This document shows, one piece after another, positions 1-36,595 of a DNA stretch of 36,595 nucleotides (its first letter is position 1; every line of letters starts with the position of its first letter). The position numbers were made by a program, and so were the translations under genes. The DNA is taken from positions 1 through 36,595 of IMG/VR virus record IMGVR_UViG_3300004369_000054; one strand, written 5' to 3'. The notes beneath the pieces were generated by a model. The model ran no database searches. It saw only the letters and a program-made list of their open reading frames with translations, and was not told the DNA's origin. Origin of the DNA: a virus.

Positions 1-370
1 GATAGGCCGTGACCGCCTCCTCTAACATCTTATTGTCGCTTTGACGCTCTCCAATGGTTTGCAGTGCACCACCCAGATTATTTTGCGTCCTCGCCCACTG
101 AAGCGGCACTTCTTCTTGGGTACGTTCTTTTAAAGCTTCACGATAGGCCGTGACCGCCTCCTCTAACATCTTATTGTCGCTTTGACGCTCTCCAATGGTT
201 TGCAGTGCACCACCCAGATTATTTTGCGTCATCGCCCAATCAAGCGGCACTTTTTCTTGGGTATATTCTTTTAAGGCTTCACGATAGGCCGTGACCGCCT
301 CCTCTAACATCTTATTGTCGCTTTGACGCTTTCCAATGGTTTGCAGTGCATTACCCAGATTATTTTGCGT
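1..370 (-). repeat. 141-bp tandem TPR-coding repeats
   Basis: The same sequence begins at 1, 142 and 283, an exact 141-bp period (47 codons). The first two units differ at about 7 positions. The third matches for roughly 90 bp and then diverges. Such low divergence suggests recent duplication or gene conversion between repeats. Confidence 0.9.
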
Positions 371-1234
371 CTCCGCCCAATCATAGGGAAAGTCAGCCTG
401 TGGGGCGAGTGCCAAAGCTTGCTTATAAACCGCTATAGCATCAACCAGTGCCTGATTATCAGCTTTATATTCTCCATGTTGTTGTAAAGCATTAGCTTGA
501 TCAATAAGATAGCTCCAACGCATATAATTATTGCTGGCAGGCACACGTTTTTGTGCTTGTGCAAAATAGTCTGCTGCTTCCAAATAACGCAGTTGTACAA
601 GGCTGATATCGGCAATGCGGGAAAGATTTGCTGCTGATTGCAACTGGCGTTTTTCAATATCGGCAATGTCAATATCATCTGCCTGTTTTAGAATCTCCTT
701 TGCTTCATCATATCTGCCTGCCTCAAAAGCTTCTTCCGCCTGTTTATATAAAGCCCTTACGGCAGTGGAAGTATCGGCAGGAAGATTTGCCAGCTGATTC
801 TTTAATTCCAGATATTTAGCAGCAATTTCCTGTAATTTTACCCCATGCTGCTCTGGCGGTACATTCTGCTCTTGCAAAATTTTAAAGAAGCTCTTAACCG
901 CATCAACAGACACATTATACTTCTGACTAATATCTTGGATTTCTTTATCTTTGTAGTTTATGACAATATCCTTGGTTTTGATGGCGTCTTCTTGTTGTTT
1001 TAATAATGTTTCAACGCCCTCTGATTTAAGACCATTATGACTGTTAATAGTACTGCCAATTATATCACCACCAACTGCAATACCACCTTTTTCCGCCTTA
1101 ATTGTAGGCTTATCGTCAGCCACTAAAGGAGCCATGATAGTAGCTAAAGCAGAAATAATTGCTGCAATAAGCACAACCTTATTCCCTTTGGATAATCCTA
1201 AAAACCAATTTAGTATGTTAGTTATAAAACTCAT
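1..1234 (-). CDS. Membrane-anchored TPR repeat protein, 3' end outside window
   Basis: Reading leftward from the ATG at 1234 gives 411 open codons that run off the window edge, so the C-terminus is missing. A hydrophobic segment at about residues 17-39 (GNKVVLIAAIISALATIMAP) should anchor the protein. It is followed by a glycine-rich stretch, GGIAVGGDIIGSTINS, of a kind I associate with repeat-containing signalling proteins. Next come a helical linker and TPR-type helices. From about residue 265 the TPRs become 47-residue units with the pattern DWAxTQNNLGxALQTIGxRQSDN. The start is supported by CGGGGAAA just before the ATG. TPR arrays bind proteins, and this repeat style is often paired with a C-terminal effector such as a peptidase, but any such domain lies outside the window. 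It could be a host gene or prophage cargo. Confidence 0.85.
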   Translation of the reverse strand, partial: MSFITNILNWFLGLSKGNKVVLIAAIISALATIMAPLVADDKPTIKAEKGGIAVGGDIIGSTINSHNGLKSEGVETLLKQQEDAIKTKDIVINYKDKEIQDISQKYNVSVDAVKSFFKILQEQNVPPEQHGVKLQEIAAKYLELKNQLANLPADTSTAVRALYKQAEEAFEAGRYDEAKEILKQADDIDIADIEKRQLQSAANLSRIADISLVQLRYLEAADYFAQAQKRVPASNNYMRWSYLIDQANALQQHGEYKADNQALVDAIAVYKQALALAPQADFPYDWAETQNNLGNALQTIGKRQSDNKMLEEAVTAYREALKEYTQEKVPLDWAMTQNNLGGALQTIGERQSDNKMLEEAVTAYREALKERTQEEVPLQWARTQNNLGGALQTIGERQSDNKMLEEAVTAY

Positions 1235-1349
1235 TTTCCCCGTAAAATTATCTTAAAGTATTTCCCTCCCTTTCGTGGTGGGGGAGGAGGCTATAACTTG
1301 AAGTAAAGAAAATAGTCGAAAAAAAAACTATTAGCAAATAAATATGTGT

Positions 1350-1386
1350 AACTCCCCAACAAATGGGTAATAGTTGGGGAGTTTTT
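1350..1386 (+). terminator. Rho-independent terminator
   Basis: AACTCCCCAAC at 1350-1360 pairs perfectly with GTTGGGGAGTT at 1373-1383, followed by T residues. The T-run lies on the plus-strand side, so it would end rightward transcription. No rightward gene is visible immediately upstream. Confidence 0.6.
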
Positions 1387-1664
1387 GACGCGGATTTATC
1401 TCGTGTAAAGCCGCATAAAACCTAGTGTTTTTGTGCATGGCGTTTCTGAAACCACGAAAAGACTGGATTCTAACAGCCCAAGTATTGAAGGAATAGCCCT
1501 TAAACTTAGGAAGAAATCAGGGGGACGTTGCCACCTTCTTTTTCACGAAGTTGATAAACGCCCCGTTTGCGTTCTTGGGCTGGAATCCTCCTATAAGCGA
1601 GAGCGTGAATTGTTCTTGTATGGCGTAGAAATCCCAGCCAGTCCGAGCCTCCGTAACAATACGC

Positions 1665-1694
1665 CTATAGCATTTCAATCTTGAAATGCTATAG
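1665..1694. repeat. Perfect inverted repeat, two CTATAG-type ends back to back
   Basis: CTATAGCATTTCAA and its exact complement are separated by only TC, giving a 14-bp perfect stem. It is followed by GAATTTTTT, so it could end rightward transcripts. Each half resembles the termini of the MITE-like element at 15887-16027 (CTATAGTGTTTC and CTATAGTATTTC), which suggests a shared mobile-element end. Confidence 0.6.
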
Positions 1695-1836
1695 AATTTT
1701 TTGTCAGGTTTGATTGAGCAAGTAAGGAAGTAGGCAATCAAATAACCGTCAAATAAGTAACCGTTTGTTATATGTAATTATTTAGCATGTCGGTGAAATG
1801 TATTTCGTTGACATATCAAAAAGAAACAACGATTAA

Positions 1837-2415
1837 TTATTTAATCTGCACCCTATCACCCAAGAACGGATATTTAATTACATCAGCAGGGGTTGCCTCG
1901 CTCGTATTATAATCCCTCGGCAATAACCCGATATGTTCAAATGCCGCTGCTACAAGCTCACTGCAAAAGAGTTTTTCGTGATTTTCCACGTTAGCGAACA
2001 ATATATCGAATAAGTCACACCCTGCCCCTATCGCTCCAAGTGTATCATATTCTATCTGCATTTTATGCAACATCATCAAGAATATTACAAGCTTGGCTTT
2101 CTCTCCTTCGGATAATGGATTGCGTACCCTTCGCCAATACACTTGACCGCTATAATCATTCATGCGGTCACTTAAATATTGAATCTGAACGCCCTTGAAT
2201 AGCTTTCCTGTGTATATATCGGGCAAGTTGTTTAAAGATGTGCTTTCGATTATTAAAACTCTTTCCTTGCCGTCTAGCAATTGTTTTTTTAAGACCATTG
2301 CAACATGTGAAATATCACTGTCGGTTTTGGCTTTTATAATATTTGAAATATCACTTTTTCCGGAAAAAGATATAACGTCACCGGTTTTCATCCTGCTTCT
2401 TACGTTTTCATACAT
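1837..2415 (-). CDS. YiiX/YebB-type NlpC/P60-like papain-fold peptidase, probable lysis enzyme
   Basis: The 192-aa product begins with GDVISFSGKSDIS and has the permuted NlpC/P60 (YaeF/YiiX-like) arrangement. The order is GD near the N-terminus, a catalytic-type His in SHVAMVLK (about residue 37), then the Cys in LFCSELVAAAFEHIGLLP (about residue 150). Members of this family hydrolyse amide bonds in peptidoglycan or lipids. As the last gene of the late operon, next to a DUF5675 protein and a small membrane protein, it most likely acts in host wall degradation at lysis. Its start overlaps the previous gene by 8 nt. No signal peptide is visible, so release would need a holin. Peptidase fold is likely; substrate is inferred. 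Confidence 0.75.
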   Translation of the reverse strand: MYENVRSRMKTGDVISFSGKSDISNIIKAKTDSDISHVAMVLKKQLLDGKERVLIIESTSLNNLPDIYTGKLFKGVQIQYLSDRMNDYSGQVYWRRVRNPLSEGEKAKLVIFLMMLHKMQIEYDTLGAIGAGCDLFDILFANVENHEKLFCSELVAAAFEHIGLLPRDYNTSEATPADVIKYPFLGDRVQIK

Positions 2416-2833
2416 AATTTTTACCTTTGATTATTAATTTAAAATTACTAGGATATCCGATTACGTCTTTAATCTGCCTAATGGCATTTTTAGAGCTATA
2501 TACTGCCTTTTCAGGATTGCCGTTTAGATGCATATAGCCACAACCTAGACCCACGGCAATACAACCTTTTACATCTAACGCCCAGTTGCCGTGATGAAAT
2601 AGTATTTTACTCCGATTCTTCACATTCTGAACCTCCCAAACATCGGGATATTTATCGGATGAGTAAGGCTTAACAACATACTCACCTTCAGGTATGCAGC
2701 TTTCAAAAGGCTGATTATTTAAATCAGGCCTTTCTATCGTATTCCATACAGGATTATCCCTACCTTTCACGTACATAAGCCCCATTGTCGCATCTTTAAA
2801 ATACGACCTTTCAATAATTAATGTTTCCACCAA
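2408..2833 (-). CDS. DUF5675 family protein
   Basis: The 141-aa product contains the sequence signature I associate with DUF5675: VWNTIERPDLNNQP, CIPEGEYVVKPY, WEVQNV, ILFHHGNWALDVKGCIAVG and the final NFKLIIKG. These small proteins are common in the lysis or tail end of phage and prophage genomes; their biochemical role is not established. The start is TTG at 2833 directly after the preceding TGA, or the adjacent GTG at 2830; no ATG fits. It overlaps the following peptidase gene by 8 nt, so the two are probably translationally coupled. Confidence 0.7.
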   Translation of the reverse strand: MVETLIIERSYFKDATMGLMYVKGRDNPVWNTIERPDLNNQPFESCIPEGEYVVKPYSSDKYPDVWEVQNVKNRSKILFHHGNWALDVKGCIAVGLGCGYMHLNGNPEKAVYSSKNAIRQIKDVIGYPSNFKLIIKGKNYV

Positions 2834-3097
2834 TCAACCGCCTAATATTATGTTTTTTAATTTTGAGAATGCTCCGGCAACAAAGCCTATAACGATTGAA
2901 ACAATTGCAATATGGCTCATAGTCGAACGCATATCTGATATTCGCTTATGAATTGCATTGTGTTCGGATTTATCACTTTTTTCATGGTTATCACGCCATT
3001 TATTTATTTCATCAAGTTTTGACAGCACAAGCTTCATATCACCTTTTACTTCCGTCATTAATATATGAAGTTGTGCATTTGTAGGTTCATCGCTCAT
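2834..3097 (-). CDS. Small tail-anchored membrane protein, holin/XhlA-like
   Basis: An 87-aa protein has a charged helical N-terminus (TEVKGDMKLVLSKLDEINKWRDNHEK) likely to form a coiled coil and a single C-terminal membrane segment, HIAIVSIVIGFVAGAFSKL (about residues 62-80). This layout matches haemolysin-XhlA-like phage proteins that work with holins. The gene sits between the hydrolase and the DUF5675/peptidase genes, which fits a role in membrane permeabilisation at lysis. The holin assignment is inferred from topology and position, not from a recognised signature. Confidence 0.6.
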   Translation of the reverse strand: MSDEPTNAQLHILMTEVKGDMKLVLSKLDEINKWRDNHEKSDKSEHNAIHKRISDMRSTMSHIAIVSIVIGFVAGAFSKLKNIILGG

Positions 3098-3099
3098 TA

Positions 3100-3789
3100 C
3101 TAACCCACAAATAATTTAAGCCTTTGGTCAAAATTCGGGTATATTGACTTTAGCTCGTCCCAAGTATGATATGTAGAATTCGGATCCTGCAATTTTTTAT
3201 TTAGCAAAATAGATTCCAAAACTTCGGCAGAATCTTTAAATTTTTCTATAGTCACATCTAAAGCCTCATAAATAGCACTTCCGCTATATGGAACTATAGA
3301 ATCTAATTGATGGTTAATCGTCAGAATTCTACCTGTAAAATCAAAATCTTCAGGGCTATTATAAGTTCCTGATACGCTGACAAGAAAATCAACACTCATT
3401 TCATCAATATGAGAAAGCAACCTCATCGCCGCCATAGCACCGTTAGAAGCACTTATAATACCCCCGTTTTTGTATGACAATCCGTACTGTTTTAAAAATT
3501 CTTCAAGCAAATCACTCAAGAATCTGTTATCAACCTTCTCCTCGTCTTTAAGCCGCCAACCTCTGTGAACTAAATTGCCGTTTGCGTCCGCAAGGATTTT
3601 ATCTCCTTGTGCAAAACAAATATAATGCTCCGGAAATAAAGTTTGTAAGGCTGTTGTAGCCTTCATTTGGTCAGGACTTCCATAGCCTCCGTGTAGGGAT
3701 AAAATCCACTTACCGTTAGGATTGACAGGCTCTACAATCACATTCTCACGGTTAACACCATTGGCATCTTGCAATGTTAATATTGACAT
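3100..3789 (-). CDS. Alpha/beta hydrolase in the tail-lysis cassette
   Basis: A 229-aa single-domain hydrolase. The oxyanion-hole motif is LHGGYG (residues 32-37). The nucleophile elbow is SASNG with Ser115, a variant of GxSxG. A likely acid is Asp163 in NHQLDSIVPY, and the likely base is His208 in STYHTW, so a complete triad can be drawn. It resembles small esterases of the LpqC/depolymerase type. It starts from ATG with a good AGGAG upstream. Lying between the tail fibre genes and the lysis genes, it may be a virion-associated deacetylase or esterase that trims host surface glycans, or a lysis esterase. The substrate is unknown. Confidence 0.7.
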   Translation of the reverse strand: MSILTLQDANGVNRENVIVEPVNPNGKWILSLHGGYGSPDQMKATTALQTLFPEHYICFAQGDKILADANGNLVHRGWRLKDEEKVDNRFLSDLLEEFLKQYGLSYKNGGIISASNGAMAAMRLLSHIDEMSVDFLVSVSGTYNSPEDFDFTGRILTINHQLDSIVPYSGSAIYEALDVTIEKFKDSAEVLESILLNKKLQDPNSTYHTWDELKSIYPNFDQRLKLFVG

Positions 3790-3833
3790 AATTATCTCCT
3801 ATAAAAATGAATTTCTAATACGGCTTAATTTAC

Positions 3834-5126
3834 TTACAATCCGTTATTTGCACTGGAATATCTTAGCCAAATGGAACCTTGTTTGATTAACTTAATAGAG
3901 TCTAACAAATTATCTAATGAGAAGTCCGCACCTAACCAAATATTGCCGGTGCCATTTTTTACAACAACAGTCCTTGCACTTGATAAAGCTCGCAAACAAA
4001 CTGTGTCACCCTCGGTTCCGCCGGTTATAGTGTCAAGATCGTCAGAGGCGGCTGCACTCTCCGTATCGACTATAATATTTGAGCTGCTTATTGATATAGC
4101 TCCCGAAGAAATAGTCTTATTTATTGCTGCACCGATATTTAAAAATCCGCTAACAGCAACATTGCCACCTGTTATAGATACGTTATCAGAATCTTGGGTA
4201 GCAAGGGTTCCCAGACCTGAAACTTGACTTTCTGCAATAGATAAAGCAGCCTGATGCTGAGTAACACTTGATTCGGATATCCTCTCATCTGCAAATGTTC
4301 CGCTTGCGACATCTGATGCCGCTAAAATTACGGCTCCGGTCTTGCCGGCAACCGACAACACAGCGTCTGTATAATCAAGTTTTAGCCAGTTAGCTGCATA
4401 TGTTGAAGTTGAGGCATTATCGGTAATAGCAACTATACGGTCATTTGCCGTAAATTCTACGCTATCGACCGTTCCATCCGTTGATACTATATAGCTATCA
4501 CCTGCCTGAGCAGTTCCGCCTCCGGGAAAGCTTCCTGCCGAAGCGTCCCACGATCCTTTCAAAACCACCGAAGCATCAAGCTCATTAACTCTTGATTCTA
4601 TAGCATCTAAATCAACCGCCTGTGTTACGGTGATATAATCTAATTTAGTGCCGTCTGCGGCAACGTCACGACCGTCTACCGTACCACCTACGGTTATATT
4701 ACCGCCGATATCTATTGCATCACTATAAACGTTTGCAAATCTAAACGAGGCACTTCCAATATTGTAGGCACTATCCGTATCAGGTACAACATTTGAATCA
4801 ACAGCATCACTCCAAGAATCGCCGCCACCGGCACCCAAATCAACATTAGTGCCACCTATTCTTCCAAATAATTGATTAGTCGAGCTATTATACCAAATAT
4901 CCGCATTAGCTAATGTTGCCGGGTTTCCGGCATAAGAACCTGCATTCATTCCTGCGTTATCAGAGTCAGGACTGAAGGTTTGCTTTTTACCCGCTTGATA
5001 AGAACCTACAGCATTATAATCAACCAGAGTCGTTGAGTTATTGAATCCACCGACAACAACATTTATCGTATCGCTATCTTCCTCAACAACAATACCACCA
5101 TTTACTACAATTGTAATATTAGACAT
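3834..5126 (-). CDS. Tail fibre protein
   Basis: The 430-aa product is rich in Ala, Ser, Gly, Asp and Thr and in short beta-type repeats typical of trimeric fibres. It contains the pattern ATLANADIWYNSSTNQLFGRIGG (about residues 70-92, shown in part) seen in fibre or particle proteins. It also has DTDSAYNIGSASFRFANVYS, a repeat found in phage fibre shafts, and a coiled stretch at SRVNELDASVVLKGSWDAS. The C-terminal third (NIIVDTESAAASDDLDTITGG) looks like a beta-rich tip. Position after the baseplate genes supports a role in host adsorption. Receptor and exact architecture are unknown. Confidence 0.7.
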   Translation of the reverse strand: MSNITIVVNGGIVVEEDSDTINVVVGGFNNSTTLVDYNAVGSYQAGKKQTFSPDSDNAGMNAGSYAGNPATLANADIWYNSSTNQLFGRIGGTNVDLGAGGGDSWSDAVDSNVVPDTDSAYNIGSASFRFANVYSDAIDIGGNITVGGTVDGRDVAADGTKLDYITVTQAVDLDAIESRVNELDASVVLKGSWDASAGSFPGGGTAQAGDSYIVSTDGTVDSVEFTANDRIVAITDNASTSTYAANWLKLDYTDAVLSVAGKTGAVILAASDVASGTFADERISESSVTQHQAALSIAESQVSGLGTLATQDSDNVSITGGNVAVSGFLNIGAAINKTISSGAISISSSNIIVDTESAAASDDLDTITGGTEGDTVCLRALSSARTVVVKNGTGNIWLGADFSLDNLLDSIKLIKQGSIWLRYSSANNGL

Positions 5127-5134
5127 TTACTACC

Positions 5135-5479
5135 CTAATCAATAAACTCAATAGTCCCTTCCAAAAACTTCCAATCAAGCGAACCATCATCGCTGTCAGA
5201 AAGAACCGTGGTGTAAAAAGCCGCATCATGGGTTATATTAACCGTGTCACTTTTCGGGATATCGAAAGAAACATTGCTTGTTCCTTGTGTTATAGTGCCT
5301 GCAAGGGTAAATAAAGATTCACCTCCCCTTTTATCGGTAACAAACATTTCAGCGGTATTATAAATTGATAAATCCCTTTTTACACCATTGGCGTAATCAT
5401 CATAAATCGTAAAGTTTTTATTAGTTAAACTTCCTTTTTTAAGCGAAAAGCTATGTTCACCGATATGCTTCGTTGTCAT
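5135..5479 (-). CDS. Small baseplate/fibre-associated protein, BppU-like
   Basis: A 114-aa soluble protein without membrane segments or cysteines. Its pattern of an initial fibre-like strand, AEMFVTDKRGGESLFTLAGTI and VSFDIPKSDTVNI resembles N-terminal domains of upper baseplate proteins (DUF2479/BppU type). That similarity is by eye only. It lies between the chaperone-like gene and the tail fibre gene in the same minus-strand run, with 8 bp to the fibre gene, so a virion or fibre-attachment role is likely. Confidence 0.5.
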   Translation of the reverse strand: MTTKHIGEHSFSLKKGSLTNKNFTIYDDYANGVKRDLSIYNTAEMFVTDKRGGESLFTLAGTITQGTSNVSFDIPKSDTVNITHDAAFYTTVLSDSDDGSLDWKFLEGTIEFID

Positions 5480-5508
5480 AATTGATACTGTTTTAATATC
5501 TATAAAAA

Positions 5509-6327
5509 TTAATTTTCTAATACCGGATGCGACAATTTTTTTATCTCTTCAAAATCGCTAAGATTATTCAATTCAATCTGACATTCTTGAGGAACATCAA
5601 GCAATATCTGCCTCTTTTTCATAAGCTCTTTAATTTTGGCTTTGTTTTTATCACGCTCGGCTACGATCAAATCCTTGTCTAATTCTTCTAACTTACGGTT
5701 TCTGATTAATCGAATTTTTTCCAGTTTTATAGCTCTCGCTTTACTTATATCAACCAAAACAACGTTATTTTCTTTATTATAAAAAAGTGAATCAAAATAA
5801 TATGCATAGTCTTTTGGTAAATCGCACCGATTTATGATTGCAAAGTTGAATTTGTTTTTTAATTCTTCTATCGAATTTCTATTTAAAAATGCAAGTGCCG
5901 TTTCTTCAGTGTAATATTCTTTCTTTTGATTTTCCGGATTTATCAAATAGTTTACAGTAATATTACCTTTGTCGACTTGTTCTTGTATTGAACTTATTTT
6001 GCTATAGTTCGGCTTCTGAACTTTTATTATTTTATTTAAATTATCGTAAACTATTACCTCTGTAAAAATGCCGTTAATTTTTTTTCTAACCAGTTCTTGA
6101 GTAGGCTCTACCTTTTCATCAACAATTTCATAAGTTATAAGTTCGTTTATATCTGATACGCCCAACATAATCCTGTCTAGTAATATCCTTATGTCCTCGA
6201 TACTCTTTACGGCAACTTCAAAAATGCTTTTGCCGTATCTTTCTTGACTTTTTGAAGGAAATATTATGGAACTAACGGAAAAATCGTTTTTATAAGTTAT
6301 TATAGTTTGATTTGTTAACTTATTCAT
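5509..6327 (-). CDS. Hypothetical tail-region protein with charged C-terminal helix
   Basis: About 272 aa, Lys/Asn/Ile-rich. No catalytic motif is visible. The C-terminal section, KARAIKLEKIRLIRNRKLEELDKDL followed by KKRQILLDVPQ (given in part), matches the recurring C-terminal helix of phage tail or fibre-assembly proteins that ends in RQxLLDVP. This suggests a structural or chaperone role. The open frame extends upstream to an ATG at 6348 inside the previous gene. The MNKLTNQ start at 6327, just after that gene's stop and behind GGGAG, is preferred. Its base composition is more AT-rich than its neighbours, which may mark a later acquisition. Confidence 0.6.
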   Translation of the reverse strand: MNKLTNQTIITYKNDFSVSSIIFPSKSQERYGKSIFEVAVKSIEDIRILLDRIMLGVSDINELITYEIVDEKVEPTQELVRKKINGIFTEVIVYDNLNKIIKVQKPNYSKISSIQEQVDKGNITVNYLINPENQKKEYYTEETALAFLNRNSIEELKNKFNFAIINRCDLPKDYAYYFDSLFYNKENNVVLVDISKARAIKLEKIRLIRNRKLEELDKDLIVAERDKNKAKIKELMKKRQILLDVPQECQIELNNLSDFEEIKKLSHPVLEN

Positions 6328-6331
6328 AGTC

Positions 6332-6913
6332 TTAATTATCTCCCGCAAACATCATGTGAACTTCTGTATTACCGGTATTTTCAGTGCCATCATCCTGATG
6401 CACAGTAACGTAATATTGAGTTGTCGTTTGACTGTTGTTAGTCCCAATGCTCAGCATATTACCTTGTCCTCCGGCTTGCTGAGAAGGTATCCCTGAACCA
6501 ACGTAATTAGCGTTGGAAAACGCACTATCAAAAGTAACACGCAACTCTGTGCCAGTCACTATCGCGACAGAACTTACTCCGAAATCGTCAACTATCGTTT
6601 CAGACGAATTCCATTTAACCCACGCCTTAACAGTCTGAACATCAGATGCTAACTTCGCTTGCGTTATAGCACCATTATTTATATTTGCCGTATTTACAGC
6701 ATTACTTCCAAGTTCCGATGAACCCACAGCACCGGCAGCAATGGCATTAGCTGTAACGCTGTCGGTGTCTAACGCCGCAGCTTGAATTTTAGGAGCACCG
6801 CTCGCACCTTCAGTAATAGCAATAGGATTGTCACGCAGTTTATTCATCAAGCTAGTTGTAACAGGGCTATCAACATCAATATCCGTGTTGTTTATAGTAG
6901 TATAAGTTGTCAT
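6332..6913 (-). CDS. Short tail fibre/receptor-type structural protein
   Basis: A 193-aa protein with an N-terminal coiled segment, MNKLRDNPIAITEGASGAPK, then repeats typical of phage fibre shafts: ALDTDSVTANAIAAGAVGSSELGS, AVNTANINNGAITQAKLAS (given in part). A C-terminal beta domain follows (VKAWVKWNS...EVHMMFAGDN). The N-terminal form DSPVTTSLMNKLRDNP recurs in alphaproteobacterial phage tail genes. The ATG at 6913 overlaps the stop of the previous gene (ATGA), with GGAAAATAAT before it, and is chosen over an in-frame ATG at 6925. Confidence 0.7.
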   Translation of the reverse strand: MTTYTTINNTDIDVDSPVTTSLMNKLRDNPIAITEGASGAPKIQAAALDTDSVTANAIAAGAVGSSELGSNAVNTANINNGAITQAKLASDVQTVKAWVKWNSSETIVDDFGVSSVAIVTGTELRVTFDSAFSNANYVGSGIPSQQAGGQGNMLSIGTNNSQTTTQYYVTVHQDDGTENTGNTEVHMMFAGDN

Positions 6914-8673
6914 ATTATTTTCCAACCCTCGGTGCTATCAGACATCAATCCTGAATCATTTGTAATATAACACCCCTTATCAAGTTCCGCCTGAGTCGCA
7001 CTGCCATAATCATTTGCCGAGTTGTCCATAACAAACCCGAATCGCCCGATATAGCCGAACTTAATGCACTTATATGTTACTTTATGACCGCTCTCGACCT
7101 CATGCCGAGATATAACAAAAAATAAAGTTGAAAGCTCATCACCCTGCGGGTCAACCAGCGACCTGTGGCTTATTCTTAACACCCCGCCTACATCGATAGA
7201 ACGGTCTTTCGCATCTACCGAAAACTGCACATATACAGGGTTATCCTTGTATGACAAAACAATTTTACTTGCGGTAGATAATGCCAGTGCAGCATCGTCT
7301 TCGGTAAGCCACCTGCTATATACCGATCGGATACTTGGACCGTCATATTGATTTTCAGATTCTTTATCCAAAGCAACAGATAATTGAGCTTTCTTATAAT
7401 TAGACTCGTCTTTTAAATCTTTCGTAGGGTCGTTAACATCATAAAAGAACCATAACTGCGACACCCTTTGAGCCGGCTCTCTGGTAATACTAAAACTGTT
7501 AGCTATAATATGATTTTCTTCGGTGATATCTGTTATTGATTCATCTTGAACAGGTCGTACCGCTTGAAATTTAACCTCCTGATTTACCTCGTCCCACCAT
7601 AAAACACTTCCTGTTTGCTCCAAAAGCTCACCTATCAAAGTGGTTACACCGGTAGGCTTGGTTATAAGTGCCGATAAAATTGCATCAGACAACCAAGAAT
7701 CAGCTTCCGCCGCCCAATCTGTAGTCGGCAAATAGCTAGATGACACGTTACCGTAAGTATTTAGCAGCGTTTCAAGGATCGAATCTATCCGTTCATCGAC
7801 AAATTCAACACAAACCTGAACTAAATCCCCTTCGCTATGGTCATCTGCTTCGGTATTATTAACGGCTCTTGTTAATGTCAAATTATCCCCGGAACGTGTA
7901 AAACTCATTACCTCGTCACCTATTCTTAATTTGCCTGAAGCCGGATATTCCTCATCACCGATTCCGCTTGGTGAAAGGGTGGCAGATGTAGCAACGTCCG
8001 TTATATCTGCATTTAATGACCCGGTGTTAGATGTCGGGATTTGTGCTTTCTTATCATCGGCTAATTTTAAAATATCCTTTGCAACGATAGTCACCCTGTC
8101 GTTACTATCAACACCTGTAATCTTATCGATGATATAATGCCGGGTTCTCATGCTTGCAACACTTTGTCCTACATACCCCTCACGAACCCTTAAAGATCGG
8201 TTTTGAAAATAAGGATTCCTTTTTAACCACTTCCTCCAAAATGTGCTTTTTTCCGAAGGGTTAAACCCCCTATCGCTTTTATACTGATCAACCCTCGAAT
8301 CATTATAAGGGATATCCTTCATGCGTATAGTAACACTTGCTCTTTTGCCTAAAGGGCTTAGATTAGGATTTCCGTTTGCTAAATTTATTTCGGTAGGATT
8401 ACTACTGACACTCTCAACTATAGATATATATTGCTCACTTTCCGAAGGACCGGGGAAGCTTGCCGACTTAGTACAAAATCTCAAAGTTAAAGCCGTGCCT
8501 TTTTCATAATTCGCACTATCCTGACAAGTCGCAAACGTATTGTAGCACTTAAAATCACCCGTAACGCCGACAGAAGCCGTACAAGGGGAAGTCCCATATG
8601 TTCTGCTGCAAAAATCCTGATCTATTTCTACAATAGTTATAGGCTCTCTACCTAAAGTATTTTCATCAACCAT
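6910..8673 (-). CDS. Tail tip/hub-type protein with cysteine-rich N-terminus
   Basis: A 587-aa tail protein. The N-terminal 70 residues contain five cysteines in the order FCSRTYG, SPCTA, FKCYNTFATC and RFC (C22, C31, C43, C50, C67). This resembles the N-terminal region of lambda gpL-like tail-tip proteins, some of which bind an iron-sulphur cluster. The middle and end (IDKITGVDSNDRVTIVAKDIL, DVGGVLRISHRSLVDPQGD) resemble baseplate hub domains that orient the tail tip. It directly follows the distal tail gene with a 1-nt overlap and precedes the fibre genes, the normal order for a hub. Cluster binding is an inference from the cysteines only. Confidence 0.65.
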   Translation of the reverse strand: MVDENTLGREPITIVEIDQDFCSRTYGTSPCTASVGVTGDFKCYNTFATCQDSANYEKGTALTLRFCTKSASFPGPSESEQYISIVESVSSNPTEINLANGNPNLSPLGKRASVTIRMKDIPYNDSRVDQYKSDRGFNPSEKSTFWRKWLKRNPYFQNRSLRVREGYVGQSVASMRTRHYIIDKITGVDSNDRVTIVAKDILKLADDKKAQIPTSNTGSLNADITDVATSATLSPSGIGDEEYPASGKLRIGDEVMSFTRSGDNLTLTRAVNNTEADDHSEGDLVQVCVEFVDERIDSILETLLNTYGNVSSSYLPTTDWAAEADSWLSDAILSALITKPTGVTTLIGELLEQTGSVLWWDEVNQEVKFQAVRPVQDESITDITEENHIIANSFSITREPAQRVSQLWFFYDVNDPTKDLKDESNYKKAQLSVALDKESENQYDGPSIRSVYSRWLTEDDAALALSTASKIVLSYKDNPVYVQFSVDAKDRSIDVGGVLRISHRSLVDPQGDELSTLFFVISRHEVESGHKVTYKCIKFGYIGRFGFVMDNSANDYGSATQAELDKGCYITNDSGLMSDSTEGWKII

Positions 8674-9452
8674 TATAATAACTTCGCATTCGCATTAATT
8701 GAAAATTGCATCAAATCACGCTGCCCCATGTTTGAAGCCGAAAGGTCTCCGTCAGTCCAACAATAACAAACCTCATCAGGATAACTTGTGGGTCTCCAAG
8801 CAAAAAAGAAAGGGTTGTCAACCGCATCTTCGATAAACGGCAATATATTTGTCCTCACCCAAGCTGCCGTTAAATTCGGAAAGTCTGCCCTTAAAAAAGC
8901 ACCCTCCCTTACTACCGACCGCCCCAGATACTGACCTGTCTCACTAATATTCGGTCTTATTACATGCTGCTTTGCAAATATTATCGGTGTATGACCGCCA
9001 TAAAGCTGCCTTTCCATAACAAGCTGAACGCCCATAAATATACTTGCAACAGATGGTACGCTTCCGCCTGTGAATTCAATTTTAAAAATCTGTCTGTTTT
9101 GGCTTTCAAATAAGAAAAGTATAACCGAATCATCTGTCGGTGTTATCGTATCTATAGTTTGCCATGAAGCCCCGTCCCAATATTGTATATTAATAGTATT
9201 TCCTTGAGTTCCACAGTTATGCCCTGCAATGCCTATATAGTCTATTGTGGTGGCACTGCCCATATCAAACTCAAGGTAAGAATCCTGACTTGTCGGCTTC
9301 CAAAATGTGGAAGTTAAACCGTCCTGAACATTCTCTTTATCAAAATCGGTAGCCTCACTGCTTGCAGTTATAGCAGCTGCAGCAGAAAGATTGTTATAAC
9401 AGACCCTCGGATAGTCAGGATTGACAAGACTTCCGTCAATAACTACGCTCAC
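8673..9452 (-). CDS. Distal tail protein with discoidin-like N-terminal domain
   Basis: A 259-aa protein in the position of a distal tail (Dit) protein, straight after the tape measure. Residues 25-140 have the pattern of an F5/8 type C (discoidin, galactose-binding-like) fold: NVQDGLTSTFWKPTSQDSYLEFDMGSA (in part), IDYIGIAGHNCG and IEFTGG. The rest, LGRSVVREGAFLRADFPNLTAAWV and NPFFFAWRPTSYPDEVCYCW (in part), resembles tail proteins that assemble at the tube end. A role in tail-tip assembly with possible carbohydrate binding is likely. It overlaps the tape-measure gene by 4 nt. Confidence 0.7.
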   Translation of the reverse strand: MSVVIDGSLVNPDYPRVCYNNLSAAAAITASSEATDFDKENVQDGLTSTFWKPTSQDSYLEFDMGSATTIDYIGIAGHNCGTQGNTINIQYWDGASWQTIDTITPTDDSVILFLFESQNRQIFKIEFTGGSVPSVASIFMGVQLVMERQLYGGHTPIIFAKQHVIRPNISETGQYLGRSVVREGAFLRADFPNLTAAWVRTNILPFIEDAVDNPFFFAWRPTSYPDEVCYCWTDGDLSASNMGQRDLMQFSINANAKLL

Positions 9453-11185
9453 GATAACCTCACACTTCCCAAACTAGCACCGTCACCGATTCTTTCATTA
9501 ATTCCCTTAATAATATTATCGATTTGCCGACCGCTATACAATTCATCTTCGGTTATTCCGCTTATTACCAAATCTAATATGCTCGATGCATTGCCCGAAC
9601 CCGTCCCCCCGGAGCCTGAACCGGCTCCAGTAGTTGGCGTTACAGGTGCTGCAGGTGTTGAACCTGATATTGATGGAGCCGATCCTCCCCCGCCACCTGA
9701 AAAGGATGTATTTTTAATAGACCGAATATGCTGAAAAGCAACCGCCGCATGTGCCGCTGCCATACCTACATTAACTGGAAATGGGTATGAGTTCCATGTC
9801 GTATTAATACCGTCATATGCTTTTATAGTTGCATTTGCTATTGCTGCAACTTTATTTGCTTCAAAAAAAGCTCTGTTATGCTGTGCAACACCTGCTGTTA
9901 TATTCTCAAGCTCCCCAAACACGGTTTTAGCCTGATCCTTGTATGACATTTCTTGGAATTTTTCTAATCGGCTTAAACCTTGCTTGCGAATTTCTTCAGC
10001 CTTATCTTGGTGCCGTATCATCTCATTTTCAAATAATGAATTATATTCCTGTTCTGAAATTAATTCATTTTCTTTGAATATTTGAAGTTTCTCCATTCTA
10101 GCGGCATAATTCTCATCTTCTAATTCAGATTTAGTCATTAAAGATTGCTGGAACATCTCCAAATCCCGTTGGAGTAATTCTCTTTTTCTTTCAGCCTCTT
10201 CTACCGCTTTAGCCGCCTCTTCTTCAGGCTTACCAACAGGAACCGGTGCGTTAGGATCAATCCCTCCCATACCGCTGCCCGCCATCATCGTTTGTAAATC
10301 TATCCCCTCTTTAACCAGCATATTATTTGTTTGCTGTTCCGAATTTAAAGATTTGAGCATATTCCAAACGGCACCCGTTTGAGGCATTGTCGATAATATT
10401 CTATCTCCCCATTCCTGAATCAACGGTATATTTTCACGGGTGTTGTCGGCAAGCTCTTTCATAGCATCGGCTGAGTTAATCAGCAAGTTAGTAAGACCCG
10501 CATCTCCGATGGCTTTTATTAATTTGTCAAAAGAATCATTCATATTGGACAAGGCGACATTTAATGTATCTGCCTGTCTTTCCATTGCACCTGCAAACTG
10601 ATTATCGCCGATACTTTGCAGATAACTTGATATTTCATCTGCGTTTTTTCTTATCGTAGTACTAACACCTTGAAAGGTGAATGTAACATTATCTCCTTCT
10701 TGTTTTGCTTTTATACCGAATTCTTTTAGCCGTTCAAACTCTCCGGTAGAGGCATCTGCAACCGCCTCAATCATTTGATTAAGGCCCTTACCCATTGCAC
10801 TAGCCGTATTTCCGTACGAATTTAAAGCCTTTTCGCTCGGGTCAAGACCGAGTGCTTTCATTTTGATGAATGAGTCGACAACTTCCGCTAATTGAAAAGG
10901 TGTTGTAGATGCAAAATCCTGTAATTTTTCAAATTCTTTAGCAGCCTTTTCAGAGCTGCCGGTCACTGTAATTAGTGAGGCTTCTAATTTTTCAAATTTC
11001 GTAATAACATCGGTCATGCCTTTTAAGGCAAATGCCGCACTATATGCCCCTGCAATCAATGCAAAACTAGCCTTAGCCTTATTACTAAAACCTGTTATTT
11101 GGTTATTAGCTTCGGCAAAACCTTCCTTAAGCTGTCGGTTATTAACCTCAAATTTTACTAATAACGAATCAATTGTTGTAGCCAT
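9449..11185 (-). CDS. Tail tape measure protein
   Basis: 578 aa. The N-terminal region is typical of phage tape measures: DSLLVKFEVNNRQLKEGFAEANNQ, then long helices such as FEKLEASLITVTGSSEKAAKEFEKLQDFAS and FQLAEVVDSFIKMKALGLDPSEKALNSYG (in part). A hydrophobic stretch at about residues 38-52 could insert in a membrane. A long coiled coil with many Glu and Lys follows at 310-410, and the C-terminus is Gly/Ser/Pro-rich. At about 0.15 nm per residue the tail would be near 85 nm. The ATG shares one base with the TAA of the frameshifted chaperone product (TAATG), so the two are coupled. Confidence 0.85.
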   Translation of the reverse strand: MATTIDSLLVKFEVNNRQLKEGFAEANNQITGFSNKAKASFALIAGAYSAAFALKGMTDVITKFEKLEASLITVTGSSEKAAKEFEKLQDFASTTPFQLAEVVDSFIKMKALGLDPSEKALNSYGNTASAMGKGLNQMIEAVADASTGEFERLKEFGIKAKQEGDNVTFTFQGVSTTIRKNADEISSYLQSIGDNQFAGAMERQADTLNVALSNMNDSFDKLIKAIGDAGLTNLLINSADAMKELADNTRENIPLIQEWGDRILSTMPQTGAVWNMLKSLNSEQQTNNMLVKEGIDLQTMMAGSGMGGIDPNAPVPVGKPEEEAAKAVEEAERKRELLQRDLEMFQQSLMTKSELEDENYAARMEKLQIFKENELISEQEYNSLFENEMIRHQDKAEEIRKQGLSRLEKFQEMSYKDQAKTVFGELENITAGVAQHNRAFFEANKVAAIANATIKAYDGINTTWNSYPFPVNVGMAAAHAAVAFQHIRSIKNTSFSGGGGGSAPSISGSTPAAPVTPTTGAGSGSGGTGSGNASSILDLVISGITEDELYSGRQIDNIIKGINERIGDGASLGSVRLS

Positions 11186-11726
11186 TATTTCTTTCTCACA
11201 AAAGGACGTGCTTCAGGAAGATCCATAAGTGCTCGAAGCTCTTTGATATTCATTTTGTTTTCTTTTTTGCGGGTAGCGTGGGTGTAAATAAGCCAAAATT
11301 CTTTTGGGTGCATTTTCCAAAATTCGCTTGGCTGAATATTAAAGTTCAAAATTGCAACAGCATAAAAATACGCATGAAAAGGTTCCTCTTCATAGCTGTC
11401 GTTAGTTACTTTTTTTCCGCTTGCCCTTCTACCTCCTTTTCATATTCTTCAGGCTCTTTTCCGGTTAAAAGAGGAACAATTAAATTACGAAGGTTTATCA
11501 TATGCTTGATTAGTCCGTCATTCGTTATCTTTTCAAATAATTGAGGCTTTGAATATGGTGTCGATTGAAGATGATAATATGCATTAACAATATCTGAAAC
11601 TGTTACAGTTTCTTTGACGCATCTAGTACCATAACCTACAAATGTACCCATTTCTGACTCAGCTTTCTTGATATTTTCAAATGTCGGGTTTAACTCTATT
11701 TCTTCACCTGCAAGAGTAATTTTCAT
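11185..11726 (-). CDS. Tail assembly chaperone, long form by -1 frameshift
   Basis: Reading the 106-aa short form up to AAAAAAG and slipping back one base opens 74 further codons that end exactly at the tape-measure start. This gives a product of about 180 aa. The extension contains EPFHAYFYAVAI, PSEFWKMHPKEFWLIY and LRALMDLPEARPFVRKK. The EFWxMxPxEFWL pattern is that of the GTA/HK97-type second tail chaperone (TAC, rcc01693-like). The extension has no start codon of its own near its beginning. Short and long chaperones made by -1 slippage between the major tail and tape-measure genes are an established feature of long-tailed phages (lambda G and GT). They act by coating the tape measure during tail assembly. 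Confidence 0.85.
11406..11726 (-). CDS. Tail assembly chaperone, short form (GTA gp10-like)
   Basis: 106 aa, zero-frame product ending at TAA 11408-11406. It opens KITLAGEEIELNPTFENIKKAESEMG, the pattern of GTA gene-10-like tail proteins, with TVSDIVNAYYH and MINLRNLIVPLLTGKEPEEYEKE following. In GTAs the equivalent gene lies between the major tail gene and the tape measure, as here. The last codons GAA AAA AAG form a slippery site, so this product is the abundant non-shifted chaperone. Confidence 0.8.
   Translation of the reverse strand: MKITLAGEEIELNPTFENIKKAESEMGTFVGYGTRCVKETVTVSDIVNAYYHLQSTPYSKPQLFEKITNDGLIKHMINLRNLIVPLLTGKEPEEYEKEVEGQAEKK
11409..11415 (-). other. Slippery heptamer A AAA AAG
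   Basis: The minus strand reads GCGG, then seven A residues, then GTAA. In the zero frame (GAA AAA AAG TAA) this is the canonical X XXY YYZ -1 slippery site, one codon before the stop. No strong downstream stimulatory hairpin was recognised by eye. Confidence 0.85.
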
Positions 11727-11757
11727 AATATTTAATATTTAATCCTTATATTAATCC

Positions 11758-12177
11758 TTAAGATTTAGTTACGGCTCCGGAGCTCTCAATTGTTAAGCTA
11801 AAACCTAACGGGTCATCGGTTCCACCGCTCTCTTCAAAGCCCGTTATAATACCTGCAAAGTCAAGTGTTCCGCCGGCGTTTGAGCCGGGTACAACTATCT
11901 GAAAGTTTCGTTTAGTCCCTGCTTGAAAGTCAGTGAACAAACTATCATACGCAGCCTCATCTTTTGTCACGCCTGATATAGAAAAACTAGATGCCATACC
12001 GAACTTGCCCTCAAGCAACTCCCTAACCCCTGCATCATCATTATTGGTTACATCAACCGTTCCATTCGAATGTGATGCTGAAACACTCTGAACTCCACCA
12101 AATGTTGTGAATGTTTCAGAAGGATTTCCTCCGTCACCGACTTTAAACAACATTCCTCTTCCGGCAATTCCACCCAT
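11758..12177 (-). CDS. Major tail protein, TP901-1 family
   Basis: 139 aa. The N-terminus GGIAGRGMLFKVGDGG, the centre VDVTNNDDAGVRELLEGKFGMASSFSISGV (in part) and the end GGTLDFAGIITGFEESGGTDDPLGFSLTIESSG (in part) match the TP901-1-like major tail tube family. Monomers stack as rings to form the tail tube. It lies between the tail completion gene and the chaperone gene, as in HK97-like phages. A good AGGAGAAATT precedes the ATG. Confidence 0.85.
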   Translation of the reverse strand: MGGIAGRGMLFKVGDGGNPSETFTTFGGVQSVSASHSNGTVDVTNNDDAGVRELLEGKFGMASSFSISGVTKDEAAYDSLFTDFQAGTKRNFQIVVPGSNAGGTLDFAGIITGFEESGGTDDPLGFSLTIESSGAVTKS

Positions 12178-12197
12178 GATAATTTCTCCTAAATTAA

Positions 12198-12602
12198 TTA
12201 ATTAGATTGAGTTAAACAACGAAAACGCAACACACCGTGATATGTCAGACCGTCGGGGTCTAAATAAATTTCTTCAAAATCAAACTGAATCAAAATAATA
12301 TGTTGATTAGAAATACTTATATTTTGATTTTGTAATATTCGATATATTTCCGCATGAATCTGTTTTATTTCTTTGCGACCACGCTTTCTCGACCAGCTAT
12401 TGATAGTAAGTATATGCTCCATTCCGTCAGTATCTTTCGTATCAAAAGCATTAATTGACGACTCCCCGATTGTTACATATGGAAATGCGGTTTCCTGCTC
12501 GACATGATCATATACACCTGTAATAAGACCCGTTAATGTTGCATCACCTGTTAAGGCATCATAAAGAGCCTTTTGCATGTCCCAAGAAGCATAACCGGTC
12601 AT
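12198..12602 (-). CDS. DUF3168 tail completion/terminator protein
   Basis: 134 aa with the DUF3168 pattern: ALYDALTGDATLTGLITGVYDHV near the N-terminus, FPYVTIGESS, HILTINSWSRKRGRKEIKQIHAEIYRIL in the middle (in part) and GVLRFRCLTQ at the end. Members act at the head-proximal end of the tail as completion or terminator proteins. It overlaps the previous HK97 gp10-like gene by 4 nt and precedes the major tail gene, which is the usual order. Confidence 0.8.
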   Translation of the reverse strand: MTGYASWDMQKALYDALTGDATLTGLITGVYDHVEQETAFPYVTIGESSINAFDTKDTDGMEHILTINSWSRKRGRKEIKQIHAEIYRILQNQNISISNQHIILIQFDFEEIYLDPDGLTYHGVLRFRCLTQSN

Positions 12603-13123
12603 TTTTTACTATATTTTTTGATGTTTCTTTTTACGTCCCTTGTAAGCTCCAATCGGAACTTTCTTTTTTCTTTATAAAACGCCGGCAGCAAAAACGGTCT
12701 GGCTTTAATTCCCCTTGAGCCGAACTCAAGGTTCTTAGCAGCTCCATACCCGCCCCGAATCGTTGCAACCCTTCTTTCCATGCCTTTTTTAGAAACAAAA
12801 TAGGCAATATGTTTAGTCATATCACCTTCATCCTCGGCAGGTGACTGACCGGGAGCTGATGCTCTATGCGGCGTTTTTCTGTCTTTTACGGGTATCATCT
12901 GCCCTTTAACTTTGACAAATCTATCCGCTTTTTCTCCTTTTCTTAAAGCTCTCCAATCATAAAGCTTGCCTGATTTTGCACGGTTTTGAACGTTATGAAC
13001 TGCATTATTGCGAACCTGTAAAGCCGCCTGCTCTAAAATTTCGTTTACTATCCTATCATGCGTTGCCGAAATCCTCATTATTCTTTGCTTCAAACGGCTA
13101 ATACCGACTATTGACGGTTTCAA
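12599..13123 (-). CDS. HK97 gp10-like head-tail/tail component
   Basis: 174 aa, strongly basic. It has the features of the HK97 gp10 family: a helical start with VNEILEQAALQVRNNAVHNV, then HRASAPGQSPAEDEGDM in the middle and AAKNLEFGSRGIKARPFLLPAF near the end. Family members belong to the neck or tail completion complex. Adjacent genes overlap by 4 nt on both sides. Many Lys codons at the end encode a positively charged tail. Confidence 0.8.
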   Translation of the reverse strand: MKPSIVGISRLKQRIMRISATHDRIVNEILEQAALQVRNNAVHNVQNRAKSGKLYDWRALRKGEKADRFVKVKGQMIPVKDRKTPHRASAPGQSPAEDEGDMTKHIAYFVSKKGMERRVATIRGGYGAAKNLEFGSRGIKARPFLLPAFYKEKRKFRLELTRDVKRNIKKYSKK

Positions 13124-13440
13124 ATTGCTACTCCCTGTTCCGCAATTATCTCATTATATCTTTTTCTTTCGTCAGGATTCGTAATTGAACGGATATTCAA
13201 GTTTTTCCCTTGCCAAACAATCCGCATTTTTTCACTTAAATCGCTTCTATATCTTATTTTTATTTTATACAAAACTTCGGCTTGCAACTGGTCTGCTTGG
13301 GCTTCTTCGTCGATTTTAACGGGACTAACTTTCCCCCAAACCGTTACATGGTTAATCCATGTGGCTGTAAAACCACCGCCTCCGTCTGCAACATCAGATT
13401 CTGTCTGAAACTTTACTCTTTCCCTCATATTTGCAATCAT
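13120..13440 (-). CDS. Phage head-tail joining protein (head-closure type)
   Basis: 106 aa with the layout of SPP1 gp16/HK97 gp7-like head-closure proteins: MRERVKFQTES at the start, GGGGFTATWINHVTVWGKVSPV, then YKIKIRYRSDLSEKMRIVWQGKNLNIRSI and the DERKRYNEIIAEQG ending (in part). These proteins seal the portal-connector channel and bind the tail. The order connector, joining protein, gp10-like and DUF3168 is classic for this region. Confidence 0.85.
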   Translation of the reverse strand: MIANMRERVKFQTESDVADGGGGFTATWINHVTVWGKVSPVKIDEEAQADQLQAEVLYKIKIRYRSDLSEKMRIVWQGKNLNIRSITNPDERKRYNEIIAEQGVAI

Positions 13441-14015
13441 GAAAAGAACCTCAAATCCCTATAAGGCTCTAACAAATATTTCGTTGTCATCGGAACTTCA
13501 TTAAGCGGTCGTCCTATATCTACGGACTCCCTATGTTCGTACAAATGCCCTATCATTTGCAGCATCGCTTGAATAATTTCTTTCGGGATATCGCTACTTC
13601 CTCCGTAGCCGATTATAGCCCGAATAGTTACTGCATTCATCTGGCATCTGGTTGACGGAAAAACTTTGCCATAAGCAGGGGCAATTCTTGCCGGCTGACT
13701 AATTGTATCGACAATATAATTTGAAGAACCCCATGTTTGTAATTCTCCGTTAGGATCAATATAGGTTATAGAACTAACCGACTGCAAAGGAGGCATTGAT
13801 ACTTCTATTACATCAATAGGAAATTCATCTATCTTAAAATCAACGGTTTTGGTCATTAAAGCCCGTCTGGTAAACCTTTCTGCAAATTCCCTTGCGGAAC
13901 CTATCAAAGACAAAATATAATCATCTTCGTCGGAGTGATCCACACGGAGATGATCTTTAGCCTTTGAAATAGAAATAGGCTCGGATTCCGGAGGCGTAAC
14001 AACCGTATAAATCAT
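13437..14015 (-). CDS. Head-tail connector protein, gp6-like
   Basis: 192 aa. The N-terminal helix set PISISKAKDHLRVDHSDEDDYILSLIGSAREFAERFTRRAL (in part) is the signature of the gp6/DnaT-like connector fold. A beta section follows, then ending helices PKEIIQAMLQMIGHLYEHRESV. It attaches under the portal and adapts it to the tail. Adjacent genes are spaced 2 bp upstream and overlap by 4 nt downstream, consistent with one operon. Confidence 0.85.
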   Translation of the reverse strand: MIYTVVTPPESEPISISKAKDHLRVDHSDEDDYILSLIGSAREFAERFTRRALMTKTVDFKIDEFPIDVIEVSMPPLQSVSSITYIDPNGELQTWGSSNYIVDTISQPARIAPAYGKVFPSTRCQMNAVTIRAIIGYGGSSDIPKEIIQAMLQMIGHLYEHRESVDIGRPLNEVPMTTKYLLEPYRDLRFFS

Positions 14016-14017
14016 TT

Positions 14018-14410
14018 TTAACCTTTAGTTAGCTCTTTAAGTATTTTCATCGCTTCGGATTTTTTTATTGCCTGCTCGGTAACCTGTTTATTTTGACTGT
14101 CAAAAACGTGGTAATAACCGCCGCCTATATGTTTTATTTCAAAGGCACCACTTGCTTTATTATTTATTTTTGATGTATTTTCAGGAGCATTTATCGTTGC
14201 AGTTTCAATATTTTTAACGCTTTTTGCTAAGTTATTAGCCGATGTGCTTGCCAAATTTTCACCTGTATTACTTATAAGTTCTGCATATTTACAGGCAATC
14301 AGCTCATTGGCTTGGTTTTCGGTAACGCCGCAAGCCGGAATATCTAAAACAGATCCCGGGTTAAAAGTTCCTTGGGGACCGGACATCATCGTTCTTAATT
14401 TGATTTTCAT
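14018..14410 (-). CDS. Hypothetical head-region protein
   Basis: 130 aa. The N-terminal part (MKIKLRTMMSGPQGTFNPGSVLDIPACGVTENQANELIACKYAEL, in part) has the look of the short phage head protein that precedes the connector gene in many HK97-like clusters. A low-complexity Asn/Thr/Ser linker follows. The C-terminal 40 residues, with FEIKHIGGGYYHVFDSQNKQVTE, form a small beta-helix unit. Position suggests a head or neck component; no activity is predicted. Confidence 0.65.
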   Translation of the reverse strand: MKIKLRTMMSGPQGTFNPGSVLDIPACGVTENQANELIACKYAELISNTGENLASTSANNLAKSVKNIETATINAPENTSKINNKASGAFEIKHIGGGYYHVFDSQNKQVTEQAIKKSEAMKILKELTKG

Positions 14411-14415
14411 TATAA

Positions 14416-14790
14416 TTACCCTTCAATAAATGTTATTGTGCCGGTTTTTGTGTCACCACCATTTGCTATTACGCACTTAATACGCTCATCAACAACATAT
14501 ATTTCGTGCAAAACCGCCTCTCCTCCGGATGCATACAAAGCGGCGACTCCGGCGGTATCATGCACCGGTTGTTTCGGTGATATTGTTTTAGACGCATTTA
14601 CATTACTTTCCGTCCATATATTTTGTCCGGTTGTTTCTGATGTAATTGTAAAATCAACACCGTCCGCAAAATCTGTTTTATCGTAAATAGCATTTATGAT
14701 TTTGCCGTTGAGTGGTTTTTCTGTGTAAGCAACAGCATCTCCGCTTGAGTTTGTAACAATTTCAACAATATGTTTTTTAGCGTAAGTCAT
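14416..14790 (-). CDS. Hypothetical virion protein
   Basis: 124 aa, beta-rich and soluble, with no signal peptide or membrane segment. It contains ITSETTGQNIWTESNVNASKTISPKQPVHD (in part) and ends KCVIANGGDTKTGTITFIEG, a pattern I recognise from conserved unnamed proteins in head gene clusters of alphaproteobacterial phages. It lies between a decoration-type gene and the connector region, 12 bp from the upstream gene, so a structural role is likely. No function can be assigned. Confidence 0.65.
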   Translation of the reverse strand: MTYAKKHIVEIVTNSSGDAVAYTEKPLNGKIINAIYDKTDFADGVDFTITSETTGQNIWTESNVNASKTISPKQPVHDTAGVAALYASGGEAVLHEIYVVDERIKCVIANGGDTKTGTITFIEG

Positions 14791-14802
14791 AATTAACCCT
14801 TT

Positions 14803-15321
14803 CTAAGCACCGTAATCACCGGTGACCATTTGAGAACCGACAATAGTTTCTCCCGTATTTGGAAGTGATACTACCGGATAGAATCCGGTTTTAGCAGTAT
14901 CGGTTATTTCCAATATAAAAACACCGGTTGCCAAGGTCTGCACTCGTAAAGCCTTTTTAGCCGTAAGTGTACCCAAAACAGTACCGCTTGCAGCTTTAGC
15001 CGTAACAGTACCGCTTGCAGTAGTTGCCGTCAGTCCTGCACCTGTGGCAGCATCAGACAGATATACATCTAAGCTGTGCGGGGATTCTATTGTAGTGCCC
15101 GCTGCATTTTTAACCGTGATTGTTACCTCGGACACATTTGCAGCAGCTGCTGCATATGAAAATGTAACATTTGTTGCCTTGCCGGCAGCTTCCGCCAACT
15201 CCGAGCTTACATCGGTGCCGTTTATTTTCAAAGCCCCGCCAGTTTCAATGTTAATCTCACCACCGGCGGCTACAACCTGTTTATTGCCGCCCTGTTCCAT
15301 ATATACTTTTGTATTAGACAT
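14803..15321 (-). CDS. Decoration-type head protein
   Basis: 172 aa, Ala/Thr/Gly-rich. Short N-terminal beta strands (MEQGGNKQVVAAGGEINIETGGALKINGT, in part) resemble the first strands of phage virion decoration proteins. The central TVTAKAASGTVLGTLTAKKALRVQTLATGVF is followed by KTGFYPVVSLPNTGETIVGSQM. Location two genes after the major capsid gene supports a head decoration or accessory structural role. A terminator lies upstream at 15347-15378, so it may be made in lower amounts than the capsid protein. Confidence 0.6.
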   Translation of the reverse strand: MSNTKVYMEQGGNKQVVAAGGEINIETGGALKINGTDVSSELAEAAGKATNVTFSYAAAAANVSEVTITVKNAAGTTIESPHSLDVYLSDAATGAGLTATTASGTVTAKAASGTVLGTLTAKKALRVQTLATGVFILEITDTAKTGFYPVVSLPNTGETIVGSQMVTGDYGA

Positions 15322-15346
15322 AATACTTCTCGTTTTTTATATTATC

Positions 15347-15378
15347 AAAAAAAACGAAGGACAAATTAATGCCCTTCG
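15347..15378 (-). terminator. Intra-operon rho-independent terminator
   Basis: On the minus strand CGAAGG pairs with CCTTCG (15378-15373 and 15360-15355) across a 12-nt loop and is followed by eight T residues (15354-15347). It lies between two head genes in the same operon, so readthrough or antitermination is needed for the tail genes. It may set the ratio of capsid to downstream proteins. Confidence 0.75.
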
Positions 15379-15401
15379 ATTAAATAAGGCACCATTAAAG
15401 A

Positions 15402-15848
15402 TTATGCTTCTGCAGGACTAACAACTTGCGTTGATGCTGCTACCGTAGATCCTTGAGTAATAGGCTTCTTCTTTGCACCATACTTAACGGCTATAGTATT
15501 ACCATAGGCAATATTTGCCGTAGCACTTGTCAGATTTGCTCTCAAATAACGCTCTTTTGGTCTATAAACATCAACAATAAGTAACTGACCGTTAATGTCA
15601 TCATTGGCCGCCGATGTAACTGTCGCTATCGCTCCTGATAATGCCGCCATTCCGGAAGCCGAGTTAGCACTATTTTGCTCAATATTCATAGTTGCAACAC
15701 CGGTATCGGCACTATCGGTAATAGGCGTTATAAAAGTTACTCCCTCAAAGCCCTCCATATCAATGATATCGCTGTCAGAATTAATACTACTTCCGGCTGC
15801 TATAGGTGCTAGAACTTCTTGAAATTCCACATTTTTTAATAAGTTCAT
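15402..15848 (-). CDS. Head protein encoded next to major capsid gene
   Basis: 148 aa. The form MNLLKNVEFQEVLAPIAAGSS, then SDIIDMEGFEGVTFITPI, a central Ala/Ser-rich part and YLRANLTSATANIAYGNTIAVKYGAKK (in part) matches the widespread unnamed protein that follows the major capsid gene in HK97-like phages. It probably decorates the capsid or acts at the neck. A MITE-like insertion separates it from the capsid gene, leaving only 38 bp of original leader, yet a normal ribosome binding site (GGAGATTTATCC) remains. Confidence 0.7.
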   Translation of the reverse strand: MNLLKNVEFQEVLAPIAAGSSINSDSDIIDMEGFEGVTFITPITDSADTGVATMNIEQNSANSASGMAALSGAIATVTSAANDDINGQLLIVDVYRPKERYLRANLTSATANIAYGNTIAVKYGAKKKPITQGSTVAASTQVVSPAEA

Positions 15849-15886
15849 GGATAAATCTCCGTAATAAAATTTAAAAAATAATCAAA

Positions 15887-16027
15887 CTATAGTGTTTCTA
15901 ATTTTTAATAATAATGTCATCCCTGTGAATTTTCGTAGAAAATTATAGGGGGATCTGTTTTAATTGACAGAAGATCCCCGAACAAGTCGGGGATGACAAT
16001 TATCAATAAATTTTGGAAATACTATAG
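15887..16027. mobile_element. MITE-like element with long imperfect terminal inverted repeats
   Basis: The left 40 bp (CTATAGTGTTTCTAATTTTT...TGTCATCCC) and the reverse complement of the right 40 bp (CTATAGTATTTCCAAAATTT...TGTCATCCC) align over their whole length with scattered mismatches. Both ends are CTATAG. Inside are a second stem (GGGGATCT with AGATCCCC) and ATCCCC/GGGGAT pairing. At 141 bp with no coding capacity it fits a MITE. The TA at the ends fits IS630/Tc1-type insertion, but this is inferred. The right end stops 3 bp before the capsid stop codon. Confidence 0.7.
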
Positions 16028-16029
16028 AA

Positions 16030-17226
16030 TTACGCTAGTTTGACACGAGCAAATGCTTCGGCAAGTACAGGCATACCGTCCGTTTCTTTGCGTCCTATGA
16101 ACCCAACTTGATTTGTCTCGGCATAAAGCTCATTCAAACGCTGCATTTCCATATCCAAAGCATCGGCTATCCAGTAATATTCAAAATTACCGATAATTCC
16201 TACATATTGACCGGTAGTGAATGTGTTAGGTGCATATTCCGACGTTACAAATGGAATCCCGTTTATTGTGCCGTTTTTAAGATCCAACAAATAACGACCC
16301 TCGCCATCTTTTAATTGACGAATTTGTTTAATTCCGTCTCTATGAAAAATCCACGTGGATTTAGCCCTATGTTGGTCTTTTAAAGACATTTCCGCATTAA
16401 TTAAACCGTCCGCCGACACTGATGTCGTAGTATTTTGACTACTTACATCACGTGACGTTGGAATTCCGTTGTTTGAAGCAACAAATATACCCAGCGGTTG
16501 CTGGCTTCCGTTACCTGTCAGAAAAGCCTTTTCTTCAGTTACGCCAAATTTATAAGCCAGACGTTCCATCACTATACTTTCAACATTCATCATGCTTTTT
16601 CTAAGGAGCGATTTAGAAACTTTTATCCTTTTAGCAACCGGATGCGGTTTTAGCTCTCTTTTGCCAAAGCTCATTGAACCGTCTTCACTTCCAGTAGCTA
16701 TCTCCGATGTCCAGTCTGCGTCATCAGGGTCATTATCTAGCGAAGCCGCACCAAGACTATCTGCATTTGGAACCGAAAAAACATTTGCAATCCTTCTTAT
16801 CGACACAACATCATCAACAGCTTTTATAAGCTGCATTACAAATTGTTCAGGAGCTACAAGATAACCACCTTGTGTATCAGAGTCAGCTTGTAACGCTCTA
16901 ATTTCTTGGCTCTCTTGACCCGATGCAACCCACGATCTAAATGATTCGATGATTTTTTTATTCCGAGCCTCTGCATTATTAGAATCTTCCGAAGAATTGT
17001 TATTAGAACTTGAAGCCTGTTGTGCCATTTCACGCTGCAAAGCCTCACGTTTTTCTTCACGTTGTATGTCAGATTTTATATTTTCACTGTCTGCAAATAA
17101 CTTATCAAATTTATTAGACTCTTCTTGATCAAATTCTCTTTTTTCTTTGTCAGCAGTCTTTGTCATCTCATCTAATTTATTTAGAATGGATTGACGTTTT
17201 TCACGTAGTTGATTTATACGGGACAT
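16030..17226 (-). CDS. Major capsid protein, HK97 family
   Basis: 398 aa. Residues 1-95 form a charged coiled coil (INQLREKRQSILNKLDEMTKTADKEKREFDQEE, in part), the scaffolding-like delta domain removed by the prohead protease. The mature part begins near SQEIRALQADSDTQGGYLVAPEQFV. It carries the HK97-fold landmarks TSEIATGSEDGSMSFGKRELKPHPVAKRIKVSKSLLRKS and FLTGNGSQQPLGIF (in part). Its neighbours are the protease upstream and a head accessory gene downstream. It starts from ATG behind AGGAGAAAATA, a strong site that fits high expression. Confidence 0.95.
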   Translation of the reverse strand: MSRINQLREKRQSILNKLDEMTKTADKEKREFDQEESNKFDKLFADSENIKSDIQREEKREALQREMAQQASSSNNNSSEDSNNAEARNKKIIESFRSWVASGQESQEIRALQADSDTQGGYLVAPEQFVMQLIKAVDDVVSIRRIANVFSVPNADSLGAASLDNDPDDADWTSEIATGSEDGSMSFGKRELKPHPVAKRIKVSKSLLRKSMMNVESIVMERLAYKFGVTEEKAFLTGNGSQQPLGIFVASNNGIPTSRDVSSQNTTTSVSADGLINAEMSLKDQHRAKSTWIFHRDGIKQIRQLKDGEGRYLLDLKNGTINGIPFVTSEYAPNTFTTGQYVGIIGNFEYYWIADALDMEMQRLNELYAETNQVGFIGRKETDGMPVLAEAFARVKLA

Positions 17227-17361
17227 TATTTTCTCCTAAAATTATTATTTATTTTACTTGTTGTCCTAAAAACATCATCTGATGAGCAGATACGGACATT
17301 CGTTAACGAATTCGGATTTAATCCGATGGCCCGTTGGCAAACGTTAACATACCTACTGTGT
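17227..17361 (-). other. Structured intergenic leader before the capsid gene
   Basis: The 135-nt gap between protease and capsid genes is unusually long for this tightly packed operon. As minus-strand RNA it can form TCGGAT-TAA-ATCCGA, the self-complementary ATTCGTTAACGAAT, and ATCTG-CTCAT-CAGAT nested within GTCC...GGAC. It ends with the capsid ribosome binding site. It could be an RNA processing site or expression enhancer for capsid mRNA. No known riboswitch or ribozyme core was recognised. Confidence 0.45.
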
Positions 17362-17946
17362 TTAGAGATTGGCTAAAGCAAGTTTTCTTTTGTAACTTTT
17401 CAAAGAAGGTGTAAATGGTTTGTTGTCTTTTTTCCAGACATCTAACGACCTTAAAGCTACGTCAGTTTGGGTATATGCAGGATATGTAACAGGCGATACG
17501 TCAAATATCTCCACTTCTAATAAAGTCCTGATATCCTTTCCCGCTTCGGTTTCCCATTTATCTTTTATAGTTCTGAATCCAAAGGACATTTGAGTAACAT
17601 CGCCTCTTTCCATTGATACCATTAGGTCTCGGGCAAATTGTGTGTCAGGTGGTAAAATTTCAATAGCAAGACCTGTTTTATCTTCACTCAAAGTTAAAGT
17701 TCCCGCCTTATTACGCCCCAAAATAAAATTAGCATCATGATTCCATAAGGCTCTAACATCTGCATTTTTTAATGACTTACTAAACGCACCGGGTTCGATT
17801 TTTTCTTGGAAACCACCCAAATCTTCAGAAAGTTGATTAAATATGGCAGCATGACCTACTATTTTTTTAGTTAAATCTTCACCTTCTCCTTCAGCTCTAA
17901 GTTCGATATTACTGACATTAAAAGCTCTTCTTTCAACACCTTTCAT
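17362..17946 (-). CDS. Prohead (head maturation) protease, HK97 type
   Basis: 194 aa of the U35 serine protease family. Landmarks in order are IVGHAAIFNQLSEDLGGFQEKIEPGAFSKSL (in part), the catalytic-type His70 in ALWNHD, FILGRNKAGTLTL, then Ser121 in TQMSFGF and the ending DVSPVTYPAY. It cleaves the delta domain of the capsid protein and other head proteins during maturation, from inside the prohead. It lies between portal and capsid genes as expected. Confidence 0.92.
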   Translation of the reverse strand: MKGVERRAFNVSNIELRAEGEGEDLTKKIVGHAAIFNQLSEDLGGFQEKIEPGAFSKSLKNADVRALWNHDANFILGRNKAGTLTLSEDKTGLAIEILPPDTQFARDLMVSMERGDVTQMSFGFRTIKDKWETEAGKDIRTLLEVEIFDVSPVTYPAYTQTDVALRSLDVWKKDNKPFTPSLKSYKRKLALANL

Positions 17947-17967
17947 TTTTCTACCTATTAATTATTA

Positions 17968-19974
17968 TTAAGCAGCAACTATTTGACAGTCACATCCCTC
18001 ATGTAGCTGAGGGTGACCGATGCTTCTTTTTATTTTTAATGGAGCCGACCCATCTATATTAATCTCATCGCCTTTTTGAACGAAGTTTGATTCTATAGAT
18101 ACAACTTTACCGTCTAAGGAACTGCACAAAGGACAATTATCGCCTATTGTTTTCCACTTCAATTGCCTTATACCGTTTTTCTTGTATGTTTCTTTTTGAA
18201 TAGCAGAAGAACCTTGCACAACTTCCCGCAATGCAATTTTTGATGGTCTTTTTTCTCTCCACTCGTCAAAGCGGCCATTTAATGACTGCACTAAGTTATC
18301 AGGGTTAGAGTTTATTATGCTGCCGATTTGTTCTTGCGAAGATAATATATATCTTTTAGCCATATTACTGGAATATTTGTTAATAAACCTCGTTATTTCA
18401 GGCGATATGGTTTTTGAAGCCAAGCCTATTTCATCAGCAGCAATAGCGTATATACTTGCTGCAAATGTCGTTAGTGACGGCAACATATTCTTTTCAATAT
18501 CAACATCGAAATTCTTGTAAAATTCATTAAGCCGGCTTTTAAATTCAATATCAGAACCTTTTGTTAGGTATTTATTAACAGCTCGTTGCAACGCTTTTAT
18601 TTCAAAACGAACAATACGGCTTGCAGAATCGTTGAATATAGGCTTAAAAGCAGCCTTTGTTCTGCTAATCTCTTCAACGGATCTTTTTTCACGAAATATA
18701 GCTTTTCTATTTTCAAAACTCCTTTCATCTTTTGATGGCGGAGTATCATCACTATCATAAAAATTCCCGACTTTATCAGCCGGTATCATATTAAGCGGCA
18801 CTAAATATATATCGCCGCTTTCTCCGATAGGATTCATGTTTTCTTTTCTGCGAATGTCATTTGCAGACAGCCAGCCTTTCTCACGTCCGATTGCATAGGC
18901 TTCGTAACGACTTTTTATATCACCACGAAGAAGACCGTCAAGCAAATGTTCGATAAAATATTTTTGTCTATCGTTTTCTGACAACAAATCTCTTGCATAA
19001 GCCTGCTCCCACGAAACGGCTATCGGTCGCAGAGCATCTACAACATATTCAATTGCTTGACTCTCAATATTTTTAAAAGTTGAACGCTCTAAATCTCCGA
19101 TTTTATGCGGTGGAACTCTAAACATTCCGCAAATTTCGCTTCTGCTAAATTTCTTACTGTCAAGAAACTGTGCGTCATCAGGACTTATCCCGACTTCTTT
19201 ATAGTCCATTCCTTCTTCTAAAACCGCAGGTCTATTCGCATTTTCAGAACCTTTATGGCGTTTTTCCCACGATTTTATTAATCTGGTTGCGGCTTCTTCA
19301 GAAAGCTTTGCAGGATGCTTTAACAAAAATCCGGGAACAGCCCCGTTTGCGAATATTTTGGAGCCATATTGATTTGTCGCAAGCGAGAATCCCAGAGCCT
19401 CACTCGCCTGCTCAATTCTTGACTGACCTTTGATACCGTCATTACTAATATCGGCAAAATGATGCATTTCATGCTGCAAAAGAATTCTGCTTTTGCCGTT
19501 AATAGGTGTATATTTATACGCAATATGTCCGTCCGGAGCTTTAAAAGGAAAAACTCTATCGGGATGAAGAGGTATTAGTTCACTTAACTTGCCGCTGTTT
19601 AAATATATTTTTTCTGCATAACAATTGCCACGAAGAAGATAATGTCCAAGCATCATTCTTCTAAAATCTGAACTGGTTTGCCATCTATTGGGCTTGTTAT
19701 GTAAAAGGTCATATATAGGGTGATTAACAGCCCTTTCTTTACCTTCATTTACCAATCTTTCATATAATATCAGCGGTATCGTTGCTATATCCTCTGCGAT
19801 AACTCTCACGCAGTTACTAACAGCCGTTAAAGTCATAGCAGAATCAGCCGTAACGCTAATTCCTGCCGATGAATTCGGCATTCCGGCAAATAACCATTTA
19901 ACCAAAGCAGGATCTCTTGGGTGTCCTAAACTTTTGCTATTTGAGCGTTTAGACTTAGAAAACCAAAACCTCAT
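17968..19974 (-). CDS. Portal protein fused to a MuF-like minor head domain
   Basis: 668 aa, much longer than the usual 400-450-aa HK97 portal. Residues 1-430 are portal: NCVRVIAEDIATIPLILYE, HYLLRGNCYAEKI, LHPDRVFPF, GIKGQSRIEQASEALG, FRVPPHKIGDLERSTFKNIE and the ANDIRRKENMNPI stretch. After a linker, residues 440-668 resemble the phage Mu F/SPP1 gp7 minor head domain. They end with LKWKTIGDNCPLCSSLDGKVVS (C614, C617) and GHPQLHEGCDCQIV (H654, H658, C661, C663), a metal-binding type pattern. The portal forms the DNA entry ring. The fused part probably enters the head with it. It overlaps the terminase gene by 4 nt. Confidence 0.85.
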   Translation of the reverse strand: MRFWFSKSKRSNSKSLGHPRDPALVKWLFAGMPNSSAGISVTADSAMTLTAVSNCVRVIAEDIATIPLILYERLVNEGKERAVNHPIYDLLHNKPNRWQTSSDFRRMMLGHYLLRGNCYAEKIYLNSGKLSELIPLHPDRVFPFKAPDGHIAYKYTPINGKSRILLQHEMHHFADISNDGIKGQSRIEQASEALGFSLATNQYGSKIFANGAVPGFLLKHPAKLSEEAATRLIKSWEKRHKGSENANRPAVLEEGMDYKEVGISPDDAQFLDSKKFSRSEICGMFRVPPHKIGDLERSTFKNIESQAIEYVVDALRPIAVSWEQAYARDLLSENDRQKYFIEHLLDGLLRGDIKSRYEAYAIGREKGWLSANDIRRKENMNPIGESGDIYLVPLNMIPADKVGNFYDSDDTPPSKDERSFENRKAIFREKRSVEEISRTKAAFKPIFNDSASRIVRFEIKALQRAVNKYLTKGSDIEFKSRLNEFYKNFDVDIEKNMLPSLTTFAASIYAIAADEIGLASKTISPEITRFINKYSSNMAKRYILSSQEQIGSIINSNPDNLVQSLNGRFDEWREKRPSKIALREVVQGSSAIQKETYKKNGIRQLKWKTIGDNCPLCSSLDGKVVSIESNFVQKGDEINIDGSAPLKIKRSIGHPQLHEGCDCQIVAA

Positions 19975-21638
19975 AGTACTATTAAACCTCTTTGCTCATA
20001 AACGGACTCTTCGGCATCATCCGTTTGAACAATAGCACGTCCGATCGCCATAACGCCTGCCATAATACCGTCAATTTTTTCCGCAGATTTACCTTTATCA
20101 GGCTTTAAATTACCTGCCGGATCTTCTTTTACGGCAACATTGCTTGCCATCCACTTCAAAACAGGGTTGCCGCCATGATTTAAGCGTCTGGCTGTTATTA
20201 TTTTACCAAATTCTTTTGTCGGAGCAGACAAACTGCCGAAACCTTGTCCGAACGGAACCATAGTAAGTCCGTCACCCTCTAATTGAGTTGTTATTTGCGT
20301 AGCATTCCACCGGTCGTATGCTATTTCTTTTATATTAAAAAAGTTTGATGCCTCATTTATATCCAAGCGTATCTGATCATAGTCAACAACATTTCCTTCG
20401 GTTGCAGTTATATATCCCTCATCTGCCCAAATATCGTATGGTACTCTATCTCTTTTTGCCCTTTTATGTATATTTTCTTCCGGAACCCAAAATGTACATA
20501 ATAATGCACATAGTTCCGGAAAAAACAAAACAAACGCCGCCACATCTTCTCTACTTGCCAAGTCAAGCCCGCCGTAACAATCAAGACCTCTAAGCTCCGA
20601 AGGATTTAAAACTGCCGGACACTCGTTCCAGATGTCCATATCAATCCAGCGACTTGCTTGCTCCGTCCAAACATTTAAGTGTAACCTTTTAAATGAATTC
20701 TGCTCGCCGAGGATCTCTTGAGCCCTTTTGCACTTATTTAAAAGGTCTTCCGGATTAACTGAAATGCCATAATTCGGGTTAGCCTTCTTAAAAGAATCTA
20801 CGCTTGTCCAATCGTCGTCTTTATCGATAGATGTAATAAATGCAAACCACGAATCGTCTGTTATTATTCCTTCTAAAACTTTCTCACTATATTCATGATG
20901 TTCCCAACAAACACTCAGCTTGTTAAAGCCGGACGTTGTTATTTCATAAATTAGAGGTTGTTCCCTCGCACCAGTTGATGTTTGCATTACGTCGACGACA
21001 CCACGTGTCTTATGTGCGTGAACTTCGTCAATTATAGCACCGTGGGTGTTAAGTCCATCCATTGTATCTTCGTCAGATCCCAACGGTTCAAATTTATTAG
21101 CTGTTCCTGCAATATTAAGGTTTGAATTTAGAATATTTATCTTTTTTCTAAGCGATGGCGACGATTGAACCATCCTCTTAGATTCTAAAAATACAATTTT
21201 AGCTTGGTCTTTTTTAGTAGCAACGGCATATATTTCTGCTCCACCTTCACCGTCAGCGATAAATAAATATAGTCCAACACCCGCTAATTTCGTACTTTTT
21301 CCGTTTTTTCTCGGTATCTCTTCGTAAACGGTTCTAAATCTTCGAAGTCCGTCTGTGCGAAGCCAACCAAATATACATCCGATAACGAATTTCTGCCAAT
21401 CTTCTAACTGGAACGGTGTTCCTGCCCACTTACCTTTTGAGTGGTTAAGAAATCGAAAAAAATCAATAGCATGATCAGCGGCATTTTCATCAAAATAGAT
21501 GCCTCGTTTTTTTCCTAATTTTAAGTCATCTAAATGACGCTGACATGCCAAAATATGAAGTTTGCATGCAGGTCTTTTACCGTTAACTATTTCCTTTGCA
21601 TAACGAGTAACAACATGATCAGGTTTTTTTCTTGCCAC
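19971..21638 (-). CDS. Terminase large subunit
   Basis: 555 aa packaging motor. The ATPase has a Walker A-type EIPRKNGKST (residues 107-116), Walker B AIIDEV (201-206) with the following HAHK, and coupling motif EITTSG. The nuclease domain begins at GGLDLASREDVAAFV (356-370), whose Asp residues bind metal, and continues with the YDIWADEGYITATEGNVVDYDQI region (in part). This is the HK97/Terminase_1-type arrangement, inferring cos-type packaging with the adjacent HNH protein. The gene overlaps the small subunit by 20 nt and the portal by 4 nt. Confidence 0.95.
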   Translation of the reverse strand: MARKKPDHVVTRYAKEIVNGKRPACKLHILACQRHLDDLKLGKKRGIYFDENAADHAIDFFRFLNHSKGKWAGTPFQLEDWQKFVIGCIFGWLRTDGLRRFRTVYEEIPRKNGKSTKLAGVGLYLFIADGEGGAEIYAVATKKDQAKIVFLESKRMVQSSPSLRKKINILNSNLNIAGTANKFEPLGSDEDTMDGLNTHGAIIDEVHAHKTRGVVDVMQTSTGAREQPLIYEITTSGFNKLSVCWEHHEYSEKVLEGIITDDSWFAFITSIDKDDDWTSVDSFKKANPNYGISVNPEDLLNKCKRAQEILGEQNSFKRLHLNVWTEQASRWIDMDIWNECPAVLNPSELRGLDCYGGLDLASREDVAAFVLFFPELCALLCTFWVPEENIHKRAKRDRVPYDIWADEGYITATEGNVVDYDQIRLDINEASNFFNIKEIAYDRWNATQITTQLEGDGLTMVPFGQGFGSLSAPTKEFGKIITARRLNHGGNPVLKWMASNVAVKEDPAGNLKPDKGKSAEKIDGIMAGVMAIGRAIVQTDDAEESVYEQRGLIVL

Positions 21639-22107
21639 GGTTTAAAAATACGTCCAGCGGGTCATTGTCACCTGATGAAGTTGAGCTGACTTTACTTCGT
21701 GAGCTTGGTGTCATTCCAAACTCTGATAAAAACGACCTCATTAATTTCATTGATTCATCTGCTATTGCGATTGAAGGATTTTTCCTTCTCATCTCCACCC
21801 CCTCACGATTGATGTAAGTAAAGGTTATTCCGGTTTTGTCGATATCCTCTTCAGCTTTTTTCCAACGACTGTAAACAGTGCAATACGCTTCAAGAGCAGT
21901 CATATCAACAGGGGTCAACAGACCCATGTTAAATAATTCTTTCGCAACCCTTTTCCATTCCTTACGACCTTCTTCATCAAGCCAAGCCGGGGGTGGAGGA
22001 ACTTTTTTGACAGGCTCTGGTTTTGGTTCGTTAGGATTAGATCTATCTTTGCGAAAAGTCCCTTGAACTACCTTAAGATTCGTCGGTTTTTTTTTCCTAC
22101 CTGCCAT
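21619..22107 (-). CDS. Terminase small subunit, P27 family
   Basis: 162 aa. The P27-family pattern is clear: AGRKKKPTNLKVVQGTFRKDRSNPNEPKP (in part), a proline segment KKVPPPPAWLDEEGRKEWKRVAKEL, then LLTPVDMTALEAYCTVYSRWKKAEEDI and FMRxF-like MRSFLSEFGMTPSSRSKV. It recognises the packaging site and feeds DNA to the large subunit. It directly precedes the large subunit gene and lies just downstream of methyltransferase and HNH genes. Confidence 0.9.
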   Translation of the reverse strand: MAGRKKKPTNLKVVQGTFRKDRSNPNEPKPEPVKKVPPPPAWLDEEGRKEWKRVAKELFNMGLLTPVDMTALEAYCTVYSRWKKAEEDIDKTGITFTYINREGVEMRRKNPSIAIADESMKLMRSFLSEFGMTPSSRSKVSSTSSGDNDPLDVFLNRGKKKT

Positions 22108-22185
22108 AATTTTTTATTACCACATTTTACTTTCATTTTGACATCACACACTCACTACTGTACATAGCGCTGTCCGCGCCTTTAA

Positions 22186-22941
22186 TTATAGAGATTCGCC
22201 CCCCCCCTCCCTTTGTTTTGAAAGATGTTGAGAAACTCTTTCAAGGGAGGAGTTAAAATATTTTTCATCCTGCTCTATGCAGATATAATTACGCTGCGTG
22301 TTGATACAGGCAATAGCTGTGGTTCCGCTGCCTGAGCAGTTATCAAGAACAACATCACCAACATTTGTGTAGGTATTTATTAACCATTCAAACATTGCCA
22401 CAGGTTTTTGTGTGGGATGCATGCCACCCTTATCATGGTTAAACTGTTGTATGCTAACAGGGTAACGCTTACCTTCATTAACTGTTTCAATTCTTTTAGC
22501 GTTACGATATATCCGGCTAACACTTCTTGATTTAGTTTTGTAAGCCTTACCCTCAGTAAACTGCGGGTTATATGTTGGTAGAGCTTTATAGAAAACTAAT
22601 ATATTCTCATGCTTTCTAAGAGGCATCTTCTTAGCATTGAGAAAGCCTGTGCTTCTGGTCTTTGACCATATAATCTCATATCTGAAGAACTTACGTGCGG
22701 CATTGACCAAGTCCGTTGCAAAAGGTTGCGTAGCAGTCAACACAACAGGAGCATTGTTTTTTGTAATTCTCCAATAATTATCCCATAATTCTTTAGGATT
22801 AATCACCTTATCCCATTCGCACGATGTAATGCCATAAGGCAGATCACATAGAACCATATCAATTGATTTATCTTCTATGCCGGGTAATATAGATAGACAA
22901 TCACCATTGATAATGGTGTTATTTTTAATAGGTTCATTCAT
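22186..22941 (-). CDS. DNA methyltransferase (N6-adenine/N4-cytosine type, beta class)
   Basis: 251 aa. The catalytic motif IV is DLPYG (33-37), a variant of (D/N)PPY. It comes before HPTQKPV (175-181) and the AdoMet-binding motif I, DNCSGSGTTAIA (200-211), which is the beta-class order. The segment in between serves as target recognition. It probably modifies phage or host DNA against restriction or at packaging sites; the target sequence cannot be read from the gene. The 3' end holds a run of nine G (22207-22199), encoding GGG before the last residues, which might be length-variable. It is followed by 78 bp and then the small terminase gene. Confidence 0.88.
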   Translation of the reverse strand: MNEPIKNNTIINGDCLSILPGIEDKSIDMVLCDLPYGITSCEWDKVINPKELWDNYWRITKNNAPVVLTATQPFATDLVNAARKFFRYEIIWSKTRSTGFLNAKKMPLRKHENILVFYKALPTYNPQFTEGKAYKTKSRSVSRIYRNAKRIETVNEGKRYPVSIQQFNHDKGGMHPTQKPVAMFEWLINTYTNVGDVVLDNCSGSGTTAIACINTQRNYICIEQDEKYFNSSLERVSQHLSKQREGGGESL

Positions 22942-23003
22942 GTTGCTAATTCTAATGAATTATATCTAATGTCCTGATGGACTAAGAACCTTAATATTTA
23001 AGG

Positions 23004-23366
23004 CTATACTTTCTTTTTATTTCCAAAACCTCCGTCCTCACTCACAGTTTTTCTTGAGTGACAGCTATGGCAAAGTGTTTGCAGGTTGCTAAGTTCGTTT
23101 GTGCCTCCTTTAGAAAGCGGCAATATATGGTCGACATCAGTTCCTGCAGTTCCACAAACAACACATAGAGGATTTTGCTTTAAGAACCAAAGCCTAAGCT
23201 TTCTCCACTTTCTACCATATTGTTTATTATAACCTGCCGGACGTTCTTTATTAACCTTAGACTTTCTATTTCCTTCTATTTCTTTTGTATGCAGCTGACA
23301 GTATCGGTTATGCGTAAGTTCCGGACATCCCGACTTACAACATGGTTTCTTATGTTTATAAGGCAT
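23004..23366 (-). CDS. HNH endonuclease
   Basis: 120 aa from the preferred ATG at 23366 (MPYKHKKPC). A longer open frame begins at 23414, but its first 16 residues have no family support. Zinc-type cysteines (CCKSGCPELTHNRYCQLH) precede the nuclease core WFLKQNPLCVVCGTAGTDVDHILPLSKGGTNELSNLQTLCHSCHSRKT (in part). The core has the DH pair, N and CxxC of the HNH fold. Phage HNH proteins next to terminase genes work with the large subunit in DNA packaging. Its upstream region carries a terminator at 23440-23465, so its promoter or antitermination is not obvious. Confidence 0.88.
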   Translation of the reverse strand: MPYKHKKPCCKSGCPELTHNRYCQLHTKEIEGNRKSKVNKERPAGYNKQYGRKWRKLRLWFLKQNPLCVVCGTAGTDVDHILPLSKGGTNELSNLQTLCHSCHSRKTVSEDGGFGNKKKV

Positions 23367-23439
23367 ATTCTCATCGTCTTCTGCATAACTACTTGCTACA
23401 CAGAAGTATTTCAATCGATTGATAACTTAAAAATGGTAT

Positions 23440-23465
23440 AAAAAAAGCCCGCTTAGAAACAGGCT
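23440..23465 (-). terminator. Rho-independent terminator (minus)
   Basis: On the minus strand AGCCTG (23465-23460) pairs with CGGGCT (23451-23446, one G-T pair) across an 8-nt loop and is followed by six T residues (23445-23440). It would end leftward transcripts from the inserted region just before the HNH gene and may mark the edge of the insertion. Confidence 0.65.
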
Positions 23466-23531
23466 ATAGATTCAGTAATTTGATTATGTTTACAACCATA
23501 GCTTTACTGGTGCCAGTAGTCAAGAGTTTTT

Positions 23532-23714
23532 TTATTTTAAGTTATTGATGATACCGTACTCTTTATTAAGATTATTAATTGTTTTTTGTATGTTTTGATA
23601 TCTAGGCCCTAAAATAATTTTCAAATCATCTACATGAGCCTTTTTTAACCCCAAATCTTTTCTTATAATATTACGGAATGTCCCATTAATTGGTTGACGC
23701 AAAAGCCTAACCAT
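23532..23714 (-). CDS. Small hypothetical protein, divergent from transposase
   Basis: 60 aa, basic, beginning MVRLLRQPINGTFRNIIRKDLGLKK and ending GPRYQNIQKTINNLNKEYGIINN. No domain recognised. It is divergent from the transposase across 43 bp and lies inside the tentative IS ends, so it could be a regulatory passenger. There is no clear ribosome binding site. A terminator follows at 23465-23440. Confidence 0.4.
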   Translation of the reverse strand: MVRLLRQPINGTFRNIIRKDLGLKKAHVDDLKIILGPRYQNIQKTINNLNKEYGIINNLK

Positions 23715-23757
23715 AGTATATTGATATTACCACATAACAATAACTAAGGTTAGACCG

Positions 23758-24645
23758 ATGAATATTATACAAGTTTCTAGACAATTTCCAACACAAGAAT
23801 CTTGCATTAAACATTTAGAGGTTGCTAGATGGCGTGGCGTTCCGACTTGCCCTTATTGCAAATCAGAGAATACCAACCCATTAACTAAAGAAATGCGTCA
23901 CCACTGCAATGGTTGTCGTAAATCTTTTTCTGTAACAGTTGGAACTATATTCCACGATACACGCTTACCTTTGCAGAAATGGTTTTTAGCAATATCACTT
24001 ATATTAAATGCAAAGAAAGGTATATCAGCACGTCAATTAGCACGTGACTTAGAGGTAAACAAAGATACAGCGTGGTCAATGGACATGCGTATTCGTGAAG
24101 CAATGAAAGATGATGGTCAAATGTTAACTGGCATTATCGAAATGGACGAAACTTACGTTGGTGGCAAACCACGTAAAAGCAATAAGAAAGATGATGACGA
24201 TTTAAACCCACCTTCAAAGCGTGGGCGTGGTACTAAGAAAACTCCTGTTGTCGGCATGGTTGAGCGTAAAGGTAATGTGAAAGCATCTAAAGCAGATAAA
24301 AATAGCCTTAAATCTAAAGATTTGAACGAACTTATAAGAAAAAACATCAATGCTAAAGGTTCTGTACTTCTTACAGACGAGTACAGAGGTTATAACAAAG
24401 CACATACAATCCTTAAGCACTATAGAATCAATCACCAATCAGGCTATGTTAACGGTCAGATTCATACTAATACAATAGAATCGTTCTGGGCTATCTTAAA
24501 GCGTGGTATAATTGGTCAATTCCATAAAGTATCTGCAAAGCATCTTGATAAATATCTAAATGAATTTTGCTATCGCTATAACAATAGAAAACAAGATGTT
24601 AACGCAGTGTTTAACGGTGTTCTTAACGGCATGTTGCGTGCTTAA
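23758..24645 (+). CDS. IS1595-family (ISXO2-like) transposase
   Basis: 295 aa. An N-terminal zinc ribbon has CPYC (C31, C34) and CNGC (C50, C53). A helical region with GISARQLARDLEVNKDTAW follows, then the DDE nuclease: Asp130 in EMDETYVGGKPRK, Asp207 in LLTDEYRGYN and Glu241 in NTIESFWAILKRGI. The ending YLNEFCYRYNNR is also typical. All catalytic residues are present and the frame is intact, so it may be active. It is on the plus strand, opposite to the phage genes, consistent with insertion. Confidence 0.95.
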   Translation: MNIIQVSRQFPTQESCIKHLEVARWRGVPTCPYCKSENTNPLTKEMRHHCNGCRKSFSVTVGTIFHDTRLPLQKWFLAISLILNAKKGISARQLARDLEVNKDTAWSMDMRIREAMKDDGQMLTGIIEMDETYVGGKPRKSNKKDDDDLNPPSKRGRGTKKTPVVGMVERKGNVKASKADKNSLKSKDLNELIRKNINAKGSVLLTDEYRGYNKAHTILKHYRINHQSGYVNGQIHTNTIESFWAILKRGIIGQFHKVSAKHLDKYLNEFCYRYNNRKQDVNAVFNGVLNGMLRA

Positions 24646-24711
24646 CGCATTTGTTGTTGACATGTTTGCATTGCGTTAGTAATATACCTTAAATTAATTT
24701 TTGAGGTCGTA

Positions 24712-25155
24712 ATGAACCCTGTCTTAAATGATTTATACAAAGTAAGAAATCAAATAATTGAAGAGAAAAAGCTTCATGATGTAAGGCTTGAGCATATAAA
24801 TGCACTCATTAACTCATATCAAAGCACTGTTAAAATAGAGAGCAAAAAAGAGTCTGATAATTCAAATGTTATGATGCACAAATTTGTAAAACCATATGAA
24901 TTAAGAGATATAGCTGAAAACTTTATTGAACAAAACAAAGGTGCAAGCAAGAAAGAGTTGTTCGACTATTTTGATTCAATTGGTGTTACTTTAGATAATA
25001 AAGACCCTAAACGAGTTTTTGCAGCGCATTTATCGCATGATAAAAGATTCACATATAATGCAACTGATGATAAGTGGTTATTATCTAAGTGGGCAGATAA
25101 CTCTGAAGCTATACAAGAAATTTCAGAGGGGGGAATTAAACAACTTTTCGGATAA
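24712..25155 (+). CDS. IS passenger protein, coiled coil plus winged-helix-like domain
   Basis: 147 aa. The N-terminal 35 residues (NDLYKVRNQIIEEKKLHDVRLEHINAL) form a probable coiled coil. The C-terminal 75 residues, with LRDIAENFIEQNKGASKKELFDYFDSIGV (in part), KDPKRVFAAHLSHDKRFTY and DDKWLLSKW, look like a HARE/winged-helix module. It follows the transposase by 66 bp with TTGAGG before the ATG, and its stop overlaps a strong terminator. It may regulate transposition or another promoter. Confidence 0.6.
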   Translation: MNPVLNDLYKVRNQIIEEKKLHDVRLEHINALINSYQSTVKIESKKESDNSNVMMHKFVKPYELRDIAENFIEQNKGASKKELFDYFDSIGVTLDNKDPKRVFAAHLSHDKRFTYNATDDKWLLSKWADNSEAIQEISEGGIKQLFG

Positions 25156-25188
25156 AACCCCTCATTACTTGCGGTTTTGAGGGGTTTT
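25154..25188 (+). terminator. Rho-independent terminator (plus)
   Basis: AAAACCCCTCA (25154-25164) pairs perfectly with TGAGGGGTTTT (25178-25188). The stem starts inside the stop codon of the passenger gene and ends in T residues, a compact terminator for the IS genes. Confidence 0.85.
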
Positions 25189-25218
25189 AGTGCAGTGATA
25201 CGGTGACACCTATGCACA

Positions 25219-25268
25219 CCAGTAAAACACTACGAGTCGTAGATTCGTAGTGTAACAGTGTTTACTGG
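25219..25268. repeat. Large bulged hairpin with TTTACTGG ends
   Basis: CCAGTAAA plus ACACTACGA (25219-25235) pairs with TCGTAGTGT (25245-25253) and TTTACTGG (25261-25268), leaving a 9-nt loop and a 7-nt bulge (AACAGTG). The stem totals 17 bp. The outer octamer is also the start of the left IS end at 23503. It may be a recombination or replication site at the IS border. Confidence 0.55.
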
Positions 25269-25312
25269 CTAAGTCAATCAAATTCACCGAAATGTAATAA
25301 ATGAGGTGCGTT

Positions 25313-25408
25313 ATGCACATCAAGGACGTATATGTTCATGCGTACATTCGTTATAGAATGAAACGCTTCGAGCATGTTTGTCAACATTTCAGAAGCCGTC
25401 CGTCTTAA
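25313..25408 (+). CDS. 31-aa basic/aromatic small protein
   Basis: ATG at 25313 behind a strong GAGGTG gives 31 residues: starting MHIKDVYVHAYIRYRMKR and ending HVCQHFRSRPS. The spacing VxxYxR...V..HxRSxP is seen in very short proteins of some mobile elements; I cannot name the family. The strong ribosome binding site and the unusual His/Tyr/Arg composition favour a real gene. A hairpin with TTTT follows at 25429-25466. Confidence 0.55.
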   Translation: MHIKDVYVHAYIRYRMKRFEHVCQHFRSRPS

Positions 25409-25428
25409 CGGATAGTTTGAAATAATGT

Positions 25429-25466
25429 AAGGGCAAGTTGTGTCGGCTACCGTACTCCTTGCCCTT
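25429..25466 (+). terminator. Hairpin, possible plus-strand terminator
   Basis: AAGGGCAAG (25429-25437) pairs perfectly with CTTGCCCTT (25458-25466) and is followed by TT. The T-run is short, so termination may be weak. It also overlaps the GTG start of the next open frame, whose translation it could hinder. Confidence 0.5.
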
Positions 25467-25850
25467 TTAACGCTGCCCTGTCAAATACAGGATAGTGTAT
25501 ATTGTCAAACCTTCAACCAATTAATGGGACATTCCGAATCATTATTTAAACTAATGTCCAGCGCATACAATGAATTAATTGCATCAGATCTATTCCTTTC
25601 TATCATTGCTGCTCTTTGGGTGGAGTACGCCATTTTAGCGCTAACATATGGTGTTAAAATAGAACCAACTAAAACTCCTACTAAAGCCTATACAGGACTA
25701 GGTATTTTAAACTTCTTCTTTTTTTTATCACTCATCACCCAAACACCTTCTTATTCATCGCCTCAATCTGCTCCGCCGAATGTGATTCACTCAAATGTGC
25801 ATATCTCTTTACCATATTTAAAGTCTTATGCCCCAGTAGCTCCGCAATAG
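25440..25850 (+). CDS. Hypothetical membrane protein, 3' end antisense to integrase
   Basis: 136 codons from GTG 25440 (AGGG upstream), or 109 from ATG 25524. Hydrophobic segments are TVLLALLTLPC, FLSIIAALWVEYAILALTYG and GLGILNFFFFLSLIT. The last 39 codons run antisense through the end of the integrase gene, which is not natural coding. The membrane part (to about 25730) looks real, and its C-terminus was probably replaced when the integrase-bearing DNA joined here. No family recognised. It could also be non-coding. Confidence 0.35.
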   Translation: MSATVLLALLTLPCQIQDSVYCQTFNQLMGHSESLFKLMSSAYNELIASDLFLSIIAALWVEYAILALTYGVKIEPTKTPTKAYTGLGILNFFFFLSLITQTPSYSSPQSAPPNVIHSNVHISLPYLKSYAPVAPQ

Positions 25851-26784
25851 CTGCAAGCGACGTTCCATTCATAGCCAAATAACTCGCAGCGGTATGCCGA
25901 AGGTCATGGAATCTAAAATCCTTTAACTTGGCTTGTTTAACGGCAGCTCTCCAATAAAGATCTATTTCTATTGGCTGTCCTTTGTTTCTAGACGCAAAAA
26001 CCCACCCTTCTTTCGGCTGCTTCAAGCTGACGTACAGCCCCTTAAAATGTTCGGCTGCTCTGCCTCTAAGGTATAATGTCCTACGCTCATCGTTCTTTGT
26101 TTCCTGAACAACTATTTGCCGTCTCATGCAATCATAATCTTCCCATCTGAGGTTTAATATTTCACCCTTTCTAGCTCCGGTACTGATTGCTATTAAAACA
26201 ATCAGATGCAGGTATTTACATGAGCTTTGCCGGCAAGCAATTAGCAACGCATCACGCTCGGATTCGTTCAAAAACCTCACACGTCCTCGTGGCTCTTTAA
26301 ATTTTGTTGCTTTTTTCATCGGGTTCTCCGTTATCCAATCCCATTCTTTGTAAGCCTTTGTCATTACGTGACTAAGTGCAGCTAAATATCTATTTGCGGT
26401 CGCAGATGCAACTCTCCTTCTGAGCAAATCACGCTCCTTAGTAACAACTGCAGGAGTAATATTAATAAGCGTGTACGCCCCTATTCTGGCTCTCCACCAT
26501 AATAACTGCCCTTTTTGTTGCGATATGTAGCGAGTTTTCTTTGATTTTATAGGCAATACGTCATTAATATAACGGTCAATCGCATCCGCCATAGTATATT
26601 TCTTCGCAGCAGAATTCTTGTCATATCTCCCCTCACGTATTTCAGTTTCTATCTTAGCCGCCCATGCGACGGCATCTCTTTTTTTGTCAAAAGTTGCTGA
26701 CGCTACAGGATATCCCTTGATTCTAACCCTTGCCCGATAAACAGCCCTGCCGCTAACTAATATTTTCTTTTCAAAATCTGCCAT
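25735..26784 (-). CDS. Tyrosine recombinase/integrase, second copy in window
   Basis: 349 aa. An N-terminal arm-binding domain (RARVRIKGYPVASATFDKKRDAVAWA, in part) is followed by a SAM-like core-binding domain and the catalytic domain. The catalytic set is complete: Arg205 in STGARKGEIL, Lys230 in ETKND, His293 and Arg296 in FHDLRHTAASYL, His319 in LLGHK, and Tyr328 in VKRYAHLS. It makes site-specific strand exchanges. Two TTGTCCTTT repeats lie just upstream, perhaps arm sites. It sits in the middle of the prophage, unlike a normal prophage integrase, so it probably belongs to a nested element. It differs clearly in sequence from the integrase at 35396. Confidence 0.93.
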   Translation of the reverse strand: MADFEKKILVSGRAVYRARVRIKGYPVASATFDKKRDAVAWAAKIETEIREGRYDKNSAAKKYTMADAIDRYINDVLPIKSKKTRYISQQKGQLLWWRARIGAYTLINITPAVVTKERDLLRRRVASATANRYLAALSHVMTKAYKEWDWITENPMKKATKFKEPRGRVRFLNESERDALLIACRQSSCKYLHLIVLIAISTGARKGEILNLRWEDYDCMRRQIVVQETKNDERRTLYLRGRAAEHFKGLYVSLKQPKEGWVFASRNKGQPIEIDLYWRAAVKQAKLKDFRFHDLRHTAASYLAMNGTSLAAIAELLGHKTLNMVKRYAHLSESHSAEQIEAMNKKVFG

Positions 26785-26905
26785 AATTTAATCAAAATAA
26801 ATTGTCCTTTATTTGTCCTTTTTGTTAAGTTTTATTATGAATATTCTATATCTTGCCTAACTTTCCCCTTGTTTTTCGGTATGTCATGTAATCTGATATT
26901 AAAAA
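26785..26905. other. AT-rich spacer with direct repeats upstream of integrase
   Basis: TTGTCCTTT occurs at 26802-26810 and 26813-26821 (11-bp period). The complement, AAAGGACAA, resembles the GGGACAA repeats beside the other integrase at 36441-36466. Arm-type integrase binding is possible. No gene is seen here. Confidence 0.4.
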
Positions 26906-27094
26906 CTAATCCCTTTTATTGAAGCGGCTTATTAAATCACTAAGTTTTTCAATCTCTTCGTCACTTAGGTCACCTGATTCAAGAGCGGTATTAACCTCTT
27001 GATTGAGCTTTTGATACTCTGAATAAATCTGATTCATTTTTATGATATTATTTTTTGTATTTTGATAAGCCATATAACTCATGATAGTTTCCAT
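26906..27094 (-). CDS. Small acidic helical hypothetical protein
   Basis: 62 aa from 27094, or 58 from a second ATG at 27082 that has GGAAAC upstream. It is highly helical (NIIKMNQIYSEYQKLNQEVNTAL, SDEEIEKLSDLISRF) with no domain I recognise. It follows the DUF6456-like gene by 3 bp, so it belongs to the leftward early operon. It is the last phage gene before the inserted integrase region. Confidence 0.5.
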   Translation of the reverse strand: METIMSYMAYQNTKNNIIKMNQIYSEYQKLNQEVNTALESGDLSDEEIEKLSDLISRFNKRD

Positions 27095-27097
27095 TAA

Positions 27098-27598
27098 TTA
27101 AATTTTTGGTTTAGATTTGTATCCTTTATGAATAGCAATAACGTCCAACGCTCGCCTCAACCTTTCATTTGCGTAATATTTAGGGGCCGGTATGTGTTCA
27201 ATAGGCTTTTTTCCTTCGCATACCGCTACCAAAAGAGTACGTCCTTCAGGCTCAAGTAACGAGCCTAAATTACGATATGCTTCCGAGCAGTTTAATCTGA
27301 ATTCGGTGATGTTATCACCGGCACCGCCGGACGTACTTTCATAACCGGCTGTCACCGACGAGCCGTACAACTTTACAACGCCGTTATACCACACAAAATA
27401 AAAGTCCTGCCCTGCCTCCCATTGAGGCCCGTCAATTATTTTTTTGTTGTAGCACCAATCAAAAACATTCTCGTCCCGCATTTTTGCTTTGCTCTTATTT
27501 CGGTTGAATTTTATGTCATTTTTTTTAAGACGATGTTCGGGTATCAAATCTTTTACCTTTACCCGTGTTACGTTAGCTCCCTGCTTTTTTTTAGACAT
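27098..27598 (-). CDS. DUF6456-like phage protein
   Basis: 166 aa. The C-terminal half carries IDGPQWEAGQDFYFVWYNGVV, CSEAYRNLGSLLEPEGRTLLVAVCEGKKPIEHI (in part) and NERLRRALDVIAIHKGYK. This pattern is shared by DUF6456-type proteins in alphaproteobacterial prophages. The N-terminus is strongly basic. In related prophages it lies downstream of the replication gene, and late-gene regulation has been suggested by position, but no activity is established. It overlaps the replication gene by 8 nt. Confidence 0.6.
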   Translation of the reverse strand: MSKKKQGANVTRVKVKDLIPEHRLKKNDIKFNRNKSKAKMRDENVFDWCYNKKIIDGPQWEAGQDFYFVWYNGVVKLYGSSVTAGYESTSGGAGDNITEFRLNCSEAYRNLGSLLEPEGRTLLVAVCEGKKPIEHIPAPKYYANERLRRALDVIAIHKGYKSKPKI

Positions 27599-28523
27599 TC
27601 GTCGTCCTCTGATTTTGCGGTTTGTTTTGCTGATAATAATCCTGAAGGTTATTCCACGTTACCTTGCCGTGAGTGGCCTCAAATCTCTGATAATCAAGTA
27701 AATCTGATTGTGTCACGAACATTTTATTTTTTATGCACCAGTTGATACTGCCCATTTTAGCAATTTGTTTTTCTAATGCTGTTAGTTCAGGCTGTTTTTT
27801 AGATTTTTTGTAAGATATCGGTTTGTTCTTTTCCAAAAACTCTTCAACGATCTTGTCAAAATACTTCAAAGAACTTGCGGTCTTGCCTCCATTGCGACGC
27901 ATGGCTTCCCGTATAGCCGGAATGATGTGCTTGTCGATATCCGCACCTTTTACCTTCCACTCATCAACCCTAAGAGGATTTGCAGGTTCGTATCCCAAAA
28001 CTTTGACAATTTTATTTAAGTCATCATCATCATTTTTTTCAACTTCTGAAAAATCATTTTTCGCATTATCATCATCAGAGTTAAGTGGAGAGTTAGTGTC
28101 CGTGTGGCGAACCACCTTTTGCACGTCAGACGGACTACCTTTTTCGTGACGTGGTTCGTCTGGCAAACTACCTTTTTCATTAAGGCGGTTCGTCTGGCGA
28201 ACTACCTTTTTGTTATATTCCGGTGATGTTTGCTGTATATTTTCCGGATAAATAGCGATATATTCATTTTGTTTCCAACCCTGACCCGAAAAGCCGTGGA
28301 TTTTCTTTTGTATAAAACCTAATGTTTCTGCTTCTTTTAGATATTTTATCAGGGTTGACCTTGCTAATCCGGTATCTTCAATCAGGCGTTCTATTGACGG
28401 ATAACACCCCTGCCCTTTATCGTTCATATAAACGCTTAAGGTTAATAAAATATGCTTTGAGTACGACTTCAACTCGCTACTTTGTATAACGGCATCTCGC
28501 CAACTCCAAATCCTCATTTTCAC
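27591..28523 (-). CDS. Phage replication initiation protein, winged-helix N-terminus
   Basis: 310 aa. The N-terminal 100 residues form an HTH_36/winged-helix domain: LKSYSKHILLTLSVYMNDKGQGCYPSIERLIEDTGLARSTLIKYLKEAETLGFI (in part). A low-complexity linker (about 110-165) follows with Asp/Asn runs. The C-terminal part has helicase-loader-like helices (VKGADIDKHIIPAIREAMRR, SSLKYFDKIVEEFLEKN). This layout, like lambda O, suggests it binds the origin and recruits helicase. The linker-coding DNA contains four iteron-like repeats and an AT-rich stretch, so the gene probably contains the origin. Confidence 0.7.
   Translation of the reverse strand: MKMRIWSWRDAVIQSSELKSYSKHILLTLSVYMNDKGQGCYPSIERLIEDTGLARSTLIKYLKEAETLGFIQKKIHGFSGQGWKQNEYIAIYPENIQQTSPEYNKKVVRQTNRLNEKGSLPDEPRHEKGSPSDVQKVVRHTDTNSPLNSDDDNAKNDFSEVEKNDDDDLNKIVKVLGYEPANPLRVDEWKVKGADIDKHIIPAIREAMRRNGGKTASSLKYFDKIVEEFLEKNKPISYKKSKKQPELTALEKQIAKMGSINWCIKNKMFVTQSDLLDYQRFEATHGKVTWNNLQDYYQQNKPQNQRTTNV
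28099..28212. repeat. Four iteron-like repeats, putative phage replication origin
   Basis: Repeats at 28099-28121, 28122-28145, 28155-28178 and 28189-28212 share CGTCTGGCGAACTACC followed by TTTT. The last two differ at one position of that core; the first two differ at two to three. On the protein level repeats 2 and 3 are read in one frame (KGSLPDE, KGSPSDV) and 1 and 4 in another (KVVRQTN, KVVRHTD). Selection is therefore on DNA. An AT-rich region (about 28010-28085) lies next to them. This is the layout of lambda ori inside gene O. Confidence 0.65.
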
Positions 28524-28924
28524 CCCCTTACAAACGGTATTTCGTAGGTTTGTAAAATTTTTGCGATATCCTCAACTGAATTTGCATTTTCAACAAAATG
28601 CCCCTTTTTAATGAGCGATGAAAATTTTATATTATCGGATATCGAATCTATATTTACGGCTCGACTTCCGAATTTTATATGTAATACAAAATTCAAATGT
28701 GCCCTCAAATCAGGATTATACGTTATCAATATATGATAAAAATCAGGCTGATACGGTCTATTGTTCAATGTACCGACTATCTGCCAGAAAACCCGGTCAT
28801 CAATCAGGCTGCTTTTAAGGAACTTTTTTAAATCCCTCTCGGTTCCCGGCTTATTTTTCTTTTGCAAGCATTTAATGTTGTCTAATGCTCGGTGTTTTTT
28901 TCTTTTAAAATCTATTAAAGACAA
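28520..28924 (-). CDS. Hypothetical early phage protein, TTG start
   Basis: 134 aa starting TTG at 28924 with AGGAGG 8 nt upstream. Basic N-terminal helix (LIDFKRKKHRALDNIKCLQKK) followed by GTERDLKKFLKSSLIDDRVFWQIVGTLNNRPYQPD (in part). No domain recognised. It overlaps the replication gene by 4 nt in the early operon, so a role in replication or its control is plausible. Confidence 0.6.
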   Translation of the reverse strand: MSLIDFKRKKHRALDNIKCLQKKNKPGTERDLKKFLKSSLIDDRVFWQIVGTLNNRPYQPDFYHILITYNPDLRAHLNFVLHIKFGSRAVNIDSISDNIKFSSLIKKGHFVENANSVEDIAKILQTYEIPFVRG

Positions 28925-28951
28925 AACTTTATCCTCCTGATAATTTATTGG

Positions 28952-29287
28952 TCACGATTGATTGCCCTCCTTAATTGCAACTTCTGATATATGATATTTT
29001 GATTCATTTGCATTACTGACGATTGAAACTTCATCACCCAAACATGCTGCGGGTAATACGTCACAAAAGAAATCAGCACCTAAAACGGAGCAGATATAGA
29101 AATAATTATCCACCCTAGGAAGACTCATACCGCTCTTATAATCCCTAAGCTGTGCCTTGCTTACACCGATAATTGACGCAAATTTTTCTTCCGATAATTT
29201 CGAATTAATATGGGCAAAACTAATGCACCTGCTAAAGGCTTCCTTGGTAAACCTTTCTATAAGGTCTTTTGAATTGTTATAGGACAC
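28952..29287 (-). CDS. HTH (XRE-like) regulator, GTG start
   Basis: 111 aa from GTG 29287, which has a near-perfect AGGAGGT 7 nt upstream. Residues 28-75 form an XRE helix-turn-helix: KLSEEKFASIIGVSKAQLRDYKSGMSLPRVDNYFYICSVLGADFF (in part). The C-terminal part is short and has no dimerisation domain I know. As an early gene it may be a Cro/CII-like activator or repressor. Confidence 0.7.
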   Translation of the reverse strand: MSYNNSKDLIERFTKEAFSRCISFAHINSKLSEEKFASIIGVSKAQLRDYKSGMSLPRVDNYFYICSVLGADFFCDVLPAACLGDEVSIVSNANESKYHISEVAIKEGNQS

Positions 29288-29327
29288 TTACCTACCTCCT
29301 ATGCTAAAAATTAGCGTTATGAAAAAT

Positions 29328-29567
29328 TTATTTAAAAAAAAACATGGTTTTTGCCCTTTTTCTTATCCAAACAGAATCAAGTTGTGCGTACATACAAACC
29401 AACTTGAAATCGTCACTATTTTGGGTAAGCCAACCTATTGCTTCTTTTTTTTGCTCAAACCTCTTAGCCTCTCGCTTGGAATCCCCCACCTTGGCTCGGG
29501 CATCAAGCACCGCCTGAAGAATAACCGCTTGCCACAATTCAACCATTCCGTCAGTGTCGACTACCAT
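29328..29567 (-). CDS. Small early phage protein
   Basis: 79 aa from ATG 29567 with GAGGTG upstream. The form DGMVELWQAVILQAVLDARAKVGDSKREAKRFEQKKEAIGWLTQNSDDFKLVCMYAQLD (in part) is that of a family common in alphaproteobacterial prophages, with ELWxAVIxQAxxDA followed by WLxSxDFxxVC. Function is unknown; position in the early operon near repressor genes suggests regulation. Confidence 0.7.
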   Translation of the reverse strand: MVVDTDGMVELWQAVILQAVLDARAKVGDSKREAKRFEQKKEAIGWLTQNSDDFKLVCMYAQLDSVWIRKRAKTMFFFK

Positions 29568-29672
29568 TCACACCTCTATCTACCTACATCAGGGGCGAAT
29601 CTTGCAAAACGCCCCAACTCCCGTATTGTAAAAATTCACCACAAATTTAATCCAAAACAGGAGTATCTGGTT

Positions 29673-29948
29673 ATGAACAGTTCCAATAATAAAATAAAAG
29701 CAGAATTGGCTGCTCAAGAATTTGTATTAACATCACTTATCCGTCACTTATCCATAACCGATAAAATTGATTTAGATTCCTATTCCAAGCATCTGATAAG
29801 TGCGATAAATCATCTAAAAGAATCTGAAAGCGCTCAATCTCAACAGATATGTATTGCTTTGAGAAGTACGTTAAGCACGCTAAAGGGTAATATAGGTCAA
29901 AAGGGTGAGTGGGTTGTAGAAGTTTTACAGGGAGGCAAGGTTGACTAA
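29673..29948 (+). CDS. Small helical protein against the leftward operon
   Basis: 91 aa from ATG 29673 with CAGGAG 9 nt upstream. An open frame extends further upstream to 29301 but passes antisense through the gene at 29328-29567 and lacks protein character there. The sequence AAQEFVLTSLIRHLSITDKIDL, HLISAINHLKESESAQSQQ looks like a helical bundle. It is the only rightward gene within the leftward early operon. A weak promoter may lie at 29602-29629 (TTGCAA, 16 bp, TATTGT). A hairpin GGGGCG/CGCCCC is at 29592-29615. No family named. Confidence 0.5.
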   Translation: MNSSNNKIKAELAAQEFVLTSLIRHLSITDKIDLDSYSKHLISAINHLKESESAQSQQICIALRSTLSTLKGNIGQKGEWVVEVLQGGKVD

Positions 29949-30015
29949 TTCTATCATTAATATCCTTAATAATTTTATCCATTTGTTTGCCATCAAAAGA
30001 TTTTGCTTTACTCAT
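29737..30015 (-). CDS. Possible remnant of an early gene, antisense to 29673-29948
   Basis: The ATG at 30015 overlaps the end of the previous gene (TTTATGAGTAA) and has GGGGAAG before it, a normal coupled start. Only the first 24 residues (MSKAKSFDGKQMDKIIKDIN...) look natural. After about 29945 the frame runs antisense through the gene at 29673 and reads as noise (LLQPTHPFDLYYPLACLTYF). Most likely a truncated gene whose 3' part was replaced. Confidence 0.3.
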   Translation of the reverse strand: MSKAKSFDGKQMDKIIKDINDRISQPCLPVKLLQPTHPFDLYYPLACLTYFSKQYISVEIERFQILLDDLSHLSDAWNRNLNQFYRLWISDG

Positions 30016-30250
30016 AAACTTCCCCTTCTTTTGTTGCCGAATCCTCCTTGAGTGGGGTGTTATCAGCGATATATTTACGAATTTTATTGATCGTTCCGGA
30101 ACGGAGTTCTCTACCCTCTTTAAGACGCATGACAATTTTAGGGTCGTTGCAAGCTTGCCCCCCGAAAGCAGAGGGTGTCATTTTGCTTTCAGTCAAAAAG
30201 ACGTGAATTTCTTTTAATAATATTTGTTCAATTTCTATAAATTTTTTCAT
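30008..30250 (-). CDS. Early leftward regulator, Cro/Cox-like HTH
   Basis: 80 aa. The core ILLKEIHVFLTESKMTPSAFGGQACNDPKIVMRLKEGRELRSGTINKIRKYIADN (in part) matches a family widespread in alphaproteobacterial prophages, with SxFGxxAxxDPxxVxxLxxGRxxRxxT. The fold is XRE-like. An upstream ATG at 30259 lies inside the promoter's -10, so the ATG at 30250 is preferred. It would begin very near the expected transcription start, giving a leaderless or nearly leaderless mRNA. First gene of the leftward operon. Confidence 0.7.
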   Translation of the reverse strand: MKKFIEIEQILLKEIHVFLTESKMTPSAFGGQACNDPKIVMRLKEGRELRSGTINKIRKYIADNTPLKEDSATKEGEVYE

Positions 30251-30257
30251 AAACCCC

Positions 30258-30287
30258 ACTATAGTAGGAATACTTTCCTAGTGTCAA
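30258..30287 (-). promoter_or_regulatory. Leftward early promoter, with operator in spacer
   Basis: On the minus strand TTGACA (30287-30282), 18 bp, then TATAGT (30263-30258). Operator O1 (30265-30280) fills the spacer, so repressor binding blocks polymerase directly. Confidence 0.8.
30265..30280. promoter_or_regulatory. Operator O1
   Basis: TAGGAATACTTTCCTA, a near-perfect palindrome. Same type as O2, O3 and O4. Lies within the leftward promoter spacer. Confidence 0.85.
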
Positions 30288-30295
30288 TAATTTTG

Positions 30296-30311
30296 TAGGA
30301 AATCTTTCCTA
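30296..30311. promoter_or_regulatory. Operator O2
   Basis: TAGGAAATCTTTCCTA, 31 bp from O1. It lies upstream of the repressor gene, over a possible promoter with -10 TATAAA at 30318-30323, suggesting autoregulation. Confidence 0.8.
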
Positions 30312-30349
30312 GCGACTTATAAATCTTTAGATGGTAAATAATTCCCATT

Positions 30350-30736
30350 ATGAAAATACTTAGAAACCGACTAAAGAAAGTAATGCAAGAAAAAGGGGTT
30401 ACAGGAATGAAAACCCTTTCTGATTCTGCAAATCTTGAATCTAGTACCGTAAGAAAGTTTCTTGACGGTAGTTCACGAAGCATAAAAGTCGAGACTCTTT
30501 ATAAACTTAGTTTAGCTTTAAATGTTCAACCTGTAGAACTACTACCGCTTGAATGGCAAAAGCCAAGTGACATAGATACCATAATATTAGAATCTGCAAT
30601 TACAGATATTTTAACAGCTGATCAACAAAATAAAACAAAAAGCACTCCCTCACAAATGGCAGGGGATATTGCGGATTTGTATAAAACTAAAATTAAAAAG
30701 AATCTTAAATCAATAAATAATGAGTCAATAAAATGA
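30350..30736 (+). CDS. Phage repressor, XRE family
   Basis: 128 aa. Residues 1-65 form a helix-turn-helix: LKKVMQEKGVTGMKTLSDSANLESSTVRKFLDGSSRSIKVETLYKLSLALNV (in part), the XRE/Cro-CI type. The C-terminal 60 residues are helical and lack the S24 (LexA-like) Ser/Lys self-cleavage domain. Inactivation on SOS would therefore need another route, such as an antirepressor. It is divergent from the leftward operon across O1/O2 and forms a lysogenic transcript with the next gene (4-nt ATGA overlap). It is the best candidate to bind the four TAGGAA...TTCCTA operators. Confidence 0.8.
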   Translation: MKILRNRLKKVMQEKGVTGMKTLSDSANLESSTVRKFLDGSSRSIKVETLYKLSLALNVQPVELLPLEWQKPSDIDTIILESAITDILTADQQNKTKSTPSQMAGDIADLYKTKIKKNLKSINNESIK

Positions 30737-31272
30737 AGAAAATATTATGCATTATTGCTATTTTAATTAACACCTCATGTGCAAATATTCCGGGAATGAC
30801 ATTACCGGGGCAAGTTAAAGTTCATGAGTCAAGTTTTGACGGTTCAAAAGAAATTAAACTGGAGCCTGTATTTGTAGAAAAAGGTTGGTTTAAAATAGGC
30901 GGTTTTTGGAATTCAAAGAATCCTGATCAAGTTAATCTAGTTGGCGAAATAACTCAATCTATTGTACATATTGAATCTGATGGCGGATTGCAATTTAACA
31001 TAGATGATAAAATAACTAAATTAAGCTCACCCGATATTAGTACTAACTTTGAAAGTGATTTAATCAATGGTGCCTCTTACAAACAATCAAAAAAGCATTT
31101 TGTAACGGATATTCAGTTGTTAAAAAGTCTTGTTGATGCCCATGACGTGAAAGTCAAATTAATTACAGCCGACGGCTATCGTGAAGGTGAAATAAATTCA
31201 AATTCTGCAATGAGATTAAAACCTGCACTGGTTAAATTTTTAAATACAATTCAAGAAGAACAAAATAAATAA
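30733..31272 (+). CDS. Probable lipoprotein, lysogenic-conversion candidate
   Basis: 179 aa. The N-terminus KKILCIIAILINTSCANIPG is a signal peptide with lipobox-like NTSC (Cys15 as the lipidated residue). The mature part is soluble and beta-rich: LEPVFVEKGWFKIGGFWNSKNPDQVNLVGEI (in part), SIVHIESDGGLQFNIDD and MRLKPALVKFLNTI. It overlaps the repressor gene by 4 nt, so it is made in the lysogen. Phage-encoded lipoproteins expressed with the repressor often block superinfection. That role is an inference here. Confidence 0.65.
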   Translation: MKKILCIIAILINTSCANIPGMTLPGQVKVHESSFDGSKEIKLEPVFVEKGWFKIGGFWNSKNPDQVNLVGEITQSIVHIESDGGLQFNIDDKITKLSSPDISTNFESDLINGASYKQSKKHFVTDIQLLKSLVDAHDVKVKLITADGYREGEINSNSAMRLKPALVKFLNTIQEEQNK

Positions 31273-31354
31273 CATTCTTTATTTTTGTATAAAAAACTAA
31301 TTAAATGTTTGATTAATTAGTCAATCATAATCACAAAATAAAAGGAATCAAAAT

Positions 31355-31510
31355 ATGACCGACGAAAAACAAGATAATGATAACCAAAACACAAAAGCCG
31401 AAAAACCACAAACAACTAATCAAATGATAGAAAAGCTTAACGAAGGGATAGCAAGTCAGGAAGAAATCGGCTCAAAAGGGGGAACAGGAGTCACGAAGGG
31501 AAATAGCTAA
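31355..31510 (+). CDS. 51-aa hydrophilic protein
   Basis: ATG 31355 behind AAAGGAA gives 51 residues, beginning MTDEKQDNDNQNTKAEKPQ and ending GGTGVTKGNS. It is rich in Asp, Asn, Gln and Lys, probably disordered, with a short helix NQMIEKLNEGIASQEEIG. It overlaps the convergent membrane-protein gene by 20 bp. No function assigned. Confidence 0.5.
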   Translation: MTDEKQDNDNQNTKAEKPQTTNQMIEKLNEGIASQEEIGSKGGTGVTKGNS

Positions 31511-32015
31511 CAATATAAATCCCAACCGCTACCACAAGGCTTATTTGCATTACGATTATTGCCAGATTAATATGCTTTCCTTTTTTGGCGTTTAGTTTTG
31601 CATTATGTTTTATCAGCTCTTGCTGTGTGTATAACTCCCAATGCAAAAAATGATTAAAATCTTTGTTCAAGCTAACAGGTAATAAAGTTTTATCCGGTTC
31701 ATTTCCCGATGATAGATATATTTGTGGCTTTATTGAATGAGAAAGAATAAATACGGCAATTAAAAAGCCTAAAATCATTACAATAGAAGGGATAATAAAC
31801 AAAGGCTGATCAGATTTTAAAACAAATGGAAACAACACAGAAATATAACCTATTGCACCTGTGATAATAAAAAAGGCTTTCTTATCTAACTCTCCGCAAG
31901 CCTCCAATCCTGTTTTTAAACAAATCTTTGCCTCTTCCAGTGCATATTCGGAATATTCTCTTGTAACTTTGGACCAGTCTAAATCTTTAAACGGTTTTTC
32001 TTCATCTAAATTCAT
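31491..32015 (-). CDS. Three-helix membrane protein, prophage cargo
   Basis: 174 aa from ATG 32015 with TTGAGG upstream; an earlier ATG at 32054 adds 13 residues without a binding site. An N-terminal charged helix (YSEYALEEAKICLKTGLEACG) leads into two membrane segments (FFIITGAIGYISVLFPFVL and LFIIPSIVMILGFLIAVFIL). These are followed by a 55-residue cytosolic part with FLHWELYTQQELIKHNAKLNAKKG, and a last segment (INLAIIVMQISLVVAVGIYIVSYF). The pattern of a 2-TM block, a helix with N..K..K and a further membrane segment recalls SLATT/S-4TM-type effectors of nucleotide-signalling defence, without proof. It is convergent with the lysogenic genes and has its own promoter region. Confidence 0.65.
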   Translation of the reverse strand: MNLDEEKPFKDLDWSKVTREYSEYALEEAKICLKTGLEACGELDKKAFFIITGAIGYISVLFPFVLKSDQPLFIIPSIVMILGFLIAVFILSHSIKPQIYLSSGNEPDKTLLPVSLNKDFNHFLHWELYTQQELIKHNAKLNAKKGKHINLAIIVMQISLVVAVGIYIVSYFPS

Positions 32016-32091
32016 ATAAACCTCAATATATTTTATATATAAAACCATTATCACAAAATTTATATTTGTGCAAAAATATGTATAATTTTTT

Positions 32092-32120
32092 CGTCATTAC
32101 GAACAAAGCTAAGCAATCCA
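32092..32120. repeat. Remnant of CGTCATT...GCAATCC dispersed repeat
   Basis: CGTCATTACGAACAAAGCTA followed by AGCAATCCA matches, with point changes, a dispersed intergenic repeat of alphaproteobacterial (notably Rickettsiales-like) genomes. Only one half is seen. It suggests host-type DNA inside the immunity region. Confidence 0.4.
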
Positions 32121-32235
32121 ACCAAGATCACTCGAAAGTTTAACGATTTATTAATCTTTTCTACTTATAAGCGAGCTTGGCAGCTAGCCTCTTAACCTTT
32201 TCAGGTAGTTACTTATGACAAGAAAGGGTCGATTA

Positions 32236-32442
32236 ATGTCTAATATTCTTACCTTCCCCAAACCTGCCCAAATTATAGATTATGCAAACAACATTGTAAT
32301 ACACGATGTAAGAAAACGTCATAATCTAACCTACTGCCTCAAAACCAAGTCTTGCCTTTTTGCAAATAAAACAAATCCCTATTCTTGCAAATATTATTTT
32401 AAATGCGAAGGTAAAAAAAACACTTTAAAACTTTTTTTATAA
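32236..32442 (+). CDS. Small Cys-containing hypothetical protein
   Basis: 68 aa from ATG 32236, which has AAAGGG 7 nt upstream; a further ATG at 32215 lacks a site. It begins MSNILTFPKPAQIIDYANN and contains four cysteines in LTYCLKTKSCLFANKTNPYSCKYYFKCEGK (in part), a possible metal-binding pattern. Located between the membrane-protein gene and the rightward promoter. No family recognised. Confidence 0.5.
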   Translation: MSNILTFPKPAQIIDYANNIVIHDVRKRHNLTYCLKTKSCLFANKTNPYSCKYYFKCEGKKNTLKLFL

Positions 32443-32498
32443 AAACCTAATACGCTAATCTTAAGCATATCAAAGGCTTTCCCTCGCTTTTAAAAAAG

Positions 32499-32514
32499 TA
32501 GGAATACTTTCCTA
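32499..32514. promoter_or_regulatory. Operator O3
   Basis: TAGGAATACTTTCCTA, identical to O1, and extended to GTAGGAATACTTTCCTAC. It lies just upstream of the rightward promoter -35. Confidence 0.85.
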
Positions 32515-32522
32515 CTTTACTA

Positions 32523-32551
32523 TTGACTAGGAATATTTTCCTATATATAAT
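32523..32551 (+). promoter_or_regulatory. Rightward early promoter with operator O4
   Basis: TTGACT (32523-32528), 17-bp spacer, TATAAT (32546-32551). Operator O4, TAGGAATATTTTCCTA (32528-32543), lies in the spacer. This gives a strong promoter fully controlled by repressor. It drives the plus-strand genes from 32583. Confidence 0.88.
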
Positions 32552-32582
32552 TATATTCATCAACACAAGATGGATATAAAAA

Positions 32583-32813
32583 ATGGGTAATAAAAAAGAA
32601 TTTGAAAGAATCTCAAAAAAAACCGATCAGGCACTTAGATCGCTTGAGATGAACATAGTTAATCGAATTTTCGAATCATGCGTACTATCCGAGCAAACTC
32701 AAAATGAATTAGTCCGCATAATGGAAAATAGGGATGCTTCCGCAATTGAAAATCGCAAAGCGGCAATATCCGTAATCCTAAGCACCGATAACATTAACAG
32801 CAATCATATCTAG
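32583..32813 (+). CDS. Small early phage protein, first rightward gene
   Basis: 76 aa, helical, beginning NKKEFERISKKTDQALRSLEMN and containing CVLSEQTQNELVRIMENR. No domain recognised; it lacks a clear HTH. It follows the operator-controlled promoter by about 32 bp, so it is expressed at once on induction. It may be a Cro-like or host-takeover protein. Confidence 0.6.
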   Translation: MGNKKEFERISKKTDQALRSLEMNIVNRIFESCVLSEQTQNELVRIMENRDASAIENRKAAISVILSTDNINSNHI

Positions 32814-32824
32814 GGAATGTAACG

Positions 32825-32947
32825 ATGAAAGCACATCAAGAAATACAGATTCGCTATTTTTTATTAGCACTTTTTATGACCGCCATAATGGTTGCCTATC
32901 ATTATAATGCGGCTGATATATGCACCGCCGATTTTTGTATTAAATAA
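32825..32947 (+). CDS. 40-aa single-pass membrane protein
   Basis: ATG 32825 after AGGGAA gives 40 residues. A membrane helix IRYFLLALFMTAIMVAYHY follows the short charged start, and the end has two Cys (ADICTADFCIK). Placed between two early genes with 11 bp on both sides. Function unknown. Confidence 0.5.
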   Translation: MKAHQEIQIRYFLLALFMTAIMVAYHYNAADICTADFCIK

Positions 32948-32958
32948 CGGATATAAAC

Positions 32959-33198
32959 ATGGAAATCGAACAGGAAGTAAAGCAAATAATTAAAGACCAT
33001 TTGGTAATCACACCGCCGGTAATTGAGCTTCAATCAAGAATAATTGATGATCTGGGTGCCGACGAAATAGACCTTGTTGAAATAGTCATGATAGCGGAAG
33101 AAAAATTCAATATTAGTATATCAGATAGAGAAATGAACCGTCTGGTTACAATGCAGGATCTGGTCAATATAATTCAATCTAAAAAAGGGGATAATTAA
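32959..33198 (+). CDS. Acyl carrier protein homologue lacking the phosphopantetheine serine
   Basis: 79 aa, aligned end to end with bacterial ACP by eye: EIEQEVKQIIKDHLVITPP, DDLGADEIDLVEIVMIAEEKF, ISISDREMNRLVTMQDLVNII. The canonical LGADSLDTVELVM motif has become LGADEIDLVEIVM. Residue 36, the serine that carries phosphopantetheine in ACP, is Glu (codon GAA). The helix II recognition surface is kept. It cannot carry an acyl chain in the usual way, so it may bind ACP partners such as acyltransferases, SpoT/RelA-type or MukB-type proteins as a decoy or allosteric partner. It is co-expressed with early genes (1 bp to the next gene). Confidence 0.85.
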   Translation: MEIEQEVKQIIKDHLVITPPVIELQSRIIDDLGADEIDLVEIVMIAEEKFNISISDREMNRLVTMQDLVNIIQSKKGDN

Positions 33199-33199
33199 A

Positions 33200-33592
33200 A
33201 TGTCTAAAATTGACGAAATAACCGGAGAGGTTAAATCTGACGATAACGAATCAAATGATAGTGCCAGAAGTTTCACACTCTTTCTGGCAACTCTTGAAGA
33301 CGGGGAATTAAATAGCGAGCTTTCGCAGGGCTTAAGACAACTGTCAAAAAAGATGAACGAGCATTGTATAAATTACGGCAGTAAGGCAAAAGGAAAAATC
33401 AAGATTGAAATTGATTTGATTCTTGAGAAAGGTTGCTTCGATATCCGTAGTAAGTTCAAGGTCACCGAGCCTGAAGCTCCAAGATTGCGTTCGATAGCGT
33501 GGGCTGACAAAAGCTACAATCTTTTGCCTAACAATCCTCGACAAAACGACATGTTTCGTGATGTAAACGTCCGTAAAATTAAAACTATTTAA
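33200..33592 (+). CDS. Conserved early phage protein, unknown
   Basis: 130 aa. The centre RSFTLFLATLEDGELNSELSQGLRQLSKKMNEHCINYGSKAKGKIKIEIDLILEKG (in part) and the end APRLRSIAWADKSYNLLPNNPRQNDMF (in part) recur in alphaproteobacterial phages next to DUF2303 genes. A role in recombination or replication is possible but not shown. Strong coupling to the ACP-like gene. Confidence 0.65.
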   Translation: MSKIDEITGEVKSDDNESNDSARSFTLFLATLEDGELNSELSQGLRQLSKKMNEHCINYGSKAKGKIKIEIDLILEKGCFDIRSKFKVTEPEAPRLRSIAWADKSYNLLPNNPRQNDMFRDVNVRKIKTI

Positions 33593-33637
33593 TAAATATT
33601 AAGTTCAACTTTTTAAATTAAAATAAGGAAAAAAACA

Positions 33638-34543
33638 ATGTCCGAAAACAATCAATACGCAGACATATTAGAATCTGTAAAGCAGCTTTATAATCCGGAA
33701 CTAAAAACAGTTACCCACGGTGACAAATCTGCTGAAGTTTTAATATTACCCGAAGGTAAAAAGGCTTGCGACATAAAACCGTTTTTAGACAAATATTTGA
33801 CGGCTCCCGAAAGAAGAAAAGGCACGGCATTTGTAACACAGTTAAATAGCTTTATTGACCACGTGAATCGCTTCAAAGATGATGACAGCGTCATATTTGC
33901 GAATAACGAAATGAGCAACCCCAGCCTTACTGCGGTAATCGACTATCACAAATCAACCTATGAAGGCGAGCCTAGATTCGGTGAGCATAGAACACATTAC
34001 CAATTCCCTTTATCGAAAGAGTGGAAAAGCTGGCTTGCTTTTGATGGAAAACAGCTTTCACAAGCCGATTTTGCGGCTTTTATTGAAGATAGAATAGGTG
34101 ATGTACTACATACCTATGACGGTGACTTGGAATCTGATGAGAAATTAAAAGAACTTGCCGAATTATTGGGCGGAAAGTTTGCAGGTCCGTCTACATTAGT
34201 AGCTTTTAGTAAAAATCTCGAGGTAAATGAGAACTCAAAAGTTAGAAATTCAAATAATTTATCTTCCGGAGAAGGAGCTTTAATATACGAAACCGAGCAT
34301 GTCGACAGCCAAGGTGCTCCGGTGAAAGTTCCCAACATGTTTTTGATAGGACTGCCGATATTTGTTGGCGGCGACATATACAGGGTTGCGGTAAGGCTTA
34401 GATACAGAATTCGCAGCGGCTCTATATCGTGGTTCTATAATTTATTTCGAATTGAAAATGTTTTTGAAGATGCCTTTGAAGGTGCCTGTGAAAAAGCCAA
34501 GCGAGAAACAGGGCTGCCGTTGTTTTTAGGTTGTCCCGAATAA
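33638..34543 (+). CDS. DUF2303 (YfdQ) family protein
   Basis: 301 aa. Landmarks of DUF2303 are ILPEGKKACDIKPFLDKYLTAPERRKGTAFV (in part), LNSFIDHVNRFKDDDSVIFAN, LTAVIDYHKS, FGEHRTHYQFPLSKEWKSW and the ending LRYRIRSGSISWFYNLFRI. The family is common in the early region of temperate phages; its function is unknown. Good AAGGAA upstream. Confidence 0.85.
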   Translation: MSENNQYADILESVKQLYNPELKTVTHGDKSAEVLILPEGKKACDIKPFLDKYLTAPERRKGTAFVTQLNSFIDHVNRFKDDDSVIFANNEMSNPSLTAVIDYHKSTYEGEPRFGEHRTHYQFPLSKEWKSWLAFDGKQLSQADFAAFIEDRIGDVLHTYDGDLESDEKLKELAELLGGKFAGPSTLVAFSKNLEVNENSKVRNSNNLSSGEGALIYETEHVDSQGAPVKVPNMFLIGLPIFVGGDIYRVAVRLRYRIRSGSISWFYNLFRIENVFEDAFEGACEKAKRETGLPLFLGCPE

Positions 34544-34584
34544 ATCTAAAAGGTCGGTATATTTAAATATATATCGATGAAAAA

Positions 34585-34650
34585 TCGGGGTGTAGGGAAA
34601 TGGTAGACCTTATAGCCGAAAAACATTGGTGACAGCACGGAGAGACGGCG
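34585..34650 (+). other. tRNA-like or structured leader sequence
   Basis: GGTGTAGGGAAATGGTAGACC resembles a tRNA D-arm, and a hairpin GGTnTA/TAnACC can form. No matching anticodon arm, T-arm (GTTCGAATC) or acceptor partner follows. It may be a decayed tRNA or a leader RNA between DUF2303 and the next small gene. Confidence 0.3.
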
Positions 34651-34677
34651 TTTAAAATAATAACTATGGAGGCAAAA

Positions 34678-34806
34678 ATGACCGCAGTAGCAATAGCAGC
34701 AATATTCGGCTTAGTATTCACATTCGGATCTGCCAAATGTGAGAAAGACGGATATAACGATATTAAAAAATGTACTGCTAAATATCAGCAATACAATAAG
34801 AAGTAA
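34678..34806 (+). CDS. 42-aa small secreted or membrane protein
   Basis: ATG 34678 with a strong GGAGG 6 nt upstream. A hydrophobic start (TAVAIAAIFGLVFTFGSA) is followed by a charged tail with two Cys (KCEKDGYNDIKKCTAKYQQY). It could be exported and form one disulphide. Its stop lies in a 9-bp hairpin. Confidence 0.55.
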   Translation: MTAVAIAAIFGLVFTFGSAKCEKDGYNDIKKCTAKYQQYNKK

Positions 34807-34819
34807 GTAACTTCTTATT
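34795..34819 (+). terminator. Hairpin at the end of the small gene
   Basis: AATAAGAAG (34795-34803) pairs perfectly with CTTCTTATT (34811-34819). No T-run follows, so it is probably an RNA stabiliser or pause rather than a true terminator. A second imperfect stem (GGGGCAAG with CTTGCTCC) lies downstream. Confidence 0.35.
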
Positions 34820-34893
34820 ATCGGGGGGCAAGTTTCGTATCCATCCTTGCTCCTCGACCAAACATAGGGAAGAAAATACAGGAGAAAAGACAC

Positions 34894-35166
34894 GTGGAAC
34901 GCAACAAAAAAGAACTACTATCTAAAGAAGAGGAACACATACTAAAACATTCCGTAGGACACGCTCATAAAAAAGGGCAAAGAGCTTATAGAAATCATTT
35001 TGTGACTGATGAAAATACGGTTGACTTCCCTCATTGTATTAACTTAGTGAAAAAAGGCTTTATGAAAAGAGGCAAAGCACTTGGTTCAACAGTTTTTTGG
35101 GTAACTGAAGAAGGTGCCAAAGTAATTGGTATGTCAAAAGTAAAATTAAAAAAAGCCATGAGGTAA
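34894..35166 (+). CDS. Small basic early protein, GTG start
   Basis: 90 aa from GTG 34894 with GGAG about 9 nt upstream. The middle KKGQRAYRNHFVTDENTVDFPHCINLVKKGFMKRGKALGSTVFWVTEEGAKVIG (in part) looks like a winged-helix fold with a C-terminal wing ending (FWVTEEGAKVI). Likely a phage DNA-binding or regulatory protein. No family named. Confidence 0.6.
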   Translation: MERNKKELLSKEEEHILKHSVGHAHKKGQRAYRNHFVTDENTVDFPHCINLVKKGFMKRGKALGSTVFWVTEEGAKVIGMSKVKLKKAMR

Positions 35167-35172
35167 ATTAAA

Positions 35173-35403
35173 ATGCAAAACAGCATCTGCCTTACAGAAA
35201 ATGAAATACAACAGATAACCAACAGGAAGCGTAGGGATTGCCAGATTACGGCTTTATCACAAATGGGGGTGGATTTTAAACGTAGACCTGACGGAAGTAT
35301 AGTTATTTTACGAAAGCATTTTAATAATGTAATGGGCGGTGATATAAAACAATCTAATAACCCTGATAAATTTCAGGCAAACTGGAATATGGTAAATGCC
35401 TAA
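35173..35403 (+). CDS. DUF4224 protein, integrase partner
   Basis: 76 aa. The pattern CLTENEIQQITNRKRRDCQITALSQMGVDFKRRPDGSIVILR (in part) is DUF4224, in which LTxxE...T....xQ...L..mGI.f..r.DG...VlR recurs. Such genes lie directly before phage integrases and are thought to help recombination direction. It overlaps the integrase by 8 nt, so the two are translated together. Confidence 0.85.
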   Translation: MQNSICLTENEIQQITNRKRRDCQITALSQMGVDFKRRPDGSIVILRKHFNNVMGGDIKQSNNPDKFQANWNMVNA

Positions 35404-36430
35404 GAGAAATAAAGAAAATAAAGGTCTGCCGAAAAGATGGCAATACAAACACAATGCCTATTACTACCGAGTTCCTGTCGGGCAAGAACATTTATGGGAT
35501 TGGAAGACTATTTATAGGTTGGGGAAAACTCTGTCAGAGGCACACAGAGAGTATGCTAACAAAGTAGAAATAAAACATAATGCAAATACCATAGGTGATC
35601 TACTTGATGAATATGCCATTAAGATAATTCCGTTTAAAGCCCCAAAAACAAGAAAAGATAACTACGCTCAGCTTAAGAGGTTGAAGTTAGTTTTTGGAGA
35701 GGCTCACCTTATTGATATCAAGCCTATGCACATTTATCGTTATTATAATGAAAGAGCTGCTAAGGTAGCCGCAAAAAGAGAAATAGCATTACTATCACAC
35801 GCATTCACAGTTGCAGTTGAATGGGGATATCTTAGCCGTCACCCTTTTAAAGGGCAAGTTACTCTTAAAAACAATGCACCAAGAGACAGATATATTGAGG
35901 ATTGGGAAATAGAACAATGCTCAAAATTAACACAAAGAGCTCAAAGAGGGGGTGTTTTGATGATACAGGCATATATCAACTTAAAACTACTTACCGGTCT
36001 TAGAAAAACGGATCTATTGAAAATAGAGTTATCCGATATTACAAATGACGGTCTATATGTCCAAACTAGCAAAACTTCTAAAAAGGCGTTATATTTATGG
36101 ACCGATGATTTTCGAGCAGCAATAAAAACTGCAAAAACAGTGCGTCCGGTTGATATCTCAAAATATTTATTCTGTACTAAATATGGAAAAAGCTACCTAA
36201 ATGAAGATGGCACTACCAGTGGTTTTGATAGTATGTGGCAAAGATTTATGAAAAGATTGATAGTAGAAACCGATGTAAATGAAACTTTCACAGAGCACGA
36301 TCTAAGAGCAAAAGCTGCAAGTGATCTGGAAACTGATGAACGAGCTCAAGAGCTACTCGGCCACTCAAATGTGCTTTTAACTAAAAAAGTTTATCGTAGG
36401 AAACTTGTTACAATAATGCCTACGAGATAA
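35396..36430 (+). CDS. int: Phage tyrosine integrase
   Basis: 344 aa. N-terminal arm domain with LPKRWQYKHNAYYYRVPVG, core-binding domain about 65-155, catalytic domain with Arg203 (TGLRKTDLLKI), Lys226 (TSKTSKK), His301 and Arg304 (EHDLRAKAAS), His323 (LLGHSN) and Tyr333 (KKVYRR). The usual second His of HxxRH is Ala, as in some related integrases. It lies beside tRNA-Thr, with arm-type repeats between, so it is the integrase of this prophage. It belongs to the repressor-controlled rightward operon, so it is expressed on induction together with DUF4224. Confidence 0.93.
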   Translation: MPKRNKENKGLPKRWQYKHNAYYYRVPVGQEHLWDWKTIYRLGKTLSEAHREYANKVEIKHNANTIGDLLDEYAIKIIPFKAPKTRKDNYAQLKRLKLVFGEAHLIDIKPMHIYRYYNERAAKVAAKREIALLSHAFTVAVEWGYLSRHPFKGQVTLKNNAPRDRYIEDWEIEQCSKLTQRAQRGGVLMIQAYINLKLLTGLRKTDLLKIELSDITNDGLYVQTSKTSKKALYLWTDDFRAAIKTAKTVRPVDISKYLFCTKYGKSYLNEDGTTSGFDSMWQRFMKRLIVETDVNETFTEHDLRAKAASDLETDERAQELLGHSNVLLTKKVYRRKLVTIMPTR

Positions 36431-36432
36431 TT

Positions 36433-36466
36433 AATTTTATGGGACAACAACAATTTTATGGGACAA
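36433..36466. repeat. Two AATTTTATGGGACAA direct repeats, probable integrase arm sites
   Basis: The 15-bp sequence AATTTTATGGGACAA occurs at 36433-36447 and 36452-36466, 19 bp apart. They lie between the integrase stop and the tRNA 3' end, where arm-type sites of a phage attachment region are expected. Confidence 0.65.
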
Positions 36467-36501
36467 GGAGTTTTTAAAATTAGCTGTAAGTTATTGAAAA
36501 A

Positions 36502-36577
36502 TGGTGCCGCTTGTCGGACTTGAACTGACAACCTACTGATTACAAATCAGTTGCTCTACCAATTGAGCTAAAGCGGC
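36502..36577 (-). tRNA. tRNA-Thr (anticodon TGT), attachment-site candidate
   Basis: Reading the minus strand, the 7-bp acceptor stem GCCGCTT/AAGCGGC is followed by discriminator A and encoded CCA. The D-arm is GCTC...GAGC. The anticodon stem ACTGA/TCAGT encloses the loop TTTGTAA (anticodon TGT). The T-arm is GTTGTCAGTTCAAGTCCGACA-like. All arms pair, so the gene is intact. Its 3' end faces the integrase, the usual geometry for a phage that re-forms the tRNA on integration. The partner attachment site was not found in the window. Confidence 0.95.
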
Positions 36578-36595
36578 ACTGTGCAAGAAGTACAC

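Follow-up and report, generated by a model that had tools for sequence, protein, structure and literature searches.

Architecture of the tail chaperone locus

The window, by which we mean the whole 36,595-nucleotide stretch of DNA that was analysed, comes from a prophage, a bacterial virus carried in the chromosome of its host. The feature described here lies on its minus strand, in a chaperone locus flanked upstream by a PF06199 tail tube gene and downstream by a PF20155 tape-measure gene (Table 1). Inspection of the sequence showed that the zero-frame chaperone ORF ends in ...GCG GAA AAA AAG TAA, with its stop codon at 11408-11406. The -1 frame has a stop just upstream of the overlap and is then open through A AAA AAG into GTA ACT..., continuing after the heptamer for 74 sense codons (11409-11188) to a TAA at 11187-11185, which gives a predicted long form of 180 residues. 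The tape-measure ATG (11185-11183) begins on the last A of this TAA. The zero-frame end and the 74-codon opening that runs to TAATG, both part of the original prediction, are therefore all present in the sequence. Its further statement, that the extension has no start codon of its own, holds for the stretch between the upstream -1 stop and the conserved domain, where no ATG, GTG or TTG occurs, but not for the domain itself, which contains one TTG as well as ATG codons in this frame. Because they all lie inside the conserved domain, we consider these codons implausible starts.

Table 1. Features of the chaperone locus and its neighbours, in window coordinates
Feature	Position	Strand	Basis or remark
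Tail tube protein, upstream neighbour	11758-12177	-	PF06199, 65.7 bits
Zero-frame tail assembly chaperone, short form, 106 aa	11406-11726	-	Divergent GTA-gp10/PF11836 type
AAGGAGGT, Shine-Dalgarno-like candidate frameshift stimulator	11431-11438	-	15 nt upstream of heptamer
Slippery heptamer A AAA AAG	11409-11415	-	Sequence; abuts zero-frame TAA
Predicted stem-loop, candidate stimulator	11355-11401	-	Begins 7 nt after heptamer; MFE -15.5 kcal/mol, z -3.05
-1 frame extension, TAC_6-type second chaperone domain, 74 codons + TAA, without own start	11185-11409	-	PF09550, weak TIGR02216, alignment, all-helical model
TAATG, extension stop overlapping tape-measure start codon	11183-11187	-	Sequence
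Tape-measure protein, 578 aa	9449-11185	-	PF20155, 55.9 bits; PHROG tape-measure families

Elsewhere in the window, an IS1595-type transposase gene (PF12762; 23758-24645, plus strand) adjoins the terminase end of the prophage, and two phage integrase genes (25735-26784, minus strand; 35396-36430, plus strand) perhaps mark two adjacent elements. The tail region also encodes a putative alpha/beta-hydrolase-like protein (3100-3789, minus strand), in which GGYGSP and SASNGA motifs were seen by eye and for which no Pfam match was found, and a tail-fibre-region protein (5509-6348, minus strand) with a sub-threshold match to PF16778 (Phage_tail_APC).

Identity of the two chaperone parts

The -1 extension scored 26.7 bits against PF09550 (Phage_TAC_6), above the gathering cutoff of 23.4 bits, and was called by the genome search as well. 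PF09550/rcc01693 is the family of g10.5, the second tail chaperone of RcGTA (PMC11409702). The extension also matched the rcc01693 family model TIGR02216 weakly, includes SEFWKMHPKEFWLIY, and was modelled as an all-helical protein (pLDDT 70). Its alignment with TAC_6 proteins, which had been suggested as a check, gave matches around SEFWKMHPKEFW and at the terminal LMD-LPE, so that the resemblance to the second GTA chaperone noticed in the bare sequence is confirmed.

The zero-frame protein reached 13.7 bits against PF11836 (Phage_TAC_11, GTA-gp10), below the gathering cutoff of 27.8 bits, and we therefore regard it as a probable divergent, gp10-like relative and not as a member of that family. 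Its relatedness to gp10 is argued from its position, from its counterpart in Oceanospirillum phage GJ44 (see below) and from a wider profile built from 33 gp10 sequences, which it matched with E=0.01 over residues 5-98. Judged by these comparisons, homology appears strong for the extension and weaker for the zero frame. A Foldseek search with the low-confidence model of the zero-frame protein (P0002, pLDDT 62) returned nothing, and a sequence search of the PDB gave no meaningful match and no solved structure for either chaperone part.

In-phase A AAA AA[G/C] occurs 8 times in the 6,773 codons of the tail and head genes of the window, corresponding to a chance expectation of ~1% within the 10-codon overlap. 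The heptamer taken alone is thus suggestive, and it is the homology of the extension to PF09550, together with conservation in relatives, that makes the observed architecture secure.

Conservation in relatives of the window phage

When the fusion itself was searched for in 56 genomes and viral contigs, the sole match was the window's own genome; it was PF09550 and the tail-tip protein that led to relatives. The tail-fibre protein at 6910-8673 has relatives in GJ44, Idiomarinaceae phage 1N2-2 and Marinomonas phage P12026, and further ones in Pseudanabaena phage Pan4, Microcystis phages and ctUhy936. The -1 relation, the absent start and the slippery site are conserved in relatives. The GJ44 counterpart of the zero-frame gene, annotated as 'gene transfer agent family protein', ends in GGA AAA AAG TAG; here A AAA AAG abuts the stop as it does in the window, and a start-less, TAC_6-like -1 extension runs into the tape-measure gene. 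The overlaps of 1N2-2 and P12026 contain A AAA AAG further upstream, that of ctUhy936 contains G GGA AAA, and those of Pan4 and JY02 showed no canonical heptamer. Overlaps of 1-8 nt between extension and tape measure, similar to the TAATG of the window, are found in GJ44, 1N2-2, P12026 and Pan4. Pseudomonas PaMx74, Stenotrophomonas AXL_1 and Pseudoalteromonas H105/1 were set aside as relatives: they have the tape-measure or tail-fibre region in common but encode a different chaperone family.

The same tail-tip protein was found in 80 IMG/VR contigs, 53 of which had a chaperone candidate, leaving 41 pairs after dereplication. The extension is in the -1 frame in all 41, and one candidate in another frame was rejected as a spurious match (E=2.9). 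Thirty-eight of the 41 pairs are start-less, and 31 of these 38 carry an in-phase A/T-type slippery heptamer. The relatives of the window phage thus do not present the picture, a second frame with its own start and no slippery site, that the original prediction had set against frameshifting. Counted per position, heptamers occurred at 44 of 764 positions in the slippery phase versus 10 of 805 and 6 of 764 in the other phases, and at 7 of 3554 positions in the gene body. A canonical heptamer was missing from 7 of the 38 start-less viral pairs, many of which end the zero frame with GGGGGAGTAA. In window-like viral contigs with no canonical heptamer (L289, L290, L294, L296, L297, L298, L316 and L334), the zero frame often ends in GGGGGAGTAA where the window has AAAAAAGTAA.

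As a start-less gene, the second chaperone has been truncated or omitted in deposited annotations (L048, 2864-3040; L347, 943-1107; L049). The records of GJ44 and ctuI7215 hold a fragment beginning within the domain, and that of 1N2-2 holds none, so the annotated tail module is incomplete in all three, just as had been anticipated for gene callers.

A wider survey of gp10/TAC_6 pairs

We extended the analysis with a PF09550 search of 385 genomes of the class plus three further orders and with a gp10 profile search of a named genome collection, which yielded 229 dereplicated gp10/TAC_6 loci. GTG codons inside the TAC domain were not counted as starts. The -1 relation, with ATGA overlaps counted in, was found in 212 of the 229 loci. 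An in-phase A/T-type heptamer was present in 88 of 115 start-less pairs versus 11 of 81 pairs with ATG or GTG (Fisher p ~5e-19, a value not to be taken literally because the loci are related and the test treats them as independent). Any X XXY YYZ was present in 104 of the 115 start-less pairs and none in the other 11. Start-less loci carried heptamers at 93 of 2535 positions in the slippery phase versus 0 of 2650 and 5 of 2535 in the other phases, with 5 of 9653 positions in the gp10 body; when the CCCTTT family, which also encodes the conserved PFPW, was left out, the slippery phase still had 32 of 2535. A weakly supported tree of the loci gave 33 state changes. Independent pairs on its supported branches pointed in the expected direction (4.3 versus 0.4), although they were too few (median p 0.125).

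A Phe-codon test was tried and discarded: TTT in place of TTC at FPW is enriched in start-less (53/63) and also in start-bearing loci (29/42), so that the test is confounded, and by eye the preceding CCC is the only feature that separates the two groups. A further sequence, AAACCCT (Asn-Pro codons), recurs in phase just before the gp10 stop in L192, L189, L206, L249, L345, L346 and others. These loci are start-less or have only TTG, for example in Methylocystis and Rhizobiales MAGs, and AAACCCT may be an undescribed slippery site.

Gene transfer agents contain both arrangements

In RcGTA, g10 and g10.5 are treated as two genes (PMC11409702). The original prediction took this separation to be the rule in GTAs. 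It applies to the RcGTA-like loci L003 and L004, which have ATGA overlaps and no heptamer (ATGA overlaps were also seen in Devosia and Rhodopseudomonas loci), but not to GTAs at large, since many of the frameshift-type loci are GTA-like clusters in which the second chaperone lacks a start, lies in the -1 frame and comes with a slippery heptamer (CCCTTTC or GGGAAAG). In a Hyphomicrobiaceae locus (L195), the genes follow GTA order: capsid, tail tube, gp10, CCCTTTC with a start-less TAC_6, a 202-aa tape measure, DUF2460, a phiJL001-Gp84/BR0599 hub protein and an NlpC/P60 peptidase. CCCTTTC junctions were also found in Hyphomicrobium, and GGGAAAG junctions in Hyphomicrobiales MAGs. At the level of gene arrangement, these loci demonstrate that GTA-type tails, those of GTA clusters included, encode their gp10/TAC_6 pair in two ways: as separate genes or as a predicted slippery fusion.

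Proposed mechanism

We consider it very probable that a programmed -1 frameshift joins the GTA-gp10-type chaperone to the TAC_6-type chaperone, yielding a short form of 106 and a long form of 180 residues. Most ribosomes would stop at the zero-frame TAA and release the short chaperone, whereas some would slip back by one base on A AAA AAG and read 74 more codons. The data best support a mechanism in which the tRNAs on AAA AAG slip back by one base in tandem, and the C-terminal TAC_6 domain would then be present solely as part of the long-form fusion. As the TAATG overlap suggests, shifted ribosomes may restart on the tape-measure gene, which would tie its output to that of the long form. We infer the slippage itself, its efficiency, the two stimulators and, as for lambda G/GT, a role of the long form in tape-measure coating or loading.

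The upstream candidate stimulator, AAGGAGGT, is complementary to GGATTACCTCCTTT at the 3' end of the host 16S rRNA, and no start codon lies 5-13 nt beyond it. Within the 21-kb operon there are two copies of AGGAGG, neither of them ahead of a gene start. Since a Shine-Dalgarno-like element was looked for in GJ44 and none was seen, a stimulatory role of AAGGAGGT is put forward as a conjecture. The stability of the predicted downstream stem-loop is matched by 2.9% of operon windows of like G+C; the structure is moderately unusual for the operon, which lends weak support to its being a stimulator.

Could the second chaperone arise independently of frameshifting, through internal initiation or through translational coupling? 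In homologues with ATGA or GTGA overlaps it does (81 of the 229 loci stand in the -1 relation and carry an ATG or GTG), and the TTG and ATG codons of the window could be invoked as starts. Using them, however, would cost the protein its first helix or more, no ATG, GTG or TTG lies ahead of the domain, and AAGGAGGT is not followed by a start at a suitable distance. Window-like relatives, moreover, are all in -1 relation, nearly all start-less and mostly equipped with a slippery site, and we regard separate initiation at this locus as very unlikely. Equally improbable in our view is a fusion mRNA produced by transcriptional slippage on the A run. The window has seven A residues, and runs of nine A (TTTAAAAAAAAAT) occur at the junction in L265, L312 and L337, but most relatives' heptamers contain no long homopolymer (GGGAAAC, GGGAAAG, CCCTTTC, A6G) and are phased appropriately for tandem tRNA slippage. 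Efficient slippage by bacterial polymerases occurs on A runs longer than seven, which also argues against this explanation for the window. The nine-A junctions could permit transcriptional slippage alongside ribosomal frameshifting in those three loci.

That the frame break is an assembly error, or the trace of a decayed and formerly continuous ORF, is scarcely credible: homopolymers do attract errors, and we found nothing closely related to the prophage, yet the -1 break is kept in dozens of records that are independent of one another and use many different slippery sequences, and the extension retains its family signature. Programmed -1 frameshifting, as originally proposed, thus stands as the best reading on the strength of homology and of conservation in relatives.

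Comparison with known systems and implications

That tail assembly chaperone genes conserve a -1 frameshift, as in lambda G/GT, was reportedly described by Xu, Hendrix and Duda in 2004. The predicted mechanism of the window is this known one: the locus shares with lambda G/GT the position before the tape measure, a short and a -1 extended form, an X XXY YYZ site and a start-less second part. The proteins differ, those of the window being the PF11836/PF09550 pair of GTA-type tails, and no sequence link of the window chaperones to lambda G or T was found. In the E. coli dnaX cassette, A AAA AAG is preceded by a Shine-Dalgarno-like element at a spacer of ~10 nt and followed by a stem; the arrangement in the window is similar, as a resemblance only, and its spacer is 15 nt. 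Known tail-chaperone frameshifts sit directly before the tape measure (PMC3556154, PMC3711429, PMC10885494). RcGTA encodes both families, likewise in this order ahead of the tape measure, but as two separate genes, with ATGA overlaps in RcGTA-like loci, in place of the frameshift architecture of the window (PMC11409702). In phiCbK, the tail chaperone frameshift is annotated 'programmed frameshift' (NC_019405; PMC3556154) and likewise precedes the tape measure among distantly GTA-like tail genes. We considered phiCbK as a homologous precedent and rejected it, as neither chaperone part convincingly matches the gp10 or TAC_6 profiles built here. With -1 frameshifting at this position long known in phage tails and already annotated in phiCbK, the window is a new example and not a new principle.

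Among the open-access papers searched we found none on frameshifting in a GTA chaperone pair, which is not proof of novelty. Based on the loci surveyed here, it seems likely that GTAs as well as phages use programmed -1 frameshifting, and that the g10/TAC_6 pair has two interchangeable states, ATGA-type separate genes and slippery fusion, between which alphaproteobacterial GTAs have repeatedly switched. If true, this switching would serve as a natural experiment that asks what tail phages need a fused long form for. With one gene pair found in both states, domesticated GTAs included, it may become testable whether tails need a covalent long form, a fixed ratio or just both domains.
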